Source: Thermoplasmatota archaeon (GTDB lineage: Archaea; Thermoplasmatota; Thermoplasmata; Thermoplasmatales; Thermoplasmataceae). Taken from it: DNA of 64,000 nucleotides. The notes below the pieces were generated by a model. The model searched no databases and was not told the DNA's origin. It saw only the letters and a list, made by a program, of their open reading frames with translations. The stretch spans positions 1 through 64,000 of the forward strand of contig JAMDCA010000020.1 of NCBI GenBank assembly GCA_023489435.1. The letters run 5' to 3'. Within the stretch, counting starts at the first letter, position 1. Each line of letters opens with the position of its first letter. Of the stretch, positions 1 to 64,000 are shown piece by piece. Position numbers and translations under genes: made by a program.

Positions 1-1
1 A

Positions 2-85
2 GGAGGTAAAGAAAGGCTTATGGTTTATCCGATGCTCCTGTGGGCAATGGCGATTTCAGGACATCTGATGAACCAGAAGGACTGA
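2..85 (+). CDS. C-terminal end of a membrane protein, possibly DUF998
   Basis: An open frame enters from the left edge and stops at TGA 83-85. Only the last 27 residues are visible; they contain a hydrophobic segment with the pattern ERLMVYPMLLW. This resembles the last membrane helix of DUF998 proteins, which often end with an ER-x3-YP-x3-W stretch, but that is from memory and on very little sequence. Most of the gene lies outside the window, so the family call is tentative. Confidence 0.4.
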   Translation, partial: GGKERLMVYPMLLWAMAISGHLMNQKD

Positions 86-540
86 GTTGATTAGGAAGAG
101 AGGGCCGGAAAATATTCCATTAAACCCCCCATATTTGCCAAGCATCATCCTGCAAATTCGGCGAATTTATTCTCCCAATGGCTTATTCTCATAATTTATT
201 TTTTCAATGCGATTATTTAGGTTGGCAAGACCACTGACGAAACGAAGCTGGGGGGCTTAAGATACTTGTTTCGGATCTCGTGATTTTGTCTATTGAAGTG
301 AAGAAAAATCAGCAAGGGTTCAGAATGCGCTGCCAAGGGAAGAGGCAGCAGAGCCTGATTTCAAAAATCATCTAATCCCACCCCTATTCGTTCCCTAATG
401 TTTCATCACTAAGTTCGTGCTCAAAAATAACATTGAGATAGTTATTAGAAATTTTGTTCTGATAGAAGCAACGCACATCGTTTCAACGTCAAGTGATTCC
501 ATTTAAAAGGTGCCGCCACATGAGATCTGTGGTTTTTGCA
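86..540. other. 455-base stretch without a recognisable gene
   Basis: No open frame of useful length, no tRNA and no clear repeat is visible. The stretch is A/T-rich and lies downstream of the minus-strand tRNA-Leu, so it may hold that gene's terminator and decayed DNA. I could not recognise any protein relic in it. Confidence 0.5.
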
Positions 541-625
541 TGCGAGGGATGGGATTCGAACCCACGAACTCCTACGAGACAGAATCTTAAGTCCTGCACA
601 GTTGGCCAGGCTTTGTTACCCTCGC
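541..625 (-). tRNA. tRNA-Leu (anticodon TAA)
   Basis: On the minus strand the sequence folds as an 85-nt class II tRNA. The acceptor arm GCGAGGG (619-625) pairs with CCCTCGC, with A73 at 541. The anticodon stem is CAGGA/TTCTG with loop CTTAAGA, so the anticodon is TAA (reads UUA). It has a long variable arm and the T-arm GTGGGTTCGAATCCCAT. CCA is not encoded. A TATA-like TATAAA lies about 15-20 bases upstream on the minus strand (near 636-642). The 5' part of this gene and its upstream flank are duplicated at 2001-2040 and 2937-3007. Confidence 0.93.
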
Positions 626-672
626 AATTAATCGGTTTATACTCCGGGAATATATTAAAAGTGCTGAAATTC
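601..672 (-). repeat. tRNA-Leu-derived repeat, copy A (parent copy)
   Basis: This is the segment of tRNA-Leu (5' half) plus promoter flank that recurs in degenerate form at 2001-2040 and 2937-3007. On the plus strand it begins GTTGGCCAGGCTTTG and continues through AATTAATCGGTTTAT and GAATATATT. It marks the left side of the pip/vapBC accessory block. Confidence 0.75.
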
Positions 673-979
673 GATGATTAACAAGAAAGTATCCTGTCTT
701 GTGAAATGAATGTGGGAGAATACATGGTTAAATTAGCTTGAGTGATTTTCGATTAATAGTTTTAAATAATCGCAAATAACCTCTGGATACGAATTTGTAT
801 GGAAACTTCGCAATAGTCTGTCGAGCCTTATCAAATAAAAGGCTAAATTTCAGTTTGCAGTCATTACAAATATGTTAGATGGTCTCTGATAAGTGTGACA
901 TGACACCTCCCACATTGGCAAATGCTAGATGGGAGCCATACGCAAAAAGTAATTATGGCTCCAAATCTTCGATATTATT
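626..979. other. 354-base stretch without a gene; holds repeat flank and an inverted repeat
   Basis: This A/T-rich stretch lies between tRNA-Leu and the aminopeptidase gene. Its left end is the promoter flank of the tRNA (part of repeat copy A) and its right end carries a perfect inverted repeat at 932-962. No further gene is visible. Confidence 0.5.
932..962 (+). promoter_or_regulatory. Perfect 9-bp inverted repeat upstream of pip
   Basis: GGAGCCATA (932-940) and its exact complement TATGGCTCC (954-962) are separated by 13 bases, ending 17 bases before the ATG at 980. This could be an operator or an mRNA hairpin affecting initiation. Function is inferred from position and symmetry only. Confidence 0.45.
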
Positions 980-1936
980 ATGACTTTGTATGGAGACATT
1001 GAGCCTTATGAAAGAGGAATGCTTGATGTTGGGGATGAAAACTCAATCTATTGGGAGGTTTCAGGCAATCCAAATGGTAAAGCTGCTTTAGTCTTGCACG
1101 GAGGTCCCGGATCAGGGTCGAGTCCCTGGTGGAGGAGGCTCTTTAATCCAACCAAGTACAAAATTATTCTATTCGATCAAAGGGGTTGTGGTAAAAGCAC
1201 ACCCAGTACTTCCAATCCAGGGTATGATTTCTCAAAAAACACTACGCATCATCTAATCAGTGATATTGAGGCCTTGCGTAAGCATCTGAATGTGGATAAA
1301 TGGTTAATACTCGGGGGCTCTTGGGGTTGCACTCTCGGCCTAGCATATTCGAAATCATATCCAGAAACAGTGACACAAATGATATTCTTTGGAGTAACAA
1401 CTGGCAGGCACTCTGAATTTGACTGGACATTTCGAGGTGGTAACAGGATATTTTTCCCAGAACAATGGGACCACTTGATGAAGGCCCTGCCTTCAGACAG
1501 GCCGGAAAGTGATATTCTCGATTTGCTTTATGAAGTATTGAATAAAGGAAATCCTTCGAACATCGCCTCCCTTGCGAGATCCCTGTGTCTATGGGAATCA
1601 ACAACGGCTGATTGGCCACCAGTTTACACCCTTCAGAAAAGGTTTGAGGATTCATCTTACGCGATTACATTTGCAAGGCTGGGAACACATTATGCAAAAC
1701 ACTACGGTTGGTTGAAAGATGGTGAACTCCTCAACGAAGGGGGATACTTGGATAATATTCAAGGCATATTGATAAACGGGAGATATGATTTCCAGGCACC
1801 ACTTGAAAATGCCTGGATACTTCACACAAAGTGGAGATGTAGTGAACTAATTGTGGTAGATGACTCAGGGCATTCTCCAAGTGCAACAATTGAAAATGAG
1901 ATAGTTAAGGCAACTGACAAATTTTCAACTTTATGA
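980..1936 (+). CDS. pip: Prolyl aminopeptidase (proline iminopeptidase), alpha/beta hydrolase
   Basis: Family S33 enzyme that releases N-terminal proline from peptides in the cytosol. The 318-residue protein has the usual length. Visible motifs are HGGPGSG (40-46, oxyanion loop), DQRGCGKSTP (66-75) and the nucleophile elbow GGSWG with Ser114. The likely triad is completed by Asp270 (NGRYD) and His298 (DSGHSPS). The sequence looks like the bacterial-type Pip rather than the tricorn-interacting factor F1 of Thermoplasma, which is an impression rather than a tested result. It stands alone between two tRNA-Leu-derived repeats (601-672 and 2001-2040), which suggests it arrived with an inserted segment. 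The ATG at 980 directly precedes conserved sequence. Confidence 0.88.
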   Translation: MTLYGDIEPYERGMLDVGDENSIYWEVSGNPNGKAALVLHGGPGSGSSPWWRRLFNPTKYKIILFDQRGCGKSTPSTSNPGYDFSKNTTHHLISDIEALRKHLNVDKWLILGGSWGCTLGLAYSKSYPETVTQMIFFGVTTGRHSEFDWTFRGGNRIFFPEQWDHLMKALPSDRPESDILDLLYEVLNKGNPSNIASLARSLCLWESTTADWPPVYTLQKRFEDSSYAITFARLGTHYAKHYGWLKDGELLNEGGYLDNIQGILINGRYDFQAPLENAWILHTKWRCSELIVVDDSGHSPSATIENEIVKATDKFSTL

Positions 1937-2000
1937 TCCAGCTCGCATCCTGAATTTGTTGCGCACCACAGTGAGGGCATTTTTCTCTCTAAGAGGAAAA

Positions 2001-2040
2001 GTTGGCCAGGCTTTGCTACAGTCACAATTAATCCGTTGAT
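2001..2040 (-). repeat. tRNA-Leu-derived repeat, copy B
   Basis: About 34 of 40 bases match 601-640 with no gaps: GTTGGCCAGGCTTTG is exact, followed by close matches through CAATTAATC. In tRNA orientation this is the 5' half plus promoter flank; the anticodon and 3' half are absent, so it is not a functional tRNA. It separates pip from vapBC. Confidence 0.72.
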
Positions 2041-2199
2041 ATATAAATAATGAATGATTATTCATAGCAAAAGAATATCACATTCTCTTATGGGCGAAAT
2101 GCGCATCAAATCGCTAGCAGAATACATTTAACGCCAATCCAAAGGGTTTAAAAGGGAAACAATTAATAGCTAACCTTGCTTGGCTAAGGGTGAACTAGT

Positions 2200-2460
2200 T
2201 TGACTTTGAAATTGAAAGTTGGAAAGAAGGGCTACATCATTCTTCCTAAAGCATTAAGAGAAGCCGTTGGAATCGAAGAGGGTGATGATCTCACAGTAAG
2301 CTTAAGTGATGCGATAATTCTTACACCCGCGAAGAAATTTGACAGAGCAGCATTTGAAAAGATGGCCAAACAACACAAGGAATCTATACTTTCAGTAAAG
2401 GGGGCTAAATATCCTGAACCGGGTGAAGCCAAGGAATACTCGTTGGAGGATGAGTTTTGA
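2200..2460 (+). CDS. vapB: AbrB/SpoVT-type antitoxin (VapB-like)
   Basis: An 86-residue protein with an N-terminal swapped-hairpin DNA-binding domain (about 3-45: KVGKKGYIILPKALREAVGI, then EGDDLTV). This is followed by a tail of about 40 residues that probably wraps the toxin. The start is TTG at 2200, preceded by AAGGGTGA. Its stop overlaps the start of the PIN-domain toxin gene, the usual arrangement of a VapBC operon in which the antitoxin binds the toxin and represses its own promoter. Confidence 0.85.
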   Translation: MTLKLKVGKKGYIILPKALREAVGIEEGDDLTVSLSDAIILTPAKKFDRAAFEKMAKQHKESILSVKGAKYPEPGEAKEYSLEDEF

Positions 2461-2855
2461 CCAGCGTATTCATAGACACAAATTTCTTTATTTATATGAA
2501 TACACCAGTCAAGAACCTTGACAGTTTTATTGATTACTATGAGAAGGAACTTTCCAACAACAGGACATTCACCAATCTGATAGTCCTGGATGAGCTTATT
2601 TACATATCCGGTAATAAATATTCTATCCCGACAGAGGTGACTCTAGAATTTATTGACTCCATGATACTCCCATTCACATCTATTCTTCCACTTGAAGAAG
2701 GCGACTATCTGATTATGAAGGACATCCTGAAGTATTGTCGTAAACCAAGCGATGCACTGATCGCTTCCTCCATGAAGCGTGCCTCCATCACAGAGCTTAT
2801 TAGTGAAGACAAAGACTTTGACAGAGTTCCTGGAATCAACAGGAAATGGTTGTAA
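2457..2855 (+). CDS. vapC: PIN-domain ribonuclease toxin (VapC-like)
   Basis: A 132-residue PIN-domain protein, predicted Mg-dependent endoribonuclease of a type II toxin-antitoxin pair. Acidic active-site candidates are visible in order: Asp7 (FIDTN), Glu46 (LDELIYI), Asp99 (KPSDALIAS) and Asp118/Asp120 (SEDKDFD). Start is TTG at 2457, overlapping the antitoxin stop (TTGA), so the pair is translationally coupled. The pair lies between tRNA-derived repeats B and C, as expected for a mobile or addiction module. Confidence 0.87.
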   Translation: MTSVFIDTNFFIYMNTPVKNLDSFIDYYEKELSNNRTFTNLIVLDELIYISGNKYSIPTEVTLEFIDSMILPFTSILPLEEGDYLIMKDILKYCRKPSDALIASSMKRASITELISEDKDFDRVPGINRKWL

Positions 2856-2936
2856 AACTGAGATATTTTTCCTGTTCCAACGTTTCTCAAACCATTGAAT
2901 AATGTTGGCGGGGCAGTCATTCATTAGTATTGCGCA

Positions 2937-3007
2937 GTTAGCCAGGATTTTGTCCCTGAAAATCAATCGGTTTATGCTTAGAGAATATATTCAAAGGGCT
3001 AAAATTT
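2937..3007 (-). repeat. tRNA-Leu-derived repeat, copy C
   Basis: Aligns with 601-672 with one small gap: GTTAGCCAGG, then CAATCGGTTTAT, GAATATATT and GGGCTAAAAT against GTTGGCCAGG, TAATCGGTTTAT, GAATATATT and GTGCTGAAAT. It retains more of the upstream flank than copy B but has lost most acceptor-stem identity. It lies just after vapC and closes the three-copy series. Confidence 0.65.
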
Positions 3008-3082
3008 GAGTAAGGGGGGGAGTGTCCGTTTTTGAGGATCGAATGGATGCGAATATCGGAATGACGAAACATGAAAAATTTT

Positions 3083-3113
3083 CTTGTAATATGCTTATAT
3101 GCTATATTGCAAG
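3083..3113. repeat. Inverted repeat between convergent vapC and the TrmB-type gene
   Basis: CTTGTAATAT (3083-3092) and ATATTGCAAG (3104-3113) are complementary except for one G-T pair, with an 11-base A/T-rich spacer. It could be a bidirectional terminator or part of an element end; the sequence does not decide. Confidence 0.4.
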
Positions 3114-3214
3114 TTAAGCAGAGAATTTTTAAGGAGATGTGTGAATAGTCAATCCCTCTGCTTTTCCAAATGATATGCCTTGCACTTTTGCCTGGAGGGC
3201 AAGAATTATAAAAT

Positions 3215-4024
3215 CTATGGGCTGAAACAGCACAAGGGGTTATCGAAGTACGCCTCTGACATCTGAATTAAAACACGATCCCTTGTAAGTATTGCGGACA
3301 TTCCATTGCTGGAATTCATACCAGAGACAGTCAAGAGTCGCCCATCAGCCAACAGCAACCATGTATCGCAACATTGGGGTGACAATACAGACAAGTTGAA
3401 ATTCCTGCTACTATCTTCGGTTAGTTTATCAAATCCATTTTGGGGCATTGCTATTTTTATTTTGGCTCCCCGCAGTTTTGCTTCAAGAAGTTGTTCACGG
3501 ATAGTGGTGAACTTGCTGAAATCTGGCAGGATAATCATTATTTCATGCTTTGCCGAAAGAAGCATTTCCTTCATTTTCGAGATTATGTTCTTTGTTCCTT
3601 TCACTACATACGCTATTTCGATTCCATTATCCTCCGTGTGGTTCCCATTCATTTTCGTCCACACTTCCTGAAGTTGAGCCTCAATATTTTCACCGATCTT
3701 GAGACCATTTTCATACCTGTTTCTCAAAACCGACTTCAGTTCTGCAATAAATGGTGCGGGGGCAGTAGCCCGGTAGGTTTTGGGCACACCATACTGCACC
3801 TCAATCATGTTCAATTTTAGTGCATTTTCTATTACACCGTAAACCTTCGAGTCCGGGATACCAGTGATTTCGCACAACCTCGATGCAGACACCCCCGGTT
3901 CCAAAAGCAAAGCAAGGTAGATTCTCCCCTCATTCAGGGGAATTTTTACTTCCAGCATCTGCGGAAGGATATTCTGAACCAGTTTACGGTAACTAATGAC
4001 CTCTAATTCATCCGTTTTTTTCAC
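3215..4024 (-). CDS. TrmB-family transcriptional regulator with Cys pairs, possibly arsenic-responsive
   Basis: A 269-residue regulator. Residues about 25-95 form a TrmB-type winged helix (EGRIYLALLLEPGVSASRLC..TGIPDSKVYGVI). Residues about 110-269 resemble the TrmB/phospholipase-D-like effector domain. Two adjacent-cysteine pairs, Cys218-Cys219 (PQCCD) and Cys265-Cys266 (LCCFSP, five residues from the end), lie in the effector half and could bind a soft metalloid such as As(III). The gene is divergent from arsM across 78 bases, which suggests local control of arsM. Family assignment is firm; the ligand is inference. Confidence 0.75.
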   Translation of the reverse strand: MKKTDELEVISYRKLVQNILPQMLEVKIPLNEGRIYLALLLEPGVSASRLCEITGIPDSKVYGVIENALKLNMIEVQYGVPKTYRATAPAPFIAELKSVLRNRYENGLKIGENIEAQLQEVWTKMNGNHTEDNGIEIAYVVKGTKNIISKMKEMLLSAKHEIMIILPDFSKFTTIREQLLEAKLRGAKIKIAMPQNGFDKLTEDSSRNFNLSVLSPQCCDTWLLLADGRLLTVSGMNSSNGMSAILTRDRVLIQMSEAYFDNPLCCFSP

Positions 4025-4102
4025 TTTAACTCATCTCTACTTATAGTATTAGTAAGAGAATCAATATATATATAATTACTACTACTTTGAGTAAGTGGTA
4101 CT
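4025..4102. promoter_or_regulatory. Divergent promoter region of the TrmB-type gene and arsM
   Basis: The 78 bases contain an A/T run (about 4062-4076, ATATATATAATTA) about 27-40 bases before the arsM ATG. On the other strand a TACTAATACTATAAG stretch lies about 25 bases before the regulator start, so both transcripts may be leaderless. Several AGTA/TACT tetramers are repeated here and could be regulator half-sites. Confidence 0.5.
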
Positions 4103-4909
4103 ATGACAGAGAATCTAAAACAAGCCGTCATAAAAAGATATTCAGAAAGGATAAAGGCAAAATCAAGCTGTTGTGGCGAGTCAGCTGGCTGTTCTTCAGG
4201 ATCAGGTTCCCAAAAACAGGTGGAAGCATCTGAAAGCAGTTGCTGCGCGGGCTCCTCTTGCACGTCAGACGTGCAATATGGTGAGTTGAAAGACAAACTG
4301 GGGGATGTCAGCGGGCAGTCGTTTGGGTGTGGTAACCCTATAGGCCAATCCTCAGTTATGATTGGGGATACTGTAGTTGATTTGGGATCTGGTGCTGGAC
4401 TTGACTGTATAAGAGCGGTTTCCAGGGTTGGTGCTACTGGTAAGGTTGTGGGTGTAGACATGTCTGAAGAGATGATTGCCAAAGCTACTCAAAATGTAAG
4501 AAAAATGGGATTAGATGAACAGGTTTCTTTTGTTAAAGGAGATATTGAAGATATTCCCCTAACAGACAATTTTGCTACACTTGTAATCAGCAATTGCGTC
4601 CTTGCACTGGCGCCAAACAAGCAAAAAGTATTCAACGAGGTTTACAGGATTCTAAAACCGGGGGGTAGGTTCATAATCTCAGATGTAGTGAGTGCAGAAA
4701 ACATTCCACAAGAGATGAAGGATGATGTAGAATTGTTTTCAAACTGCATTTCAGGGGCGTCTCAGGTGGATGAATACTATAAGGCTATTCTGGCTGCAGG
4801 TTTTACCAATGTTGAAGAGCTGGAAAGACAAAACTACGGTTCTCTTGATGCCGGTGGAGTGGGCATAAGTTTGTTCAGCATAACCGTCATGGGGTACAAG
4901 TACACGTAG
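4103..4909 (+). CDS. arsM: Arsenite S-adenosylmethionine methyltransferase
   Basis: Cytosolic SAM-dependent enzyme that methylates As(III). The 268-residue protein has the Rossmann motif VVDLGSGAGLDC (91-102), and the three catalytic-type cysteines of ArsM are recognisable: Cys76 (SFGCGNP), Cys165 (SNCVL) and Cys215 (FSNCISGA). The N-terminus adds further cysteines (23, 24, 30, 47, 48, 53) in a Ser/Gly/Cys-rich stretch, as in several archaeal and bacterial ArsM proteins; these may deliver or sense arsenic. It is divergent from a Cys-pair TrmB regulator, which supports an arsenic-detoxification unit. No arsenite pump is visible in the window. Confidence 0.88.
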   Translation: MTENLKQAVIKRYSERIKAKSSCCGESAGCSSGSGSQKQVEASESSCCAGSSCTSDVQYGELKDKLGDVSGQSFGCGNPIGQSSVMIGDTVVDLGSGAGLDCIRAVSRVGATGKVVGVDMSEEMIAKATQNVRKMGLDEQVSFVKGDIEDIPLTDNFATLVISNCVLALAPNKQKVFNEVYRILKPGGRFIISDVVSAENIPQEMKDDVELFSNCISGASQVDEYYKAILAAGFTNVEELERQNYGSLDAGGVGISLFSITVMGYKYT

Positions 4910-4964
4910 TCTCAGCCTATTGTCGGAACGAGAAATGCAACAAAAATAAAGGTGTAAATAATGT

Positions 4965-5849
4965 TTATTTGTAAACTCCAACAGAGTGGCTCTCTGGCAG
5001 GAAAGTGTAAAGCTTTTGCATTTTTTCATCAAAGGTCAGGGTGTGGCTTCCATATTCTGTTCGAATTTCTTGTACCTTTTCAAGAGTTTTTCCGTTGAAA
5101 ACCTGCACTACACCAGGTTCACCAATGCTGCAATAAACAAGGTCTTGCTTCCTGTTATACCAGAGGACATCCGGAGCCCCTTCCAATTTAGCCTTTTGGC
5201 CAATTTTCATTTCCTTTAAATCGATGGTAACTAGAGTGGCGTCGTCACATGCAACAAAAGCGGTCTTGCCTTCAATAACAAGTCCATGGGGGCCCTTTTG
5301 ATCAACGTCGAAGAATCTGGTCTTTTTGAAGTCCTTCGCGGATATAAATTCCAGACCTGGAGGGTCCATTATGTTGACAATGTACTCGTCACTTTCTTTC
5401 CTGTAGGTGCTCCATCTTGGTCTTCCGCTGAGGTGAACAGAAGCAATTATTTCACCAGTTTTCTGGTTGTGAAATCTTGCCTGGTTGTCACCGACATCAG
5501 CAGTCATGAGAATCTCCCTTGCACCGTCAACTGCTAATCCATTGGGTTTCTTCCCGGTTTTAAATTTCCTGACTGCTTCCAGGGAAACAGGGTCTATAGC
5601 AAGAATGTGCCCTTCAGCTCTTGAGGCTGCAAAGATTTTTTTCGTAACCGGATCAAACACAACCCCGCTTCCGCCAGCACAGTCAGGTATGGTTTTTATC
5701 CACTTGTCTTCTTTGCCGTCAAGCACTTCAACAGTTCCGGAACTGGTATGTGCCACAAAGACTCTGCCGGACGTCTGATCAACATCGGCATGGTCGAACT
5801 CGCATTCATTCTCCTCTGGAAGTTCCTTTCTTATTTTAAAATTCAGCAA
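4965..5849 (-). CDS. YncE/NHL-like beta-propeller protein
   Basis: A 294-residue protein made of repeated blades of about 40 residues (for example GRVFVAHTSSGTVEVLD, KKIFAASRAEGHILAIDP, KTAFVACDDATLVTIDL), typical of the YVTN/YncE seven-bladed propeller. No signal peptide is seen, so it is probably cytosolic. Start is TTG at 5849. It follows the ChrB-domain gene by 31 bases on the same strand and is probably cotranscribed. Function is unknown; a role in metal or redox stress is suggested only by its partner. Confidence 0.72.
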   Translation of the reverse strand: MLNFKIRKELPEENECEFDHADVDQTSGRVFVAHTSSGTVEVLDGKEDKWIKTIPDCAGGSGVVFDPVTKKIFAASRAEGHILAIDPVSLEAVRKFKTGKKPNGLAVDGAREILMTADVGDNQARFHNQKTGEIIASVHLSGRPRWSTYRKESDEYIVNIMDPPGLEFISAKDFKKTRFFDVDQKGPHGLVIEGKTAFVACDDATLVTIDLKEMKIGQKAKLEGAPDVLWYNRKQDLVYCSIGEPGVVQVFNGKTLEKVQEIRTEYGSHTLTFDEKMQKLYTFLPESHSVGVYK

Positions 5850-5880
5850 CAGTATCTTTTCCCTTCAAGTTAACGAGATT

Positions 5881-6348
5881 TCACTTCTTGGTATGTTCGA
5901 GTTTTGCCTTTCCTTCCATTTTACCTTTGACATAAGCGTACATGGCATCGTAGAAAGGAAACTGTAATTTCATGTTCTCGTGGTCATCCTCTGCAATTTC
6001 TCTGAATCCAAGGGCTGCAGCTTCCAGTCCTGCTGACTCAGGAGGGGCATCTGGCATGTTTGCATCAGCTCCCCTTACAATCCTGGCAAATTCAAGAAGG
6101 GCTGCGTCTTTGAGGTTATATTTCTTTATGACGGCATCAAAGCTCACGTATTCTTTTCCATTTTCTTCATAATGGAACAATTCTGCCCCAGGTGTGTCAA
6201 ATGCAATGGCATTTTCTTTCTTAGCTGTTTCTAATACTTTTTCTTTCGGCACAAAAAGAAATACCGGATCTTTATCCACAAATCTTGAGATTACCCAAGG
6301 GCAAGCAATTCTGTCAACCTTGGCCTTTTCTCTAGTTACCCACTTCAT
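5881..6348 (-). CDS. ChrB-domain (chromate resistance-type) protein
   Basis: Matches the C-terminal domain of ChrB: the opening MKWVTREKAKVDRIACPWVI, then FLFVPKEKV, FDTPGAELFHY, FDAVIKKY, ARIVRGAD and EDDHENM are the conserved blocks. In bacteria ChrB is linked to chromate resistance, with the C-terminal domain implicated in chromate reduction or sensing. I chose ATG 6348 because the conserved domain begins there; an in-frame start 18 bases upstream adds only MLAVIL. No ChrA transporter is present, so the substrate here is open. Confidence 0.78.
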   Translation of the reverse strand: MKWVTREKAKVDRIACPWVISRFVDKDPVFLFVPKEKVLETAKKENAIAFDTPGAELFHYEENGKEYVSFDAVIKKYNLKDAALLEFARIVRGADANMPDAPPESAGLEAAALGFREIAEDDHENMKLQFPFYDAMYAYVKGKMEGKAKLEHTKK

Positions 6349-6609
6349 CAGAATCACTGCCAACATTTTTCTTTTTAATAAAATACTTTGTGTATTCCGG
6401 AAACACTACAAAATTCTACAGGAAAAGTTAAGCATGAAAGCGGTTGCTCTGTGAATCTAATTTCAAAATCTGTGGCCCGGTGGAAAACTAAGCTATCGCG
6501 TACTTATAATTATGAGGTTTTCACTTATTTATCCATCAGATGGAGATTCGCAACTCCACAATGGGCACGTTTCACGGATAGGGTTGCACTCCCGGGGAGC
6601 ATTGATGCT

Positions 6610-7152
6610 ATGTCTGCAGAGCAGCAAGGGAGAAAGAGTGGGTTGCATAACGCTTTATTCTATGGGATATCGCTAATGCTCTCGCTCATAATCATCGTGG
6701 TTTCAACCGCAGTTTTCCTGGTATTTATATATCTGGAAGGCAGTGTGCCAGATAGTTTCTTCCTCCTCTATCTTGGGGTTTTGGCAACCAATCTGGCGGT
6801 CTCCGTGGTTTCCACCAGGCAGCTCATAGCGTTGATCCCGGCTCTATCTCTTCTGAATAAAACTTCTGAAGTCGAATATCCTCCCGGAAAGAAGAGTGGA
6901 ACCGCAATCTATAGCCCGGCCCCCATAGCTTACAATGATGAGAGATATTTCACAGAGGCTGAAATAGAAATCATAGAACTCCTCAGGAAAAACAATAACA
7001 GATTGCTGCAGAGCAGGCTAGTTTCATCTGTTGGAGCCTCCAAGGCGACCGTATCCAGAGTTATCTCTTCTCTGGAAAGCAAAGGGGTAATAGTAAAGCT
7101 GAGAAAGGGCGTAACCAACGAGATAATTCTTTCAGAAACCAATTTCAAATAG
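6610..7152 (+). CDS. Membrane-anchored winged-helix transcriptional regulator
   Basis: A 180-residue protein. Two hydrophobic segments (about 17-45 and 50-75, LSLIIIVVSTAVFLVFIYL and FFLLYLGVLATNLAVSVV) anchor it in the membrane. A linker then leads to a C-terminal winged helix (about 115-175: LTEAEIEIIELLRK-like helix, VSSVGASKATVSRVISSLESKG). I place the start at ATG 6610 because the in-frame sequence upstream lacks protein-like character and GGGGAG lies before it. It precedes a SHOCT protein and a blue copper protein, and a perfect palindrome sits immediately downstream at 7157-7172, suggesting it controls that pair. Specific ligand unknown. Confidence 0.7.
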   Translation: MSAEQQGRKSGLHNALFYGISLMLSLIIIVVSTAVFLVFIYLEGSVPDSFFLLYLGVLATNLAVSVVSTRQLIALIPALSLLNKTSEVEYPPGKKSGTAIYSPAPIAYNDERYFTEAEIEIIELLRKNNNRLLQSRLVSSVGASKATVSRVISSLESKGVIVKLRKGVTNEIILSETNFK

Positions 7153-7156
7153 TTTC

Positions 7157-7195
7157 CTGAAACATGTTTCAGCCATTGGTTAAGAACTGTTTCAG
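7157..7195. promoter_or_regulatory. Perfect 16-bp palindrome with extra half-site (candidate operator)
   Basis: CTGAAACATGTTTCAG at 7157-7172 is its own reverse complement over all 16 bases. A second TGTTTCAG half lies at 7188-7195, and GGAAACATG (7204-7212) overlaps the start codon of the next gene in the opposite half-site orientation. The array lies in the 57-base gap between the regulator and the SHOCT/cupredoxin genes, overlapping the region where the promoter is expected. Confidence 0.65.
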
Positions 7196-7209
7196 CATTT
7201 ATTGGAAAC

Positions 7210-7569
7210 ATGGAGAAAAAAGCAGAGAATCTGGTCTGGGTTCTTGTAGGGCTTGTCGCCGTAATTGCAGCAGTTGCAATTATCACCTCTGTTTTGTTTG
7301 GTGGCAGATACACAAATGGAACATTCGGCCCATACGGAATGATGGGGGGATATTATGGCATGGGTTTGATAATGCCCATCATCGGGGTAATATCAGTTAT
7401 TTTTGTAATTGTATTTGTATTTTTCATACTGGATGCTCTCAGAGTGTCAGATCGGCATTTTGACAGTGCTTACAGCTTCAGGGCTGAGGAAATTGCCAGA
7501 GAGAGATTTGCAAAAGGGGAAATTTCAGAGCAGGAATACTATGCAATGTTGGAAAAGTTAAGGAAATAG
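7210..7569 (+). CDS. Small membrane protein with C-terminal SHOCT domain
   Basis: A 119-residue protein with two membrane segments (about 9-30 and 52-76) joined by a Gly/Tyr/Met-rich loop (YGMMGGYYGMG), which could contact copper through its Met residues. It ends in a SHOCT-type domain (about 88-118: ARERFAKGEISEQEYYAML), a short helical module common in bacterial and archaeal membrane proteins. It lies 8 bases before the blue copper gene and is surely cotranscribed with it. Role unknown; assembly or anchoring of the copper protein is a reasonable guess. Confidence 0.72.
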   Translation: MEKKAENLVWVLVGLVAVIAAVAIITSVLFGGRYTNGTFGPYGMMGGYYGMGLIMPIIGVISVIFVIVFVFFILDALRVSDRHFDSAYSFRAEEIARERFAKGEISEQEYYAMLEKLRK

Positions 7570-7577
7570 GTGTTTAG

Positions 7578-8156
7578 ATGAACAAACACAGGTTGTTTGG
7601 GTTAATTTCCGTGGCTGGACTAGCACTGGTTGTAATAATTTCTGCATCATACATCTGGGAATTCTCAGGTTATGCCAACGCACAGAATACTGGATTCATG
7701 ACAGGTGCAGAACTGTCTTCTCTCAATGCAAGTCCACCCGGCATATACGTTTCGCATTCCAATTCAACAATTTACCTTAACAATTCGGTGGATCTGCCGG
7801 TAATGATGGGGCCAATGGATGCCCCGAGCATGTACAGTTTTGAAATCCTCGGGATGTTTAATCCCACTTTAACAGTAATGCAGGGAACCACCCTAGATTT
7901 CACCGTGATTAATGTGGATACAGACTCTTACCACAATTTTGTGATGAGCCACTCAGGGCCGCCCTACTACATGGGTAGCATGATGCAAAGTTCTGGCTTG
8001 ATGAATAACATGAATTTCCTGCCACCTGTACATTCAGGCAGTTATGCCTATTCCAACCTGAGTTATAGCTTCTCCACACCTGGAACCTACTGGTATCTTT
8101 GCACTTATCCGGGGCATGCAGCCGAGGGAATGTATGGAAAAATCGTTGTAGTTTGA
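7578..8156 (+). CDS. Rusticyanin/sulfocyanin-like blue copper protein
   Basis: A 192-residue protein with an N-terminal membrane anchor or signal (about 7-26), a Ser/Thr/Asn-rich extracytoplasmic region and a cupredoxin fold. Type 1 copper ligands are all visible: His119 (DSYHNF), Cys175, His180 and Met185 in CTYPGHAAEGM. The C-x4-H-x4-M spacing equals that of rusticyanin (138/143/148 in the known protein) and sulfocyanin. It probably carries electrons on the outer face of the membrane at low pH, to a terminal oxidase or from iron/sulfur oxidation. No oxidase genes are present nearby. Confidence 0.85.
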   Translation: MNKHRLFGLISVAGLALVVIISASYIWEFSGYANAQNTGFMTGAELSSLNASPPGIYVSHSNSTIYLNNSVDLPVMMGPMDAPSMYSFEILGMFNPTLTVMQGTTLDFTVINVDTDSYHNFVMSHSGPPYYMGSMMQSSGLMNNMNFLPPVHSGSYAYSNLSYSFSTPGTYWYLCTYPGHAAEGMYGKIVVV

Positions 8157-8543
8157 ACCTCCAACCATATTTTTCTAAATATTATTTGTAAAAAAACACT
8201 AATTTGAGTCCAAACCCGGTCGCTTAAACGGGAAATTTCTCAACCATTTCTCGTGTCATAATCAATGAACGCATATAGCGGCCAACCTTACTTCATGCCA
8301 ACGCAGCCATTTAGACAGCATTATTTTGAAAAGATTCGAACTAAAACTTCCTCTCTTTTACTTCCTCCTAAAAAGCCAGTTTCCATATTATGGCTGTTCA
8401 GTTGACACCGCCAGCCCTGAAAGAAGGTGAGCTAAATCTTCGGATTCACCCCTCGAAATTTATGAGAAAATGCCTTTCGGGTCTCCAAAATCCTTATTTT
8501 TTTCTGCCAAATAATTTAAACCTTATTTGGACTATGTGGTTCA
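8157..8543. other. 387-base intergenic region
   Basis: I find no convincing gene here. A 66-codon frame from 8390 runs into the next gene in another frame and has no recognisable features. Near the right end AATTTAAACC (about 8513-8522) is a good TATA-like box 25 bases before the next ATG. Confidence 0.45.
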
Positions 8544-8819
8544 ATGATGCCGGGACAAATGCCTCCACAAGGGGACATTATAGGATTTGAAACTGAAGAG
8601 GAACCGAGATGGGTCACCGTGAAGCTGGAGGATGGATCGGTCATCCAGATAAAGATGGAAATAGTTGCAATTATGAAAGGCGGAAATGACCAGAACACTG
8701 GATTACCGATTTATATGGTCCAGGCAACTAATATCATAAGAATGGTCAAAGTTCCGAAGGAACTGATTAAAAAAGGATCTCCTCCAGATGATGGGAAAGG
8801 GGCTAACCTATACAGGTGA
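8544..8819 (+). CDS. Small conserved-looking protein of unknown function
   Basis: A 91-residue protein, not recognised. Residues about 20-80 look like a compact beta-rich fold (RWVTVKLEDGSVIQIKMEIVAIMKGG, then IYMVQATNIIRMV), after a Met/Pro/Gln-rich start. A TATA-like AATTTAAACC 25 bases upstream fits a leaderless transcript starting at ATG 8544. It stands alone, 178 bases before the Lrp-type gene. Confidence 0.68.
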   Translation: MMPGQMPPQGDIIGFETEEEPRWVTVKLEDGSVIQIKMEIVAIMKGGNDQNTGLPIYMVQATNIIRMVKVPKELIKKGSPPDDGKGANLYR

Positions 8820-8937
8820 TTTTCCCTTTAGGATCCGCGTTCAATTAACTTCTATAACCTACTGAGGTTGCCATAACCCTCATCAAAATACTGGCAGAAC
8901 CCGCATTTCAATTGCTCAGAAAATTATTCTTACAGTG

Positions 8938-8947
8938 GACAGCTGTC
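8938..8947. promoter_or_regulatory. Palindrome upstream of the Lrp-type gene
   Basis: GACAGCTGTC is a perfect 10-bp palindrome 51-60 bases upstream of the GTG start. Lrp/AsnC proteins usually autoregulate through palindromic sites, so this is a candidate operator. Confidence 0.3.
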
Positions 8948-8997
8948 AGAACAGTCTAAAGAACAAGGCATTTTAACCAGCAAGTGATTTTGATACA

Positions 8998-9390
8998 GTG
9001 GATGAGAAAGACTGGGCCATAATTGACATTCTGAGGCGCAATGCCAGAACCTCTAATTCAGACATAGGCAGGGAGCTTAATGTCTCAGAAGGCACCGTAA
9101 GAAAGAGAATTCAGAAGCTTCTTGACGAAGGTGCCATTAAGAAATTCACAGTTGTCCTGAGAAATGAGGGCGTGGAAGGGATGGTCCTCATCCGAACCGA
9201 CCCCAAGAGGGCAAAGGAATTGCTTGATTTCATAACAGACCGGTTTGACGAAGTTTATGAGTTCTCTGGTAGGTTTGACCTTGCAATACGTGTAAATTGC
9301 AAATCCCTGGAAGAGCTCAACAAGATTGTTGACGGGCTCAGGGAAATGGATGGGATCCGAAACACTGATACTATAATACGCCTGCATTGA
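8998..9390 (+). CDS. Lrp/AsnC-family transcriptional regulator
   Basis: A 130-residue regulator. The N-terminal winged helix (about 1-50: DWAIIDILRRNARTSNSDIG, NVSEGTVRKRIQKLLDEGAI) is followed by a short ligand-sensing RAM domain (about 55-130). Start is GTG at 8998; no in-frame ATG is available. The sequence is reminiscent of Sulfolobus LysM in the DNA-binding part, but target and effector amino acid cannot be told. No biosynthetic operon adjoins it; Alba follows 60 bases downstream with its own strong ribosome-binding site. Confidence 0.87.
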   Translation: MDEKDWAIIDILRRNARTSNSDIGRELNVSEGTVRKRIQKLLDEGAIKKFTVVLRNEGVEGMVLIRTDPKRAKELLDFITDRFDEVYEFSGRFDLAIRVNCKSLEELNKIVDGLREMDGIRNTDTIIRLH

Positions 9391-9450
9391 TAATTCCATC
9401 ATTCGATATAATTAAATATCAACTTTTTATGGGAAAAAGGAGGGAACTAC

Positions 9451-9720
9451 ATGGCAGAGGAAAACGTCATTTTCGTCGGAAAAAAACCAACAATGAACTA
9501 CGTACTAGCTGTTGTAACCCAGTTCAACAACAATGTTGACAGGATTACTATAAAAGCCCGTGGCAAAGCAATAAGCAAAGCCGTCGACATAGCAGAGATA
9601 ACACGTCATAAGTTCATTCAAAACGCAAAATACGAGAACATTAAGGTAGAAACAGAAAAACTCCAGGGAGAAAGGGGAGAGTCGAACGTTTCTTCCATAG
9701 AAATAACCCTCATAAGATGA
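9451..9720 (+). CDS. albA: Chromatin protein Alba
   Basis: An 89-residue DNA/RNA-binding chromatin protein. The hallmark N-terminal stretch VIFVGKKPTMNYVLAV carries the adjacent lysines (11, 12) that contact DNA and are the site of acetylation in Sulfolobus Alba. ARGKAISKAVDIAEI and the C-terminal beta strand are also typical. A strong Shine-Dalgarno AAGGAGGG lies 8 bases before the ATG, unlike most leaderless neighbours, and fits high expression. It is a dimeric nucleoid protein. Confidence 0.95.
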   Translation: MAEENVIFVGKKPTMNYVLAVVTQFNNNVDRITIKARGKAISKAVDIAEITRHKFIQNAKYENIKVETEKLQGERGESNVSSIEITLIR

Positions 9721-9849
9721 TGCGGTGTTTTACGCCAACTCACATAATTTTCCTTTTTCAATCCTCATTGGCCTATTGCGAAAATTAGGAAAAAATAATT
9801 GGCAATCATTAAATGACCCGGTTAAATTAAGGCATGGTACAGTGAGCAC

Positions 9850-10833
9850 ATGAGAGACTTCCTGGATTGGAGCATCAGTTTGCATGGGAAGGTGGACGAG
9901 GTCAATGAGAGATTGCTTCTCGCGATCCGCACCGACCAGGAAGAATTATACAGGATGTCAAAGTACACCATTGAGGCTGGAGGAAAGAGATTCAGGCCCC
10001 TTCTCACCATTCTTGCATATGAGATAAGCAGTGAAGGCCACTACTCCAATATACTAGACCTTGCAGCCGGGTACGAACTTATACACACTGCAAGCCTCAT
10101 TCACGATGATATTATAGACAATGCTGCAACCAGGAGAGGAAGACCGACTCTCAACAACGTGGATGGCGTTGCAAATGCAATTGTTGTGGGCGATTACCTG
10201 TTTGCAAAGGCATATGAACTGGGGTCCAGGTATGGCACAGTAGTGTCAAAAATTATGGCAGATGCATCAAGCAGGCTCGCTGAAGGCCAGACACTGGAGG
10301 CTTTCAGCCTGGGAAATCTCGATCTGAGCGAAGAGACTTACCTGGAAATAATCAGCAACAAAACGGCGAGATTCTTCGAGGCATGCGCAATGGGTGCTAC
10401 CGTTGCTGCTGGAGCTGGAACGGCAATTTCCAATGCTCTGAGCAATTTTGCCTACAACCTGGGGATGGCTTTTCAGGTAACTGATGACATCCTGGACATA
10501 GTTGGCGATTCAAGTAAACTCGGTAAGCCTACATTCACGGACATAAGGCACAGTGCAATCACCCTGCCCCTTATACACACCCTGCGGAAGACAGATGCAA
10601 ATGGCAGGGATGAGCTTAAAAGAAAACTTCTGGAAGGGGAAAGCGGAGAGGTTGACATGAACCTTAAAAACCTCATGGTCGAGACCGGAGCAATCGATTA
10701 TTCATTTTCAGTTGCGAAAAGGTATTCTCAGATTGCCCTGGAATCCCTCAAGGACACTGGTAAGTCACCGGACCTTAATCTTCTAATGGAACTTGCCATG
10801 ATTGTCATTGAAAGAATAGAGGAACTCAGCTAA
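9850..10833 (+). CDS. Polyprenyl (geranylgeranyl-type) diphosphate synthase
   Basis: A 327-residue trans-prenyltransferase that adds isopentenyl diphosphate units to make the C20 (possibly longer) precursor of archaeal ether lipids. First Asp-rich motif DDIID at 86-90, second DDILD at 212-216, and GGKRFRP (44-50) for IPP binding. The residues five before the first motif are small (TASLIHDDIID), which fits C20 or longer products. Product length cannot be fixed by eye. It stands between Alba and a convergent zinc-ribbon gene, whose end overlaps by 4 bases. Confidence 0.9.
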   Translation: MRDFLDWSISLHGKVDEVNERLLLAIRTDQEELYRMSKYTIEAGGKRFRPLLTILAYEISSEGHYSNILDLAAGYELIHTASLIHDDIIDNAATRRGRPTLNNVDGVANAIVVGDYLFAKAYELGSRYGTVVSKIMADASSRLAEGQTLEAFSLGNLDLSEETYLEIISNKTARFFEACAMGATVAAGAGTAISNALSNFAYNLGMAFQVTDDILDIVGDSSKLGKPTFTDIRHSAITLPLIHTLRKTDANGRDELKRKLLEGESGEVDMNLKNLMVETGAIDYSFSVAKRYSQIALESLKDTGKSPDLNLLMELAMIVIERIEELS

Positions 10834-11018
10834 TCATTTTCCTGATTTTCTGCACCGCTGTTAATTTCCTTCCTAAACTTTTCAATGTCTTTGGGCTTTA
10901 CTTCAAGTACAAAAGTACCTTCGTATCCGCAATCATTGCAGCGGTAGATTGCTCCTATGAGCCCACCTGCGATCCAGTAAACATGGGTTGAGGCACATTT
11001 AGGGCAAATCTTGACCAT
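10830..11018 (-). CDS. Small zinc-ribbon protein
   Basis: A 62-residue protein with two CxxC knuckles, Cys5/Cys8 (CPKC) and Cys27/Cys30 (CNDCGYEGTF), followed by a charged tail. I chose the ATG at 11018 because the ribbon starts two residues later; a longer frame to 11141 has no domain character. It is a nucleic-acid-binding or transcription-associated type of ribbon widespread in archaea, with no specific function known to me. Confidence 0.7.
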   Translation of the reverse strand: MVKICPKCASTHVYWIAGGLIGAIYRCNDCGYEGTFVLEVKPKDIEKFRKEINSGAENQEND

Positions 11019-11178
11019 TTCAGGTGTTTTCAAAAATTTACCTACAATACATGCCATGTGATGAAACCACATAACAGTTCTCAGCGGATTCATATGGTTA
11101 AATGTGGGCAAATCTAATTCAATTATCAACTGATATGCCATAAATAAAGCCGCTTATGAGAAAAACTATTGCTTATGC

Positions 11179-12747
11179 ATGCCTTTCAGTGTTATGAGCG
11201 GACAGAATTTTGACAGTTTCAGAGAGGGCACTCTTAATGCCTTGGGGTTGAAGGGACTGAATTCCGGAATATTTGACGGACAATGGAAGGATTTGAAGGG
11301 AAGGAATGTGTACAAATCTTCAAGTCCCGTAGATGGAAAACACATTGCTGACCTGACACTGGCAAACAGGGAAGATTTTGATTCAATAGTAAGGAACTCA
11401 CGTAAGATATTCGAGGAATGGAGAGAATATACGGCTCCGCGGAGAGGGGAGATAATACGATCCCTTGGCGACCTTCTCGTGAGGAAGAAAAAGGAACTTG
11501 GCGCCCTTGTTACTTTGGAAGTTGGAAAAACACCATCCGAAGGTGAAGGTGAAATACAGGAAATGATCGACGTTGCTTACTTCGCTTCCGGCCTCTCGAG
11601 GCAGCTTTATGGTCTGACCATGGGAAGTGAGAGGCCATTTCACAGGCTCTATGAGCAATGGGTACCTCTGGGTCCCGTAGGCATCATAAGTGCTTTCAAC
11701 TTCCCAGCCGCAGTGTGGTCATGGAATTCCATGATTGCGGCAGTGTGCGGAGACACTGCGATCTGGAAACCGTCAACAAAGGCTGCACTTGTAGCCACAG
11801 GCGTAATGCATGCGGTTTCAGAGGCACTCAGTGATCTTGGGGCACCGCAGATATTCAGCCTTATGGTCAGCAGGGGAAACGAAGGAGGAGAATGGATATC
11901 AAACGAACCTGGAATTCCACTGGTTTCATTCACCGGTTCCACAAATACGGGAAGAAACCTTTACCAGAAGGTCTCTTCCAGAATGGGGAGATCTATTCTG
12001 GAGCTGGGAGGGAACAATGCTGCCATCGTTACGGAGAAGAGTGACATGAATGTGGCACTGAAGGGTGTGGCTTTCGGAGCTTTGGCAACTGCCGGCCAGA
12101 GATGTACCAGCACCAGGCGGGTAATTATACAGGATTCCATCTACGAAGAGTTTGTTGGAAAACTGCAGAAGGTGTACTCCAACGTCAAGATAGGTAACCC
12201 CAACGACCCTGGAGTACTGGTAGGCCCGCTTATCGACGGAAAGGCAGTGAAAACATACCTGGATGCAATAGAAACTGCCAGAAAGCAGGGCGGAAAAGTC
12301 CTCCATCAGGGGAAATCTATGAAAATTCAGGGACTAGAGGAAGGCAATTATGTTTCACCGACAATAGTTGAAGCTAAGCAGGACATGCCAATAGTCAAGG
12401 TGGAGACTTTCGGGCCTCTCCTTTACGTTTTCAAATACCACTCCTTTGACGAAGCCCTGAAAATGCATAACGATGTTCCACAGGGCCTTTCCTCTGCTAT
12501 TTTTACAACCGATATTCGAGAAGAAGAGGAATTCCTTTCGGCCAGAGGCTCAGACTGCGGAATTGCAAACGTCAATACGAGCACAGCGGGAGCTGAAATA
12601 GGCGGTGCCTTTGGCGGAGAGAAGGAAACCGGCTATGGCAGGGAGAGTGGAACTGATTCCTGGAAAGCATACATGAGGCGCCAAACCGTTACAAAGAACT
12701 TCGGAAAGGACGTTCCACTATCTCAGGGTGTTAAGTTCGACGTATAA
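11179..12747 (+). CDS. Aldehyde dehydrogenase, ALDH7 (antiquitin)-like
   Basis: A 522-residue NAD(P)-dependent aldehyde dehydrogenase. Visible motifs: SAFNFPAAVW (171-180), FTGSTNTGR (251-259), catalytic base Glu275 in LELGGNNA, and nucleophile Cys309 in ATAGQRCTSTRR. The GQRCT-STRR and ELGGNNA forms are characteristic of ALDH7, whose members oxidise aminoadipate semialdehyde/piperideine-6-carboxylate in lysine breakdown. The substrate in this organism is not shown by context. A second possible start (ATG at residue 6) is equally good. Confidence 0.88.
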   Translation: MPFSVMSGQNFDSFREGTLNALGLKGLNSGIFDGQWKDLKGRNVYKSSSPVDGKHIADLTLANREDFDSIVRNSRKIFEEWREYTAPRRGEIIRSLGDLLVRKKKELGALVTLEVGKTPSEGEGEIQEMIDVAYFASGLSRQLYGLTMGSERPFHRLYEQWVPLGPVGIISAFNFPAAVWSWNSMIAAVCGDTAIWKPSTKAALVATGVMHAVSEALSDLGAPQIFSLMVSRGNEGGEWISNEPGIPLVSFTGSTNTGRNLYQKVSSRMGRSILELGGNNAAIVTEKSDMNVALKGVAFGALATAGQRCTSTRRVIIQDSIYEEFVGKLQKVYSNVKIGNPNDPGVLVGPLIDGKAVKTYLDAIETARKQGGKVLHQGKSMKIQGLEEGNYVSPTIVEAKQDMPIVKVETFGPLLYVFKYHSFDEALKMHNDVPQGLSSAIFTTDIREEEEFLSARGSDCGIANVNTSTAGAEIGGAFGGEKETGYGRESGTDSWKAYMRRQTVTKNFGKDVPLSQGVKFDV

Positions 12748-12818
12748 TTTCCCACATTTTTATTATTGGTAGTAATTTTTTTATCATTAATCATTTTGAA
12801 GTCGGTCATTATGAGCAA

Positions 12819-13643
12819 ATGCTGCAGATGGAAACTTCAAGCATTACTGAATTGAAATTTGTCAAGTCCGTAGAGGTTGTGCCCGCAAAGAACCTCGACA
12901 TTGAAGATTTCAGGCAGGCTGCTTCACTTTTATCGGATGTTGCGGATGTGGTCACAGCACCGGAAAATCCCATGGGAATGCCGGGAATCGATCCTATCAT
13001 TTCCACCTATCTCATCGCTAAGGAATACAACCTCATAGCAATGCCCCACCTTACTCCAAGAGACAAGAACCGGCTTTTTATCCATTCACAGGTAATCACT
13101 GCCCTGAAAATCGGCATCAGGAACTTCTTTGTCATTGGTGGCGATCCCATAAGCAAGAAGCTTGACTCTAAGGAAGTCAGGGAAATAGATGTACTGCAGA
13201 CAATCAACACAATAAGGCAGTCTGAAGTTTTCCTGAAGGAACCTTTTCCAAAGGTGGGAATCGGATCCGCGTTCAACCCCTACAGGGAAGTGGAGCAGGA
13301 GATTCTTGCAAAGAAGCTTGAAAACGGTTCAAATTTCTTCATAAGCCAGATCATCTTTGAGGCGGAACACCTGAAAAAGGACTGGATACGAAACAGATCC
13401 TTCAGGCTGTCTGCAGGCTTCATGCCCCTTACAAGGAAGAGCCAGATTGAAGGGATAAAGAAGATGGGGGTAAGATTTTCAGAGGAAACGCTCAAAAAAC
13501 TTGACCAGGCTGAAGACATTACAGCAACTTCCACAAGGTTGATCCTGGACGCATTCGATGAAGCCAGGGAATATGTTGACGGCATTCACGTAATGCCTTT
13601 GGGCAACAACAGGCTTGCAAAACAGATATTGGAGAGTATATAG
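12819..13643 (+). CDS. Methylenetetrahydrofolate reductase-like protein (MetF-like)
   Basis: A 274-residue TIM-barrel protein of the MTHFR family: VEVVPAKNLD near the N-terminus, MPHLTPRDKNR (79-89), FFVIGGDPI and GIGSAFNPY are the recognisable blocks. It would supply methyl groups on a folate-type carrier for methionine synthesis. It abuts the MetE N-domain gene (stop 13643, next ATG 13644), so the three genes 12819-15606 form one operon. Whether the carrier is tetrahydrofolate or another pterin cannot be seen. Confidence 0.8.
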   Translation: MLQMETSSITELKFVKSVEVVPAKNLDIEDFRQAASLLSDVADVVTAPENPMGMPGIDPIISTYLIAKEYNLIAMPHLTPRDKNRLFIHSQVITALKIGIRNFFVIGGDPISKKLDSKEVREIDVLQTINTIRQSEVFLKEPFPKVGIGSAFNPYREVEQEILAKKLENGSNFFISQIIFEAEHLKKDWIRNRSFRLSAGFMPLTRKSQIEGIKKMGVRFSEETLKKLDQAEDITATSTRLILDAFDEAREYVDGIHVMPLGNNRLAKQILESI

Positions 13644-14564
13644 ATGGCAGAAATACTTAAACTGACATATGGAATATTTCCGAAAACAGAAAAGCTCAGA
13701 GTGAGGGTAGGCAGATGGGAGAGGAAAATCCTGCCGGCAAGGGAACTTGAAGATCTAATCAGGGAAGAAACTGAAGCATTCCAGAAACTTGCAAGGGAAA
13801 ACAGGATTTCCGCATTCACTGACCCACTGTTCAACTGGTATGATATTTTCAGGCCACTGTCGCTTCTGTCCGGAGGGATAGAGCTTGGGCCACTTACGAG
13901 ATATGGGGAAACCAACACGTTCTACAGGCTACCGGAGGTCAGAGGACCCCTTTCCCTGAACGGGACCCCTTGGGAATATAAGGAGCTCGGTGAGAATCCT
14001 CCCCTGCCACTTTACCACGTTGACCAGGGTGCAGACCAGCTGGCCTTTGTTCCAGGGCCTGTAACCTTCTTCCATTTCTGTGGGAATGTGGCTGCAGAAA
14101 GTTTTGGGAATTTCTCTGAACAGCTTGGGAGATTTTACAGCCAGGCTCTGGCCAAATTCAAGTTCAAAAAGTTCCTGGTTTTTGAGTCGGTTCCACTTGG
14201 GGATAAAGATCTCGGGCCATTTTACAAATCAGTGGACCCTGAAAAAACCATTCTGGTAACTACAGGAAAACTTGAAGGCAAGACACTTGCCTCGGCCGGC
14301 AAAAAATTCCATTCCGTTGTGACAGGGGATGAAAGTGGTAATATCAGAACTGCAGCCAAATATTCAGCCATTCCGGGCCTAGCTCTCATAGATGCCCACA
14401 ATACAAAGCTGGAAGACCCCAAGGCAATCACTAATAAGGCAAATGACCTTGGAAAGGAGCACGGCATAAACAGGCTCTATGTTACCCACTCTGATTATCT
14501 CGACTTCTTCCCGAGGGAGATCGCAGAGAAAAAGGTCCAGCTCATAGGGAAAATAGGTGAGTAA
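13644..14564 (+). CDS. MetE N-terminal-domain protein of a split cobalamin-independent methionine synthase
   Basis: A 306-residue protein corresponding to the N-terminal half of the large MetE, without the catalytic zinc residues: FNWYDIFRPL, RYGETNTFYRLP and GPVTFFHFC are MetE N-domain-like. In bacteria both halves are one chain of about 750 residues; here the catalytic half is the next gene. It probably forms a complex with that gene's product or binds the methyl donor. Its stop is one base before the downstream ATG (14566), so translation is coupled. Confidence 0.78.
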   Translation: MAEILKLTYGIFPKTEKLRVRVGRWERKILPARELEDLIREETEAFQKLARENRISAFTDPLFNWYDIFRPLSLLSGGIELGPLTRYGETNTFYRLPEVRGPLSLNGTPWEYKELGENPPLPLYHVDQGADQLAFVPGPVTFFHFCGNVAAESFGNFSEQLGRFYSQALAKFKFKKFLVFESVPLGDKDLGPFYKSVDPEKTILVTTGKLEGKTLASAGKKFHSVVTGDESGNIRTAAKYSAIPGLALIDAHNTKLEDPKAITNKANDLGKEHGINRLYVTHSDYLDFFPREIAEKKVQLIGKIGE

Positions 14565-14565
14565 A

Positions 14566-15606
14566 ATGTCAGAAAATCTCTTTATAACCCAGGAAATAGG
14601 AAGCTTCAGAAAACCAGATTATCTAAGCAAGAAATTCCACACCATTGAGGGGCAGAAGGAATTCTTCGACCTTGCAAGGAAGGCAACAGTTGAGACCATT
14701 GACCTGTTCGAAAAGTCCGGGCTGGACAACCTTGGAGTAGGAGGGGAGATGTTCAGGTGGGAGATGTATGAGCATCTTGCTGCAAACGTTGGCGGCCTGG
14801 AATTCTACGGAATGGTAAGGTCTTTTGACAACAGATATTACAAGAAAGGGAGTGTTGTATCCAAAATTACAAGAAAGAACCCTTTTCATGTCGAAGAGCT
14901 TGAATATGTGCTTTCCCGGACAAAAGGGAAGCTAAAGGTACCAATTACCGGGCCATATACCATGATGGACTGGTCCTTCAATGAATATTATAAAGACAGG
15001 AGAGAGCTGGCAAACGCCTATGCAGACGTCATAAACCAGGAAATCAGGGCACTGAAAAAAGTATGGGAAAAGGCCAGAGGCAATGAGACACTGGAGATAC
15101 AGATCGACGAGCCAGCAGCCACTACCCATCCGGGAGAAATGGACATTGTTACTGAATCAGTCAACAGGTCATTCCAGGGGATAAGCGCCATAGAGCCGAC
15201 AATACATGTCTGTTACAGCGTGGATTACAGGTACCTTTACAACACTCTCCACGATCTGAAGGTTCAAGGCCTTAACCTTGAGTACGCAAACAGGGACAAA
15301 TACTCTGGAGGGACATCCATAGACCAGAGGCCAGGGTACGCTGATCTGAAGGCTTTCAACGAAGTAAACCAGACCCTTTCCGAGAAAAAATTCATCGGGC
15401 TTGGGGTTACTGACATACACGTGGACTTTGTTGAACCGGTTTCACTGATTAAGGACCGAATTGAGGCAGCAGTAAAACTTGTGGAGGATCCAAAGCTACT
15501 CAGGATTAACCCTGATTGCGGCCTCAGAACAAGGTCAAGGCAGATAGGATTCGACAAACTGAAAAATATGGTGGATGCAGTCAAGGATTTGAGAAAATCC
15601 TACTGA
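14566..15606 (+). CDS. metE: Methionine synthase, MetE catalytic (C-terminal) domain
   Basis: A 346-residue zinc enzyme transferring a methyl group to homocysteine. Zinc ligands are visible: His214 and Cys216 (IHVCYS), Glu239 (NLEYAN) and Cys318 (NPDCGLRTR). DEPA (substrate binding) is at about 181-184. I chose ATG 14566 with GGTGA six bases upstream; a GTG at 14557 is also in frame. With the MetF-like and MetE-N genes it makes a methionine cassette. Some archaeal stand-alone MetE cores use corrinoid methyl donors, so the donor is not certain. Confidence 0.88.
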   Translation: MSENLFITQEIGSFRKPDYLSKKFHTIEGQKEFFDLARKATVETIDLFEKSGLDNLGVGGEMFRWEMYEHLAANVGGLEFYGMVRSFDNRYYKKGSVVSKITRKNPFHVEELEYVLSRTKGKLKVPITGPYTMMDWSFNEYYKDRRELANAYADVINQEIRALKKVWEKARGNETLEIQIDEPAATTHPGEMDIVTESVNRSFQGISAIEPTIHVCYSVDYRYLYNTLHDLKVQGLNLEYANRDKYSGGTSIDQRPGYADLKAFNEVNQTLSEKKFIGLGVTDIHVDFVEPVSLIKDRIEAAVKLVEDPKLLRINPDCGLRTRSRQIGFDKLKNMVDAVKDLRKSY

Positions 15607-18600
15607 AATCCAATTTTGCTTTTCTTTTTCGCAAACACTCTGTACCCCATGTATATGTAAAACCCAATGGCTCCCAATAGAACAAGGTTGACGCCCAGGT
15701 AGACAGGGTTGGCATAAGTTATTTTCACAACCTGGCTCTGGTAAACCTGCGAATTGCTAAGCCGAACCACCACTGACACATAATGGGTGCTTCCGGGGGT
15801 CAATCCGTCCAGGAAGGCATAGCTGGTATTCTGGGAAGTGACTGTCGTAATGCCCGGGCTCAGGAAATTCTGGTTGTTGGACACATACACCTGGTAAATT
15901 GAGAAATTCTGGCCTTTATACGGTGTCCATGAAATATAGCCAAAATAGAAAAGCAGAGGGAAGTAATGTGTTATGGAGACAGATTCTCCCGGTGCGACAG
16001 ATATCTTTGACGGGCTCATCCTGATGTTCAGTACGGTCGAAGACGTGATGTTAAGCGGGGTGCTGAAGTTGTCGTACATTTGTGCCGAAGCGCTGACATT
16101 GTACTTTCCTGTTGTAGGGTAGAGGAAATAATATCCAGTGGAGTTTGTGTAAGATGCATCAGTGGAATTTAACCTCACTAATGCACTTTCTAATGGGAAG
16201 GTATAAATTGCATCCGTCACTGTTCCGGAAAGAATGCTGAAAGGCGCCTTGCTAGGCATAAGGTTGGCCTGAAGGCTCTGATTCTCACCAGGTTGTAGCA
16301 TCAACTTTTCACTCTGGTTGGAATATCCTGCTGCTGAAACGTTAACAGTAACACTCCTCCCGGGCGAAATGCTTCCCACATGGTAACCTCCAGCCTGTGG
16401 AACAGTTACGTTGTCAAAGGTTACTGAAGCATTGGCATTGAACACAAATATGGAAAGGCTGACATTCATGGGGTTAAGTGTTTGGCTGATATTGTGAGAC
16501 CCTGAAAATGTGGAGGCTGCTCCATAAAATCCCGGGGCCGATGCACTTACGGGTGTGCTCAAATTCAAAGCTGGAATCTGCATGCCTGGTCCGCTGTATG
16601 CATAATTGTAGAAATAAAGTGCTGTTATTTCAGTTCCCGGAAAATCTGTGCCATTGATGGTATAGTTCACTGAAACATTGGCCAGATGGATGTCGGGCAG
16701 GGTTATGTTCCTGGTGACAGCATGCAGGACCCCACTTGAGGTGTATGTTGCATTAACGGTGAAGGATCCGCCATTTCTGACATCAAAGACGTTTGAATTA
16801 TGAGATACATTGCCAAGTGCCCAGCTAACTGTCCCTGAAACCCCACTTAGAGTGAATGTAACCTGTGAGGGATAACCATAACTCTGCTGGTAGGTTATTT
16901 CAGGCACAGGTTGTTCTGTGCTTCCAAGTAAAGGATTTTCTGCCTTATCTGAAGTGTAAAACTGGATCTGGCCGCCACTGTAAGTGGCATCTATGGTTGA
17001 ATAGGTCCCAGAGCCGATATAATCATAATGCTCAAAATATGCATATCCCGGTGAAAAAGAAGAGCTTCCATTGCTAATGGAAATTGAGCTGAAAGTGCCT
17101 GGGCTCATCACTGTCAGGTTTGTCTGGGATTCGAACTGTGAGCTTCCAATCATGGGGGGCATTCCACCTGAGAAGTTGAGAAATGCCGGAACGCTTCTGG
17201 TGAACCCATCACTGGTTGTAACTGAAACCGCATACGGATCAATGGAAATTCCCACATTGAAAAGGTTGAGTTTTTCTGAGAGTCCAGGAGGCATTGAATA
17301 GGTCTTTGTATACTGCCTGCCTGATTGTGCCAGCACAAGCATCAGGCTTTCGCCGCTGGAATTGAGTGTTACTCCGAATCTCACAAAATTGCGTGAACTA
17401 TGGTAAAAACCCACATAGTAAAATGTAGTGCCATTGTTAGCCATACCTTCCTGATTCGGGGTAAGGTTTAGGCTAGCAGATATGCTGGTTGCATTGTATG
17501 AACTTGTTCCGTTGAACAGGGCAAACCCGCCATATCCGTCTAACAGATTCTTTGATGCATTAATGAGTGATGCAACCCTGGGTGTGCCAAGACCTGTAAC
17601 CGGGTTCCAGTTTGGACCGTTCAGGTAGTATCCGTTTGTGCCTGACACGATCTGAGTGAAAGAACTGTTGTAAAGTTGCGTCCTTGCAATCTGGTACAGC
17701 AGGGGATTTATGGATGGGAGATGAACGCCCGCATTCTGTTCAATAAGGGCAACTACATCGGCCCATATGGGGGTCGCAACGCTTGTTCCCCCCACAATGT
17801 ATTGTCCTCCGCTGGATATCACGTACACTCCAGTGTACTTGTTTGCATCCATTGCTACATCTGGTACTCCTCTCTTCGTTCCGTTATACCCTTTTGCTGA
17901 TTGCCAGTAGGGCGTATTGAAAACCGTGCTGTAACCTCCACCGCTGCCATATGACTGCCCATTGACTACTCCTCCCCAGCCTGACTGCTGGAACCTATTG
18001 TTTACTGCGTAAAGAGAGGTTCCGCCCACGCTGGTTACATTTGGATCAGACGCAGGAAAATCAACACTGAGCTTGGACCCAGAGTAGGCTCCAGTATCGC
18101 CAGAGGCTGCGAGAACAGATATTCCCTCTGAGGCAGCCTGCGAGTACACCTTTGAATATACTAGCTCAGAATTTGCGGACATTCCAGTTTCAGGAGAACC
18201 CCAGCTCAGGGAGAGGATGTTCGCAAGGTGGTTTGAGACTGCATAACTTACCGTGTTCTGCAATTCATTGGTATAGTCCGAAGTCGAAACCAGCAGGACA
18301 ATTCTGGCAGCGGGTGCAAGTGCATGTGCCCACTCCACATCAGTGGAAGTCTCCATTGCCCAGGTGGCGTTGTAAGAAGCCGGTACTCCATTGGGATATT
18401 TAATCGACAGGTTCAGAGGAGGCAGTCCGTTGACTGCATCAAAGGCCTTGAGGTCGTAGCGGATATTTGGATTACCGTAAGCGTCGACAATTCCAATGGT
18501 AATGCCAGAACCATTGATCCCATGGGCAATTGGCCAGGTAAAATTGTAAGCCCGGGAAAGTACACTTGGGGTAAATGCGAAGGGGATGTTGATATTCTGG

Positions 18601-19007
18601 CCAACATAGGAGTAGTTCAGGGAAGGATTGACAACCGTTTGGTTTTCGTTGTAAAAGAAGTCGATTCCTGAATTAAAGGTAAGGGAACGAAGTGTACGGT
18701 CAACCGAATGGGCCAGCGTGCCAGGAATTGAGAAAGTCCAAAGGAGGCCAAATTTATGGGGTGTTATTCCAATGTGGCTCATGGCATTATCTGCCACAGC
18801 AATGTCATATGGATTGGAAGGTACGTATACCGTAAAATTGGCTTGCTGGGAAAAACTGGATCCGGTTGAGGATGAAAGTGAAAGCTGCGATATTGAAATA
18901 ACACCATGAGCTCCGGAAGATGATGGCATTATGATCATGGAACCGGTCAGCATGATAAATGCGAAAGCAATGGCAGCAATAGTATACCTGAACATCTGCC
19001 GGCTCAA
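15600..19007 (-). CDS. Membrane-anchored sedolisin (S53, kumamolisin-like) acid protease
   Basis: A 1135-residue exported peptidase. Order: signal segment (about 7-27), prodomain (about 38-150), S53 catalytic domain (about 155-490), then about 600 residues of beta-sandwich and carboxypeptidase-regulatory/fibronectin-like modules with many NxS/T sites, and a C-terminal membrane helix (about 1100-1122) followed by KKKSK. The catalytic set is complete: Glu219 and Asp223 in METSTD, Asp304 in ASGDTG, Ser409 in GGTSVATP. Sedolisins work at low pH, as expected outside an acidophile. The gene is divergent from priS with only 39 bases between. It overlaps the metE stop by 7 bases. Confidence 0.9.
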   Translation of the reverse strand: MSRQMFRYTIAAIAFAFIMLTGSMIIMPSSSGAHGVISISQLSLSSSTGSSFSQQANFTVYVPSNPYDIAVADNAMSHIGITPHKFGLLWTFSIPGTLAHSVDRTLRSLTFNSGIDFFYNENQTVVNPSLNYSYVGQNINIPFAFTPSVLSRAYNFTWPIAHGINGSGITIGIVDAYGNPNIRYDLKAFDAVNGLPPLNLSIKYPNGVPASYNATWAMETSTDVEWAHALAPAARIVLLVSTSDYTNELQNTVSYAVSNHLANILSLSWGSPETGMSANSELVYSKVYSQAASEGISVLAASGDTGAYSGSKLSVDFPASDPNVTSVGGTSLYAVNNRFQQSGWGGVVNGQSYGSGGGYSTVFNTPYWQSAKGYNGTKRGVPDVAMDANKYTGVYVISSGGQYIVGGTSVATPIWADVVALIEQNAGVHLPSINPLLYQIARTQLYNSSFTQIVSGTNGYYLNGPNWNPVTGLGTPRVASLINASKNLLDGYGGFALFNGTSSYNATSISASLNLTPNQEGMANNGTTFYYVGFYHSSRNFVRFGVTLNSSGESLMLVLAQSGRQYTKTYSMPPGLSEKLNLFNVGISIDPYAVSVTTSDGFTRSVPAFLNFSGGMPPMIGSSQFESQTNLTVMSPGTFSSISISNGSSSFSPGYAYFEHYDYIGSGTYSTIDATYSGGQIQFYTSDKAENPLLGSTEQPVPEITYQQSYGYPSQVTFTLSGVSGTVSWALGNVSHNSNVFDVRNGGSFTVNATYTSSGVLHAVTRNITLPDIHLANVSVNYTINGTDFPGTEITALYFYNYAYSGPGMQIPALNLSTPVSASAPGFYGAASTFSGSHNISQTLNPMNVSLSIFVFNANASVTFDNVTVPQAGGYHVGSISPGRSVTVNVSAAGYSNQSEKLMLQPGENQSLQANLMPSKAPFSILSGTVTDAIYTFPLESALVRLNSTDASYTNSTGYYFLYPTTGKYNVSASAQMYDNFSTPLNITSSTVLNIRMSPSKISVAPGESVSITHYFPLLFYFGYISWTPYKGQNFSIYQVYVSNNQNFLSPGITTVTSQNTSYAFLDGLTPGSTHYVSVVVRLSNSQVYQSQVVKITYANPVYLGVNLVLLGAIGFYIYMGYRVFAKKKSKIGFQ

Positions 19008-19046
19008 ATGGTAAACCCTATTAATATATTCTGTGATAGCTAGAAG

Positions 19047-20207
19047 TTGCTTCCAGTAGATGATTCTGACCTGAAACTAAAGTCGCTTTTCCAGGGCTAT
19101 TACAGAAACTGGACGGGTAGGGATGTCGATCTCATAGGGGAGAGGGAGTTAGGCTTCATACCCTTCTTTGGGACAATGATACGGCACAGGGCAGTACGGA
19201 ACCTTTCCGATCTTGGTTTCTTTGTAAGGAAGAATACACCAAGGCACATCTACTACTCGACCGCTTATTACAAGACTCCCGATGAGAAGGTGATGAAAGA
19301 GAAGGGATGGAAAGGGGCTGAACTTATCTTTGACCTGGACGCGGACCATCTTTCCGGGGCAGATAAGATGTCATACTCTGAAATTCTGTCGGAAGTTAAA
19401 AAACATACCCAGAGGCTTATTTTCAAATTCCTGATGGACGATCTTGGGTTTGAGGAAAAGGATCTTAAACTCTTCTTCTCAGGAGGAAGGGGTTATCACG
19501 TCCATGTGGTCGAAGACAGCGTTTACCAGATGACATCCGATTCAAGAAGGGAGATTGCCAACTACATCCGCGGCGAAGGCTTTACAACATTCGATGTGAG
19601 AAGATCAATGCAGGAAACCTCCCATAAACTCAGCGGCTGGAAGAAAACAATTGATGACAGCATATGCGGCTTCTACTCCGATCTCCTTGGCAACAGCGAA
19701 AAGCAGGAAATTCTTCATGGGCTGTTGGGAAACATCAGGACAATGCAGAACTATCTCACAGACCTGAACAGGTCAACTCAGGTAGGAGGGAACCTGAAAC
19801 GCATTGAAGTCCTGACAATGCCCGGATTCAGCAAATACCGAATCATGGACAAGAATGACGAAAAAGTCCTGAACTACATAGTGGTAAAGGTGAAGAATGA
19901 GGGACAGTGCGAGATAGATGAGCCGGTAACCACTGATATTCACAGGTTGATCAGGATGCCGCACAGCCTTCATGGGAAGACGGGATTGGCTGTTGTTCCA
20001 ATCAAGCTGGAAGAATTCCTGAATTTTGATCCACTGAAAGATGCCGTCGCAGAGGCATTCAGAAATAATGAGGTAAGGATAAACCTAATGAGGAACTACC
20101 AGATTGACTTTGACGGAGAATCCCACAATTTATTGGCCGGAGAGCAAAGCGTTCCAGGGCCGGTCGGTGTATTCCTCGCTGCCAGCAAATTAGCAAAACT
20201 GCTCTGA
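19047..20207 (+). CDS. priS: DNA primase small (catalytic) subunit
   Basis: A 386-residue archaeal/eukaryotic-type primase subunit that makes RNA primers for replication with PriL (not in this window). The metal-binding pair Asp96-x-Asp98 lies in LIFDLDAD, SGGRGYHVHV (about 143-152) is the second conserved motif, and HRLIRMPHSLHGKTGL is near the C-terminal part. Start is TTG at 19047; no ATG or GTG fits the conserved N-terminus. Length is normal. Confidence 0.93.
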   Translation: MLPVDDSDLKLKSLFQGYYRNWTGRDVDLIGERELGFIPFFGTMIRHRAVRNLSDLGFFVRKNTPRHIYYSTAYYKTPDEKVMKEKGWKGAELIFDLDADHLSGADKMSYSEILSEVKKHTQRLIFKFLMDDLGFEEKDLKLFFSGGRGYHVHVVEDSVYQMTSDSRREIANYIRGEGFTTFDVRRSMQETSHKLSGWKKTIDDSICGFYSDLLGNSEKQEILHGLLGNIRTMQNYLTDLNRSTQVGGNLKRIEVLTMPGFSKYRIMDKNDEKVLNYIVVKVKNEGQCEIDEPVTTDIHRLIRMPHSLHGKTGLAVVPIKLEEFLNFDPLKDAVAEAFRNNEVRINLMRNYQIDFDGESHNLLAGEQSVPGPVGVFLAASKLAKLL

Positions 20208-20287
20208 TGATATGTATAATTATTATTAATTAGAAACTGTTATCATAACTTTCTTATAGCTTGTTACAATCTATTTCTGGTGATAAT

Positions 20288-20707
20288 TTGGAACTAAAAA
20301 ACAGCAAAACTATTGAAAATCTAAAAGCTGGATTTGCAGGTGAATCACAGGCAAACCGGAGATACCTCTATTTCGCCCAGAAAGCAGACGAGGAGGGACT
20401 GCAGGAAGTAGCATCAATATTCAGGTCAACAGCTGACGGGGAAACTGCCCACGCATTTGGCCATCTCAAGTACCTTGCACAGGTTGGAGATCCAGTCACT
20501 GGTGAACCAATTGGCACCACAGAACTGAACCTCAAGTCAGCAATTGCAGGGGAAACATACGAATACACTCAAATGTATCCGGGATTTGCAAAGACTGCAA
20601 GGGAAGAAAGCTTTGAGGATATAGCTCACTGGTTCGAGATTCTTTCAAAAGCAGAAAAATCACACGCAAAGAAATACGAAGACACCTTGTCAAACATGAG
20701 CAAGTAA
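20288..20707 (+). CDS. Rubrerythrin (short, without rubredoxin domain)
   Basis: A 139-residue di-iron peroxidase-type four-helix protein. The iron-ligand motifs are visible: FAGESQANRRY, DGETAHAFGH, IAGETYEY and KAEKSHAKKYE. There is no C-terminal rubredoxin CxxC pair, so it is of the sulerythrin type. I chose TTG 20288 (GGTGA six bases upstream, product begins MELKNSK) over an earlier in-frame TTG at 20261. It removes peroxide in the cytosol. The DUF3501 gene follows after 10 bases. Confidence 0.9.
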   Translation: MELKNSKTIENLKAGFAGESQANRRYLYFAQKADEEGLQEVASIFRSTADGETAHAFGHLKYLAQVGDPVTGEPIGTTELNLKSAIAGETYEYTQMYPGFAKTAREESFEDIAHWFEILSKAEKSHAKKYEDTLSNMSK

Positions 20708-20717
20708 GCTGGTTCCA

Positions 20718-21290
20718 ATGGAGTCTATAAAACCGGTGGAGATCTTCTCCCCGGAAGTTTATAAATCTAAGCGGGATCAAATAACCCGCGAAATCGTTTC
20801 AGAGAAGAAAAAGAGAAGACTGGTAACCAAGACTTTCAGCTTTCTTTTCGAATCAAGAAACACAGTGATGAACCAGATCAATGAAATGGTATTCATCGAG
20901 AATGTCCACGACAGGGAAGAAGTTGACAGGCTTATTAGGGTCTACAGCGACCAGCTCCCTACAGATACCGAACTGAGCGTATCAATGTTCATCGAATTCG
21001 AGGATGAGGAGCAGATGACCAGGGAAATCCCGAAACTGGCAGGCATCGAGAACTCAGTGTTTCTGACATTCGATGGCCATGAAGTCAAGGGGACTCCTGA
21101 GGAAGGGAGATCAACCGAAGTTCTAGAATCAACACTTCAGTATTTGAAGTTCAAGTTCACTAAGGAAGATCATGAGAAATTCAGCAGTTCCAAGAACGTG
21201 TATATTGAAACAAGGAAAGAAGGCTACAATGAAGCAGCCAGGATACCCCCAGACCTTTTGGAAGACCTTAAGGGTGAACTGAGGTTCTAA
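20718..21290 (+). CDS. DUF3501 family protein
   Basis: A 190-residue protein matching DUF3501 along its length: YKSKRDQITREIVSEKKKRR, FLFESRNTVMNQINEMVFIE, DTELSVSMFIEFEDEEQMTR and LKFKFTKEDHEKF. In many bacteria this family sits next to rubrerythrin and a CCG-type iron-sulfur protein, so its place here next to rubrerythrin is meaningful; the iron-sulfur partner is absent. No biochemical function is known to me. Likely cotranscribed with rubrerythrin. Confidence 0.83.
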   Translation: MESIKPVEIFSPEVYKSKRDQITREIVSEKKKRRLVTKTFSFLFESRNTVMNQINEMVFIENVHDREEVDRLIRVYSDQLPTDTELSVSMFIEFEDEEQMTREIPKLAGIENSVFLTFDGHEVKGTPEEGRSTEVLESTLQYLKFKFTKEDHEKFSSSKNVYIETRKEGYNEAARIPPDLLEDLKGELRF

Positions 21291-21646
21291 TCCGGTTGCT
21301 CACTCATTTTTCAAGAGCGTGCATAAAGGTGCCCGGATCCTATTCTTCCAATGAGAAAATGAGTGGATATCCCGTGTCAGGCGGAATAATATCGCTTTCA
21401 TTCCTTTCCTTTCGAAGGGGATTTTCCGCTCAATTTTGTTAAAGGAGCTTGCAAAGGACTTGTTCTAAAACATTCCGCAGTTTCTGATTCAAGGGGGATC
21501 TCTTCATGAGTCTATCCGCGAAGACAGAATTTTTCATGGAAATTTTCCAGTCCCTGGGAAATGCCAATTATTCCTGCCCAATGCTAATTTGAATCAATAA
21601 AAGTGTACTATCGACAGTTTATTTATTTTGAGACAAATAATGTTTC
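21291..21646. other. 356-base intergenic region upstream of the acyl-CoA dehydrogenase
   Basis: No gene or RNA is visible. Near the right end there is a TATA-like TTTATTTATT (about 21618-21627) and an imperfect inverted repeat TGAGACA-N5-TGTTTCA (21629-21647) that touches the start codon; both may control the dehydrogenase gene. Confidence 0.45.
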
Positions 21647-22786
21647 ATGATTGAGGCTAATCTGACCCAGGATGAACTGGACATTCTACAATACGTGAAG
21701 GAATTTGCAGTAAAGGAGGTGAAACCTCTTGCCAGGGAGATAGACAGGAGCAAAGAGGTTCCGGAAAAGCTCATACAAAGAATGCGCGATCTTGGCCTGT
21801 TCCAGAGTTACATTCCGAAAGAATATGGCGGTGCAGGACTCAGCTTCAGTTTCTTGGTAAAGGTAATCGAGGAATTGTCAAAGGCGTGTCCGAGCACTGC
21901 ACTGGTTCTTGACGGTGCACTCACCCTTTTTGCTGACCCGCTGATAATGTTTGGCAGCGAGGATCTCAAGAAGCGTTACCTTAAGAGAACTGCCGAAGGA
22001 GAAATCGGCGGGCTTGCAATCACCGAAACAGGCGCAGGCAGCGATGCAGCGTCCATCAAAACAAGGGCAGAGAAAAAGGGTGACCACTATGTCCTCAATG
22101 GCAGCAAGATATTCATCTCAAATGGCAGGATTTCAAAGTTCTTCGTTGTTTCTGCTGTCACAGACCCATCAAAGGGTCACAGGGGCATCTCCACTTTTGT
22201 TGTTGACTCGGACGTACCTGGGTTCCGTATAAGCCGGGATATAGAAAAACTTGGGATCAGGGGAAGCAGCACGGTTGAACTTGAATTCAATGATGTAGAA
22301 GTACCACTGAACAACATCATAGGGGAGGAAAATTCCGGCTTTAAAGTAGTAATGGAAACTCTGGATTCCGGCAGAATAGCAATAGCAGCGCAGGCCCTTG
22401 GTATAGCCGAGGGTGCGCTGGAGGAAGCTGTAGATTATATAAAGCAGAGGAAACAATTTGGAACCAGCATATCCAGTTTTCAGGGGATACAGTTTATGCT
22501 GGCTGACATGGCAACCCAGATCGACGCTGCAAAACTCCTGACCTACAGGGCTGCTGAGGCATGGGACAAGCACGAGAATGCCATTAAAATTTCATCAGAA
22601 GCCAAGCTGTACGCATCAGATGCGGCCATGAGAATAACAACGGACTGCCTTCAGCTGTTCGGTGGGTATGGATACACAACAGAATTCGACGCAGAGAGGC
22701 ACATGAGGGATGCTAAGATCACACAGATTTATGAAGGCACCAATCAGATTCAGAGGATTATCATAGCGAAGGAGCTGCTACGGTAG
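21647..22786 (+). CDS. Acyl-CoA dehydrogenase
   Basis: A 379-residue FAD enzyme of the acyl-CoA dehydrogenase family, introducing an alpha-beta double bond in fatty or branched-chain acyl-CoA. Signatures are AITETGAGSDA, FISNGRISKF, RKQFGTSISSFQ and QLFGGYGYTTEF. The catalytic base is Glu363 in IYEGTNQIQR, the position used by short/medium-chain enzymes. A crotonase gene lies elsewhere in the window (37024-37761). An imperfect inverted repeat overlaps the start region, and the DUF72 gene overlaps its 3' end. Confidence 0.92.
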   Translation: MIEANLTQDELDILQYVKEFAVKEVKPLAREIDRSKEVPEKLIQRMRDLGLFQSYIPKEYGGAGLSFSFLVKVIEELSKACPSTALVLDGALTLFADPLIMFGSEDLKKRYLKRTAEGEIGGLAITETGAGSDAASIKTRAEKKGDHYVLNGSKIFISNGRISKFFVVSAVTDPSKGHRGISTFVVDSDVPGFRISRDIEKLGIRGSSTVELEFNDVEVPLNNIIGEENSGFKVVMETLDSGRIAIAAQALGIAEGALEEAVDYIKQRKQFGTSISSFQGIQFMLADMATQIDAAKLLTYRAAEAWDKHENAIKISSEAKLYASDAAMRITTDCLQLFGGYGYTTEFDAERHMRDAKITQIYEGTNQIQRIIIAKELLR

Positions 22787-23607
22787 GCAAAATCAGAATA
22801 GGGTGTTCCGGTTGGATTTACCCTGACTGGAATTCTGCCTTTTACAAGAAGGGTGAGAAGGATCGCCTCGCATATTATTCCTCTATTTTTAATGCAGTGG
22901 AGGTGAATTCGACTTTCTATTCACCACTTCCAGGAACAACACTTGCAAAGTGGGCAAAAACCATGAAGGGGCGGGACTTTCTGTTCGCTGTAAAGATTCC
23001 AGGATCAATCACGCATGACAATCTGATTGAAAGGACAAATCAGGCTTGCAGTGAAATGCTGAAGTTCCAGGAGACCCACCTTGATTACCTGTCCGGTGAG
23101 GGCATACTTGGACCAATTTTATTCCAGTTGCCACCCTCCTTCCAGGCAAAGCATATGGACAAACTCATTCAGGTCATCTCATCCTTTGATCACGAAAAAT
23201 TCACCTGTTTCGTAGAACCAAGGCACCGTGAGCTTTATGAAAACAGAGAGTTCCAGGGGGAGCTTGAACGGATGGACGTTTATAAAGTCTCAGTGGACAG
23301 CCCGGCAATGGAACTCCAACATAATTTGCATACCAGTGCCAGAAAACAGTACATAAGGTTTCACGGGAGAAACAATGAACAATGGTTCAAAAAAGGAGCT
23401 GGAAAGCTGGAGAAGTATAATTATCTATATTCAAAGGAAGAGCTGGAATCGTTTATGCGCATTATCTCCCCTCTTGCTTCCAGGGGTGATGAAATCTTCA
23501 TTTTCTTCAACAACCACCCCTCAGGAAAGGCACCGGCAAATGCAATGCAGTTAATGGGGATGCTTGGTTCAAAGCCTCACGCAACAAACCAGAATACTCT
23601 TTTCTGA
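22780..23607 (+). CDS. DUF72 family protein with no canonical start codon
   Basis: The frame encodes a full DUF72 TIM-barrel protein: KIRIGCSGWIYPDWNSAFY at the N-terminus, FNAVEVNSTFY, FLFAVKIPGSITHD, PILFQLPPSF and FFNNHPSGKAPANA. Between the in-frame stop at 22732-22734 and the GTG at 22897 there is no ATG, GTG or TTG, although the conserved N-terminus lies there. I place the start at ACG 22780, five bases after AAGGAG; GTA 22783 or ATC 22792 are alternatives. Starting at GTG 22897 would lose the core motif. DUF72 function is not established. It overlaps the acyl-CoA dehydrogenase gene. Confidence 0.7.
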   Translation, partial: TVGKIRIGCSGWIYPDWNSAFYKKGEKDRLAYYSSIFNAVEVNSTFYSPLPGTTLAKWAKTMKGRDFLFAVKIPGSITHDNLIERTNQACSEMLKFQETHLDYLSGEGILGPILFQLPPSFQAKHMDKLIQVISSFDHEKFTCFVEPRHRELYENREFQGELERMDVYKVSVDSPAMELQHNLHTSARKQYIRFHGRNNEQWFKKGAGKLEKYNYLYSKEELESFMRIISPLASRGDEIFIFFNNHPSGKAPANAMQLMGMLGSKPHATNQNTLF

Positions 23608-23664
23608 CCCATTAACTCTTATAAGGTTACTTCCAATTACAAGGAGAAAGGAGAGCAGTTCCTC

Positions 23665-24906
23665 GTGAATAAAATAGAAAACGGAACCATGGTGGACTTC
23701 ACTTACAAGAACACCAAAATGAAAGGTGTTCTGGTAAGCAGCAGCGAGGGAAACCTGAATATCAAACTTATGAGTGGGTACAACCTGCTTGTCCCGGAGA
23801 ATTCAATTACTGACATAAAACCTTTGAAAACTATCGCTCAGACTGGGGGTTTTGAAGAAAAAGACCTGATTTTTGAGCACGGCCCGAAAAAGGTTGCATT
23901 CATTGGTACTGGAGGAACAATCGCAAGCAGGGTTGATTATATTACTGGGGCAGTTAAGCCCGTCCTCAACCCGGGATTTCTGAGGGAAAGCGTTGCAAAC
24001 CTTTCCAAGTTCACACTTGACATAAGCCTGCTGGAACCAGTCCTTAGTGAAAACATCACCCCAAACGACTGGATCCTTTTTGCGAAGACTGTTAAAGACA
24101 AATTATCAAAAAATCATGGGGCAGTGATTCTTCACGGCACCGATACCATGAGCTATACGGCTTCCGCCCTTTCCTTTATGTTCCAGAACCTGTCTGGCCC
24201 CGTTGTGATGATTGGTTCCCAAAGAAGCAGCGACCGGCCAAGCAGCGACGCATTTCTGAACCTTGAAGCAGGTCTGGAGTTTGCTGCCTCCAATTTTGGA
24301 GAGGTCGGTATAGCAATGCACCAGAACACTTCAGACAATGCAGTGGCCCTTCATAGGGGAGTGAGGGCAAGGAAAATGCATTCCTCAAGGAGAGATGCTT
24401 TCAGGTCAATCGGAGGCAATCCAATCGGAAAGTATGAAAACGGAAGTGTTACAATTTCCCATGAAGCACGAGCACTAAGTGATGAGACAGTGCTGTTGGA
24501 TAAACTTGAGACCTCTGTGGCACTGATATATTTTCACCCCGGCCTCACAGCCGAGGATTTAGCCGCAGTTACAGAAAAGAAAAGGGCAACAGTCATAATG
24601 GGCACCGGCCTTGGCCACACAGGAACCCGCCTTTATCCAGTTATCCGGGATATAGTGGGACGCGGCGACCATGTGCTTATGACAACGCAGTGCCTTTTTG
24701 GAAGTGTTAACATGAATGTTTACTCGACAGGGAGGGAGCTCCTTAAACTCGGAGTCATACCGCTTTCGAATATGCTTCCAGAGGTTGCGATGATAAAATC
24801 CATGCATGTTCTGGCCAATTATCCAGATGGCGAGTTCTCCAAGGTCATGCTTTCAAACCTGCGTGGGGAAACTGTTGACAGGGAATTTCTTGGGGAGGTT
24901 CCATAA
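23665..24906 (+). CDS. gatD: Glu-tRNA(Gln) amidotransferase subunit D
   Basis: A 413-residue archaeal subunit with an N-terminal beta-barrel domain (about 1-70) and an asparaginase-like domain that releases ammonia from Gln/Asn. The threonine motifs are present: FIGTGGTIAS (79-88) and HGTDTMSYT (157-165). Start is GTG 23665 after AAGGAGAAAGGAG. It abuts gatE, its obligate partner, which together convert Glu-tRNA(Gln) to Gln-tRNA(Gln). Confidence 0.95.
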   Translation: MNKIENGTMVDFTYKNTKMKGVLVSSSEGNLNIKLMSGYNLLVPENSITDIKPLKTIAQTGGFEEKDLIFEHGPKKVAFIGTGGTIASRVDYITGAVKPVLNPGFLRESVANLSKFTLDISLLEPVLSENITPNDWILFAKTVKDKLSKNHGAVILHGTDTMSYTASALSFMFQNLSGPVVMIGSQRSSDRPSSDAFLNLEAGLEFAASNFGEVGIAMHQNTSDNAVALHRGVRARKMHSSRRDAFRSIGGNPIGKYENGSVTISHEARALSDETVLLDKLETSVALIYFHPGLTAEDLAAVTEKKRATVIMGTGLGHTGTRLYPVIRDIVGRGDHVLMTTQCLFGSVNMNVYSTGRELLKLGVIPLSNMLPEVAMIKSMHVLANYPDGEFSKVMLSNLRGETVDREFLGEVP

Positions 24907-26712
24907 ATGAGCTCCAGAGTAATGATTGGACTCGAGATCCATATTCAGCTTGCAGGAAAAAAGCTCTTTTGCGATTGTACCACAGAATCAGCAATTGAAA
25001 CTGTAAATGGAAAGGTCATTGAAAGGAGGCTTATTGCCACTACGGGTGAATCGGGTAAGTATGATCCAGCAGCCGTTTATGAGAAATCCAGATCAAGGAG
25101 TTTCAATTACTCCGTGACTGATAACAGCTGCCTTCTGGAAGCAGATGAAGAACCCCCGCACAGTGTAAATTCAGATGTACTGAAAAAAGCCATTTCAACT
25201 GCTCTATCCCTGAATTGCCAGGTTGTTGACAGGGTGGCATACATGAGAAAGATCGTGATCGATGGTTCAAACACATCTGGATTTCAGAGGACTGCAATAG
25301 TCGGCTTCAATGGATATGTGGAAACGTCAAGGGGGAAAGTGGGAATTTCATCTCTATGCCTGGAAGAGGATTCATGCAGGAAACTGGAAGAACATAACGG
25401 GATTGTATCTTATTCTCTGGACAGGCTGGGTGTGCCTCTGATGGAGATCGCAACTGATCCTGATATAGTCGACGAGGAACACGCCGTCGAGACCGCTGAA
25501 ATAATCGGAAAGAAACTGCTTCTTGCGGGTTGGGCAAGAAAGGCTCCAGACGCAATAAGGCAGGACGTCAACTTCTCAATGGGGCATGGAAGAGTTGAAA
25601 TCAAAGGAGTTCCAAAGCTTTCCACAATAAAAGCCGCCATTGCATACGAGAAGGAAAGGCAAACCTGGCTTGCAGAGCTTTCCCCTATACTTAAAGGCAC
25701 AAACTGGGGGCGATTAAAATTCCAGGATGTCTCACATTTGTTCAGGAACACAAAATCAAAAGTCATAGCAAGTAACCTCAAAGCTGGAATGAATGTTTAC
25801 GGAACTGTCCTTCCCGGACTTGCCGGTTACCTTAAGGGCGAAAAATACAGAATGGGAATAGAGCTTGCTGATGTTGCCAAGCTTTTCGGTTCAGGTGGCA
25901 TAATGCATTCAGATGAATTGCCTGGTTACGGTGTAGAGGATGAAATCAAAGGGTTGGTTGAACTATTAAAGCCTGGAAAAGGAGACGGTTTCACTATAAT
26001 TGTCAGCACCCATAAGGTCATCGGGCTCATCCAGGACGCGATGATAGCAAGGCTCAAGAAACTGGAGGAACTTGACCTGCCAGAAACCAGGGTAGTAACT
26101 GAGGAAGGAACCACACATTATCTGAGGCCACTCCCGGGAGGCGAGAGGATGTATCCCGAAACGGATGTGCCAAGCATAGCCGTGGAAGAGGCTTTGCTTG
26201 AAGCAGCGAGAAAAATTTCACCAAAATCTGAGGAAGAACTTTTGGCTCAGCTGGTTTCTGAATTTGGCATCTCAAAACAGGATGCGTCAGTTATTTTGTC
26301 AACCACTCAGTTGGAAACGTTCCAGAATTACAATTTGATACTTGGAGACAGCAAGCTTGCGACCAGGGTTATTCTTCAGGCCATTCCGGAAATGGAAAAT
26401 AAGACAGGCAGGCCCATTTCTATCCCTGATCTAATTCCGGTTCTTGAGGAAGCCGGCAGGAGAAAATGGGACAGGCAGATACTGGAAAGGGCAATGGATC
26501 TCTACTTTGTTGAGCATATGCCTCTTGGAGACCTCATAAGAAGCGATGAGATGAAACCCATTGGCGGCAATGAACTGAAGTCCATGATCATCCTGCTTCA
26601 CAATGAAGCGCCTGTGAATCCAAAGAATATCATACCTAGAATAAGATCAAGAACCAGTCGCCCATTCAGTCCTGCAGAGGCGTTGGCACTGGTCAAGGAA
26701 ATATTGGGGTAG
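24907..26712 (+). CDS. gatE: Glu-tRNA(Gln) amidotransferase subunit E
   Basis: A 601-residue archaeal GatE, the kinase/transamidase subunit that activates Glu on tRNA(Gln) and receives ammonia from GatD. It begins with the GatB/E signature GLEIHIQLAGKKLFCDC. A GatB-like catalytic part, an inserted AspRS-like (GAD) region around 270-400 and a C-terminal tRNA-binding tail follow; length is normal. ATG directly follows the gatD stop. Confidence 0.95.
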   Translation: MSSRVMIGLEIHIQLAGKKLFCDCTTESAIETVNGKVIERRLIATTGESGKYDPAAVYEKSRSRSFNYSVTDNSCLLEADEEPPHSVNSDVLKKAISTALSLNCQVVDRVAYMRKIVIDGSNTSGFQRTAIVGFNGYVETSRGKVGISSLCLEEDSCRKLEEHNGIVSYSLDRLGVPLMEIATDPDIVDEEHAVETAEIIGKKLLLAGWARKAPDAIRQDVNFSMGHGRVEIKGVPKLSTIKAAIAYEKERQTWLAELSPILKGTNWGRLKFQDVSHLFRNTKSKVIASNLKAGMNVYGTVLPGLAGYLKGEKYRMGIELADVAKLFGSGGIMHSDELPGYGVEDEIKGLVELLKPGKGDGFTIIVSTHKVIGLIQDAMIARLKKLEELDLPETRVVTEEGTTHYLRPLPGGERMYPETDVPSIAVEEALLEAARKISPKSEEELLAQLVSEFGISKQDASVILSTTQLETFQNYNLILGDSKLATRVILQAIPEMENKTGRPISIPDLIPVLEEAGRRKWDRQILERAMDLYFVEHMPLGDLIRSDEMKPIGGNELKSMIILLHNEAPVNPKNIIPRIRSRTSRPFSPAEALALVKEILG

Positions 26713-26783
26713 GATTACTTATTTAAAAGATATCATTCAAAAATAGCGTAATTTATTGGGTTTGAAAATAATTCTAAATAATT

Positions 26784-26791
26784 CTTAAATA
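26784..26791 (+). promoter_or_regulatory. TATA-like box of the nuo operon
   Basis: CTTAAATA is centred about 26 bases upstream of the nuoA ATG at 26813, the spacing expected for a leaderless archaeal transcript. This supports ATG 26813 over the upstream TTG at 26795. Confidence 0.5.
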
Positions 26792-26812
26792 TCGTTGAAA
26801 GATACTGATGGG

Positions 26813-27250
26813 ATGTTAGACGGTTATATTCCGTTGCTAATCACCCTGGTGTTAATCGTCCTGGGCTTGATTGCGACTTTCTCCGTCCTGCCTTCTATTT
26901 CAGAAAACCGATTTAACAAAGACAAAAAAATAAGTCTGAAACCTGATGCAGTGATTGCGAACCTGGTCAAGGAAAGAAGCCCTCCAGTCAAGGATGGGGC
27001 ATATCTCCAGACGTATGAGTCGGGAGAGGTTTCCAGAGGAGACATCGGAAAGTTTGTAACAGTCCAGTATTATGTCATAATCCTTCTTTTCATTCTATTT
27101 GATGTGGATATGGTCCTGCTTTTCCCATGGGCACTGAATTTCTATTCTTTGGGTATCGTCCCGTTCATTGAGACACTTATCTTCCTTGCCATGCCCCTGT
27201 TTGTGGTTTACTACGCTTTCAAGGAAGGTTATATGAGGTGGCAGAAATGA
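26813..27250 (+). CDS. nuoA: Complex I-like subunit NuoA
   Basis: A 145-residue membrane subunit with three predicted helices (about 6-28, 86-108, 116-135). The conserved [12 protein letters not shown] stretch contains the acidic membrane residues of NuoA. ATG 26813 fits the promoter spacing; an upstream TTG at 26795 would add six polar residues. First gene of the operon, overlapping nuoB by 4 bases. Confidence 0.9.
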
Positions 27251-27711
27251 AGTCGGGAGACGGCGGAGTACTTACAACAACACTTGAAAAGGCTCTTGAA
27301 TGGGGAAGGAGCAACTCCCTCTGGCCACTTACCTTTGGACTCGCCTGCTGTGCTATAGAGATGATGGCAATACAGGCCGCGGATCTCGACATCTCAAGAT
27401 TCGGAAGTGAAATATTCAGGAATTCCCCCAGGCAGTCAGATTTGATGATAGTATCTGGCACAGTTACCAAGAAGATGGCACCCAGGCTTAGAAGGCTGTA
27501 CGATGAAATGCCCTACCCAAAATATGTGATTGCCATGGGCGTGTGTGTTATCCAGGGTGGCCCGTACAACCAGGGATATTCGGTTGTGATGGGGGTCGAC
27601 AAGGTAGTGCCGGTGGATGTTTACGTTCCGGGGTGCCCACCGACGCCAGAAGCTCTCACATATGGTATTATGCTGCTTCAGAAAAAGATAAGAAACGAGA
27701 CGGAGAGGTGA
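27247..27711 (+). CDS. nuoB: Complex I-like subunit NuoB (cluster N2)
   Basis: A 154-residue peripheral-arm subunit that binds the terminal 4Fe-4S cluster N2 and passes electrons to quinone. Ligand cysteines are visible: Cys34-Cys35 ([10 protein letters not shown]), Cys100 ([10 protein letters not shown]) and Cys130 (VPGCPPTPE). Start ATG 27247 forms an ATGA overlap with nuoA and has GAGGTG before it; GTG 27238 is an alternative. Confidence 0.94.
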
Positions 27712-27717
27712 TCATGC

Positions 27718-28176
27718 TTGGTTGAAATTCTTGAAGAGTCAACGGGAAAGGATGGAAGGAGAGTCCTTAAGGTAGCCAAGGAAAACCTCGTCCAGCTCAT
27801 GAAGGAGCTGAAAAGCCATGGGTTTGTCCACCTTTCGCTCATAACGGGCATAGACAGGAAGGACCGGCTGGAAGTGGTTTACCATCTTCAGAACCTTGAA
27901 AAAAATGAATACATCGCAGTCAAGACAGAGACCCTTGATGAAAGGGTTCCCAGTGTTACTTCTGTGTTCACAAGCGCCAACTGGGATGAGCGTGAACAGT
28001 ACGATTTAATGGGAATTGTATTTGAGGGGCATCCCAACCTGAAAAGGCTGTTCCTGCCGGAAAGCTGGGTTGGTCACCCACTGAGGAAGAACTATGACAT
28101 CTCCAAGGTCCAGTACATAAATATGGATGAAAACGGAGAGGATTATGCAACCTTTGATCCGGGAGATGGTTGGTAA
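27718..28176 (+). CDS. nuoC: Complex I-like subunit NuoC (30 kDa type)
   Basis: A 152-residue peripheral-arm subunit. The family signature WDEREQYDLMGIVFEGHPNL with HPLRKNYD near the C-terminus is clear. Start is TTG 27718, six bases after nuoB; an ATG just upstream is out of frame. The stop overlaps the nuoD ATG by one base. Confidence 0.92.
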   Translation: MVEILEESTGKDGRRVLKVAKENLVQLMKELKSHGFVHLSLITGIDRKDRLEVVYHLQNLEKNEYIAVKTETLDERVPSVTSVFTSANWDEREQYDLMGIVFEGHPNLKRLFLPESWVGHPLRKNYDISKVQYINMDENGEDYATFDPGDGW

Positions 28177-29309
28177 TGATGGGCCCCCGCATCTCAAATC
28201 CTGACGAGAATGGTTGGGTGGAATTGAACATGGGCCCGCAGCATCCGTCGACCCATGGCGTACTGAGGTTGAAGGTAAAGCTCGACGGTGAAATTGTAAG
28301 GGAAGTCGAGCCAGTTATTGGTTACCTCCACAGGAATGCAGAGAAGATCTGCGAACTGGACTATTATTGCGACTCAATGATCTATTTTGATAGAATGGAT
28401 TATGTTGGGGCAATGAACATGGAAGTTGGATATCTGGAGGCTGCAGAAAAGCTGCTTGGAATACCTCCACCCGAAAGAGTCCAATGGATAAGGGTCGTCA
28501 TGGCTGAACTGAGCAGGGTTGCATCACACCTCGTTTGGGCAGGAGCTTTTGGGCTTGATCTTGGAATGCTCACACCATTCTTCTACTGCTTCGTTGAAAG
28601 GGAGAAAATCCTACGCATCTTCGTTGAAGCCTGCGGATCAAGGCAGGAAACAAACTACATGAGCATTGGTGGAGTCTATCAGGACTTCAATGACAAACTT
28701 ATCCACGATATCCTGGAATTCACAGAGCAGTTTCCCAAGAAACTGGAAGATATCTTCAATGCCTATGTCAAGAACGACATTTTCATTTCAAGAACCAAAG
28801 GCATTGGCATCCTGGAGCCAGAAGTTGCACTGGATTACGGCGTAACCGGGCCAATGCTCCGAGCTTCAGGTGTTGATTATGATGTGAGGAAAGCTGAGCC
28901 CTATCTGGTCTATGACAAGATCAATTTCGACATACCCGTTTCACACAAGAAGGACAATCTGGCCAGATTCCTTGTCAGATTTGAGGAAATGAGGCAATCC
29001 ATCAAGATCATCAATCAGGCTGTAAAGAAGATTCCAGATGGGCCGTACTTCAACCCCAAGGCAAAAAAATCCCTGATGATCAGGCTCAGGGGAGAAGGCG
29101 AAGTGTACGCCAGAACCGAATCATCCAAGGGTGAATTCGGCGTCTACCTCGTCGGAGACGGCGGGGTGAAGCCATACAGGGTCCGTGTTAGAAGTCCATC
29201 GCTAAAGAACCTCAGTGTTCTGCCATACCTTGCAAAAGATCAGATGATTGCCGACATGGTTGCAATTTCAGGAACAACTGACCTGGTATTTGGAGAGGTG
29301 GACAGATGA
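28176..29309 (+). CDS. nuoD: Complex I-like subunit NuoD (49 kDa type)
   Basis: A 377-residue subunit that forms the quinone pocket with NuoB and NuoH. It opens with the conserved NMGPQHPSTHGVLR and continues with EPVIGYLHRNAEK, and ends in DLVFGEVDR, the family's usual C-terminus. ATG 28176 overlaps the nuoC stop (TAATG). NuoC and NuoD are separate, unlike the fused form of E. coli. Confidence 0.95.
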   Translation: MMGPRISNPDENGWVELNMGPQHPSTHGVLRLKVKLDGEIVREVEPVIGYLHRNAEKICELDYYCDSMIYFDRMDYVGAMNMEVGYLEAAEKLLGIPPPERVQWIRVVMAELSRVASHLVWAGAFGLDLGMLTPFFYCFVEREKILRIFVEACGSRQETNYMSIGGVYQDFNDKLIHDILEFTEQFPKKLEDIFNAYVKNDIFISRTKGIGILEPEVALDYGVTGPMLRASGVDYDVRKAEPYLVYDKINFDIPVSHKKDNLARFLVRFEEMRQSIKIINQAVKKIPDGPYFNPKAKKSLMIRLRGEGEVYARTESSKGEFGVYLVGDGGVKPYRVRVRSPSLKNLSVLPYLAKDQMIADMVAISGTTDLVFGEVDR

Positions 29310-30346
29310 ACGTTCTTACAAGGCTGGCAGATTTTTTTGCTGCATTTGGGCACTATCCTGCTTACATACTTGCCTATCTCTTCGAAACCCTCTTCATGAT
29401 TGTATTTGTGATGGTCTCTCTCGTCGCAATGATATACATTTTCAGAAAGTACATGGCAAGGCTCCAGCTGAGGGTTGGACCAAACAGAGTGGGGAAATTT
29501 GGTACATTGCAGCTCATAGCAGATTCCCTGAAGCTTGCTGGCAAGGAGAGCATTCTCCCATCAGGAAGGGATGATCTTCCTTTCAGAATAGCCCCCATAA
29601 TCGTGTTCCTTGGACTGATCACAGGCTTTGCCCTGCTACCATACGGACAGTTCTACTTCATTGGCTCTCTCACGGTGACCCACTCAGACGTGAGCCTTCT
29701 TCTTCTCTTTGCGGCGCTTGCAATAATGCCCATAGGAGAAATTCTGGCAGGGATAAGTTCCAGGAATAAATATGCCGTAGTAGGTGCTCTTAGGGGGGTT
29801 GCCAAAGATGTTTCATTTGAAATTCCCATGATGATCTCTGTACTCGCGCTGGTAATGATGGCATCTGCAAAAACAGCTAATCCACTTAACCTGTCCAATC
29901 TGGTAGAAGTTCAGTTCATACCGTATGGCATTCCACAGATAATCGGGCTCGGAGTGTTCTTCATAGCAATGGTTGCCAGGGCTTCATTCTCACCCTTTGA
30001 CATGAGCGAGAGCGACAGCGAACTTGTCTCCGGGCATTCAACAGAGTACACAGGAATGAGATTTGGAATGTTCTATATGGGGCTTTTTGGGAGCATCTTC
30101 CTGAGTTCCCTGGTTGTTTCCCTCCTCTATCTTGGAGGTTACAATGGCCCATATTCAGGCTATGCAGGATTTGTTTTCCTACTCATCAAGGGCCTGATTC
30201 TTGTTCTAATATCATTTACAATCTGGCTTTCGGTCCCAAGGATCAGAATTGACAAGTTCGTCAACATGGGCTGGAAATACCTGCTGCCAGCTTCCATAAT
30301 CAACCTGATCATTGCAGGCGTACTTACTCTGGGGTTGGGCATATGA
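29306..30346 (+). CDS. nuoH: Complex I-like subunit NuoH
   Basis: A 346-residue membrane subunit of about eight helices connecting the quinone site to the proton channels. Conserved loops are visible: LQLRVGPNRVGKFGTLQLIADSLKL and SPFDMSESDSELVSGHSTEY, the latter carrying the acidic residues near the quinone tunnel. Overlaps nuoD and nuoI by 4 bases each. Confidence 0.94.
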   Translation: MNVLTRLADFFAAFGHYPAYILAYLFETLFMIVFVMVSLVAMIYIFRKYMARLQLRVGPNRVGKFGTLQLIADSLKLAGKESILPSGRDDLPFRIAPIIVFLGLITGFALLPYGQFYFIGSLTVTHSDVSLLLLFAALAIMPIGEILAGISSRNKYAVVGALRGVAKDVSFEIPMMISVLALVMMASAKTANPLNLSNLVEVQFIPYGIPQIIGLGVFFIAMVARASFSPFDMSESDSELVSGHSTEYTGMRFGMFYMGLFGSIFLSSLVVSLLYLGGYNGPYSGYAGFVFLLIKGLILVLISFTIWLSVPRIRIDKFVNMGWKYLLPASIINLIIAGVLTLGLGI

Positions 30347-30777
30347 TCGAAGTCAAGGAACCTAAAAAAGAACTCCCTCTAATCGGGACGATGAAAGCAA
30401 TGGCGGTAGTGGCCAAGCACCTTTTCCAGAAACCTGTTACAGTGCAATACCCAGAGCAGAAAAGGGAACTCCCCGACAGGTTCAGGTTCAGGATATTTCT
30501 CAGCCTGGATGACTGCGTTGGTTGCACGCTTTGCGAACAGGTATGCCCGAATATATCAATCCACATGCAGAAGGTGGACAGGGAAAATCCCAGGAACAAG
30601 AGGAAAATATACCCTGATGTAAATTTTGGGACCTGCACTGTTTGCAGAAATTGCGAAGAGATCTGCCCGACTGATGCCATATACCTTACTCATGTATTTG
30701 AAACAGCAAGAACCAGGAACAGTTTCACTTATTCCCCTGAAGAGCTTTCGCTCCCGGAGGACGAGGTGGTCAAATGA
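30343..30777 (+). CDS. nuoI: Complex I-like subunit NuoI (2x 4Fe-4S ferredoxin type)
   Basis: A 144-residue peripheral subunit with two 4Fe-4S motifs: Cys58-61-64-68 (CVGCTLCEQVCP) and Cys98-101-104-108 (CTVCRNCEEICP). In the absence of NuoEFG in this operon, NuoI would be the entry point for electrons, possibly from reduced ferredoxin or an unknown donor. Overlaps nuoH and the first NuoJ gene by 4 bases. Confidence 0.95.
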   Translation: MIEVKEPKKELPLIGTMKAMAVVAKHLFQKPVTVQYPEQKRELPDRFRFRIFLSLDDCVGCTLCEQVCPNISIHMQKVDRENPRNKRKIYPDVNFGTCTVCRNCEEICPTDAIYLTHVFETARTRNSFTYSPEELSLPEDEVVK

Positions 30778-31022
30778 TCTTCACCATTATTTTCCTAATT
30801 TTCGCAGTAATGCTGGTTCCATTGGCAATGAAATCAGTTACAGACAGGAACATAACCCATGCAGCGGTCTACCTGATGGCCTTTCTGTTTATCCTGTCAG
30901 CTTCCTTCATATTCCTTGGTGCATCAATCGTTGGTGCAGTGGAGTTGCTCGTTTTCATCGGTGCAGTTGTTACGCTTCTTGTTTTCACCATAATGCTTAC
31001 TGGAGGGAAAGAGTTTGAATAA
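30774..31022 (+). CDS. nuoJ: Complex I-like subunit NuoJ, N-terminal part (split subunit)
   Basis: An 82-residue membrane protein with three helices equal to the first half of NuoJ; GAVELLVFIGAVVTLLVFTIML is the diagnostic helix with the conserved Glu. Full-length NuoJ is usually about 165 residues or more, and the remainder is encoded by the next overlapping gene. Both reading frames are clean, so this is a stable split rather than an error. Confidence 0.88.
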   Translation: MIFTIIFLIFAVMLVPLAMKSVTDRNITHAAVYLMAFLFILSASFIFLGASIVGAVELLVFIGAVVTLLVFTIMLTGGKEFE

Positions 31023-31233
31023 AATGCTCGCAGCGGTTGCATCGGTGCTTTTCCTGGTGGTCTTCGGCATGGAAGCGGTCTCAATTCAGGGTTCATTCAC
31101 CCCGGTTACCCAGAACCTGACCAGCATCAGCGTGGTGCTTTTCAACACATATGTTGTTCCGTTTGAGCTTCTTTCCTTAATCCTGGTGGCCGGAATAATA
31201 GGGATGTTTTACATAGCAGGGAGGGAAGACTGA
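31015..31233 (+). CDS. Complex I-like subunit NuoJ, C-terminal part (split subunit)
   Basis: A 72-residue protein with two membrane helices (about 5-25 and 45-67), matching the end of NuoJ: YVVPFELLSLILVAGIIGM. Start is TTG 31015, overlapping the previous gene by 8 bases; ATG 31024 is also possible. Its stop overlaps the nuoK ATG. Confidence 0.82.
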   Translation: MNKMLAAVASVLFLVVFGMEAVSIQGSFTPVTQNLTSISVVLFNTYVVPFELLSLILVAGIIGMFYIAGRED

Positions 31234-31532
31234 TGGAGATATTCCTAGTATCGGTTCTTTCGCTCATACTGTTCTCCATAGGACTCTACGGTGTAATGAC
31301 CTCAAACATTGGAATAAAAATGCTCATCTCCATTGAGATTCTCATCAATGCTGCAATTTTGAACCTTGTAATGGTCGCAATTGCCTATGGCAGCACAGAT
31401 CCAATTCTCATGGCACTGTTTGGCATTGCAATCGGTGCTGTTGAATCCGTGGTTGGCCTTAGCCTTCTGACAGCAACTTACAGGAAAGTCGGCAGAGTTG
31501 CAATCGCTCTGCTGAAGGAGATTAAATGGTAA
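31233..31532 (+). CDS. nuoK: Complex I-like subunit NuoK
   Basis: A 99-residue, three-helix membrane subunit. Conserved membrane glutamates lie in LISIEILINAAILNLV and IAIGAVESVVGLSLL. Length is the family norm. It overlaps nuoL by 7 bases. Confidence 0.93.
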   Translation: MEIFLVSVLSLILFSIGLYGVMTSNIGIKMLISIEILINAAILNLVMVAIAYGSTDPILMALFGIAIGAVESVVGLSLLTATYRKVGRVAIALLKEIKW

Positions 31533-33430
31533 GCATGTACTGGCCAGGATGGTTCATATTCATAAGCCCGCTGCTGGGTTTCGCTTTCACTTATGTTGTG
31601 GGCAGGTACCACAGGAATCTTTCAGGTTTGATTGCGTCGCTTGCAGTCCTCGGCTCACTCATCGCCTCCCTTCTCGCATTCTTCTATGTGCAAAGCAATG
31701 GCACAGTTTACAACAGCTTTGTCTGGTTCTACAACATACACGCTGGCATCTACATTGACCATCTCACTCTTGTGATGGCCTTAATGGTCTCCTTCGTGTC
31801 ACTGATGATACATCTCTTTGCCATTTACTACATGAAAGAGGACCCGAACAAGCATGTTTACTTTGCAGAGACTTCTCTGTTCACTGCGGGAATGCTGGGG
31901 CTTGTTGTATCTTCAAACCTCGTCCTGTTCTTCCTGTTCTGGGAGCTTGTGGGGCTATGTTCCTACCTTCTCATCGGTTTCTGGTTTTTCAAGCCAAACG
32001 CGTCTGCTGCAGCCAAGAAAGCTTTCATTGTAACCAGGGTTGGGGACCTGCTGTTCCTCGTGGGAATGGCCATCCTTTACAGCAGCCTTCAGGGCTATAC
32101 GGGGCTTGGTTCAAACAGCCCTCTCAGCATACCGTTCCTGATACAGAATGCCCAGGCTATCGCATCATATGTGGGTCCCAGCGTACTTGGAACAGTTGCA
32201 GTGCTGTTTCTTGCAGGAGCTGCAGGAAAATCCTCGCAGTTCCCGCTTCATGTATGGATACCGGATGCAATGGAGGGGCCAACAACAGTATCAGCCCTTA
32301 TCCATGCTGCCACAATGGTCACTGCTGGTGTCTATCTGGTTGCAAGAGTGTTCAACATTTTCTATTATTCCGCACCATTTGCCTTGTACTCAGTAGTGAT
32401 ACTTGGCTCTTTTACAGCTCTATTCGCGGGCATAGTCGGACTATTCGTCAATGACATAAAGAGAATACTTGCCTATTCGACAATAAGCCAGATAGGATAT
32501 ATGCTGGCTGCAATTGGGCTGGGCGGAGTATTTGGTTACGGAGGCGTTTCATTTGGCATGTTCCATCTGGTATCCCACGCGGTGTTCAAGGCACTCCTGT
32601 TCATGTCAGCGGGGGCAATTCTCATTGCACTGATGGACCTGAGAGACACTAGATATATGGGCGGCCTCTGGAAAAGGATGCCTATGACAGTGACTCTGCT
32701 TTTCATCGGTTCGCTTGCTTTAATTGCATTCCCGGGAACATCAGGATATTTCTCCAAGGATACCATCATATCTGCTTCGTGGGTATACTATCAGCATTAT
32801 GGCACTGTCCAGAGCCTTTTCCCATGGTTGTTCCTCGCCACAGGCGCATTGCTGACTACACTGTATACTTTCAGGATGTTCTTCAGGACTGCACTGGGTA
32901 AACCAAGATCGCATCTTGCTGAGCATGCAAAAGATCCAAGCATACTGCCACTGATTCCGCTATTCATCCTTGCAATCGGCGCACTTGGGCTGGGTGTTCT
33001 CCAGGGTTCTTTCTATGGTTTCATTGATCCCTCGTACACAATGCCCTCTGTGCCATTGTACATAGATATTGTACCCATGGTTCTCATGGCCATCGGCCTT
33101 GTGATAACATTCGTACTCTACGGAACATCCATCTGGCAGAGGATGGACTTCTCCAAGAACTGGCTCTACAAGCTTGGAAAAAATAAATTCTACCTTGATT
33201 ACCTGTTCACCAACATAATCGCAGAGCGCGTTATTGTACCACTGTCTGCAAGCTTCACCCTGTTTGAGAATTCCTACAACAGGGCGGTTGACAATGTTGG
33301 CACTTCCACGCTGAAGCTTGGTGATTTCTTCAGGAGAATCCAGAACGGTGTTGTTGAAAATTACTTCATAGTGCTTATAATAGGTGTGTCCCTGATATTC
33401 ATAGCTGTAAAAATTCTGGGGTTGATGTAA
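31526..33430 (+). CDS. nuoL: Complex I-like proton-pumping subunit NuoL
   Basis: A 634-residue antiporter-like subunit with about 16 helices and the long lateral helix at the C-terminal end. Key stretches are FWELVGLCSYLLIGFWF (Glu), FPLHVWIPDAMEGPTTVSALIHAATMV split over 252-278 (Lys/His region) and NDIKRILAYSTISQIGYM. Proton translocation subunit distal to the quinone site. Confidence 0.94.
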   Translation: MVSMYWPGWFIFISPLLGFAFTYVVGRYHRNLSGLIASLAVLGSLIASLLAFFYVQSNGTVYNSFVWFYNIHAGIYIDHLTLVMALMVSFVSLMIHLFAIYYMKEDPNKHVYFAETSLFTAGMLGLVVSSNLVLFFLFWELVGLCSYLLIGFWFFKPNASAAAKKAFIVTRVGDLLFLVGMAILYSSLQGYTGLGSNSPLSIPFLIQNAQAIASYVGPSVLGTVAVLFLAGAAGKSSQFPLHVWIPDAMEGPTTVSALIHAATMVTAGVYLVARVFNIFYYSAPFALYSVVILGSFTALFAGIVGLFVNDIKRILAYSTISQIGYMLAAIGLGGVFGYGGVSFGMFHLVSHAVFKALLFMSAGAILIALMDLRDTRYMGGLWKRMPMTVTLLFIGSLALIAFPGTSGYFSKDTIISASWVYYQHYGTVQSLFPWLFLATGALLTTLYTFRMFFRTALGKPRSHLAEHAKDPSILPLIPLFILAIGALGLGVLQGSFYGFIDPSYTMPSVPLYIDIVPMVLMAIGLVITFVLYGTSIWQRMDFSKNWLYKLGKNKFYLDYLFTNIIAERVIVPLSASFTLFENSYNRAVDNVGTSTLKLGDFFRRIQNGVVENYFIVLIIGVSLIFIAVKILGLM

Positions 33431-33431
33431 A

Positions 33432-34907
33432 GTGTTTATGCTTATTATTTTCCTGCTGACAATCCTTGGCGCAGCCTTTTCATTCGCTGTTAAGGGCAGG
33501 CGCAGGGAATACGCCGTCTATGCATCCGGACTCTTTCTGGCTCTCACGCTGATTTACAGTTTGATAAGATTCCATTCAGGTTACACCGGCGGCATTATCT
33601 CTCAGGAGACTTTCAACCTGGCCTCTTCCATAGGCATAGTGTTTTCAACAGGTGTAAGCGGCTTCTCCGATACTCTGATCATACTGTCCGCAATAGTGAT
33701 TTTCCTTTCAGTTATCATAACTGAGAATGGGAAGTACGGCGAGTCCCTTTACAGTTATATACTCATTACTGAGGTTGGGCTATTCGGTGTTCTTCTCTCC
33801 AGGGATTTCCTCTTTTTCTATATTTTCTGGGAAGTAGTACTTATACCGGTGTATTTCATAGTTGCACAGTATGGCGGCAGGAACAAAGACAGTGTCTCGC
33901 TGAAATTCTTCGTTTATACCCACATTGGATCCGTATTCCTGCTGCTGGCCATCTTTACAGTGTACACTTTCCACTACGAGGCTACTGGCGTATTCACCTT
34001 TGAAATGAGCCAGCTCATGGTAAATACTTACATCTCAAAGATCCCTGCTTTCTGGATGTACTTTGCACTCTTCGGATTCCTCCTGGCATTTCTGGTTAAA
34101 ATGCCATCCTTCCCTGTGCACTCCTGGCTTCCAGATACCTATGATGCTGCACCTTATCCGGGCACAGTGATACTAGCAGGCGGGCTTTCCATAATGGGGG
34201 GATACGGGCTGTTCGGCATTCTCATGCCTATCTACCGGTCCATGGGCACAGGCATCATGGACCTGCTAATGGCATTGGGAATAATCAGCCTGATTTACTT
34301 CTCGCTTTCCGCAATGATGCAGCAGAGCCTCAAGAGAATGATGGCATTTGCCAGTGCTGCAGCTATGGGCTTTGTTACGCTTTCATTTGGCGCGGGGCTT
34401 GTGGAGTCGGGATACCAGGCTAGCCTGGAACTTGCAGGTGGCATGTTCCAGATAGTGGCCCATGGCCTCATAATGGCACTGATATTTTCCACTCTCTATT
34501 ACATACACAGGAGTACCGGGCACGATGCAACCCATTCTCTCGGCGGCATCTTCAGGGAGGCACCAATACTCAGTTCATTCCTGCTTGCCGGGCTGCTCGC
34601 CTCGCTTGGCCTTCCGGGGCTGGCAGGCTTCATTGGGGAGTTTTCCATAGTCGTGGGTGTTTTTGGAGCCATAGGCTGGTTCATCATGGCCGTCATATTT
34701 GCAATGATCATTACTGCTTCCTATCATATATGGGCTGCACAAAAGTCTCTATACGGGCCATATAATGAGAGGCTCGGGGCAATCAGGGACGCCGACGGGC
34801 CCACAACTGCAAAGCTGATGGGCATGCTTATTGTGATATTCGTTCTTGGAGTTGTCCCAAACCTGATTTACGGGCTCCTTTTAACTTATGCTGGAGGAAT
34901 AATATAA
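33432..34907 (+). CDS. nuoM: Complex I-like proton-pumping subunit NuoM
   Basis: A 491-residue antiporter-like subunit. FYIFWEVVLIPVYFI carries the conserved membrane Glu, and KMPSFPVHSWLPDTYDAAP the Lys/His region. Start is GTG 33432 or ATG 33438 (two residues later). Overlaps nuoN by one base (TAATG). Confidence 0.94.
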   Translation: MFMLIIFLLTILGAAFSFAVKGRRREYAVYASGLFLALTLIYSLIRFHSGYTGGIISQETFNLASSIGIVFSTGVSGFSDTLIILSAIVIFLSVIITENGKYGESLYSYILITEVGLFGVLLSRDFLFFYIFWEVVLIPVYFIVAQYGGRNKDSVSLKFFVYTHIGSVFLLLAIFTVYTFHYEATGVFTFEMSQLMVNTYISKIPAFWMYFALFGFLLAFLVKMPSFPVHSWLPDTYDAAPYPGTVILAGGLSIMGGYGLFGILMPIYRSMGTGIMDLLMALGIISLIYFSLSAMMQQSLKRMMAFASAAAMGFVTLSFGAGLVESGYQASLELAGGMFQIVAHGLIMALIFSTLYYIHRSTGHDATHSLGGIFREAPILSSFLLAGLLASLGLPGLAGFIGEFSIVVGVFGAIGWFIMAVIFAMIITASYHIWAAQKSLYGPYNERLGAIRDADGPTTAKLMGMLIVIFVLGVVPNLIYGLLLTYAGGII

Positions 34908-36349
34908 TGACTGGAATTACAGCAGGCGGGCTGGCAATACTGGGTTACTTTGCCCCACTGGTCTTCCTTGGGATCGTTGGCTTCGCAATTCTGGGGCTAT
35001 CAATGCTCAAGACAAGCAAGAAAGCCCTGTCATGGATTACATTTGGTTCACTGGGAATATCGGGACTTATGCTCTATTTCCTCTTTCCGAACAATACTTC
35101 CATTTACGGCGGTACAATTGTATTCAACCAGTTCGGGCTCTATTTTGCCATAGTCATGATCATTTCTGCGATGTTCATCACTTACCCTTCAATGTACGGG
35201 CTCAAGGCAAAGAGTGAGATATTCTACGCTACACTCATATTTGTCACCATTGGAATGGTGGTGGCTGCATTATCGTATAACCTTATCACACTGTTCATTG
35301 CGTTTGAGTCTGTAAGCATTGGAACTTATATCATGGCAAGTTTCGGCAAGGAGCGGAGAAACCTGGAGGGAACTGTGAAGTACTTCTTCACTGGAACCAT
35401 TGCAACAGCCTTCATTCTATTCGGTGCTTCGTTCTTCTTCATGGACACCCACACATTCAACCTTTCAGTGCTTTCAGCTGCAGCTCCCACGCCAGAGCTC
35501 ACCATTTCACTGATATTCCTCATTGTGGGATTTGGCTTCAAGCTGGCAATTTTCCCAATGCACCAGTGGGCAATCGACACTTATGATGGGGCAGAAAACT
35601 CAGTCTCTGCATTCTTATCTGCGGGGAGCAAAGTTCTTGCCTTCGTAGTGGTGCTGAAAATGTTCCTGGTCGGCTTTTCTTCTGATTTCAGGGACGTCTA
35701 CTACCTGTTTGCAATATTGGCAATCCTAACCATGACATATGGAAATGTCTCGGCACTTTCCCAGAACAACCTCAAGAGGCTCCTTGCTTACTCTAGCGTT
35801 GCCCAGGCAGGATACCTTATACTTGTCCTCGCTGTGGTCGGTTCAGTTGGCAACGTGAATTCCAATGTCGTTGCCGTTGCATTGGCAGCAGGAATGTTCT
35901 ATGCCATAGCATATATCTTCATGAAAGGAGGGGCGTTCATCACCCTGAACACATTAAAGGGTGACAATCTGATGGTTTCTGACCTATCAGGGCTGGCAAA
36001 GAAGTCTCCCGGAGTTGCAGTCGGTTTCTCCATAATGCTGCTGGCCCTTGCAGGAATCCCCCTTACAGGAGGGTTCTTTGCAAAGTACCTGCTTTTCCTG
36101 TCCCTCATAGAAGGCGGGCTTTGGTGGCTGGCTGTAATCGCCATTCTAAACAGTGCCATTTCAGTGTTCTATTATTTCAGGGTCATACTGTACATGTTCG
36201 GAAAGGAACCACTGAAGGAAGATGCATTTAACCTCGACAACTCGTTCAAGATTCCCGTCTACGTGTCAGCTTTCCTCACAGTTGCCATCTCCGTACTCGT
36301 GATCTGGTTCCCCACTATGATAGGGCTTGCCCCGGGACTATTCAGGTGA
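34907..36349 (+). CDS. nuoN: Complex I-like proton-pumping subunit NuoN
   Basis: A 480-residue antiporter-like subunit. ITLFIAFESVSIGTYIMAS contains the conserved Glu; FKLAIFPMHQWAIDTYDGA and NNLKRLLAYSSVAQAGY are the other hallmarks. It is the last recognised nuo gene; two unrecognised genes follow at 6-base and overlapping distances. Confidence 0.94.
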   Translation: MTGITAGGLAILGYFAPLVFLGIVGFAILGLSMLKTSKKALSWITFGSLGISGLMLYFLFPNNTSIYGGTIVFNQFGLYFAIVMIISAMFITYPSMYGLKAKSEIFYATLIFVTIGMVVAALSYNLITLFIAFESVSIGTYIMASFGKERRNLEGTVKYFFTGTIATAFILFGASFFFMDTHTFNLSVLSAAAPTPELTISLIFLIVGFGFKLAIFPMHQWAIDTYDGAENSVSAFLSAGSKVLAFVVVLKMFLVGFSSDFRDVYYLFAILAILTMTYGNVSALSQNNLKRLLAYSSVAQAGYLILVLAVVGSVGNVNSNVVAVALAAGMFYAIAYIFMKGGAFITLNTLKGDNLMVSDLSGLAKKSPGVAVGFSIMLLALAGIPLTGGFFAKYLLFLSLIEGGLWWLAVIAILNSAISVFYYFRVILYMFGKEPLKEDAFNLDNSFKIPVYVSAFLTVAISVLVIWFPTMIGLAPGLFR

Positions 36350-36355
36350 TAAAAG

Positions 36356-36721
36356 ATGCCGTTGATATCTGATTTGGAAATAATCAAGAGCGCCATAATA
36401 TACGGCGACCTAGACGATGCAATGTCTGTGATAAGGAAAAGGCAGGAATCCCTCTCCTATTACCTGAAGAGAAACCCAAAGGAAAAACAGGTCACGTACT
36501 CAAAATTCCTGAAATCTTTAGAATCCCTCCTTAAGGGGGAAATTAACCTGGATACCTTCAGAAATGAGGTAGGGGCGCTCGACAGCCTTCCGGAACTGCT
36601 GGACATGACAGGCGACACAGGCGAGATCCTTGAATCACTCTACTATCTGCTCGAATACTCACTTGACAGGTACGATGTCAGGTACCCGGCATATGACGGA
36701 AAGAGGTGTGATGACAAATGA
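36356..36721 (+). CDS. Unrecognised helical protein at the end of the nuo operon
   Basis: A 121-residue protein, not recognised. It appears all-helical with no membrane segment and contains a charged central part (about 35-65) and an acidic C-terminal half. It begins 6 bases after nuoN and overlaps the next gene by 4 bases, so it is almost certainly part of the nuo transcript. It could be an assembly factor or soluble accessory subunit; nothing in the sequence proves this. Confidence 0.72.
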   Translation: MPLISDLEIIKSAIIYGDLDDAMSVIRKRQESLSYYLKRNPKEKQVTYSKFLKSLESLLKGEINLDTFRNEVGALDSLPELLDMTGDTGEILESLYYLLEYSLDRYDVRYPAYDGKRCDDK

Positions 36722-36972
36722 CCAGAGACTTTGACCACTGTTTTTCACATCTGGAAAGCACAGAGGAGTCCGCGGCCCACTGCATCCATTGCCTCAAGAA
36801 GAATGGCGAGCAGGTCCTGTACGATGACCATGAAAAGAGGCTGAAACTTGGCAGAGAAGTTTATGACAAGCATTATTCCGGCGAGATGAAGACCCTGACA
36901 GGACTGTTGGGGATCAACTCGCGGGAAACCTATGAAAATATGGATAAAAAATACAATCTTACCATGTACTGA
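36718..36972 (+). CDS. Unrecognised small Cys/His protein at the end of the nuo operon
   Basis: An 84-residue soluble protein with a His7-Cys8 pair and a His21-Cys22-Ile-His24-Cys25 cluster, a plausible zinc or iron-sulfur site, then a charged helical tail. Not recognised. It overlaps the preceding gene by 4 bases and closes the operon. An electron-input or assembly role for the complex I without NuoEFG is a hypothesis only. Confidence 0.7.
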   Translation: MTRDFDHCFSHLESTEESAAHCIHCLKKNGEQVLYDDHEKRLKLGREVYDKHYSGEMKTLTGLLGINSRETYENMDKKYNLTMY

Positions 36973-37023
36973 ACTCGTTCCGTACGTGAGTAAATTTTAA
37001 TTACCCCATTCATCACTGGAAGG

Positions 37024-37761
37024 TTGCCAATTACACGTACTCCAATAGTTTCTCTTGAAGAAGATGAGGGAGTCAGCAGGATAGTAATATCCAACGGGGT
37101 TAACAGTTGCCTCAATAACGACGGGCTCCGGGATCTCCTCATAGCACTTACCGAAGCCATATCTGCAGGGGATTCCCCGATTCTCCTGACATCTGACAGC
37201 AAGAGGGCATTTTGCATGGGTTACACGTCCGATTGCAGACGAATCAGTGACAAGATGCACCTGAGGGAGGCATATTCCCTCGGAACAACCATTGCCAGAA
37301 CCATGGCCACATCAAAACAGGCAATTATCAGCGCAATAGATGGTTATGCCCTGGGGCTGGGCCTGGAGATAGCTTTGTGTTCTGACCTGGTGATTGCATC
37401 AGAAAGGGCAAAATTCGGCATGCCTGAAGTCGCCTTTGGCATACCGTCGCTGACAGGCATAATCCCGGAAGTCCCTGAAATGTTTTCCGGAATGGCATAT
37501 TCACTTATCAAGAAGGGAAAGGTCTTTGGTGTACACGAAGCGAAGGAGGCTGGCATAGTGAAAGAAATTGTCAGCAGCGACAACTTCCAGAGGCATGCCC
37601 TGGGACACGCTAGAGATATAGAATCCAGGCTGTTTCGTATCATCAAGAACGGAAACCAGTCTTCACACAACAGATACATCCTCGATGACCTATTTTTCAA
37701 GATTTACGATCCAAGCTGCCTGACAATGATGCAGCTAGAACGTTTCAGAAACAGTATCTGA
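37024..37761 (+). CDS. Enoyl-CoA hydratase/isomerase (crotonase) family protein
   Basis: A 245-residue crotonase-fold protein. GYALGLGLEIALCSDLVIAS includes Glu115 and FGMPEVAFGIPS includes Glu135, the two acidic residues needed by enoyl-CoA hydratases, so hydration of enoyl-CoA is possible. The N-terminal oxyanion-hole region (FCMGYTSDCRR) is unusual. Start is TTG 37024. The 3' end overlaps the convergent tatC gene by 27 bases. Confidence 0.83.
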   Translation: MPITRTPIVSLEEDEGVSRIVISNGVNSCLNNDGLRDLLIALTEAISAGDSPILLTSDSKRAFCMGYTSDCRRISDKMHLREAYSLGTTIARTMATSKQAIISAIDGYALGLGLEIALCSDLVIASERAKFGMPEVAFGIPSLTGIIPEVPEMFSGMAYSLIKKGKVFGVHEAKEAGIVKEIVSSDNFQRHALGHARDIESRLFRIIKNGNQSSHNRYILDDLFFKIYDPSCLTMMQLERFRNSI

Positions 37762-38562
37762 ATCCTTTGCTCCTAATTTCCGTTCATATCTTCTGGTGAA
37801 GTATATTCCTGCGAAATATAGGGCAATCATGGGCATGGCCATCAGGACTTCCGTGAATCCTGTAACGCCTGGAGAGAAAATGAGCCCAAAAAAGAGTGAC
37901 CCAACTACTGCATATCTCCAGTTTTTTTCCCAGGTGTTGGCTGGCACCATCCCGGCACGTGTCAGTCCGTACATGAAAACTGGCACTTCAAAGGCAAAGC
38001 CGAATAATACAATGTAAATGATAAGAAAGGAAATGAAGCTCATCAGGCCCACAGTAGGCTGTGCACTCACTCCAATGTCAAAGCTGTTGAATATTCTGAA
38101 GAGAACAGGGGCAATCCACAGGAGCCCCATTAGTGAGCCTGCCAGAAAAAGGAGGCTTGACGGAACAAGAATAGTCCTTAGAAGCACTCTTTCACTCCTT
38201 TTAAGTGCCGGCCCCAGGAACATGCTTATTTCATAAACTATAACCGGCATTGAGAGAATAAGGGCAATAAACATTGCCACGTAGGCATCAGCGGTTACTC
38301 CGTCAGAGGGCTTGAGTATCAGAATTTTTGTATTTGCAGGAAGCACGTAATTCTCTATTAAGAGAAGAAGTTGGGCTGCAATGTTGTGATATATGTCAGG
38401 ATAAATGAATGGAAACGTGTAGCCAAAGAGTGTGAGGTCTCTAATGGTAAATAGCATTATGAAACCAAAGATTACGACGAAAACAGCCATAATCCTAACT
38501 ACTCTATGACGTAACTCATCTAGATTCCGGAAAATGATCGGAATAAAGCTATCATCATTCAT
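37735..38562 (-). CDS. tatC: Sec-independent protein translocase TatC
   Basis: A 275-residue integral membrane protein with about six helices. The N-terminal cytoplasmic FRNLDELRHRVVRI motif that recognises twin-arginine signals is present, with FEVPVFMYGLTRAG in the later loop. It directly follows tatA on the same strand, forming a minimal TatAC system for exporting folded, often metal-containing, proteins. Confidence 0.93.
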   Translation of the reverse strand: MNDDSFIPIIFRNLDELRHRVVRIMAVFVVIFGFIMLFTIRDLTLFGYTFPFIYPDIYHNIAAQLLLLIENYVLPANTKILILKPSDGVTADAYVAMFIALILSMPVIVYEISMFLGPALKRSERVLLRTILVPSSLLFLAGSLMGLLWIAPVLFRIFNSFDIGVSAQPTVGLMSFISFLIIYIVLFGFAFEVPVFMYGLTRAGMVPANTWEKNWRYAVVGSLFFGLIFSPGVTGFTEVLMAMPMIALYFAGIYFTRRYERKLGAKDSDTVSETF

Positions 38563-38868
38563 TTAATGGTTTGTTTTGAGTCTTTCCGATATTTCCTGGC
38601 TAAGCTGATCATCTGTCTTGTTTGCGGGGTCAATTCCCAGATTCCTTGCAGCTTCAGCGTAATTTACCTCTGATTTTGCTTTTGGAGCTTCTGGCGTGGA
38701 ATACATGGCATTCTTTATCTCGTTCTCAAGTTCCACTTGCCCTCTCTTGAATTCCCCAGTGGCCCGTCCTAGGTTTCTTGCGAAATCCGGGATCTTTTTG
38801 GCGCCACCAAAAAGAATCAATGCGACAACAATTATGATGATCCAACCACCGACGTTGTCGAAGATCAT
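38563..38868 (-). CDS. tatA: Twin-arginine translocase pore subunit TatA
   Basis: A 101-residue protein with one N-terminal membrane helix (about 7-21), the hinge FGGAKKIPDFARNLGRATGEF and an amphipathic helix, then a charged tail. This is the standard TatA layout. It abuts tatC with no spacer. Confidence 0.92.
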   Translation of the reverse strand: MIFDNVGGWIIIIVVALILFGGAKKIPDFARNLGRATGEFKRGQVELENEIKNAMYSTPEAPKAKSEVNYAEAARNLGIDPANKTDDQLSQEISERLKTNH

Positions 38869-38962
38869 GCTTTATGTATATTAGCCCGTTATTTAATCTT
38901 TTAGAGTGCATTAGCAGCACTGTTAAATGTGGATTCCGCAGACAAAAATAATATCTTAGGGT

Positions 38963-39427
38963 TCATTTGATCAATCCTCCGTGATAATTCATCTGGTAAA
39001 CCTCAACACCTTCTGAGAGAATGTACTCCTCTCCATGGAATCTTTCACCTGACCCATTGAAATGGTTCTCGTAGGTGAAAAGACTCTCCTTGAAGGCTTT
39101 CGGTCCCCTGACAGGAAATTCTGTGGAAACTTCTCTCAAGGCCTTCTTAAGGAATGCATATACTGCAGCAGAGTATGTTGGGGATAGCATGCCCCCACTG
39201 TAAACCATTGTCCAGATGGGCACTTTTCCTTCATATGCAACTTCAATGCCTGAAAACCGCTCTGAACCAAAATAAATGTCCCTGTATAGAAAATTCCCGC
39301 TGGAGTACTGCAGCTGCCTGGAAGATTCCAGAATTGGAACAGAGGCATTAATGGGAGACTCTGAAGCATAAGTGTTCCTTTTTGCTTCTACAAGAAAATT
39401 TGCGAATTGGGGTCCAACTGATGTCAC
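38963..39427 (-). CDS. DUF5680-type protein
   Basis: A 154-residue soluble protein resembling DUF5680: FLVEAKRNTYAS, FLYRDIYFGSERFSGIEVAY, VPIWTMVYSGGM, RGPKAFKE and VYQMNYHGGLIK are the typical blocks. No function is known. It stands between tatA and an unrecognised gene on the same strand. Confidence 0.68.
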   Translation of the reverse strand: MTSVGPQFANFLVEAKRNTYASESPINASVPILESSRQLQYSSGNFLYRDIYFGSERFSGIEVAYEGKVPIWTMVYSGGMLSPTYSAAVYAFLKKALREVSTEFPVRGPKAFKESLFTYENHFNGSGERFHGEEYILSEGVEVYQMNYHGGLIK

Positions 39428-39477
39428 ACTACAAAATCCTCAATGGATAATTTAACCTGTTGGATATGAAAAATAGA

Positions 39478-39816
39478 TCAGGGCAGGTCCAGGTCTACAC
39501 TGTAGCCTATCTGCCTGAATTTTTCTCCGGCGCTGATAAGCCCATTCTTAGTATGGGTTTCCACAGCGCTGAATGAAAATGAGACTATCTTCTTGTTGCT
39601 GTTGAGAACCACAAATCCAACAGTCTTGTCTGTTGGAAGGACTTCGTCAGTTCTTGAGAAATTTTCAATGAATTCCGGCAGCCCCTCTTCAATATATGCG
39701 GAGCCTAGAAGATCTACCAGAGAATCCAGCGATGGAATAAGATTGGGAAGTTCAACACAAATTACCGAGGGGTGTATGGACCCCAGGGATAAATTGTACA
39801 TTGCGCAGTTTGTCAA
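39478..39816 (-). CDS. Hypothetical protein
   Basis: A 112-residue protein, not recognised; no membrane segment and no cysteine motif. It lies 5 bases downstream of the peroxiredoxin gene on the same strand and is probably cotranscribed with it. The C-terminal half (VGFVVLNSNKKIVSFSFSAV) looks like beta structure. Confidence 0.55.
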   Translation of the reverse strand: MTNCAMYNLSLGSIHPSVICVELPNLIPSLDSLVDLLGSAYIEEGLPEFIENFSRTDEVLPTDKTVGFVVLNSNKKIVSFSFSAVETHTKNGLISAGEKFRQIGYSVDLDLP

Positions 39817-39821
39817 GTTAA

Positions 39822-40436
39822 TCAGGCTTTGACTCTCTTAAGGTACCATCTCTCTGCCCCAGCTTCCTTCTCTCTTTCAAGTGCACCCTTGAAAGTGTTA
39901 GGCGCTGCTGCGATACCATCAGTTCCAGGTTCCCAGTTTGCAGGAGTTGCCAGTTTCTTGTCCCAGTTGAACTGGAAGGCCTTGATGACTCTGATAATCT
40001 CCCTCATGTTTCTTCCAACTTCGGCTGGATAGTAAACCATCCACCTAATGGTCTGGTTTGGGTCTATGAGGAATACGCCCCTTACGGTTGTGCCAACCTT
40101 TTCATCCATCAGGTTATACTCTCTTGCGACTTCCTTCTCAAGGTCCGCAAGCACAGGGAACGGAACTTCCACCCCGTACTTCTCCTTGATATCCTTGAGC
40201 CAGGCAATGTGGCTGTATATGCTGTCCACACTAAGTCCAATAAGCTCAACGCCCAGTTTCTTGAATTGGTCAAAACTCTCAGTAAATGCCATAAACTCTG
40301 TTGTGCACACTGGAGTAAAATCTGCAGGATGCGAAAAGAGGAGTACCCACTTTCCCTTGTAATCCGAAAATGTTATGGGGCCCTGCGTTGAGTTTATAGT
40401 AAAGTCTGGTGCTTTTTGTCCTAGATGTACTGGCAT
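39822..40436 (-). CDS. Peroxiredoxin (Prx6-like, single cysteine)
   Basis: A 204-residue thiol peroxidase. Peroxidatic Cys44 lies in HPADFTPVCTTEF, and RGVFLIDP and WMVYYPAEVGRN are typical of the Prx6 group. No other cysteine is present, so it acts as a 1-Cys enzyme, unlike many archaeal relatives with two C-terminal cysteines. The reductant is not apparent. It detoxifies peroxides in the cytosol. Confidence 0.92.
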   Translation of the reverse strand: MPVHLGQKAPDFTINSTQGPITFSDYKGKWVLLFSHPADFTPVCTTEFMAFTESFDQFKKLGVELIGLSVDSIYSHIAWLKDIKEKYGVEVPFPVLADLEKEVAREYNLMDEKVGTTVRGVFLIDPNQTIRWMVYYPAEVGRNMREIIRVIKAFQFNWDKKLATPANWEPGTDGIAAAPNTFKGALEREKEAGAERWYLKRVKA

Positions 40437-40504
40437 TATTTTTTCACCTTATACCTCGATCTGGAATTCCTATATTAACAGTGAAGATAGGTGCAAATTT
40501 AGCT

Positions 40505-41470
40505 TTATTTTCTAGATTTTTCACAAAGGTACTCTGCGAAATAAGTAATGACCATGTCTGCACCAGCCCTGAAAATTGAAGTAATGCTCTCTTCAATTGC
40601 AGATGGCGCAAGATAGCCATTATCGACGGCCATCTTCAACATGGTGTATTCGCCGCTCACACTGTATGCTGCGATTGGGGCGTCAAAAGATTCTCTCGCC
40701 TTGTTGATGATGTCAAGATATGGCAGGGCAGGCTTTACCATTATTATGTCTGCGCCCTCATTGAGGTCATGTGCAATTTCCAGCATGGCTTCCCTGGAAT
40801 TTCTAGGGTCCATCTGATAAGCCCTTCTGTCGCCAAAGGATGGTGTTGAATCTGCTGCGTTTCTGAATGGCCCGTACATTGCAGATGCATACTTTGCACT
40901 GTATGCCATAATGGGGACATTCTGGTATCCTGAACCATCAAGTGTTTCCCTGATGAAACCAACCTGGCCATCCATCATGCCACTGGGAGCAACCATGTGA
41001 ACACCTGCTTTTGCATATGAAAGGGCAATCTTTCCGTAGCTTTCCAATGTGGAATCATTGTCAACCTCCTCACCGTGGAGGACTCCGCAGTGCCCATGTG
41101 AGGTATATTCGCACATGCACAGGTCAGCTATCACGATCTGGCTGGTTTCCTTCCTTGCAATTCTGATAGATTCCTGGACAACACCATTTTCCTGGTGCGC
41201 TGAAGTTCCTTTATCATCCTTTCTTCCCGGAATCCCAAACAGCAGGATGCTGCTGACTCCAGCCTCATCCAGCTCTCCCAGATGCCCGGCTAAAGAATCC
41301 GGGGTTTGCCTGGCAATTCCAGGCATTGAGGGAATTGGAACCGGTTTCCTTGCAGTCTCGTCCACAAATACCGGCATTATGAGTTTCTTCGTATCAAGAG
41401 AGGTTTCGGAAACTAAGTCCCTTATTTTTTCTGAACTGCGCAAACGCCTCGGGCGCGAGACTGGAAACAT
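40505..41470 (-). CDS. hemB: Porphobilinogen synthase (delta-aminolevulinate dehydratase)
   Basis: A 321-residue enzyme joining two aminolevulinate molecules in tetrapyrrole synthesis. Active-site lysines are Lys193 (YSAKYASAMYGPFRNAA) and Lys246 (IIMVKPALPYLD). The catalytic zinc site is of the three-cysteine type: Cys118, Cys120, Cys128 in CMCEYTSHGHC. Other heme genes are not in the window. Confidence 0.95.
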   Translation of the reverse strand: MFPVSRPRRLRSSEKIRDLVSETSLDTKKLIMPVFVDETARKPVPIPSMPGIARQTPDSLAGHLGELDEAGVSSILLFGIPGRKDDKGTSAHQENGVVQESIRIARKETSQIVIADLCMCEYTSHGHCGVLHGEEVDNDSTLESYGKIALSYAKAGVHMVAPSGMMDGQVGFIRETLDGSGYQNVPIMAYSAKYASAMYGPFRNAADSTPSFGDRRAYQMDPRNSREAMLEIAHDLNEGADIIMVKPALPYLDIINKARESFDAPIAAYSVSGEYTMLKMAVDNGYLAPSAIEESITSIFRAGADMVITYFAEYLCEKSRK

Positions 41471-41524
41471 AAAGCATAAATTACCTTCCGCAATTAAACT
41501 TATTGAGCTTAAGGTTTTGATAGC

Positions 41525-41893
41525 ATGGTTAAGATAACATCCCAGGGGACAATGGTGCTCCCCTTTCAGAGGATTCAGGAATTATTGAAAACGGTCGATA
41601 CGGGCAGCAATAAGTTCCACACTGCCAGAAACATCGTAACAGACAATATGGCCAACAAGAACCAGGAGATTGCCATTGGTTCCATTGATTTTGAGGTTTC
41701 GGGGAACAGGGTCACTGTTACTTGCGACACAACCGGAAAGAGTGTTAAGGAAGCTTTCAAACGCTCATTTGACGTGGTTTACGAAGTTATGTCAGAACTA
41801 CTTGAGCTCACATTGAGGGAAAAGGACATTGAAAACGAGGACACTCTGATGGCAATAAGGGACATAACTATTGTAAGTGTATCAGAGGAATAA
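41525..41893 (+). CDS. Hypothetical protein
   Basis: A 122-residue soluble protein, not recognised. It has a mixed alpha/beta look (SIDFEVSGNRVTVTCDTTGK, then SFDVVYEVMSELLELTLREKD). It is divergent from hemB by 54 bases and convergent with the GvpD-like gene, 3 bases apart, so it has its own promoter. Confidence 0.65.
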   Translation: MVKITSQGTMVLPFQRIQELLKTVDTGSNKFHTARNIVTDNMANKNQEIAIGSIDFEVSGNRVTVTCDTTGKSVKEAFKRSFDVVYEVMSELLELTLREKDIENEDTLMAIRDITIVSVSEE

Positions 41894-41896
41894 TCA

Positions 41897-43339
41897 TTAC
41901 ACTATTTCGTGCATGACAAGTGATGGCCAGCCGTCATTGTTGAATTCAGGCATTGCGACATAGAAGACTTTCGGTGCAGAATTGACTACCGCATAACCGC
42001 TGACTTCCTTGAAATGCATTGTGAAGTTGGAATAATGGCTGATCTTCTCGTAGTACTCATCATCAGTGATTATGACAATTGCACCGGTTGGCCTGATGCT
42101 GTTGATGAGATTCACAAGATCTCCAAAGAAATCCCGTCCGTAAGTGAACATCAGGAAATCCGTGGAGAAGAAGTACAGATCCGGCCTTGATGAGGCTGAC
42201 ATAAAGAAGTCAATTACATCATTTGGAAAGTCTTCAACAATACCTTTTCCTTCAAGGTTAATAACAAATGAGTTTGCCCTCTTTGACTTCTCAGCAGTAA
42301 TGTAATGCTTCATGGTCTCAGAATCCATGGAGTTGACCAGGATTCTTGAGGTTTCATAACTGCTGGAAGTTGCGTCTATGACTCCTCTCCCGTCCAGGAT
42401 TGCATCCTTTATGAGATTATTTTTCACGAGGTTGACAAAATCATTCACAACGGTTGAGTTCCCTTTTCTGTGCAGCATGATTACGGAACCAAGAGGAACA
42501 GTATCAGATCCGGTCTTGGTCAGTTTCTGCAGGTCGTCAGAATCGAGAGGGACTTCAAACTGTTCGTGCTTGCCCTTCTTGTCTACCTTTACCTTCTTTT
42601 CTGGATAGATAATCTGCCGCTGGTCAAGCGAAAAGAACCTGCCGCCCTTAAGCGTGTATAAGTATACTGGCGTTGAGCCGAGAGAGACACCCCTAAGCTT
42701 CTCAACGATGGTTCTCCGGACAAGGAAGTCCTCCTCAATACTATAATCCATAGAAATGACTCCGTCAGAGAAGTATTCCAGTTTCTGGTTCTCCTTTGCT
42801 TCCAGGATGCAAACAAGCCTGGCACCGGATTTCTCAACCAGATCCGCATGGATCATTGAAAACAGGAGCAGGTAATTAATGTCATATTTTTCAGAAAGGG
42901 CTTCTATGGAATCGATGACAATGAGCGGGGCACTTCCATAATTGGAATCCACGAATTCGTAAAGTGCCCTCACCTCAGGCAGAAGGTCTGTGATATTAAG
43001 TATCAGGCCGTTGTCTATGCCACTGGACACTTTTCCCTCTTCAATCATGTGCTCCAGCTTCTGCAGAGACTCGGTGCTGGCGTTGACAATTTCCCCTTTC
43101 AGTGAAGTGGAAAGATTCCTGATGGAAACATCTTTCAGCCAGGGATATGTGAGCTGAAGGGATTCGTCAGAGAAACGGGCTGAGAGGTAGCAGACTGGAA
43201 CTTTGTCCATTACAGATTCCATGTATTCAAGTGCAAAAGTAGTTTTTCCGGCACCAGGCTTACCTTTGATAATAAGGGACCGCCCATACTTCTGATCAAA
43301 AAATTGATCAAGGAGACCTACTAATCCCTCTCTATTCAT
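41897..43339 (-). CDS. KaiC/RecA-type P-loop ATPase related to GvpD
   Basis: A 480-residue protein. An N-terminal RecA-like ATPase half has Walker A GKPGAGKTTFA (25-35) and a Walker B-type LIVIDSIEAL (about 139-148). The C-terminal half (about 290-480) has no recognisable catalytic motif. The overall pattern is that of the archaeal GvpD P-loop family, but no gas-vesicle genes are present, so it is probably a signalling or regulatory ATPase. It starts 4 bases after the DUF835 gene and is cotranscribed with it. Confidence 0.72.
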   Translation of the reverse strand: MNREGLVGLLDQFFDQKYGRSLIIKGKPGAGKTTFALEYMESVMDKVPVCYLSARFSDESLQLTYPWLKDVSIRNLSTSLKGEIVNASTESLQKLEHMIEEGKVSSGIDNGLILNITDLLPEVRALYEFVDSNYGSAPLIVIDSIEALSEKYDINYLLLFSMIHADLVEKSGARLVCILEAKENQKLEYFSDGVISMDYSIEEDFLVRRTIVEKLRGVSLGSTPVYLYTLKGGRFFSLDQRQIIYPEKKVKVDKKGKHEQFEVPLDSDDLQKLTKTGSDTVPLGSVIMLHRKGNSTVVNDFVNLVKNNLIKDAILDGRGVIDATSSSYETSRILVNSMDSETMKHYITAEKSKRANSFVINLEGKGIVEDFPNDVIDFFMSASSRPDLYFFSTDFLMFTYGRDFFGDLVNLINSIRPTGAIVIITDDEYYEKISHYSNFTMHFKEVSGYAVVNSAPKVFYVAMPEFNNDGWPSLVMHEIV

Positions 43340-43343
43340 TTTT

Positions 43344-44231
43344 TCAAGCCTCTAAGTCTGTCACCGCATCTCTGTTCCAGTCCAGACAGTACCTTGTAAT
43401 CTGCCCGAACTGAATATGGTCCATAGAACCTTCGCCAAACACTAGCACCAGATAAGCATTCCTTTCCAGGGCTATGCTCTTTATCTGTTCGAAAGCTCTC
43501 GCCACGTCATAGAATGAGTGATATACAATCAGCAGATCGAATACATCTATAAATATAATGTGTGCTTTGTTTTCGCTTATCCTTTTAATGATGGAGTCAA
43601 CAATGAATGTAAGGTTCACGGGCCTGTTTCTCTGCGCACCCATAGAATCCGTGACCCAGATGAAATTTTCGTCATTGAGGATTTCAGGCATTTCCAGTTT
43701 AAGGTTGAAACGTGAAACAACAAGGATTGAATCCTTGCTTATTCTGTTGGAAATGAGCATTGACATAAAAACGGGAGTTGATTCTGGCATGGTAAAATAG
43801 GTGTTTCCGGGATAAAGGCCATTTTTGGCAAGGTAAATTGTGGTGTTATTTATTGTTTTAAGCTTGCTAATAATATGACCGGAGAGAGCCTGCCTCAAGC
43901 GCTTGCGGATCTCTTCAATATTCTTTGGGTCAATAATAACAGTCTCGGAAGTATACCGGATCTTCTCATCCATCACCGGTTCCTTCTGAGACATAATTAT
44001 GAGCAGGTAACCCCTGTGTTCCTCGAGAAACAGTTCCGCATCCTCTTTCTTCATGGAACCGTCTGTGTAATAGATAAGAGAACTGGGTTTTGTCTTCTCA
44101 ATAAGATCCCTGGTAACCTTATTCATGATTTTATATTCAATACCTGTGGGAGCCATGATATCCTTGAACAGCTTTTCTTGTTTTCCGCTCCCATCGTAAA
44201 CTAATATCATGCCTCTTAAACTAAAGTTCAT
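43344..44231 (-). CDS. DUF835-domain protein
   Basis: A 295-residue soluble protein. The N-terminal half (about 1-120) looks like a receiver-like or Rossmann-like fold without an evident phosphorylation motif. The C-terminal half (about 135-290) matches DUF835: GLYPGNTYFTMPE, DSILVVSRFNLKLEMPE, FIWVTDSMG and VNLTFIVDSIIKRI. DUF835 domains in archaea accompany sensor proteins and are related to the KaiC/RadA fold. Paired with a GvpD-like ATPase, it may be part of a two-protein signalling unit. Confidence 0.72.
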   Translation of the reverse strand: MNFSLRGMILVYDGSGKQEKLFKDIMAPTGIEYKIMNKVTRDLIEKTKPSSLIYYTDGSMKKEDAELFLEEHRGYLLIIMSQKEPVMDEKIRYTSETVIIDPKNIEEIRKRLRQALSGHIISKLKTINNTTIYLAKNGLYPGNTYFTMPESTPVFMSMLISNRISKDSILVVSRFNLKLEMPEILNDENFIWVTDSMGAQRNRPVNLTFIVDSIIKRISENKAHIIFIDVFDLLIVYHSFYDVARAFEQIKSIALERNAYLVLVFGEGSMDHIQFGQITRYCLDWNRDAVTDLEA

Positions 44232-44459
44232 GTTTATTTAATTTTTACTATTGTGGGCGAGGGTAAGTTCGTTTAAAAATTAGCCAGAATGTCGATTTTC
44301 AGTCAATTTTTGAATTGGTTCAAAGAATTTGGTCAGGGATGGTACACCATTTACCACATAACCATGCATTTTTACACTTTAGACATGTGAAATACCAAAT
44401 AAAAAGGAATATATGCTGCATTCTATATTATAAACAGATCTGCAGGGAGGACAAACTAA

Positions 44460-45053
44460 ATGGACTGGGATATAGCATATGAAAACGGAGACTACAGAAA
44501 ACACTGGAATTCTTCACATCCTTCACCAGAACTGGTCTGTCATATTTCTTCTATGCAAAGCCCTTAGACCAAGGAATTTCTGGACATTGGCTGTGGAACT
44601 CGAGAAGATACTATTTTTGTATCTAATTTTTTCATGCATTCTGTGGGAATCGACATCAGCTTGAAGGCTTTAGCACATGCAGCCGCAAAAACCGGCTCTA
44701 CGGGATCAAAGGCAAAATTCATTCAAGGGGACATAGGGGCCCTTCCTTTTGAGAGTTCAAGATTCAGCATGGTTTCGGATAGGTGATGCATGCATAATCT
44801 TTCCTTTGAGATGTGGGCATCATGTGAAAAAGAAGTTTACAGGGTGCTGAAACTCGGTGGCGTTTTCTTCTTGAGGGGTGCAAGAAAAATTCCATCCTAT
44901 GTTACGAATTTAACTTTCATTGAGCAGGAGAATGTTGAAAAATATTTCACCTCAAATCGCTGGAAAATCGCCGGGCCATTTAACTTCACAATGTTCTCTG
45001 ATGCAGAGGATGGTTTCCCTCTTTCCAATCTATTCGTTTTGAATAAATTGTAA
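44460..45053 (+). pseudogene. Decayed class I SAM-dependent methyltransferase
   Basis: One continuous frame encodes a methyltransferase of normal layout but is broken by TAG at 44565-44567 and TGA at 44784-44786. Before, between and after the stops the frame is unchanged: DWDIAYENGDYRKHW, FLDIGCGTREDT, VGIDISLKALAHAA, FIQGDIGALPFESS, CMHNLSFEMW and EVYRVLKLGGVFFLR. The second stop lies where relatives have Gly (DRG-C-x-H), consistent with GGA to TGA. The SAM loop GCGTGxD has also become GCGTRED. It is best read as a recent pseudogene. Confidence 0.82.
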
Positions 45054-45092
45054 TTGTTATCAGCTTGCCCAAATATCGCCCAACAAATTTAA

Positions 45093-45108
45093 GATTGTTT
45101 CAACAATC
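45093..45108. promoter_or_regulatory. Inverted repeat between TATA box and start of mdh
   Basis: GATTGTT (45093-45099) and AACAATC (45102-45108) are exact complements with a 2-base centre. They lie between a TATA-like AATTTAAG (about 45086-45093) and the ATG at 45117, where a repressor would block transcription. Confidence 0.4.
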
Positions 45109-45116
45109 CTTGATTC

Positions 45117-46091
45117 ATGGTACGAAAGAAGATTTCACTTATAGGCGCAGGAAACGTAGGCGCTTCCCTTGCCCAGTTTCTTGCACTGAAGGAACTTGGT
45201 GACGTATATTTATTCGATGTTGTGGACGGAGTGCCTGAAGGAAAGGCATTGGACATTCTCGAAGGAAACCCGCACTGGGGTGCCGATGTCAAAGTCAAAG
45301 GCTTCACTACCGCAGATCCATCAGCTTACAAGAACCTTGAAAATTCAGATGTCATTGTTATCACTGCCGGGCTTGCCAGAAAGCCTGGAATGTCCAGAGA
45401 TGATCTCCTGAACAAGAATGTTGAAATCATGGCTTCCATCGCCAAAAATGTAAAAAAATACTCTCCCGGTTCTAGGGTTGTAATAGTATCAAACCCTGCT
45501 GATGTAATGGCATACGCTTTCCACAAAGCGTCTGGGATTAAGGCAGAAAACATAATGGGGCTTGGAGGTTCACTGGACAGTGCAAGGTTCAGAGCATTCC
45601 TTGCTGAGGAACTTTCAGTGTCAGTGGAGGACGTGAACGCATTTGTCATTGGAGGACACGGCGACGACATGGTTCCCTTCATCAGGTATTCCAATGTCGC
45701 GGGAATCCCAATTACATCTCTCCTCTCAAAAGAAAAGATTGAAGAGATTGTAAAAAGGACCAGGTTTGGTGGCGGAGAAATCGTCAATTACCTCAAAACC
45801 GGTAGTGCATATTATGCACCTGGTGTCTCCATCACAGCAATGGTTGAATCCATCATAAAAGACAAAAAGAGAGTTATTCCTTGTGCAGCCTATCTTTCTG
45901 GAAGCCATGCAAAGCACTATGGTGCTGAGGGCATATTTATAGGCCTTCCCATTAAGATTGGGGAAAGTGGTGTAGAGCAGATTTATGACATGGACTTCAA
46001 CCCTGATGAGAAAGCACTTTGGGTAAAAACTGTTGAATCGGTCAAATCCAGCTGCCAGAAAGTTGATGATTTCCTGAAAACATCAAACTAA
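45117..46091 (+). CDS. mdh: Malate dehydrogenase
   Basis: A 324-residue LDH/MDH-family enzyme of the LDH-like type. The NAD loop LIGAGNVGAS is at 8-17, and Asp34 (YLFDVV) favours NAD. Arg88 in GLARKPGMSR sits where lactate dehydrogenases have Gln, indicating malate. SNPADVMAY and the catalytic His in IGGHGDDMVPF are present. It interconverts malate and oxaloacetate. Convergent with queC, overlapping 4 bases. Confidence 0.93.
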   Translation: MVRKKISLIGAGNVGASLAQFLALKELGDVYLFDVVDGVPEGKALDILEGNPHWGADVKVKGFTTADPSAYKNLENSDVIVITAGLARKPGMSRDDLLNKNVEIMASIAKNVKKYSPGSRVVIVSNPADVMAYAFHKASGIKAENIMGLGGSLDSARFRAFLAEELSVSVEDVNAFVIGGHGDDMVPFIRYSNVAGIPITSLLSKEKIEEIVKRTRFGGGEIVNYLKTGSAYYAPGVSITAMVESIIKDKKRVIPCAAYLSGSHAKHYGAEGIFIGLPIKIGESGVEQIYDMDFNPDEKALWVKTVESVKSSCQKVDDFLKTSN

Positions 46092-46801
46092 TCTCTTTTT
46101 TTCAGGTAATCCTGGTAAAAGCCAGGATATTTTTTATATTTAACAGGGTCTTTCAGACCCGCTTCCTTGAAACCCTGCAACCTCAGTATGCAAGAATCAC
46201 ACTGGCCGCATGCTTCTTCACCCCCTTCATAGCAGGAAGTGGTGAATTCGTACGGCACACCAAGATCTGTTCCAAGTTTGATTATTTCTGACTTTTTCAG
46301 GAATTGAAGGGGGACATGTATCCTGAACCCTTCTTCCAGGCCTGATTTTGTTCCAAGATTTAGGGCACGTTCAAAGGCGTTATAAAAGCCCGGCCTGCAA
46401 TCTGGATATCCGGAATAGTCAATTGCATTGGCACCGATAAAAACATGCCTTGCTCCAATGCTCTCTGCATAAGAGGCAGCAATAGAAAGGAAGATTATAT
46501 TCCTGGAAGGAACGTATGTATTTGGAATTTCATTGCTGATTTCATTCAGTTCTCTTCTCTGTACCTCCCCATGACCCGTAAGTGCGCTCTTCGCAATATG
46601 TCTGAGGTCTATTTCGGAAATTACCCTTTCCACGCCAAAGTGTTCAGCTATCTTTCTCGATGAATCAAGTTCCCTCTCGTGCCTCTGTCCATAACTGAAA
46701 CTGATTGCATGGCATTCAAAGCCCTTTGATAGGGCAATTGCAAGCACAGTTGCAGAATCAAGGCCACCGGAAAGCAGGCAGACAGCTCTTTCATTCTGCA
46801 T
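46088..46801 (-). CDS. queC: 7-cyano-7-deazaguanine (preQ0) synthase
   Basis: A 237-residue ATP-dependent enzyme making preQ0, the precursor of archaeosine in archaeal tRNA. The PP-loop SGGLDS is at 11-16, and a zinc site is formed by CYEGGEEACGQCDSC near the C-terminus. I chose ATG 46801 because the product then begins MQNERAVCLLSGG; longer frames only overlap queD. It overlaps queD by 11 bases and follows it in one operon. Confidence 0.93.
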   Translation of the reverse strand: MQNERAVCLLSGGLDSATVLAIALSKGFECHAISFSYGQRHERELDSSRKIAEHFGVERVISEIDLRHIAKSALTGHGEVQRRELNEISNEIPNTYVPSRNIIFLSIAASYAESIGARHVFIGANAIDYSGYPDCRPGFYNAFERALNLGTKSGLEEGFRIHVPLQFLKKSEIIKLGTDLGVPYEFTTSCYEGGEEACGQCDSCILRLQGFKEAGLKDPVKYKKYPGFYQDYLKKRD

Positions 46802-47270
46802 TGAATGGCAGCTCCTGGCAGGTACATTGTCCAGGGCCCTCATAAACACAAATATTGATTCTTTTAAGATTCTTGTACTGCTTGAGTTTGGTTCTCATCT
46901 GCTCTGCAATGTAATCTGCAATCATCTCGCTTGAAGTGATTTTCCTTTCCAGCATGTACACGTCGCTGATTGGAAACCTGAACTGCTTGTCACCATATGT
47001 TACAAAGCATTCCTTGGTGTTGCACGTTATCATTGACATGCTTGAGCTTTCGGGAAGAAGTACTTTGTGATCAAAGGTGTCAACTAATCTTCTGAGGGCA
47101 CTTTTCACTATGCCATAGTCTATTAGAATGCCATCTCTTGGTTCGCCTTCGAGTTCCAGATCCACGGTATAGTCATGTCCGTGAAGCCTGGAGCATTTTT
47201 CTATGGAGGGAATGAAATGAGCTGCGGAAAAATTAATTCTGTTGTGTGCACCTTCAACCCTTAGTATCAT
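46791..47270 (-). CDS. queD: 6-carboxytetrahydropterin synthase
   Basis: A 159-residue QueD/PTPS-family enzyme for the preQ0 pathway. Zinc histidines are in INFSAAHFIP and RLHGHDYTV. It also has a conserved ILIDYGIVK and a C-terminal YEGPGQ with Glu. Slightly longer than the usual 120-140 residues owing to an insertion near 85-105. Upstream gene of the queDC pair; QueE is not in the window. Confidence 0.9.
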   Translation of the reverse strand: MILRVEGAHNRINFSAAHFIPSIEKCSRLHGHDYTVDLELEGEPRDGILIDYGIVKSALRRLVDTFDHKVLLPESSSMSMITCNTKECFVTYGDKQFRFPISDVYMLERKITSSEMIADYIAEQMRTKLKQYKNLKRINICVYEGPGQCTCQELPFNAE

Positions 47271-47423
47271 GGTACTCTTGAATTGATTCGAATATTAAAT
47301 ATCTTCATAGACTGACTCGAATAAAATGGATGATATCGTATTTAGCAAAGAAAAGAATTAGGTTGTGGAAATGCTGAAAATGACTCAAAATAAATACTAC
47401 CTAAGAATTATGGACTAACATCT

Positions 47424-47498
47424 GGGCGGGTGGCCTAGTCAGGATATGGCAGCAGCCTCCTAAGCTGCAGGTCGGGGGTCCGAATCCCTCCCCGCCCG
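47424..47498 (+). tRNA. tRNA-Arg (anticodon CCT)
   Basis: Folds as a 75-nt class I tRNA. The acceptor GGGCGGG pairs with CCCGCCC (47491-47497), with G73 at 47498. The anticodon stem is GCAGC/GCTGC with loop CTCCTAA, so the anticodon is CCT (reads AGG). The T-arm GGGGGTCCGAATCCCTC is intact. CCA is not encoded. Confidence 0.93.
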
Positions 47499-47504
47499 TT
47501 TTTT
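47499..47504 (+). terminator. Poly-T terminator after tRNA-Arg
   Basis: Six consecutive T residues directly follow the discriminator base, the usual archaeal termination signal. Confidence 0.6.
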
Positions 47505-47581
47505 CTGCATGAAATTTTGGAATTCTATTATTGCTGCTTATATGTGCAATCAGTGTTGTGGGTCCAAAGAAATACCGCCGA

Positions 47582-48080
47582 AAGGATTTTGTCATCAGGC
47601 TATCCGAAGCAGGTGACTTTAAGGAATCTAGCGAAACCTTTGCCGAAGTGGCAAGGGAGAAATTTATCTTAACGCTGAGGAACCGTCGCCAGACATACTG
47701 GAAGTCTGGAACGAACGCTGGAAAAAATGGCGCAAACACGATGTTTTGCGTTGCCCAATGCGAGAGCAGGTTTGCAGGTAGCTTTCATACCGATATCATA
47801 TTCCAGATCGCCAAAAACAGCGCATATCATTAATCTGGGAATGTGGCTGGTCAAGGATCGTGGGGGACAGGGAATGAATAGTGCACTGATTGATTATGCA
47901 ATAGGATGAGTCAGGCAGGTCCCCGAAATCAGGGAAATCATCCTAGGGGTATTGAATGTCACTCCAAGGGTGATTGCTCTTTCCAGAAGGTTCGGTTTTC
48001 ATATAGAAGGCTGCTACAGGAATATCGTAATGGTTCAGAAAAAACCTGTCGATGAGGTGCTTATGGCCTGTGATTTATAA
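47582..48080 (+). pseudogene. Decayed GNAT N-acetyltransferase
   Basis: Pieces of one acetyltransferase appear in successive frames. The N-terminus (FVIRLSEAGDFK, FAEVAREKF) is in one frame, and EEPSPDILEVWNERWKKWRK is in another. LGMWLVKDRGGQGMNSALID, the acetyl-CoA loop, is in a third. That third frame is broken by TGA 47907-47909 and continues with EIILGVLN, IALSRRFGFHIEGCYRN and DEVLMACDL to TAA 48080. At least two frameshifts and a stop show it is dead. The left end is uncertain. It adjoins tRNA-Arg. Confidence 0.8.
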
Positions 48081-48099
48081 ATAAATATTTTAAAATGGT

Positions 48100-48846
48100 T
48101 TACTGTTCCATTCTGGGTGCCAGAAGGAATGAACCTTTTATTGCATTGGGTGCAGCCTTGCCCTGTCCGAAATTGAACTCAATGGTCAGGGGATAATCGT
48201 CCTTGAAGCTCAACTTAAGTTCCTCGGTTGAAGCAAGAGACTTCACAAGCTTAAGCAGATACTCAAGGGGATATGAACTCTTGATGGGGGTCGAGCACTG
48301 GATTTCCTTAATCATGTCCTTTGTGAGAACCATTTCTGATTCTTCAGAATCGGATGAGGATCTCGCCCTGAAATCCTCAGATGTGAGGCTGAACTTGATT
48401 GAGTCTGAAACATCCTCAGCAGCCTTCAACCCCCTCTCAAGCTCTGTCTTGCCCAGGACAACAAAGAACTCCGAGTTTATCTGCGGTATTCTTGGAGTTG
48501 TGACTGTGCTGTTGTCCAGCAGTGAAATGCTCTTCACAATGTTGTTGATTTCAAATTTTAGCTTTTCCTTCTCCTTTGCGAGGGAAACCATATCATTGCT
48601 GTTCGCAAGTCTGATCACGGATTTTAGCCGTTCCACATCAAGTGCAATTTCTTCTTCCCCTTCCGTTTGAAATTCTGAAAATACATCCTTGGGCACATTG
48701 ATGCTAATCATTGCAACGTGTGCCGGGTCCACTGCAATAACTGATATTCCGCCGGCATCAATCTTGAATTTAGCTTCTGTAACAACAGTGTTCAGAAGAT
48801 CTGCAATTTCTTTGAGATTTTTAACTGATATTGTAAGTCGCAGCAT
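48100..48846 (-). CDS. pcn: DNA polymerase sliding clamp (PCNA)
   Basis: A 248-residue homotrimeric clamp that tethers replication and repair enzymes to DNA. Typical PCNA stretches: ISVIAVDPAHVAMISINVP, EEIALDVERLKSVIRLA, ISLLDNST, YPLEYLLKLVKSL and PLTIEFNFGQGKA; the C-terminal FLLAPRMEQ is also usual. Length is normal and the gene stands alone. Confidence 0.95.
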   Translation of the reverse strand: MLRLTISVKNLKEIADLLNTVVTEAKFKIDAGGISVIAVDPAHVAMISINVPKDVFSEFQTEGEEEIALDVERLKSVIRLANSNDMVSLAKEKEKLKFEINNIVKSISLLDNSTVTTPRIPQINSEFFVVLGKTELERGLKAAEDVSDSIKFSLTSEDFRARSSSDSEESEMVLTKDMIKEIQCSTPIKSSYPLEYLLKLVKSLASTEELKLSFKDDYPLTIEFNFGQGKAAPNAIKGSFLLAPRMEQ

Positions 48847-48929
48847 AATTTACACCAATAGATTCAACTAAGCCAGAGATAATTAAATGGAACATAATTA
48901 AGGCTTTTCCTCTCTCCATTTGTAGGCAC

Positions 48930-49523
48930 CTACTTTCTCAGGAACACGAACCCGGTGTAAACAGGCCAGATGCCGAGCATAACTGCCTCAACAAATTCAT
49001 AGAAGCCCAAACCAAGATAAGTACTGATAACGCCGAAATCCTCCAATATTCCGGCGATGATGAAAATCAGCCCTATAATGGAGGTTATAATCCCCAATGT
49101 CCTCTTATAGCTGTTTTCAAGTGTTCCCCTGGTTGTACAGAACAAAATTATCCCAATTGGGAAAAGAATGAAATATACAAGTGCAAAAATCAGGTGGAAT
49201 GGTTCATGATGTTCGGTGAATATCCCAACTAGACCAAGGGATAATCCCGATATTATCAGCATTGCAGAAACAGGAATACTGGCCAGTTTCATTTTACGAA
49301 GACCAATGATGAAGATGAGGTTGGCCAGGGCCTCAAAAACTAAGCCCCCATTGAACAGGTATGAATAATTGTTAACACCCAAATCGCTTAGAGCGCTGGT
49401 TCTCCAGTTAAACCATGGTGACAGAAGAATGTCAACCACAACAAGTCCAATTGCAATTACTGGTCCAATAATACCAAAGAACATGAACCATCGGTAAGAG
49501 GAATGCACTCCCGTCTCATCCAT
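48930..49523 (-). CDS. DUF998 family membrane protein
   Basis: A 197-residue protein with six predicted membrane helices. WRTSALSDLGVNNYSYLFNGG after helix 1 is the DUF998 signature. Function unknown. A fragment of a possible paralogue lies at the left edge of the window. Its promoter region is shared in part with the divergent glutamate dehydrogenase gene. Confidence 0.8.
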   Translation of the reverse strand: MDETGVHSSYRWFMFFGIIGPVIAIGLVVVDILLSPWFNWRTSALSDLGVNNYSYLFNGGLVFEALANLIFIIGLRKMKLASIPVSAMLIISGLSLGLVGIFTEHHEPFHLIFALVYFILFPIGIILFCTTRGTLENSYKRTLGIITSIIGLIFIIAGILEDFGVISTYLGLGFYEFVEAVMLGIWPVYTGFVFLRK

Positions 49524-49666
49524 ATGAGTGTACCTTGAGTCTCGCTATAAATCTTTCATTGAAATGTGACCCGTGATATAGGGAAACACGCGAAATATTC
49601 ACGTGAAAGATTCAATTACTCCACGGACATCTCCAACGGTCTTAATTGAAGACATAAGGTGACAAA

Positions 49667-50917
49667 ATGCCGGAAAATTTGGATCCATTCGAAATAGCAT
49701 TGGAACAGCTTAACAAGGCTGCCAAAGTTATGAAATTGGACAAGCAAGCTCTCTCCTTATTGAGCTCTCCCAAGGCAATCCTTGAGGTTAGCATACCTAT
49801 AAGGATGGACGACGGAGAAACAAAGGTATTCAAAGGATTCAGAGTAAGGTATAATAATGCCCGTGGGCCAGCCAAGGGAGGAATCAGATTCCACCCAGCT
49901 GAAACGCTTTCAACCGTGAAGGCACTTTCTGCTTGGATGACCTGGAAGACCGCTATAACAAACCTTCCACTCGGTGGAGGAAAAGGCGGCATTATTTGCG
50001 ATCCAAAATCAATGAGTGAAGGCGAATTGGAGAGACTCAGCAGAGGATACATCAGGGCTGTTGCAGATTTCATTGGCCCAGAGATAGATGTCCCCGCTCC
50101 GGATGTTTACACAACACCACAGATTATGGCCTGGATGATGGATGAATACGAAACCATAGTCAGGAGAGCTGCACCAGGTGTCATAACCGGAAAACCAATT
50201 GAAAACTGGGGTTCACTTGGAAGAGGAGACGCCACAGCTAGAGGTGGAATGTTTGTACTCAGGGAAGCAGCCAAAACACTGAATATGGACCTTGGAAAAG
50301 CCAAAGCAGCTATACAGGGATTTGGAAATGCAGGCCAGTTTGCACTTAAACTCATAACCGAAATGTACAAGACAAAGGTCGTTGCAGTTTCTGACACAAA
50401 GGGTGGAATATATCTAGAATCCGGAATAGATTACAATAAGCTACTTGAGCACAAGAAGAAAACTGGCACGGTCCAGAATTTTCCGGGTGCAAAAAACATT
50501 ACCAATGAGGATCTTCTTGAACTGGGAGTGGATATTCTCATACCTGCTGCTATCGAGAACCAGCTCAGGGCGGACAATGCAGGCAAGATTAAGGCAAAAG
50601 TCATAATGGAGCTGGCAAATGGCCCCACAACCCCTGATGCTGATGAGATCTTCCACAAGAACAATGTCCTGGTTCTACCAGACTTCCTCTCCAATGCAGG
50701 AGGAGTTACCGTATCTTACTTCGAGTGGGTGCAGAACCAGGAAGGTTACTACTGGACAGAGGAAGAGGTTCACCAGAAACTTGACCAGAAAATGACAGAA
50801 GCCACTCACGCGGTACTGGCGGCCTCAAAGGCATACAATGTAGACCCCAGGACAGCAGCCTACACGGTTTCTGTAAAGAGAGTGGCCGACGCGATGAAGT
50901 ACAGAGGATGGTATTGA
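49667..50917 (+). CDS. gdhA: Glutamate dehydrogenase
   Basis: A 416-residue hexameric-type enzyme linking glutamate and 2-oxoglutarate. It has substrate-binding [13 protein letters not shown] (66-77), catalytic Lys106 in [23 protein letters not shown], and the dinucleotide loop GFGNAGQFA. Coenzyme preference cannot be settled by eye. A poly-T tract follows the stop and the tRNA-Gly gene lies beyond. Confidence 0.95.
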
Positions 50918-50928
50918 CCATCTCCAAA

Positions 50929-50935
50929 TTTTTTT
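50929..50935 (+). terminator. Poly-T terminator after gdhA
   Basis: Seven consecutive T residues lie 12 bases after the stop codon, in the position of an archaeal terminator. Confidence 0.5.
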
Positions 50936-50974
50936 ATTGACATAACTGCTACAGGTTGGCAGACAGACAGTTGA

Positions 50975-51046
50975 GCGGGCGTAGTGTAGAGGTTATCACA
51001 GGAGCTTCCCAAGCTCTTGACCCGGGTTCAAATCCCGGCGCCCGCA
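50975..51046 (+). tRNA. tRNA-Gly (anticodon CCC)
   Basis: Folds as a 72-nt tRNA. The acceptor GCGGGCG pairs with CGCCCGC (51039-51045), with A73 at 51046. The anticodon stem is GGAGC/GCTCT with loop TTCCCAA, so the anticodon is CCC (reads GGG). The T-arm CCGGGTTCAAATCCCGG is intact. CCA is not encoded. Confidence 0.94.
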
Positions 51047-51159
51047 TCCTTTAAAATGCAAATTCCTATATTTTAAATCAGAAGTTAAGGAAAGTTGTTT
51101 ATCATATTCTTCCAAAATGCAGTCAGAAATCTGCAATGAATTATATTTTAACATCGTGA

Positions 51160-51425
51160 GCGGGAAATCCCACATCCTTCAGGGGTGGGATGGGAGCGAA
51201 CCAAAATTTATTAGGCGATTGCAGATAATCTGCTGTTCGCTGGCAGACATAAGTGAAAGTGGTCGGATCGCATATTGCTCCATGCGTGCCTGCATCCGTA
51301 AAGTCAGATGGCTGAGCATGGAGAACACAGTACCTTCGGGCCGAGGGGAATTCAAGCCTGTGGAGACTCCGCCAGCAGCCGTAGAAGCAGGAAGCCCATG
51401 GATTTATTCGTGGGAGGAGGTCACA
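51160..51425 (+). mobile_element. Relic of IS200/IS605-type right end(s) with tnpB 3' remnant
   Basis: Two hairpins of the kind found at IS605-family right ends lie about 210 bases apart in the same orientation. One is 51168-51192 (ATCCCAC/GTGGGAT stem). The other is 51395-51414 (CCCATGGA/TTCGTGGG stem, 4-base loop). The second directly follows a peptide frame GRGEFKPVETPPAAVEAGSP, which looks like the C-terminus of TnpB proteins. The rest of tnpB and any tnpA are missing. The relic sits next to tRNA-Gly. The 553 bases between tRNA-Gly and the DapB-like gene hold no intact gene. Confidence 0.5.
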
Positions 51426-51599
51426 AGGCTCTGTGTATCAGGTTTATTTCTTCGTATGCAGTTGGCCCTTATCCGCAATTGCCACAAGGGCACACTTCAA
51501 TTTATTAACTCTACTGATGAATTATAAGAAATTCTATGGCTTCTGGTTCTTCGACATCACGGGTATGGCGAAACATATTCATCATAAGTTGGATATTGA

Positions 51600-52409
51600 A
51601 TGCACATGGATAGATTGAAAGTCTGCATGTCCGGGGTTTCAGGGTGGGCAGGAAGGGCATTGGTTCCAGCTATCATAGAATCAGACGATATGGAACTGGT
51701 GGGGGCCGTCTCTAGAAAATACGCAGAAAAGCCCCTCTCGGATGTAACTGGGAACTTGACCCATAAACTTACAATCTCAGGATCAGTCGAGCAAGCCCTG
51801 AAAGTGAAAACAGACGTGTTGATCGACTATACTTCTCCAGAGGCTGTGAAAGACAACATTTTGGCTGCGGTAAAAAAAGGCGTTCATTGCGTTGTAGGGA
51901 GTTCCGGCCTTACAGATGGCGATTATCGGGAAATAGATGAAGCTAGCAAGATCAGCAAAGTTGGGGTGGTAGCAGCGGGAAATTTTGCCATTTCAGCAGC
52001 ACTTCTTCTCCGTTTTGCCACGATGGCCGCCAGGTACATGCCAAGCTGGGAAATTTTGGATTACGCATCTGACGGAAAACCTGATGCACCCAGTGGTACG
52101 GCAAGGGAACTGGCATACAGGCTTTCCAAAGCAGGAAATCCTAAGTTTGAAGTCCCACCGGAAAAGATAATCGGGCCAAAAGAGAGCAGAGGCTTGACTC
52201 TCAACGGCAACCAGATTCACTCGATAAGGCTGCCCGGGCATGTAATTGGGGCCGAGGTAATATACGGGAAACCCGACGAAAGGCTGATATTGAAGTATGA
52301 CGGTGGAAGCGGGGCTGCCCCTTACATAGAGGGCACGTTTCTTGCAGTTAGGAAAGTAAATGGGATGGTTGGCCTGACAAGGGGCCTTGACAACCTGCTT
52401 GATCTGTAA
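51600..52409 (+). CDS. dapB: Dihydrodipicolinate reductase (DapB)-like protein with altered active site
   Basis: A 269-residue NAD(P)-dependent reductase of the DapB family, normally a lysine/diaminopimelate pathway enzyme. The nucleotide loop GVSGWAGRALVP (12-23), VGSSGLTDGDY and GHVIGAEVIYG are recognisable. The substrate motif reads DYASDGKPDAPSGTA: Lys160 and Asp162-x-PSGTA remain, but the usual His-His before it is Tyr155-Ala156, so the expected catalytic His is lost. It may act on a related substrate or by another proton donor. No other lysine genes adjoin it. Confidence 0.78.
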   Translation: MHMDRLKVCMSGVSGWAGRALVPAIIESDDMELVGAVSRKYAEKPLSDVTGNLTHKLTISGSVEQALKVKTDVLIDYTSPEAVKDNILAAVKKGVHCVVGSSGLTDGDYREIDEASKISKVGVVAAGNFAISAALLLRFATMAARYMPSWEILDYASDGKPDAPSGTARELAYRLSKAGNPKFEVPPEKIIGPKESRGLTLNGNQIHSIRLPGHVIGAEVIYGKPDERLILKYDGGSGAAPYIEGTFLAVRKVNGMVGLTRGLDNLLDL

Positions 52410-52414
52410 ACGAG

Positions 52415-52708
52415 CTAGAAGTTATTGAAAATTAGAAAAATAAAATTTAGAACTTGAGGTGCTCCCCGTTGGTCTCTGCCGATAGAAAGGCTGCCCGCAA
52501 TCAGGAGGAATACAGTGCTCCAGTTCCCAAGGAAAAAGCTTCCGTTGAAGCCTGGCCCAAACCAGCCCCTTCTTTTCCTTGTTTGGGAATTTCCTCCTAA
52601 ATTTTTTGTTAAAAGTATAGTACCGAGTTCCTTTGAATCGTTGGTGCGAACCGATATTTTCAGCTTTGAATCTACTTTAAGGCTGTAAGCTAAACTGAAT
52701 AAATTCAT
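52415..52708 (-). CDS. Possible small protein of unknown function
   Basis: A 97-codon frame fills the otherwise empty 344-base gap between the DapB-like gene and 52754. It has one hydrophobic stretch (about 57-75: FFLGNWSTVFLLIAGSLSIG) after a Lys/Arg-Gly-Trp-rich segment. A TATA-like run lies 30-40 bases upstream. No family resemblance is evident and it may be a chance frame. Confidence 0.3.
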   Translation of the reverse strand: MNLFSLAYSLKVDSKLKISVRTNDSKELGTILLTKNLGGNSQTRKRRGWFGPGFNGSFFLGNWSTVFLLIAGSLSIGRDQRGAPQVLNFIFLIFNNF

Positions 52709-52753
52709 TTTTCACATGGGCAATTTTTTATTGTTTGATTAATTTATATTAAA

Positions 52754-54112
52754 GTGAAAAGAAGAGCCGGGATCGCATTTCTTCTTGCTGCAATCGTTTT
52801 TTCTTCATCGCTCCTCCTGGCGGAGACTTACCTTTACACTCCGCTTCAGAACAGATGGACAGGTGGTGTTTCCGGGAATGTTCTTTCATCGCAAATTGCC
52901 AATGGCTCTTTATATGTGCTCACTGCCCACACTAATTTTACCGCTAATTCATACTATTACAGTGTTTACAGGTTCAATCTGACAACCGGCGCACGGGAGT
53001 GGTCAAGCAGCACACAGAATATTACCGGTTCTCCAGAGACACTGATGGAGCCTTCTCATTACGGCCCCCTGCTGCATTATTATAACAATACTGTGTACCT
53101 CATGGCATTTAACGGCAGTACCTTTGAAACGTTCAACAACGCCTTCAACAGTTTTGAACTTATAGAGATGAATGCTACAACAGGCAATATTCTGAACTCT
53201 TATGAATTGGCGCCCTTTCAGCAGGGAACATACTCAACCATAGGCTTCACTATGAACATGATTGGCAAAACTCTTTACCTTGGGTTTTTGAACAATACAT
53301 TTTCCACACCGCAAGGGCACAACAATTCTCTTGAAGTCTATGAGTATGTAATAGGCAATAATGGCCCGGCACTCCTGAACTATAACTCTACCATAATTCC
53401 ACAGGTCAATGGATGGGGAACGACAGCGGAAAGTGTCTACGTTTCAGGGCAAAAAATCGCATATTGCATAAATACACTTGGAATTGCGTTGGTATACGGC
53501 TCGGATGGTATGGTCAGGTTGAATATGCCTGGAGAGGCAATGGATTTCAATGGGCAGGAACTGTATTATTTCAATTCAAGTTCCAGTTACTTAAATGTGA
53601 GTGAAGTTTCGGTAAACGGTGGTTCCAGTGCAAATCTCTTCAATATCACGCAGTCGCCCTACAACAATGTCAGTTACCGGTATTTTGCTGAAACAAATGG
53701 TGCGGGGATATTCTACGTCATAACAAATGCCTATCCATATGGGGTTTTCATTGGCGGAAGCACACCTGCAAGCCTATCCTTTCAACGAATTCAGGCAGTC
53801 AGTTCCAATGGCACTGTTTTATGGAGCCACTCCCTTCCCACCGGTTCATATGCATCGGTCCTGAAGCATACAGATTCCAGCAATGGAAACATTATTGTTA
53901 CTGCTTTGGGCCAATCAAGTTCAGAGATACTTCTAATCAATAATATAACCGGGAAAGTGCAGCTGAAAGTGAATTATCATATTCTTCTTAATGCCCAGAC
54001 AGGCACATCATACCCACTGACTCCGCCTCAATTCAAGGGCGCCCTGATTTACTCGGGGGCATATCTAGTTTATGTACTGGGGAACAGAATCGCCCTGGCT
54101 GAAATAAATTAA
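52754..54112 (+). CDS. Exported protein of unknown function, probably beta-propeller
   Basis: A 452-residue protein with an N-terminal signal or anchor (about 6-24) followed by an Asn/Ser/Thr/Tyr-rich extracytoplasmic region. Repeats of the type GSLYVLTAHTN, NTVYLMAFNGS and GKTLYLGFLNN suggest PQQ-like propeller blades. Many NxS/T sites are present, as in the S53 protease of this window. Start is GTG 52754. Not recognised as a specific family; it may be a surface protein. Confidence 0.7.
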   Translation: MKRRAGIAFLLAAIVFSSSLLLAETYLYTPLQNRWTGGVSGNVLSSQIANGSLYVLTAHTNFTANSYYYSVYRFNLTTGAREWSSSTQNITGSPETLMEPSHYGPLLHYYNNTVYLMAFNGSTFETFNNAFNSFELIEMNATTGNILNSYELAPFQQGTYSTIGFTMNMIGKTLYLGFLNNTFSTPQGHNNSLEVYEYVIGNNGPALLNYNSTIIPQVNGWGTTAESVYVSGQKIAYCINTLGIALVYGSDGMVRLNMPGEAMDFNGQELYYFNSSSSYLNVSEVSVNGGSSANLFNITQSPYNNVSYRYFAETNGAGIFYVITNAYPYGVFIGGSTPASLSFQRIQAVSSNGTVLWSHSLPTGSYASVLKHTDSSNGNIIVTALGQSSSEILLINNITGKVQLKVNYHILLNAQTGTSYPLTPPQFKGALIYSGAYLVYVLGNRIALAEIN

Positions 54113-54152
54113 TTGAAATAATGGGATGGGCCGGGAAGGGGAGGATAACAAT

Positions 54153-55460
54153 TCAGTCCTGGATGATATCCTTTGCTCCTGCTTTGGCTCTTGACCATGT
54201 TTCCGCGGAGAGCGCTAAGCCAGCGACCAACAGAACATTGGCAACAGCAAGGTTCACAAACCATCCATTGAGAAGTCCCAGCGAACTTCTGCTCAAAAGA
54301 ATGAATGTTGGTGCAAACCCACCTATTATAGCACCTGCGTTGTATGTGAATCCCACACTCGTTGATCTGTAACGCTTGCTGAATTTCTCAGCAAGGAAGG
54401 ATGGGAGTGTAGAGAATATCATCGCTTCCAGGAAAGCCTGCACACTGAACACCACATAGAGAATACTTGCATTGGTCGAGACGCCGTAGTAAGTCAGCGG
54501 ATATAGTGAAACTATGAATAAGACGGAAAAAGTCATCATTGCCATCCTTCTTCCCGGGATCTTTGTGGAAAAAATCCCTCCAAGCCACACTCCCAGCAGA
54601 GAAACAAGATTAGCCACCACAAGTATGAGTCCACTATCCTTCAGGGGGATGTTGTTAATCCCTGGCCCCATGAGTATGGGGTAAAAGCTGAAGGTTCCAG
54701 AATTGATGTAGAGCAAGCCTGTTGTGATAAATATGGCGAATATGACAGGAAGGGGTTCTTCCCTTATCATCCTGAAAATTGGAGTTCTTTCCACTTCTTT
54801 TTTCTCCAGCATTTCCCTGAATACGGGTGTTTCTTGAGCTCCAAGCCTTGAAACCAGGGCAATTACACCGGGAATCAGAGTAGTGTAAAACATGATCCTC
54901 CACGCAAAATTTATGATCTGAGAGGTGGAATAATAACTTCCTATTATTGCTGCAACTCCCGCAGCTATGAAGAATCCCGTGCCGAATCCACTTTGAACAA
55001 ATGCTCCTATGACCCCCCTCTTTTCAGCCGGTACAGTTTCCGAATAGAGGGCAGTTCCTCCCCCATATTCAGCACCGGCAAAAAGGCCGATTATGAAGAG
55101 AAGAACATACAGGATGGCTAGTGCCACATATCCCGCAGTCACGTATGTTGGTAGAAATCCAATGGCAAAGCTGAATACTGAGAAGCCCACCACAGTAACC
55201 ATGAGCATATTCCTGCGGCCTATTTTGTCGCCGAGGAAGTTGCCGAACACCAGGGACCCGATTGATCTGGCGATTGAACCTACAGCAAGACCAAGAACGA
55301 TTGCCAGCAGAGAACCTGTAAATGACGAGGGGAAAAAGACACTCGCCATATAACTGGCCATCAGGAGGTATGCTATTGTAACATACCCGTCCATCAACCA
55401 TCCAGACCAAGCAGCTATAACATTTGTCCATTGCTGGCCATCGAGGCCATAAAACTTCAT
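54153..55460 (-). CDS. Major facilitator superfamily transporter (metabolite:proton symporter type)
   Basis: A 435-residue transporter with about 12 helices. The loop 2-3 motif GDKIGRRNML and RAEYGGG-like GAEYGGGTALYSE after helix 4, with PAEKRG, are typical of the sugar-porter/metabolite:H+ symporter group. Substrate cannot be inferred. It stands alone between a surface protein and the Cys/Met enzyme. Confidence 0.86.
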   Translation of the reverse strand: MKFYGLDGQQWTNVIAAWSGWLMDGYVTIAYLLMASYMASVFFPSSFTGSLLAIVLGLAVGSIARSIGSLVFGNFLGDKIGRRNMLMVTVVGFSVFSFAIGFLPTYVTAGYVALAILYVLLFIIGLFAGAEYGGGTALYSETVPAEKRGVIGAFVQSGFGTGFFIAAGVAAIIGSYYSTSQIINFAWRIMFYTTLIPGVIALVSRLGAQETPVFREMLEKKEVERTPIFRMIREEPLPVIFAIFITTGLLYINSGTFSFYPILMGPGINNIPLKDSGLILVVANLVSLLGVWLGGIFSTKIPGRRMAMMTFSVLFIVSLYPLTYYGVSTNASILYVVFSVQAFLEAMIFSTLPSFLAEKFSKRYRSTSVGFTYNAGAIIGGFAPTFILLSRSSLGLLNGWFVNLAVANVLLVAGLALSAETWSRAKAGAKDIIQD

Positions 55461-55577
55461 CGCCCTTATATACTCACTATCTTAAAATTTTTTCATCAAA
55501 TGGTTCAGGTAAAATTATTACTTAGTGTCCCTCTAATATCATTTTGAAAAAAGGATGGAAACGAAAGAAACAGAAAT

Positions 55578-56702
55578 TCAGGATACCATTTTCTTCAAAT
55601 CGTTAATCAAATCTTCAGGGTCTTCAAGGCCAACAGAGAGCCTGAACGTCTCATGGCTTATCCCCAGAGATTTCTTTTCCTCTGCGGACAGGGAACGGTG
55701 AGACATTGTGGAGGGGTGTGAAATGGTGGAATTCACCCCTCCAAGGGTATTTGCCGGAGTTATGATGCTCATTCTCTTCATAGCCTCAAGCGGGTCTCCC
55801 TGGATCTTTATGTCAAAAGTTACAACACCCCCGAAACCCTTGAGGTTTCTCAATGCAATCTCTCTGTCTGGATGATTCACTAAGCCAGGGTACCGGACGC
55901 TGGAAAAACCATTGATCTTCCCAATAGTCTCTGCTATTTCCAGAGCTGTGCGGTTGATCTGAATAATTCTGGTTTTAAGAGTCTTAATACCTCTCAAAGT
56001 GAGGAAAGCTGTATTTGGGTCCATGGTCGTGCCAAGGGTTCGCCTGAAATTGTCTATCTTTTCAACAAGAATCTTTTTTCCTGCAGCAGACCCGCCAATT
56101 ACATCATTATGGCCAGAAATGAATTTTGAAAGGCTCTGGACAACAACATCTGCCCCAAGGTCGCTTGCACACTGGTTTATTGGAGTCGCGAAGGTTTCAT
56201 CAACCACAAGGAGGCCGTTGTTGGAGTGGACCGCCTTTGAAATAGCCTGTACATCATATACCCTTAAAATGGGGTTTGTCAGGCTCTCCAGGAAAACAAT
56301 GTCAGCATTCTCTGCTTCCCTGACAAATGCCTCATTCCCAAGCTCAGGAACAATGGCTTTTACGCCCCATTTCACCAGGAACTCTGTTATAAACCTGTAC
56401 GTCCTTGCAAAAGTATCCTTGTGAACAAGAACTTTTGAGCCCGGTCTGCACAGTGCAAGCATAGTAGTGGATATTGCACCCATTCCCGATGCGAAGCATG
56501 TGGCAGCTTCTGTATTCTCAAGGATGGCAATAATCCTGGCAAGTTCCTCCACCGTGGGATTTGATTCTCTAGAATACCTGAACTTTTCACCCTCCGGCAT
56601 CAGGAAAGCGCTGGTCTGGTGAATGGGAAAACTGAGGCTTCCTGTATTTGGATCGACCGATTCCTTTATCGGAAATTCAATTTTCCGTGATATAAGCACC
56701 AC
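55578..56702 (-). CDS. Cys/Met-metabolism PLP enzyme (cystathionine gamma-synthase type)
   Basis: A PLP-dependent enzyme of the trans-sulfuration family. The PLP lysine lies in VVQSLSKFISGHNDVIGG; RYSRESNPTVEELA, FASGMGAI and DETFATP are the other signatures. Given the adjoining homoserine kinase gene it probably makes cystathionine or homocysteine from an activated homoserine, but lyase activity cannot be excluded. The start is uncertain: GTG 56702 or 56699 give a product beginning near VLISRKIEF, while a TTG at 56735 would overlap thrB further. It overlaps the thrB end. Confidence 0.83.
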   Translation of the reverse strand: MVLISRKIEFPIKESVDPNTGSLSFPIHQTSAFLMPEGEKFRYSRESNPTVEELARIIAILENTEAATCFASGMGAISTTMLALCRPGSKVLVHKDTFARTYRFITEFLVKWGVKAIVPELGNEAFVREAENADIVFLESLTNPILRVYDVQAISKAVHSNNGLLVVDETFATPINQCASDLGADVVVQSLSKFISGHNDVIGGSAAGKKILVEKIDNFRRTLGTTMDPNTAFLTLRGIKTLKTRIIQINRTALEIAETIGKINGFSSVRYPGLVNHPDREIALRNLKGFGGVVTFDIKIQGDPLEAMKRMSIITPANTLGGVNSTISHPSTMSHRSLSAEEKKSLGISHETFRLSVGLEDPEDLINDLKKMVS

Positions 56703-57606
56703 CTGCCAGGTTTGAATTAAGAACGGAGTAACCAATGCCTGATGATTTCAGCACATCACCTGTTCCACTTAGAATTGAATCCAAATCAGTTTTCCTGTCA
56801 ACCACAACAAGGATGCTTGGCCCAGCGCCGCTTATGCATACTCCTGCTGCTTCGTTCTCCAGGGCAACCTTCTTAACCGCAGGGTAAAAAGGAAACATCT
56901 GCATACGGGAAGCTTCAACGATATGGTCATTCATTCCTGCCCTGAGGGCGTCCCTGTCGCCATTTATGAAACCTGAAACCATGAGGCTTGTATGCCTTAT
57001 TCCCCAGATATGCTGGGACATTGTAATTTCACTTGGAACCAGGGTTCTCGAGATCCTGGTTTTACCAGGTATGTTCATATTCGGAAGTATGGTGAGAAAA
57101 GAAAATTTCCTGTTGATTTTGAGAGGGCGTATTTTCATGGGATTTGTTGACTCAACCATCACCAACCCACCATAAACAGCTGCAGCAACATTATCAGCAT
57201 GTGGGGTGCCTGAAGAAGCTGTTTCGCCAAGCATGGCAAAGTTTACCTTCTCATCCATTGAGAGGCCAATATCCATCAGTGAATCAATCGCGACTACCGC
57301 AGCTGCAGCTGAGGCACCGCTGCTGCCAAGCCCAAGGCCAAGAGGTATGTCACTGGAAATGCAGATTCTGAACTTTCCGTTTATACCCCGGGTTTCCAGT
57401 ACATTCTTTACTGCAAGAGAGGCAGTGTTTTCAAGCGGATTGGAGGGAAGGTCGCCACTGTTCAATTCCAGTTCAACTTTGGGTGAATGTTCCACGAGTT
57501 CCACTGATATCTTTGTCGACCCTGCATCATGAGCGAGGCCCATTGTATCAAAACCGGGGCCAAGATTGGCAGAACTTGAGTAGGCCCTGGCAGTGGCAAT
57601 TCTCAT
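56677..57606 (-). CDS. thrB: Homoserine kinase
   Basis: A 309-residue GHMP kinase phosphorylating homoserine for threonine (and here perhaps methionine) synthesis. The ATP loop PLGLGLGSSGASAAAAVVA is clear; the N-terminal SSANLGPGFDTMG and C-terminal GVCISGAGPSIL motifs are also typical. It is cotranscribed with the downstream Cys/Met PLP enzyme. Homoserine dehydrogenase lies about 1.2 kb away on the same strand. Confidence 0.93.
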   Translation of the reverse strand: MRIATARAYSSSANLGPGFDTMGLAHDAGSTKISVELVEHSPKVELELNSGDLPSNPLENTASLAVKNVLETRGINGKFRICISSDIPLGLGLGSSGASAAAAVVAIDSLMDIGLSMDEKVNFAMLGETASSGTPHADNVAAAVYGGLVMVESTNPMKIRPLKINRKFSFLTILPNMNIPGKTRISRTLVPSEITMSQHIWGIRHTSLMVSGFINGDRDALRAGMNDHIVEASRMQMFPFYPAVKKVALENEAAGVCISGAGPSILVVVDRKTDLDSILSGTGDVLKSSGIGYSVLNSNLAGGAYITEN

Positions 57607-57730
57607 TTTGTGCCCAAGATTATGGACTGATAAGAATATTTTTTAATATGGGATTACCACCAGGAATATTCTTAATAATAAATGGCGAAGCAAGAGATCA
57701 GGTTTAAGTTAATGGTTCATATTTTTGCCT

Positions 57731-58075
57731 ATGATTATAGGTATTCCAGTCACTGGCAATATGCCATCAGGACCGGGTGAAGCTCAGGAAGTTGTACTGT
57801 TTGACACTTCAACCGGCCTTGAAATTGACAGATATGAAAATCCAGCGCTTACGGCAACTTCAGGCAGAGGCATTGCCATGATCAGGTCACTCCTGGAAAG
57901 AAGAGTGGAGGCAATGGTTGTTTCTGGCATTGGCCAGCATGCATTCGAAGTTGCGAGAAGGACTCTTAAAGTTCTCAACGGGGAAGGCCTTACGCTGGAG
58001 CAGATAGTCCAGGAAGCTAGAAAGGGTGCCCTCCACGAAATCACTGAGCCAAACCACGGAATGCACTCTCACTGA
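57731..58075 (+). CDS. NifX/NifB-type (dinitrogenase iron-molybdenum cofactor-like) domain protein
   Basis: A 114-residue protein of the NifX-associated fold: IGIPVTGNMPSG, SGRGIAMIRSLLERRVEAMVVSGIG split at 55-77, AFEVARRTLKVL and a His-rich C-terminus (EPNHGMHSH). Such small proteins occur in many archaea that do not fix nitrogen and may bind an iron-sulfur or metal cofactor. A TATA-like TTTAAGTT about 27 bases upstream supports a leaderless ATG 57731. No nif genes are present. Confidence 0.8.
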   Translation: MIIGIPVTGNMPSGPGEAQEVVLFDTSTGLEIDRYENPALTATSGRGIAMIRSLLERRVEAMVVSGIGQHAFEVARRTLKVLNGEGLTLEQIVQEARKGALHEITEPNHGMHSH

Positions 58076-58097
58076 ACGAGGCAGACATAGCATAGAG

Positions 58098-58634
58098 TTA
58101 CAAAATTCTGCCAAGGCAGAACATTGAATGGAACCCATCTTCAAGTTTGTAAGAATCCCGTTCGAATCCCTCTATCATGAAGCCATTTTTCATCAACACG
58201 CGCAGTGATGGCAAATTGAAGTCGAGAACCTTGGTGTATAACCTTCTCAGTCCAAGCTCACCCTTTGCATAGTCCACGACCAGGGAAAGAGCCTCGGACG
58301 CGTATCCTTTGTTCCAGTATTCCCTGCCAATCCAATAGCCCACGTGGGCTTTGAAATCTGTATAGTCAATATCCTTAAGTCCTATTATCCCAACTAGCAA
58401 ATTTTCACTGAAAATAAGGAAATCCATAGCAAAATGGGTCTTCCCGTATTTCCTGTTCATGTCGAGAAAAATCCTTCCGTCTTCCTCTGTATATGGAAAT
58501 GGAAAACCGTGTCCGCCTATGCGCCTTGCTATTTCTGGGTCGTTGGCTATTCTGGATATCTGCACCGCATATTTCCCTTTGAGGTCATTTGAGAGGTGCA
58601 ACCGGGGGCTGACCAGATCTACTTTGTCTTCCAC
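58098..58634 (-). CDS. GNAT N-acetyltransferase, RimJ/RimL type
   Basis: A 178-residue acetyltransferase. LVSPRLHLSND opens the domain, IIGLKDIDYTDFKAHVGYWI and YWNKGYASEALSLVVDYA form the acetyl-CoA binding core, and LRRLYTKVLDFNLPSLRVLMKNGF completes it. It probably acetylates a protein N-terminus or a small amine; the target is not evident. Confidence 0.87.
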   Translation of the reverse strand: MEDKVDLVSPRLHLSNDLKGKYAVQISRIANDPEIARRIGGHGFPFPYTEEDGRIFLDMNRKYGKTHFAMDFLIFSENLLVGIIGLKDIDYTDFKAHVGYWIGREYWNKGYASEALSLVVDYAKGELGLRRLYTKVLDFNLPSLRVLMKNGFMIEGFERDSYKLEDGFHSMFCLGRIL

Positions 58635-58760
58635 ACCAGTAATAAGCTAAAGGTCATAAGAAACCTTATGATTTATAGAAATTGCAGTTATCCATCTCAT
58701 CCATTTCAAAGGTGCCTAAGTTTTTATTGTCATTTAAAAAATATTTTCAATGGGAATGGT

Positions 58761-59726
58761 TCAGTTGCCCCAATTTTTTAAAATTGAAACAAGGTCAGTA
58801 AGGGCAGACTGGGCAGTTTCGATCCTGCCTGCACCAGGGCCCATGCTGTATATTTTTCCCAGAGTGTCTGTTTCGAATTCAACTGCGTTCATCACGCCGT
58901 TGACTTCCCTGAGTATATCGCCTCGAGGGAGCTCAACAGGCTTTACAAAGGCATGGTTCCTGTCAGCGTAGGCTACAAGTTTTGTTCCATTGGCTGCCTG
59001 TTCCCTGGTTACCTTCCTGATTCCCTCGATATTCATTTTGTTGAAATCGTGGTTCCATCCAAGGATGTTAGAAATTATCACGATTTTCGCACCAGTGTCA
59101 AAGCCGTCAACATCGTTGGTCGGGTCAGCTTCTGCATATCCAAGAGACTGTGCTTCCCTTAAGGATTCATTGAAATCCTTTCCGCCAACCATCCTTTCAA
59201 GTATGTAGTTCGTTGTGCCATTCATGATTCCCCTTACGCTCTTTACCTCAATTCCGGGCAACAGTTCCAGCAAGTTGAATGATGGTGTGCCCGCCATTAC
59301 TGTGCCTTTCATCTTGAACTGAATGTTGTTCTTTTTGGCCAGTTCATTCAGTTCCCTGAACTTGAGGGCAGATGGGCCCTTGTTTGTCGTTATGACATGT
59401 TTTCCATGTCCAAGTGCAGTCTTTATATGCGAATATGCCGGTTCTCCGGTCTTCAGGTTAAGCCATGTGAATTCGCATACAATGTCAGAGTCTGATTCAC
59501 TGATAGCCTTGACGGGATCTATTTTTGGAAATGTTTTTCCACCCTTTACCTCTGAAATAATGTTCTCGCAAGGTTCAATGATATGGCCGAATTTTGCGTC
59601 AACTATTTCGCTGATGGAAACATTGCCCAGCCCAAGTGAATGCCTCTTTTGATTGAAAAGTTCATAAAATCCCTGCCCAACCATTCCAAAACCAAGTATC
59701 ATAATTCTGGGTTTTGCCATAGTCAT
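58761..59726 (-). CDS. hom: Homoserine dehydrogenase
   Basis: A 321-residue NAD(P)-dependent enzyme reducing aspartate semialdehyde to homoserine. It has the Rossmann loop ILGFGMVGQGF, VITTNKGPSALKF, the substrate region GIMNGTTNYILERM and GYAEADPTNDVDGFDTGAK with the acidic and lysine residues of catalysis. There is no ACT or kinase domain. A TATA-like TTATATTTAA (59751-59760) about 27 bases upstream supports ATG 59726. It feeds homoserine to thrB nearby. Confidence 0.93.
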   Translation of the reverse strand: MTMAKPRIMILGFGMVGQGFYELFNQKRHSLGLGNVSISEIVDAKFGHIIEPCENIISEVKGGKTFPKIDPVKAISESDSDIVCEFTWLNLKTGEPAYSHIKTALGHGKHVITTNKGPSALKFRELNELAKKNNIQFKMKGTVMAGTPSFNLLELLPGIEVKSVRGIMNGTTNYILERMVGGKDFNESLREAQSLGYAEADPTNDVDGFDTGAKIVIISNILGWNHDFNKMNIEGIRKVTREQAANGTKLVAYADRNHAFVKPVELPRGDILREVNGVMNAVEFETDTLGKIYSMGPGAGRIETAQSALTDLVSILKNWGN

Positions 59727-59843
59727 AGGCAATAGATCGAAGGGATTTAGTTAAATATAATGATTAAGCGGATAAATCAACGTAATACGGGAAATGCGTC
59801 ATTTAAACGATAGTTTTAATGGTTTGTTTTGCATATTTTTAAC

Positions 59844-60497
59844 ATGGAGGTAAAAGGATTCTACGATTTGAGCGTGCCTCTGAAAAACTACATGCCATTA
59901 TGGCCTACTAACCCGCTACTCAATATAATTCCCGTTGGCATTACAGCACGCGATGGATACAGCGTGGAAACATATTTCTCATCAACACATTCGGGCACTC
60001 ACATAGATGCGCCATACCACATGCTCGAGGATGGAGCAACTGTGGACAACCTGCCTCTTTCACAGCTCATTGGAGAAGGATATGTTCTGAAGCCTGAACT
60101 TAAGGGGAAGGAAATCACACTTGACATGGTCAAGAAAAAATGGAAGAAAGAGTATGATGGCAAAATTATTCTAATCCACACAGGATGGGACAGGAAGAGA
60201 GGTTTTACAAGAGAATTCCAGTTCGATTTTCCCGGCCTAGCCATGGATACAGTAGATTTCCTTATCGAACACCACCCGCAGGTAATAGGCATCGACTCCC
60301 TGGGCATTGAACCATACGGGCATTCCGACTTTGAGGTGCACAGGGCCCTGCTTTCCCATGGAATGGCTTTCATCGAGGACCTTGCGGGGCTTGATCAGCT
60401 TACAGAGGGTAAGAAGTATCTGGTTGCAGCCCTCCCGATCAAGATTTCTGGAGCTAGCGGAGCCATGGCAAGAGTCGTTGCCATGGACGTTTACTGA
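59844..60497 (+). CDS. Cyclase-family hydrolase (kynurenine formamidase-like)
   Basis: A 217-residue metal-dependent hydrolase. The metal motif HSGTHIDAPYH is complete; FYDLSVPL opens the domain and IGIDSLGIEPYGHSDFEVH is the later conserved region. Family members hydrolyse N-formylkynurenine, isatin and related amides or lactones; the substrate here is unknown. ATG 59844 is favoured by a TATA-like tract about 27 bases upstream; an in-frame TTG at 59829 is possible. Confidence 0.86.
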   Translation: MEVKGFYDLSVPLKNYMPLWPTNPLLNIIPVGITARDGYSVETYFSSTHSGTHIDAPYHMLEDGATVDNLPLSQLIGEGYVLKPELKGKEITLDMVKKKWKKEYDGKIILIHTGWDRKRGFTREFQFDFPGLAMDTVDFLIEHHPQVIGIDSLGIEPYGHSDFEVHRALLSHGMAFIEDLAGLDQLTEGKKYLVAALPIKISGASGAMARVVAMDVY

Positions 60498-60527
60498 AGT
60501 CAAAAATCCGTGGAAGTGCAGAAAAAA

Positions 60528-61301
60528 TCAGGAAATAGCCTTAAGCTTTTCCCTGATAAACTGCAGTGATTCCAGGTACTTGAGCTGGATTGCTTCCCTG
60601 TCCGCTCCAAGCATCAGATAATTGAACCCTCTCGCAAGGATTGGTTCAGGAGTGCGGTTAGTCAGTGGAGTATATATTCCCGTAATCAGATTCCTCTTTT
60701 TAGCGGCTGAAACTATCCTGTCTATTATCCCCACAAATGTGCTGTTATCCCATGAAAATTCAATCTGGAGCGCGGTAGAGAGGTCCACCGGGCCAATGAA
60801 ACACCCATCGATACCGGGAACATCAAGAATCTCTTCAAGTGATTCATAGGCTTTTTTGGTTTCTATCTGTATCATGACTGCAGAATTTCCAGATTCTCTT
60901 ACATATTCCCTGAAGCCGTACCCGTACTTCGATGCCCTTCCAGGGCCAACCCCTCTTATTCCCGAAGGTGGAATCCTTGAATATGACACTGCATCCCTTG
61001 CATCCTGAGGAGTTTCAATCCCCGGAACAATTATGCCAGACACTCCAGTATCAAGAACCTTTTTCACCTCATTCTTTTCAAGCCCTCTGATCCTTGCCAC
61101 AACGTGCATTGGCTTTGCCGCCATAAGAATATTCTGGAGTTCTGGGACATCAATTAAAGAGTGTTCCATGTCCACAATCAGGAAATCAGGCGACAGAAAA
61201 CTCAACATTTCTGACACAGACGAATCGCTGATGCTTACGAGCGGGGCAAGGAGACATGTGGATTTTCTGAGTATTGCTGAAAAAGTTTCATTTACCGGCA
61301 T
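60528..61301 (-). CDS. HpcH/HpaI-family aldolase
   Basis: A 257-residue class II pyruvate-type aldolase. Visible blocks are LIVDMEHS, GVGPGRASKYGYG, VMIQIETKKAYE with metal-binding Glu, and GCFIGPVDLSTAL with metal-binding Asp. Such enzymes cleave 2-keto-3-deoxy or 4-hydroxy-2-oxo acids to pyruvate plus an aldehyde. The particular substrate is not indicated. Convergent with the cyclase-family gene. Confidence 0.87.
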   Translation of the reverse strand: MPVNETFSAILRKSTCLLAPLVSISDSSVSEMLSFLSPDFLIVDMEHSLIDVPELQNILMAAKPMHVVARIRGLEKNEVKKVLDTGVSGIIVPGIETPQDARDAVSYSRIPPSGIRGVGPGRASKYGYGFREYVRESGNSAVMIQIETKKAYESLEEILDVPGIDGCFIGPVDLSTALQIEFSWDNSTFVGIIDRIVSAAKKRNLITGIYTPLTNRTPEPILARGFNYLMLGADREAIQLKYLESLQFIREKLKAIS

Positions 61302-61339
61302 GATAAACCATACGCTCCTTAAGTGAAAAATTCTTGTTT

Positions 61340-61960
61340 CTGCTTAATGTGGTGAACAACGAATCACCGTCTGAATAAGACAGGCTTGGTTTTCATCACC
61401 TCTCTACTGAATACCTCATCAGTTCTCTTCCAGACAACTTTTTCATTCCACCAAAGGGCAGGCGTACACTCCTAAATCTGATGCGTCCTTAACAGGTAGA
61501 GTCATAAAATCAAGTTCATTAATTTCCCTCAATACGAGATCAAGATTGAATGTATATTGCCAACCTGTGGGGCCCTCTTCCTTTGATGAGAATATCTTCC
61601 ACATTCTTGATGCCTGTGTCTTCGAGTTCCACGAACTTCTCCCCCATTGAATTTATCCCTCACAATCATGTGACAAGGTGGGGATATTGGGAATATATGC
61701 CTTATTTCAGATTTTTTGATAGTTTGGCGTGGTGTGTTTCGCAGGTACAGCACCGGTCTTTCCTTTGTTTCAAGGCAATCACTCAAACAGTCCTACTTCA
61801 CGGCCTTGATAATGTGTCCTGTTAAGAGCACAGTTGAAATTTTGGTTTTGCAGCCAGTTGCTCTTCTTTGTTTTGGGAGAATTGCAGTGAAAAGTTCCAA
61901 AATATTTTCCTGTTTTGGCGTTCCACCAGTCATAAAATGCAAAGTTTATCATAATTCCTA
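61340..61960 (-). pseudogene. Decayed coding region, family not recognised
   Basis: Successive minus-strand frames carry protein-like pieces that could join into one chain: LETKERPVLYLRNTPRQTIKK and IFPISPPCHMIV in one frame, then EKFVELEDTGIKNVEDILIKG in a second. A third part reads WQYTFNLDLVLREINELDF, LPVKDASDLGVYACP and DEVFSREVMKTKPVLF. The shifts and stops between them indicate a dead gene. I cannot name the family. It fills most of the 672-base gap between the aldolase and the 49-residue gene. Confidence 0.45.
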
Positions 61961-61973
61961 GAGGTACACATCC

Positions 61974-62123
61974 ATGGGACTTAGCAAGAGGGATCTCACC
62001 CGGAAGAAGAACAGTCTCGAGGAAAAACTGAAGGAACTAGAGGAAAAAGCTAGAAAAAACCCGTTAAACAAACCGCTTCAGGAAGAAGTTAAGGAATTAA
62101 AAAAGAAGATTGAGAAACTCTAA
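61974..62123 (+). CDS. Short coiled-coil protein (49 residues)
   Basis: ATG 61974 to TAA 62123 encodes a highly charged peptide, rich in Lys, Glu and Leu, with heptad-like spacing over about 12-49 (SLEEKLKELEEKARKN, then LQEEVKELKKKIEKL). A TATA-like GTTTATCAT about 26 bases upstream would give a leaderless mRNA. Unknown function; could be a chaperone-like or nucleic-acid-associated helix. Confidence 0.6.
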   Translation: MGLSKRDLTRKKNSLEEKLKELEEKARKNPLNKPLQEEVKELKKKIEKL

Positions 62124-62160
62124 AATCTTATTTCCAGTTTTTCCAACGCTTTTTGGTAAA

Positions 62161-63093
62161 TCAGTCAACAACATTTTCTAGCAGTTCCAGGTAGGTATCT
62201 TCGGTGGAAAGCCTGATTTTGGCATTGAGCGGAATGAGCATCTGGTCATCCCCATGGCCAAAGGGGAGTCCATAAAGGGAGGGGACCTTCAACTGATTCA
62301 GATACAGCTGAACGACGTCTTCAATGAAAGGCATGGGCTCCTCCGCTTCTGTTATGGCACGAAAATCACCAAAAACAAATCCAACATATTTGTCAAGAAG
62401 CCCTGCAAGTTTCATTGTGAATAAATATCTGTCAATATCACCACTTGTTACGCCTGTGTCTTCCATGAAGAGAATTTTCCCATCTGCTGAGGGCATGTAC
62501 TCAGTGCCAACCAAAGAGGCCGCAACAGATATATTGGTTCCCTGGGAAACACCTTCCACCTTGCCGGAAATAATGTACTTGATCACTTTGTCAAGGTATC
62601 CGCTTAAGTCAGTGGACTGGCCTGAAAGAATATCGGCAAAATTCCTGAAGGATGGTTTTCTGATTTCATCAGGATCAGATCCGGGCATGGGCCCGTGGAA
62701 AGTTATAAGGTTAGAAAATTTGCTCAGTGCAAGGTGAAGGGCAGTAATATCGCTGTATCCTACGAAGATTTTCGGGTGATCCCTTATGACATCATAATCA
62801 AGCAGGGGAAGGGTATGGATCGATCCATAGCCTCCTCTGGCACAGAATATGGCTTTAACAGAATCATCAGTAAAGGCATTCATTAATTCCTCTGCCCTGT
62901 CAATATCCGGAGCAGCAAGGGAATTTCTCTGAACAAGTTTCCTGATGTTCCTCCCAAGAGATATTTTGTAACCCCAGTTACGCAGTTTAGAAATGCCCTT
63001 TGACAGGTTGTTCATATCAGGCGCGCTGGCAGGCGCAATAATCCTGACGGTGTCTCCTGGCCTTAATGCAGGTGCTTTTACCGTTGTAGACAT
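62161..63093 (-). CDS. S66 family peptidase (LD-carboxypeptidase-like)
   Basis: A 310-residue serine peptidase fold. The nucleophile Ser is in VGYSDITAL, Glu in ILFMEDTG and His in GLPFGHGDDQ, the S66 triad. ARGGYGS and FHGPMPG are further family marks. In bacteria these cut the LD bond of recycled murein peptides or microcin C7-like compounds. If the host is wall-less, as inferred from the rest of the window, murein recycling is excluded and another peptide or antibiotic substrate is likely. No signal peptide. Confidence 0.85.
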   Translation of the reverse strand: MSTTVKAPALRPGDTVRIIAPASAPDMNNLSKGISKLRNWGYKISLGRNIRKLVQRNSLAAPDIDRAEELMNAFTDDSVKAIFCARGGYGSIHTLPLLDYDVIRDHPKIFVGYSDITALHLALSKFSNLITFHGPMPGSDPDEIRKPSFRNFADILSGQSTDLSGYLDKVIKYIISGKVEGVSQGTNISVAASLVGTEYMPSADGKILFMEDTGVTSGDIDRYLFTMKLAGLLDKYVGFVFGDFRAITEAEEPMPFIEDVVQLYLNQLKVPSLYGLPFGHGDDQMLIPLNAKIRLSTEDTYLELLENVVD

Positions 63094-63176
63094 GGAATCA
63101 CTAATTTGAGCATACCGCCGTGGACTAATTAAATGTGGTATATATGAAAAATATTTTAAATATAAATTTGGACTCT

Positions 63177-63203
63177 GTCAAGATCCCGTTGATGGGATAT
63201 GAC
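63177..63203 (-). other. Hairpin across the tnpB stop codon (candidate IS right end / guide RNA scaffold)
   Basis: GTCA-ag-ATCCC, loop GTTGAT, GGGAT-a-TGAC form a bulged stem on 63177-63203 that includes the tnpB stop at 63178-63180. Hairpins at this position are typical of IS200/IS605 right ends and of the guide RNA that ends a tnpB transcript. Confidence 0.45.
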
Positions 63204-64000
63204 TTCCCGCCATCTGCTCCCCATCTTTGAACTGGTTCACAGCTTCAACTGGCGGGCCTTTTTCCATCAGGAAGGATCGCACAAGCCTTGTACGGCCCCG
63301 TTTTGCCTGAGATATGCATGCATTGATGTCCCTGTTGATCCATATATCACAGGATTCACAGTGTAACATGTGTCCGCTCTTTCGGGTATATGACCCACAT
63401 TCCGAGCACCTGCTGCTTGTACCGTATGTTTCCTGGCGTGTCAACTGGATCACGGGAAGGCCTTCCCATTCGGCCTTGTATTTGATCATGGATGCCAGCC
63501 TTCCGTAAGGGAATGAACTGTGCATGAGATGCCTGTGATTGGCACCTGTTCTGTCTCCCCTGTATGTCATCCTGTTTATGTGTCTAATGTCTTCAAGCAC
63601 AGGCGCTTCCCTGTCTGAGATGCATGCATTCACGATCTCCTTCGATTTCTCATGGAGGATGGCATTGGTCCTGTTCCTCTCCCTCCTTCCGTATTTCTCC
63701 CTGATCTTTTGCTGGATCCTGCGGTCATTTCTCATTGGATGTGAAGCCCTGTTGCGGTATCTTCTCTTGATCTTGACAATTTCCGAGAGATCATAGGATT
63801 CCTGGTGGAGTTCGTTTCCTACCGTGACGTTGCGGAGGTTGCGGTCGATGCCGGCGGTCGAGTCACACTCAATCGTCTCAGGTACCCTCTCAATGGATAT
63901 TGAAAGCACATCAGGGGTGAGAGTGAAGGACCTGGCATGGACTCCATTCCTGTTGATCAATGAGGAAACATGGCGGTTAAGCCCTATGGTTTCATGTTCC
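63178..64000 (-). CDS. tnpB: TnpB (IS605/IS1341-type RNA-guided nuclease), 5' end outside window
   Basis: The frame is open to the right edge and covers the C-terminal 273 residues or so. RuvC residues are present: Asp in STAGIDRNLRNVTVG, Glu in APVLEDIRHINRM and Asp in INRDINACI. The zinc finger CSECG ... CESC lies between the last two. No frameshift or stop interrupts it, so it may be active. TnpB is encoded in IS200/IS605 elements and cuts DNA guided by an RNA from the element's right end. No tnpA is visible; it may lie beyond the edge or be absent. Confidence 0.87.
   Translation of the reverse strand, partial: EHETIGLNRHVSSLINRNGVHARSFTLTPDVLSISIERVPETIECDSTAGIDRNLRNVTVGNELHQESYDLSEIVKIKRRYRNRASHPMRNDRRIQQKIREKYGRRERNRTNAILHEKSKEIVNACISDREAPVLEDIRHINRMTYRGDRTGANHRHLMHSSFPYGRLASMIKYKAEWEGLPVIQLTRQETYGTSSRCSECGSYTRKSGHMLHCESCDIWINRDINACISQAKRGRTRLVRSFLMEKGPPVEAVNQFKDGEQMAGSHIPSTGS

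Follow-up and report, generated by a model that had tools for sequence, protein, structure and literature searches.

A candidate membrane-anchored winged-helix regulator with a predicted operator at a SHOCT–rusticyanin locus in Thermoplasmata

Organization of the locus

The window, that is, the whole 64,000-nucleotide stretch of DNA analysed here, comes from a Thermoplasmata draft genome, whose closest relative as judged by the winged-helix (WH) protein is Thermoplasmata archaeon YP3.bin51. The + strand carries three genes in tandem, which encode WH (6610–7152), a SHOCT membrane protein (7210–7569), and a rusticyanin (7578–8156). This confirmed the three-gene locus, with every gene where the initial annotation had placed it.

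WH is a predicted membrane-anchored regulator of 180 aa, with homologues at the equivalent position in relatives. Its start codon is ATG 6610; a longer open reading frame from TTG 6388 was discarded, as relatives begin near ATG 6610. Two N-terminal transmembrane (TM) helices are followed by a linker and a C-terminal winged helix, which matched DUF7343 in Pfam (E 1.3e-12; 47.9 bits, above the cut-off of 27.6). HTH_24 was also matched, and MarR-like domains were matched more weakly than DUF7343. Hydrophobicity peaked at residues 22–40 and 49–67, and the AlphaFold model showed long helices at 5–43 and 48–74, then a linker modelled with low confidence and, at 116–174, a canonical winged helix. As expected, the model resembled MarR/ArsR-type winged helices. 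The recognition-helix region, residues 144–158 (SKATVSRVISSLESK; 7039–7083, + strand), corresponds to a helix modelled at 145–157. The Pfam domain search returned no match to the TRASH metal-binding domain in WH.

The SHOCT protein (119 aa) has two TM helices flanking a Met/Gly/Tyr loop (residues 30–53, TFGPYGMMGGYYGMG). Its match to the SHOCT domain (PF09851) fell under the Pfam cut-off (22.2 vs 27 bits, E 1.1e-4), and we call it SHOCT-like because of the C-terminal position of the domain and because its hairpin is conserved, the R-x-A-x-G-x-I pattern being retained in the 37 aligned sequences. Its structure model was of low confidence (pLDDT 68.5, pTM 0.30) and was left out of the fold comparison. 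We know of no established biochemical role for the SHOCT domain. The third gene product (192 aa, with an N-terminal hydrophobic segment) matched the NCBIfam rusticyanin model TIGR03095 with an E of 3.8e-61 and 205.6 bits, above the curated cut-off of 146.7. Alignment to a solved rusticyanin bore out the earlier claim that all four type 1 copper ligands (His, Cys, His, and Met) are present, namely, H119, C175, H180, and M185.

Upstream of WH, the region 3215–6366 encodes an arsenite-methyltransferase-like protein whose N-terminal part is rich in Cys, a protein with a ChrB C-terminal domain, a beta-propeller protein, and a TrmB-like regulator, and is possibly a metal(loid) resistance neighbourhood.

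WH and SHOCT form the conserved core

Searches with WH and with the rusticyanin model covered 61 related genomes, with gene calling around the matches. Further scans of named genomes, partially overlapping with these 61, and of the whole phylum gave the same picture. The SHOCT gene lay directly 3′ of WH in almost every WH locus of the order and in one locus from another family of the class. The complete WH-SHOCT-rusticyanin order, which the initial annotation had proposed looking for in other acidophilic archaea, recurred in about 20 loci from many genera, including one outside the order (L220 in G312, a different family of the class); the genes are thus linked in relatives and make up a conserved locus of acidophilic archaea. 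About 30 further loci carried the WH-SHOCT pair without rusticyanin, often adjoining a CPC-type copper ATPase, and a few had SHOCT-rusticyanin without an adjacent WH (G020, G021, G028, and G013). Since more loci lacked rusticyanin than had it, we consider WH-SHOCT as the conserved core and rusticyanin as a frequent third member. Hence, the earlier view of rusticyanin as the core target did not hold: the constant target is SHOCT.

Some variation was noticed within the module. The Met pair of the SHOCT loop is absent in G014 and G030. A cupredoxin was suspected from its motif next to the G014 pair and rejected, the gene matching no NCBIfam family. G028 has two SHOCT genes with an identical operator; the copy adjoining WH retains the loop Met pair, and the copy before rusticyanin (L085:4256-4612) has lost it. 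In two WH relatives from other families of the class (L223:1171-1752 and L222:1498-2070), no SHOCT gene was detected nearby, and Met and His residues occur in the regulator's own inter-TM loop (DHMGMWGNHTS and GRGHWMTGEDS, respectively). It looks as if the role of the SHOCT loop were built into these regulators.

A palindrome precedes SHOCT genes

A putative operator, the exact 16-base palindrome CTGAAACATGTTTCAG, lies at 7157–7172 and is strongly conserved between species. Its core, TGAAACATGTTTCA (7158–7171), begins 52 bases before the SHOCT start codon. With two mismatches or fewer allowed, 0.06 matches to the 16-base palindrome were expected in the window. A TGAAA-N4-TTTCA site was found upstream of 41 of the 45 SHOCT genes examined, as against 2.4% of random 122-base stretches from the same loci, a background that includes the sites themselves and is thereby inflated. 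In types A and B, the site starts at −50 to −52, with a single exception at −45, and is followed by an 8-base spacer and a TTAA box. The corresponding element of the window, TTAAGAA (7180–7186, + strand), lies 8 bases past the palindrome core and 24–30 bases before the SHOCT start, and is presumably the TATA box. The spacing between palindrome and TTAA box is invariant in both operator types. A scan with bacterial-type promoter and terminator models, which are not applicable to archaeal promoters, gave nothing that clearly exceeded shuffled sequences.

We then looked at how exclusive the site is. Exact TGAAACATGTTTCA occurred 12 times in 20 genomes and exact TGAAATGCATTTCA nine times in 12 genomes, where about 0.2 exact matches were expected by chance. 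When their positions were compared with those of SHOCT genes, all 21 exact sites preceded one. As a matter of fact, one SHOCT gene of G021 was first found via its palindrome. The one-mismatch palindromes elsewhere in the genomes were mostly inside unrelated genes, a few being intergenic, and none was accepted as a target. The initial annotation had named binding to unrelated sites as evidence that would count against it; in silico, the site proved specific to SHOCT promoters. As had been proposed, the palindrome before the SHOCT-rusticyanin promoter is very probably where the membrane-tethered regulator acts.

Two other elements were noticed. A possible secondary operator in the CAGAAACCAATTTC region (7135–7148, + strand) overlaps the 3′ end of WH and precedes the main site by about 24 bases. 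TGAAACC[AT]ATTTCA occurs at equal distance in several relatives, and coding constraint may account for this secondary site. Besides, positions 7189–7199 carry a conserved TTTCAGCAT element, downstream of the TATA box and ahead of the start codon, that recurs in relatives of both operator types, its conserved TTTCA lying 23 bases past that of the palindrome. This element might serve as another half-site or as part of the core promoter.

The operator core varies with the recognition helix

WH proteins whose recognition helix opens with SKA and whose wing carries GVTN are paired with the operator TGAAAC..GTTTCA, and those with S[GAS][PA]T and GMTN with TGAAAT..ATTTCA. Later loci conformed, L210 and L220 being SKA with a C-type operator and L217 and L219 being SPAT with a T-type operator. 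The two paralogues of G016 include one pair of each kind, and each has its own operator type. Moreover, SHOCT genes located away from WH in G020, G021, and G028 match the operator type of the WH of the same genome. L140/L209 are off-code (SSAT with GVTN; TGAAAGCAATTTCA), and the deeper f3 family does not fit the code cleanly. These rows are related by descent and are not a tally of independent events. The covariation is nevertheless the strongest evidence that WH itself would read the palindrome.

Another possibility was that a soluble regulator reads the palindrome and that WH merely travels with the genes. The binding of WH to the palindrome is deduced from sequence comparison, and the G021 and G028 SHOCT genes with sites far from WH would suit a soluble factor. 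However, the operator core tracks the WH recognition helix across genera, between the G016 paralogues, and in the unlinked cases, which makes such a factor very unlikely. The case for direct binding by WH is strong. Local control is well supported by the placement of the site, its exclusivity for SHOCT genes, and the tracking of the recognition helix by the operator core. Thus, WH appears to be dedicated to one promoter, in a pairing conserved across many species in which the presumed site changes with the regulator.

Genomic context points to copper in many loci

Directly upstream of WH in G018, G019, G007, G025, and G035 is a gene for a P-type ATPase that combines an N-terminal YHS domain with the copper-pump motif CPC. 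In other genomes, a CPC-type YHS ATPase lies within ~6 kb of WH, several genera being concerned overall. Such an ATPase was within 10 kb in about 12 of 36 genomes (P ~1e-13 in a rough binomial estimate that ignores relatedness). The copper ATPase of the window's own genome is on another contig. Nor is the linked pump always of the copper type: the second WH gene of G005, truncated at the contig end, comes after a P-type ATPase that has TPC in place of CPC (L075:2571-4472). Incidentally, the WH-adjacent copper ATPase at L071:5267-7331 (= L131, E-plasma scaffold KI542675.1) is split into two overlapping frames, through either a frameshift or an assembly error.

In Acidithiobacillus ferrivorans, both rusticyanins are up 7.6- and 22-fold with copper (PMC7463520). 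SHOCT genes had been noted next to a copper island of Thermoplasmatales (PMC5498576), and one SHOCT protein of Haloferax is silver-induced (PMC10694973). The rusticyanin gene of Cuniculiplasma divulgatum S5 shares a genomic island with genes for metal ATPases and metallochaperones (PMC5155288); G017 resembles this strain in gene content and position.

Copper is not a universal context, and some loci lack any metal context. It could be that the WH-SHOCT module serves membrane stress or the envelope in general, with no relation to metals, and that its copper neighbours reflect shared genomic islands. The f3 pairs, which adjoin the housekeeping genes for ribosomal protein L3 and ribonucleotide reductase and lack copper context, would fit this reading, as would the SHOCT loops devoid of the Met pair and the island location of the S5 locus (PMC5155288). 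Yet, copper-ATPase neighbours recur in several genera and a blue copper protein is the repeated third gene, so that we regard a metal-unrelated module as rather unlikely.

A further reading keeps WH as the regulator of the operon but takes redox state, oxygen, or ferrous iron as the signal, with rusticyanin carrying electrons to a terminal oxidase. It recalls the role of rusticyanin as the electron carrier of iron oxidation in Acidithiobacillus (PMC3750248), and the window's genome does carry a heme-copper oxidase. Against this, no iron oxidation occurs in C. divulgatum S5 despite its rusticyanin (PMC5155288). G010 (Thermoplasma sp. FL) and G028, from the same genus, have rusticyanin and gave no COX1 match at E 1e-20, whereas G007, G018, G019, G025, and G033 have COX1 and no rusticyanin. 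In addition, many genomes have WH-SHOCT but lack rusticyanin. We hold this reading to be distinctly improbable. Iron or redox sensing is therefore weaker, given Cuniculiplasma rusticyanin without iron oxidation and Thermoplasma relatives without heme-copper oxidase, while copper sensing by the module is plausible. The redox part of the initial suggestion, taken as a reading of the state of the electron carrier, was left unsupported; the context suggests copper handling in many loci and no metal in some.

A proposed mechanism

Collectively, we propose that WH is probably a dedicated TM one-component regulator of the adjacent promoter. Its two N-terminal helices would anchor the protein in the cytoplasmic membrane, and the winged helix at its C terminus would bind the TGAAA-N4-TTTCA palindrome just upstream of the TATA box, presumably as a dimer. 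From there, it would control transcription of SHOCT and, where present, of the rusticyanin gene that follows. We favour activation over repression, with moderate confidence, because the palindrome is directly upstream of the presumed BRE/TATA region, a usual position for archaeal activators. The signal might be envelope copper, with SHOCT as a copper-handling partner or feedback sensor, and rusticyanin might be an extracytoplasmic copper or electron carrier produced on demand. For this signal and these roles taken together, our confidence is moderate to weak.

A more specific version makes SHOCT the sensor: its extracytoplasmic Met/Gly/Tyr loop would detect envelope copper and gate WH, whose sole target would be the promoter of its own sensor, rusticyanin having been recruited as an output. 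We put this forward tentatively, as doubtful. If true, it would amount to a two-protein archaeal membrane copper switch.

To our knowledge, archaeal genomes commonly encode membrane-tethered transcription factors, but the target, operator, or signal is known for few of them. Here, one family arrives, all from sequence, with a predicted operator, a single target gene, and natural specificity variants. What appears to be new is a variant of TM one-component regulator for which operator and target could be predicted and a copper signal is plausible. The SHOCT domain thereby gains a concrete genetic partner. The data also suggest that these archaea may use rusticyanin in copper handling, instead of or besides iron oxidation.

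Comparison with known systems

A search of open-licence papers found none on SHOCT together with rusticyanin, none on DUF7343, and none describing the module. Several known systems share part of its features. The rus operon of Acidithiobacillus ferrooxidans has a rusticyanin gene under dedicated control, as is predicted for the locus studied here, but the archaeal operon includes neither cytochromes nor an oxidase. The AMD plasma genomes likewise have no other genes of the A. ferrooxidans rus operon (PMC3750248). As for the TRASH copper regulators and copper islands of Thermoplasmatales, WH too has copper ATPases and TRASH proteins in its vicinity in several genomes (PMC5498576), a separate TRASH regulator being near WH in G016, G017, and G034. 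WH differs from these regulators in having no TRASH domain and in being membrane-bound.

With its winged helix and two TM helices, WH fits the definition of transmembrane transcription regulators, that is, a DNA-binding domain with at least one TM region (PMC10269533). Among the partnered members of this class, ToxR-ToxS and TcpP-TcpH also combine a membrane-tethered DNA-binding domain with a small membrane protein encoded next door. The winged-helix type and the topology differ, however, and the partner gene of WH is also the regulated gene. The likeness of WH-SHOCT to ToxR-ToxS is one of gene pairing and shared membrane location. Finally, ArnR and ArnR1 of Sulfolobus acidocaldarius are archaeal membrane-bound one-component regulators with two TM helices, like WH (PMC6396743). 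In ArnR, the HTH is N-terminal, the TM helices are C-terminal, and both a HAMP-like domain and a sensor domain are present (PMC6396743), whereas WH is arranged in the opposite order, lacks a sensor domain, and is accompanied by a SHOCT gene as partner. Yet ArnR/ArnR1 use inverted repeats upstream of the core promoter of the neighbouring operon (PMC6396743), as we propose for WH.
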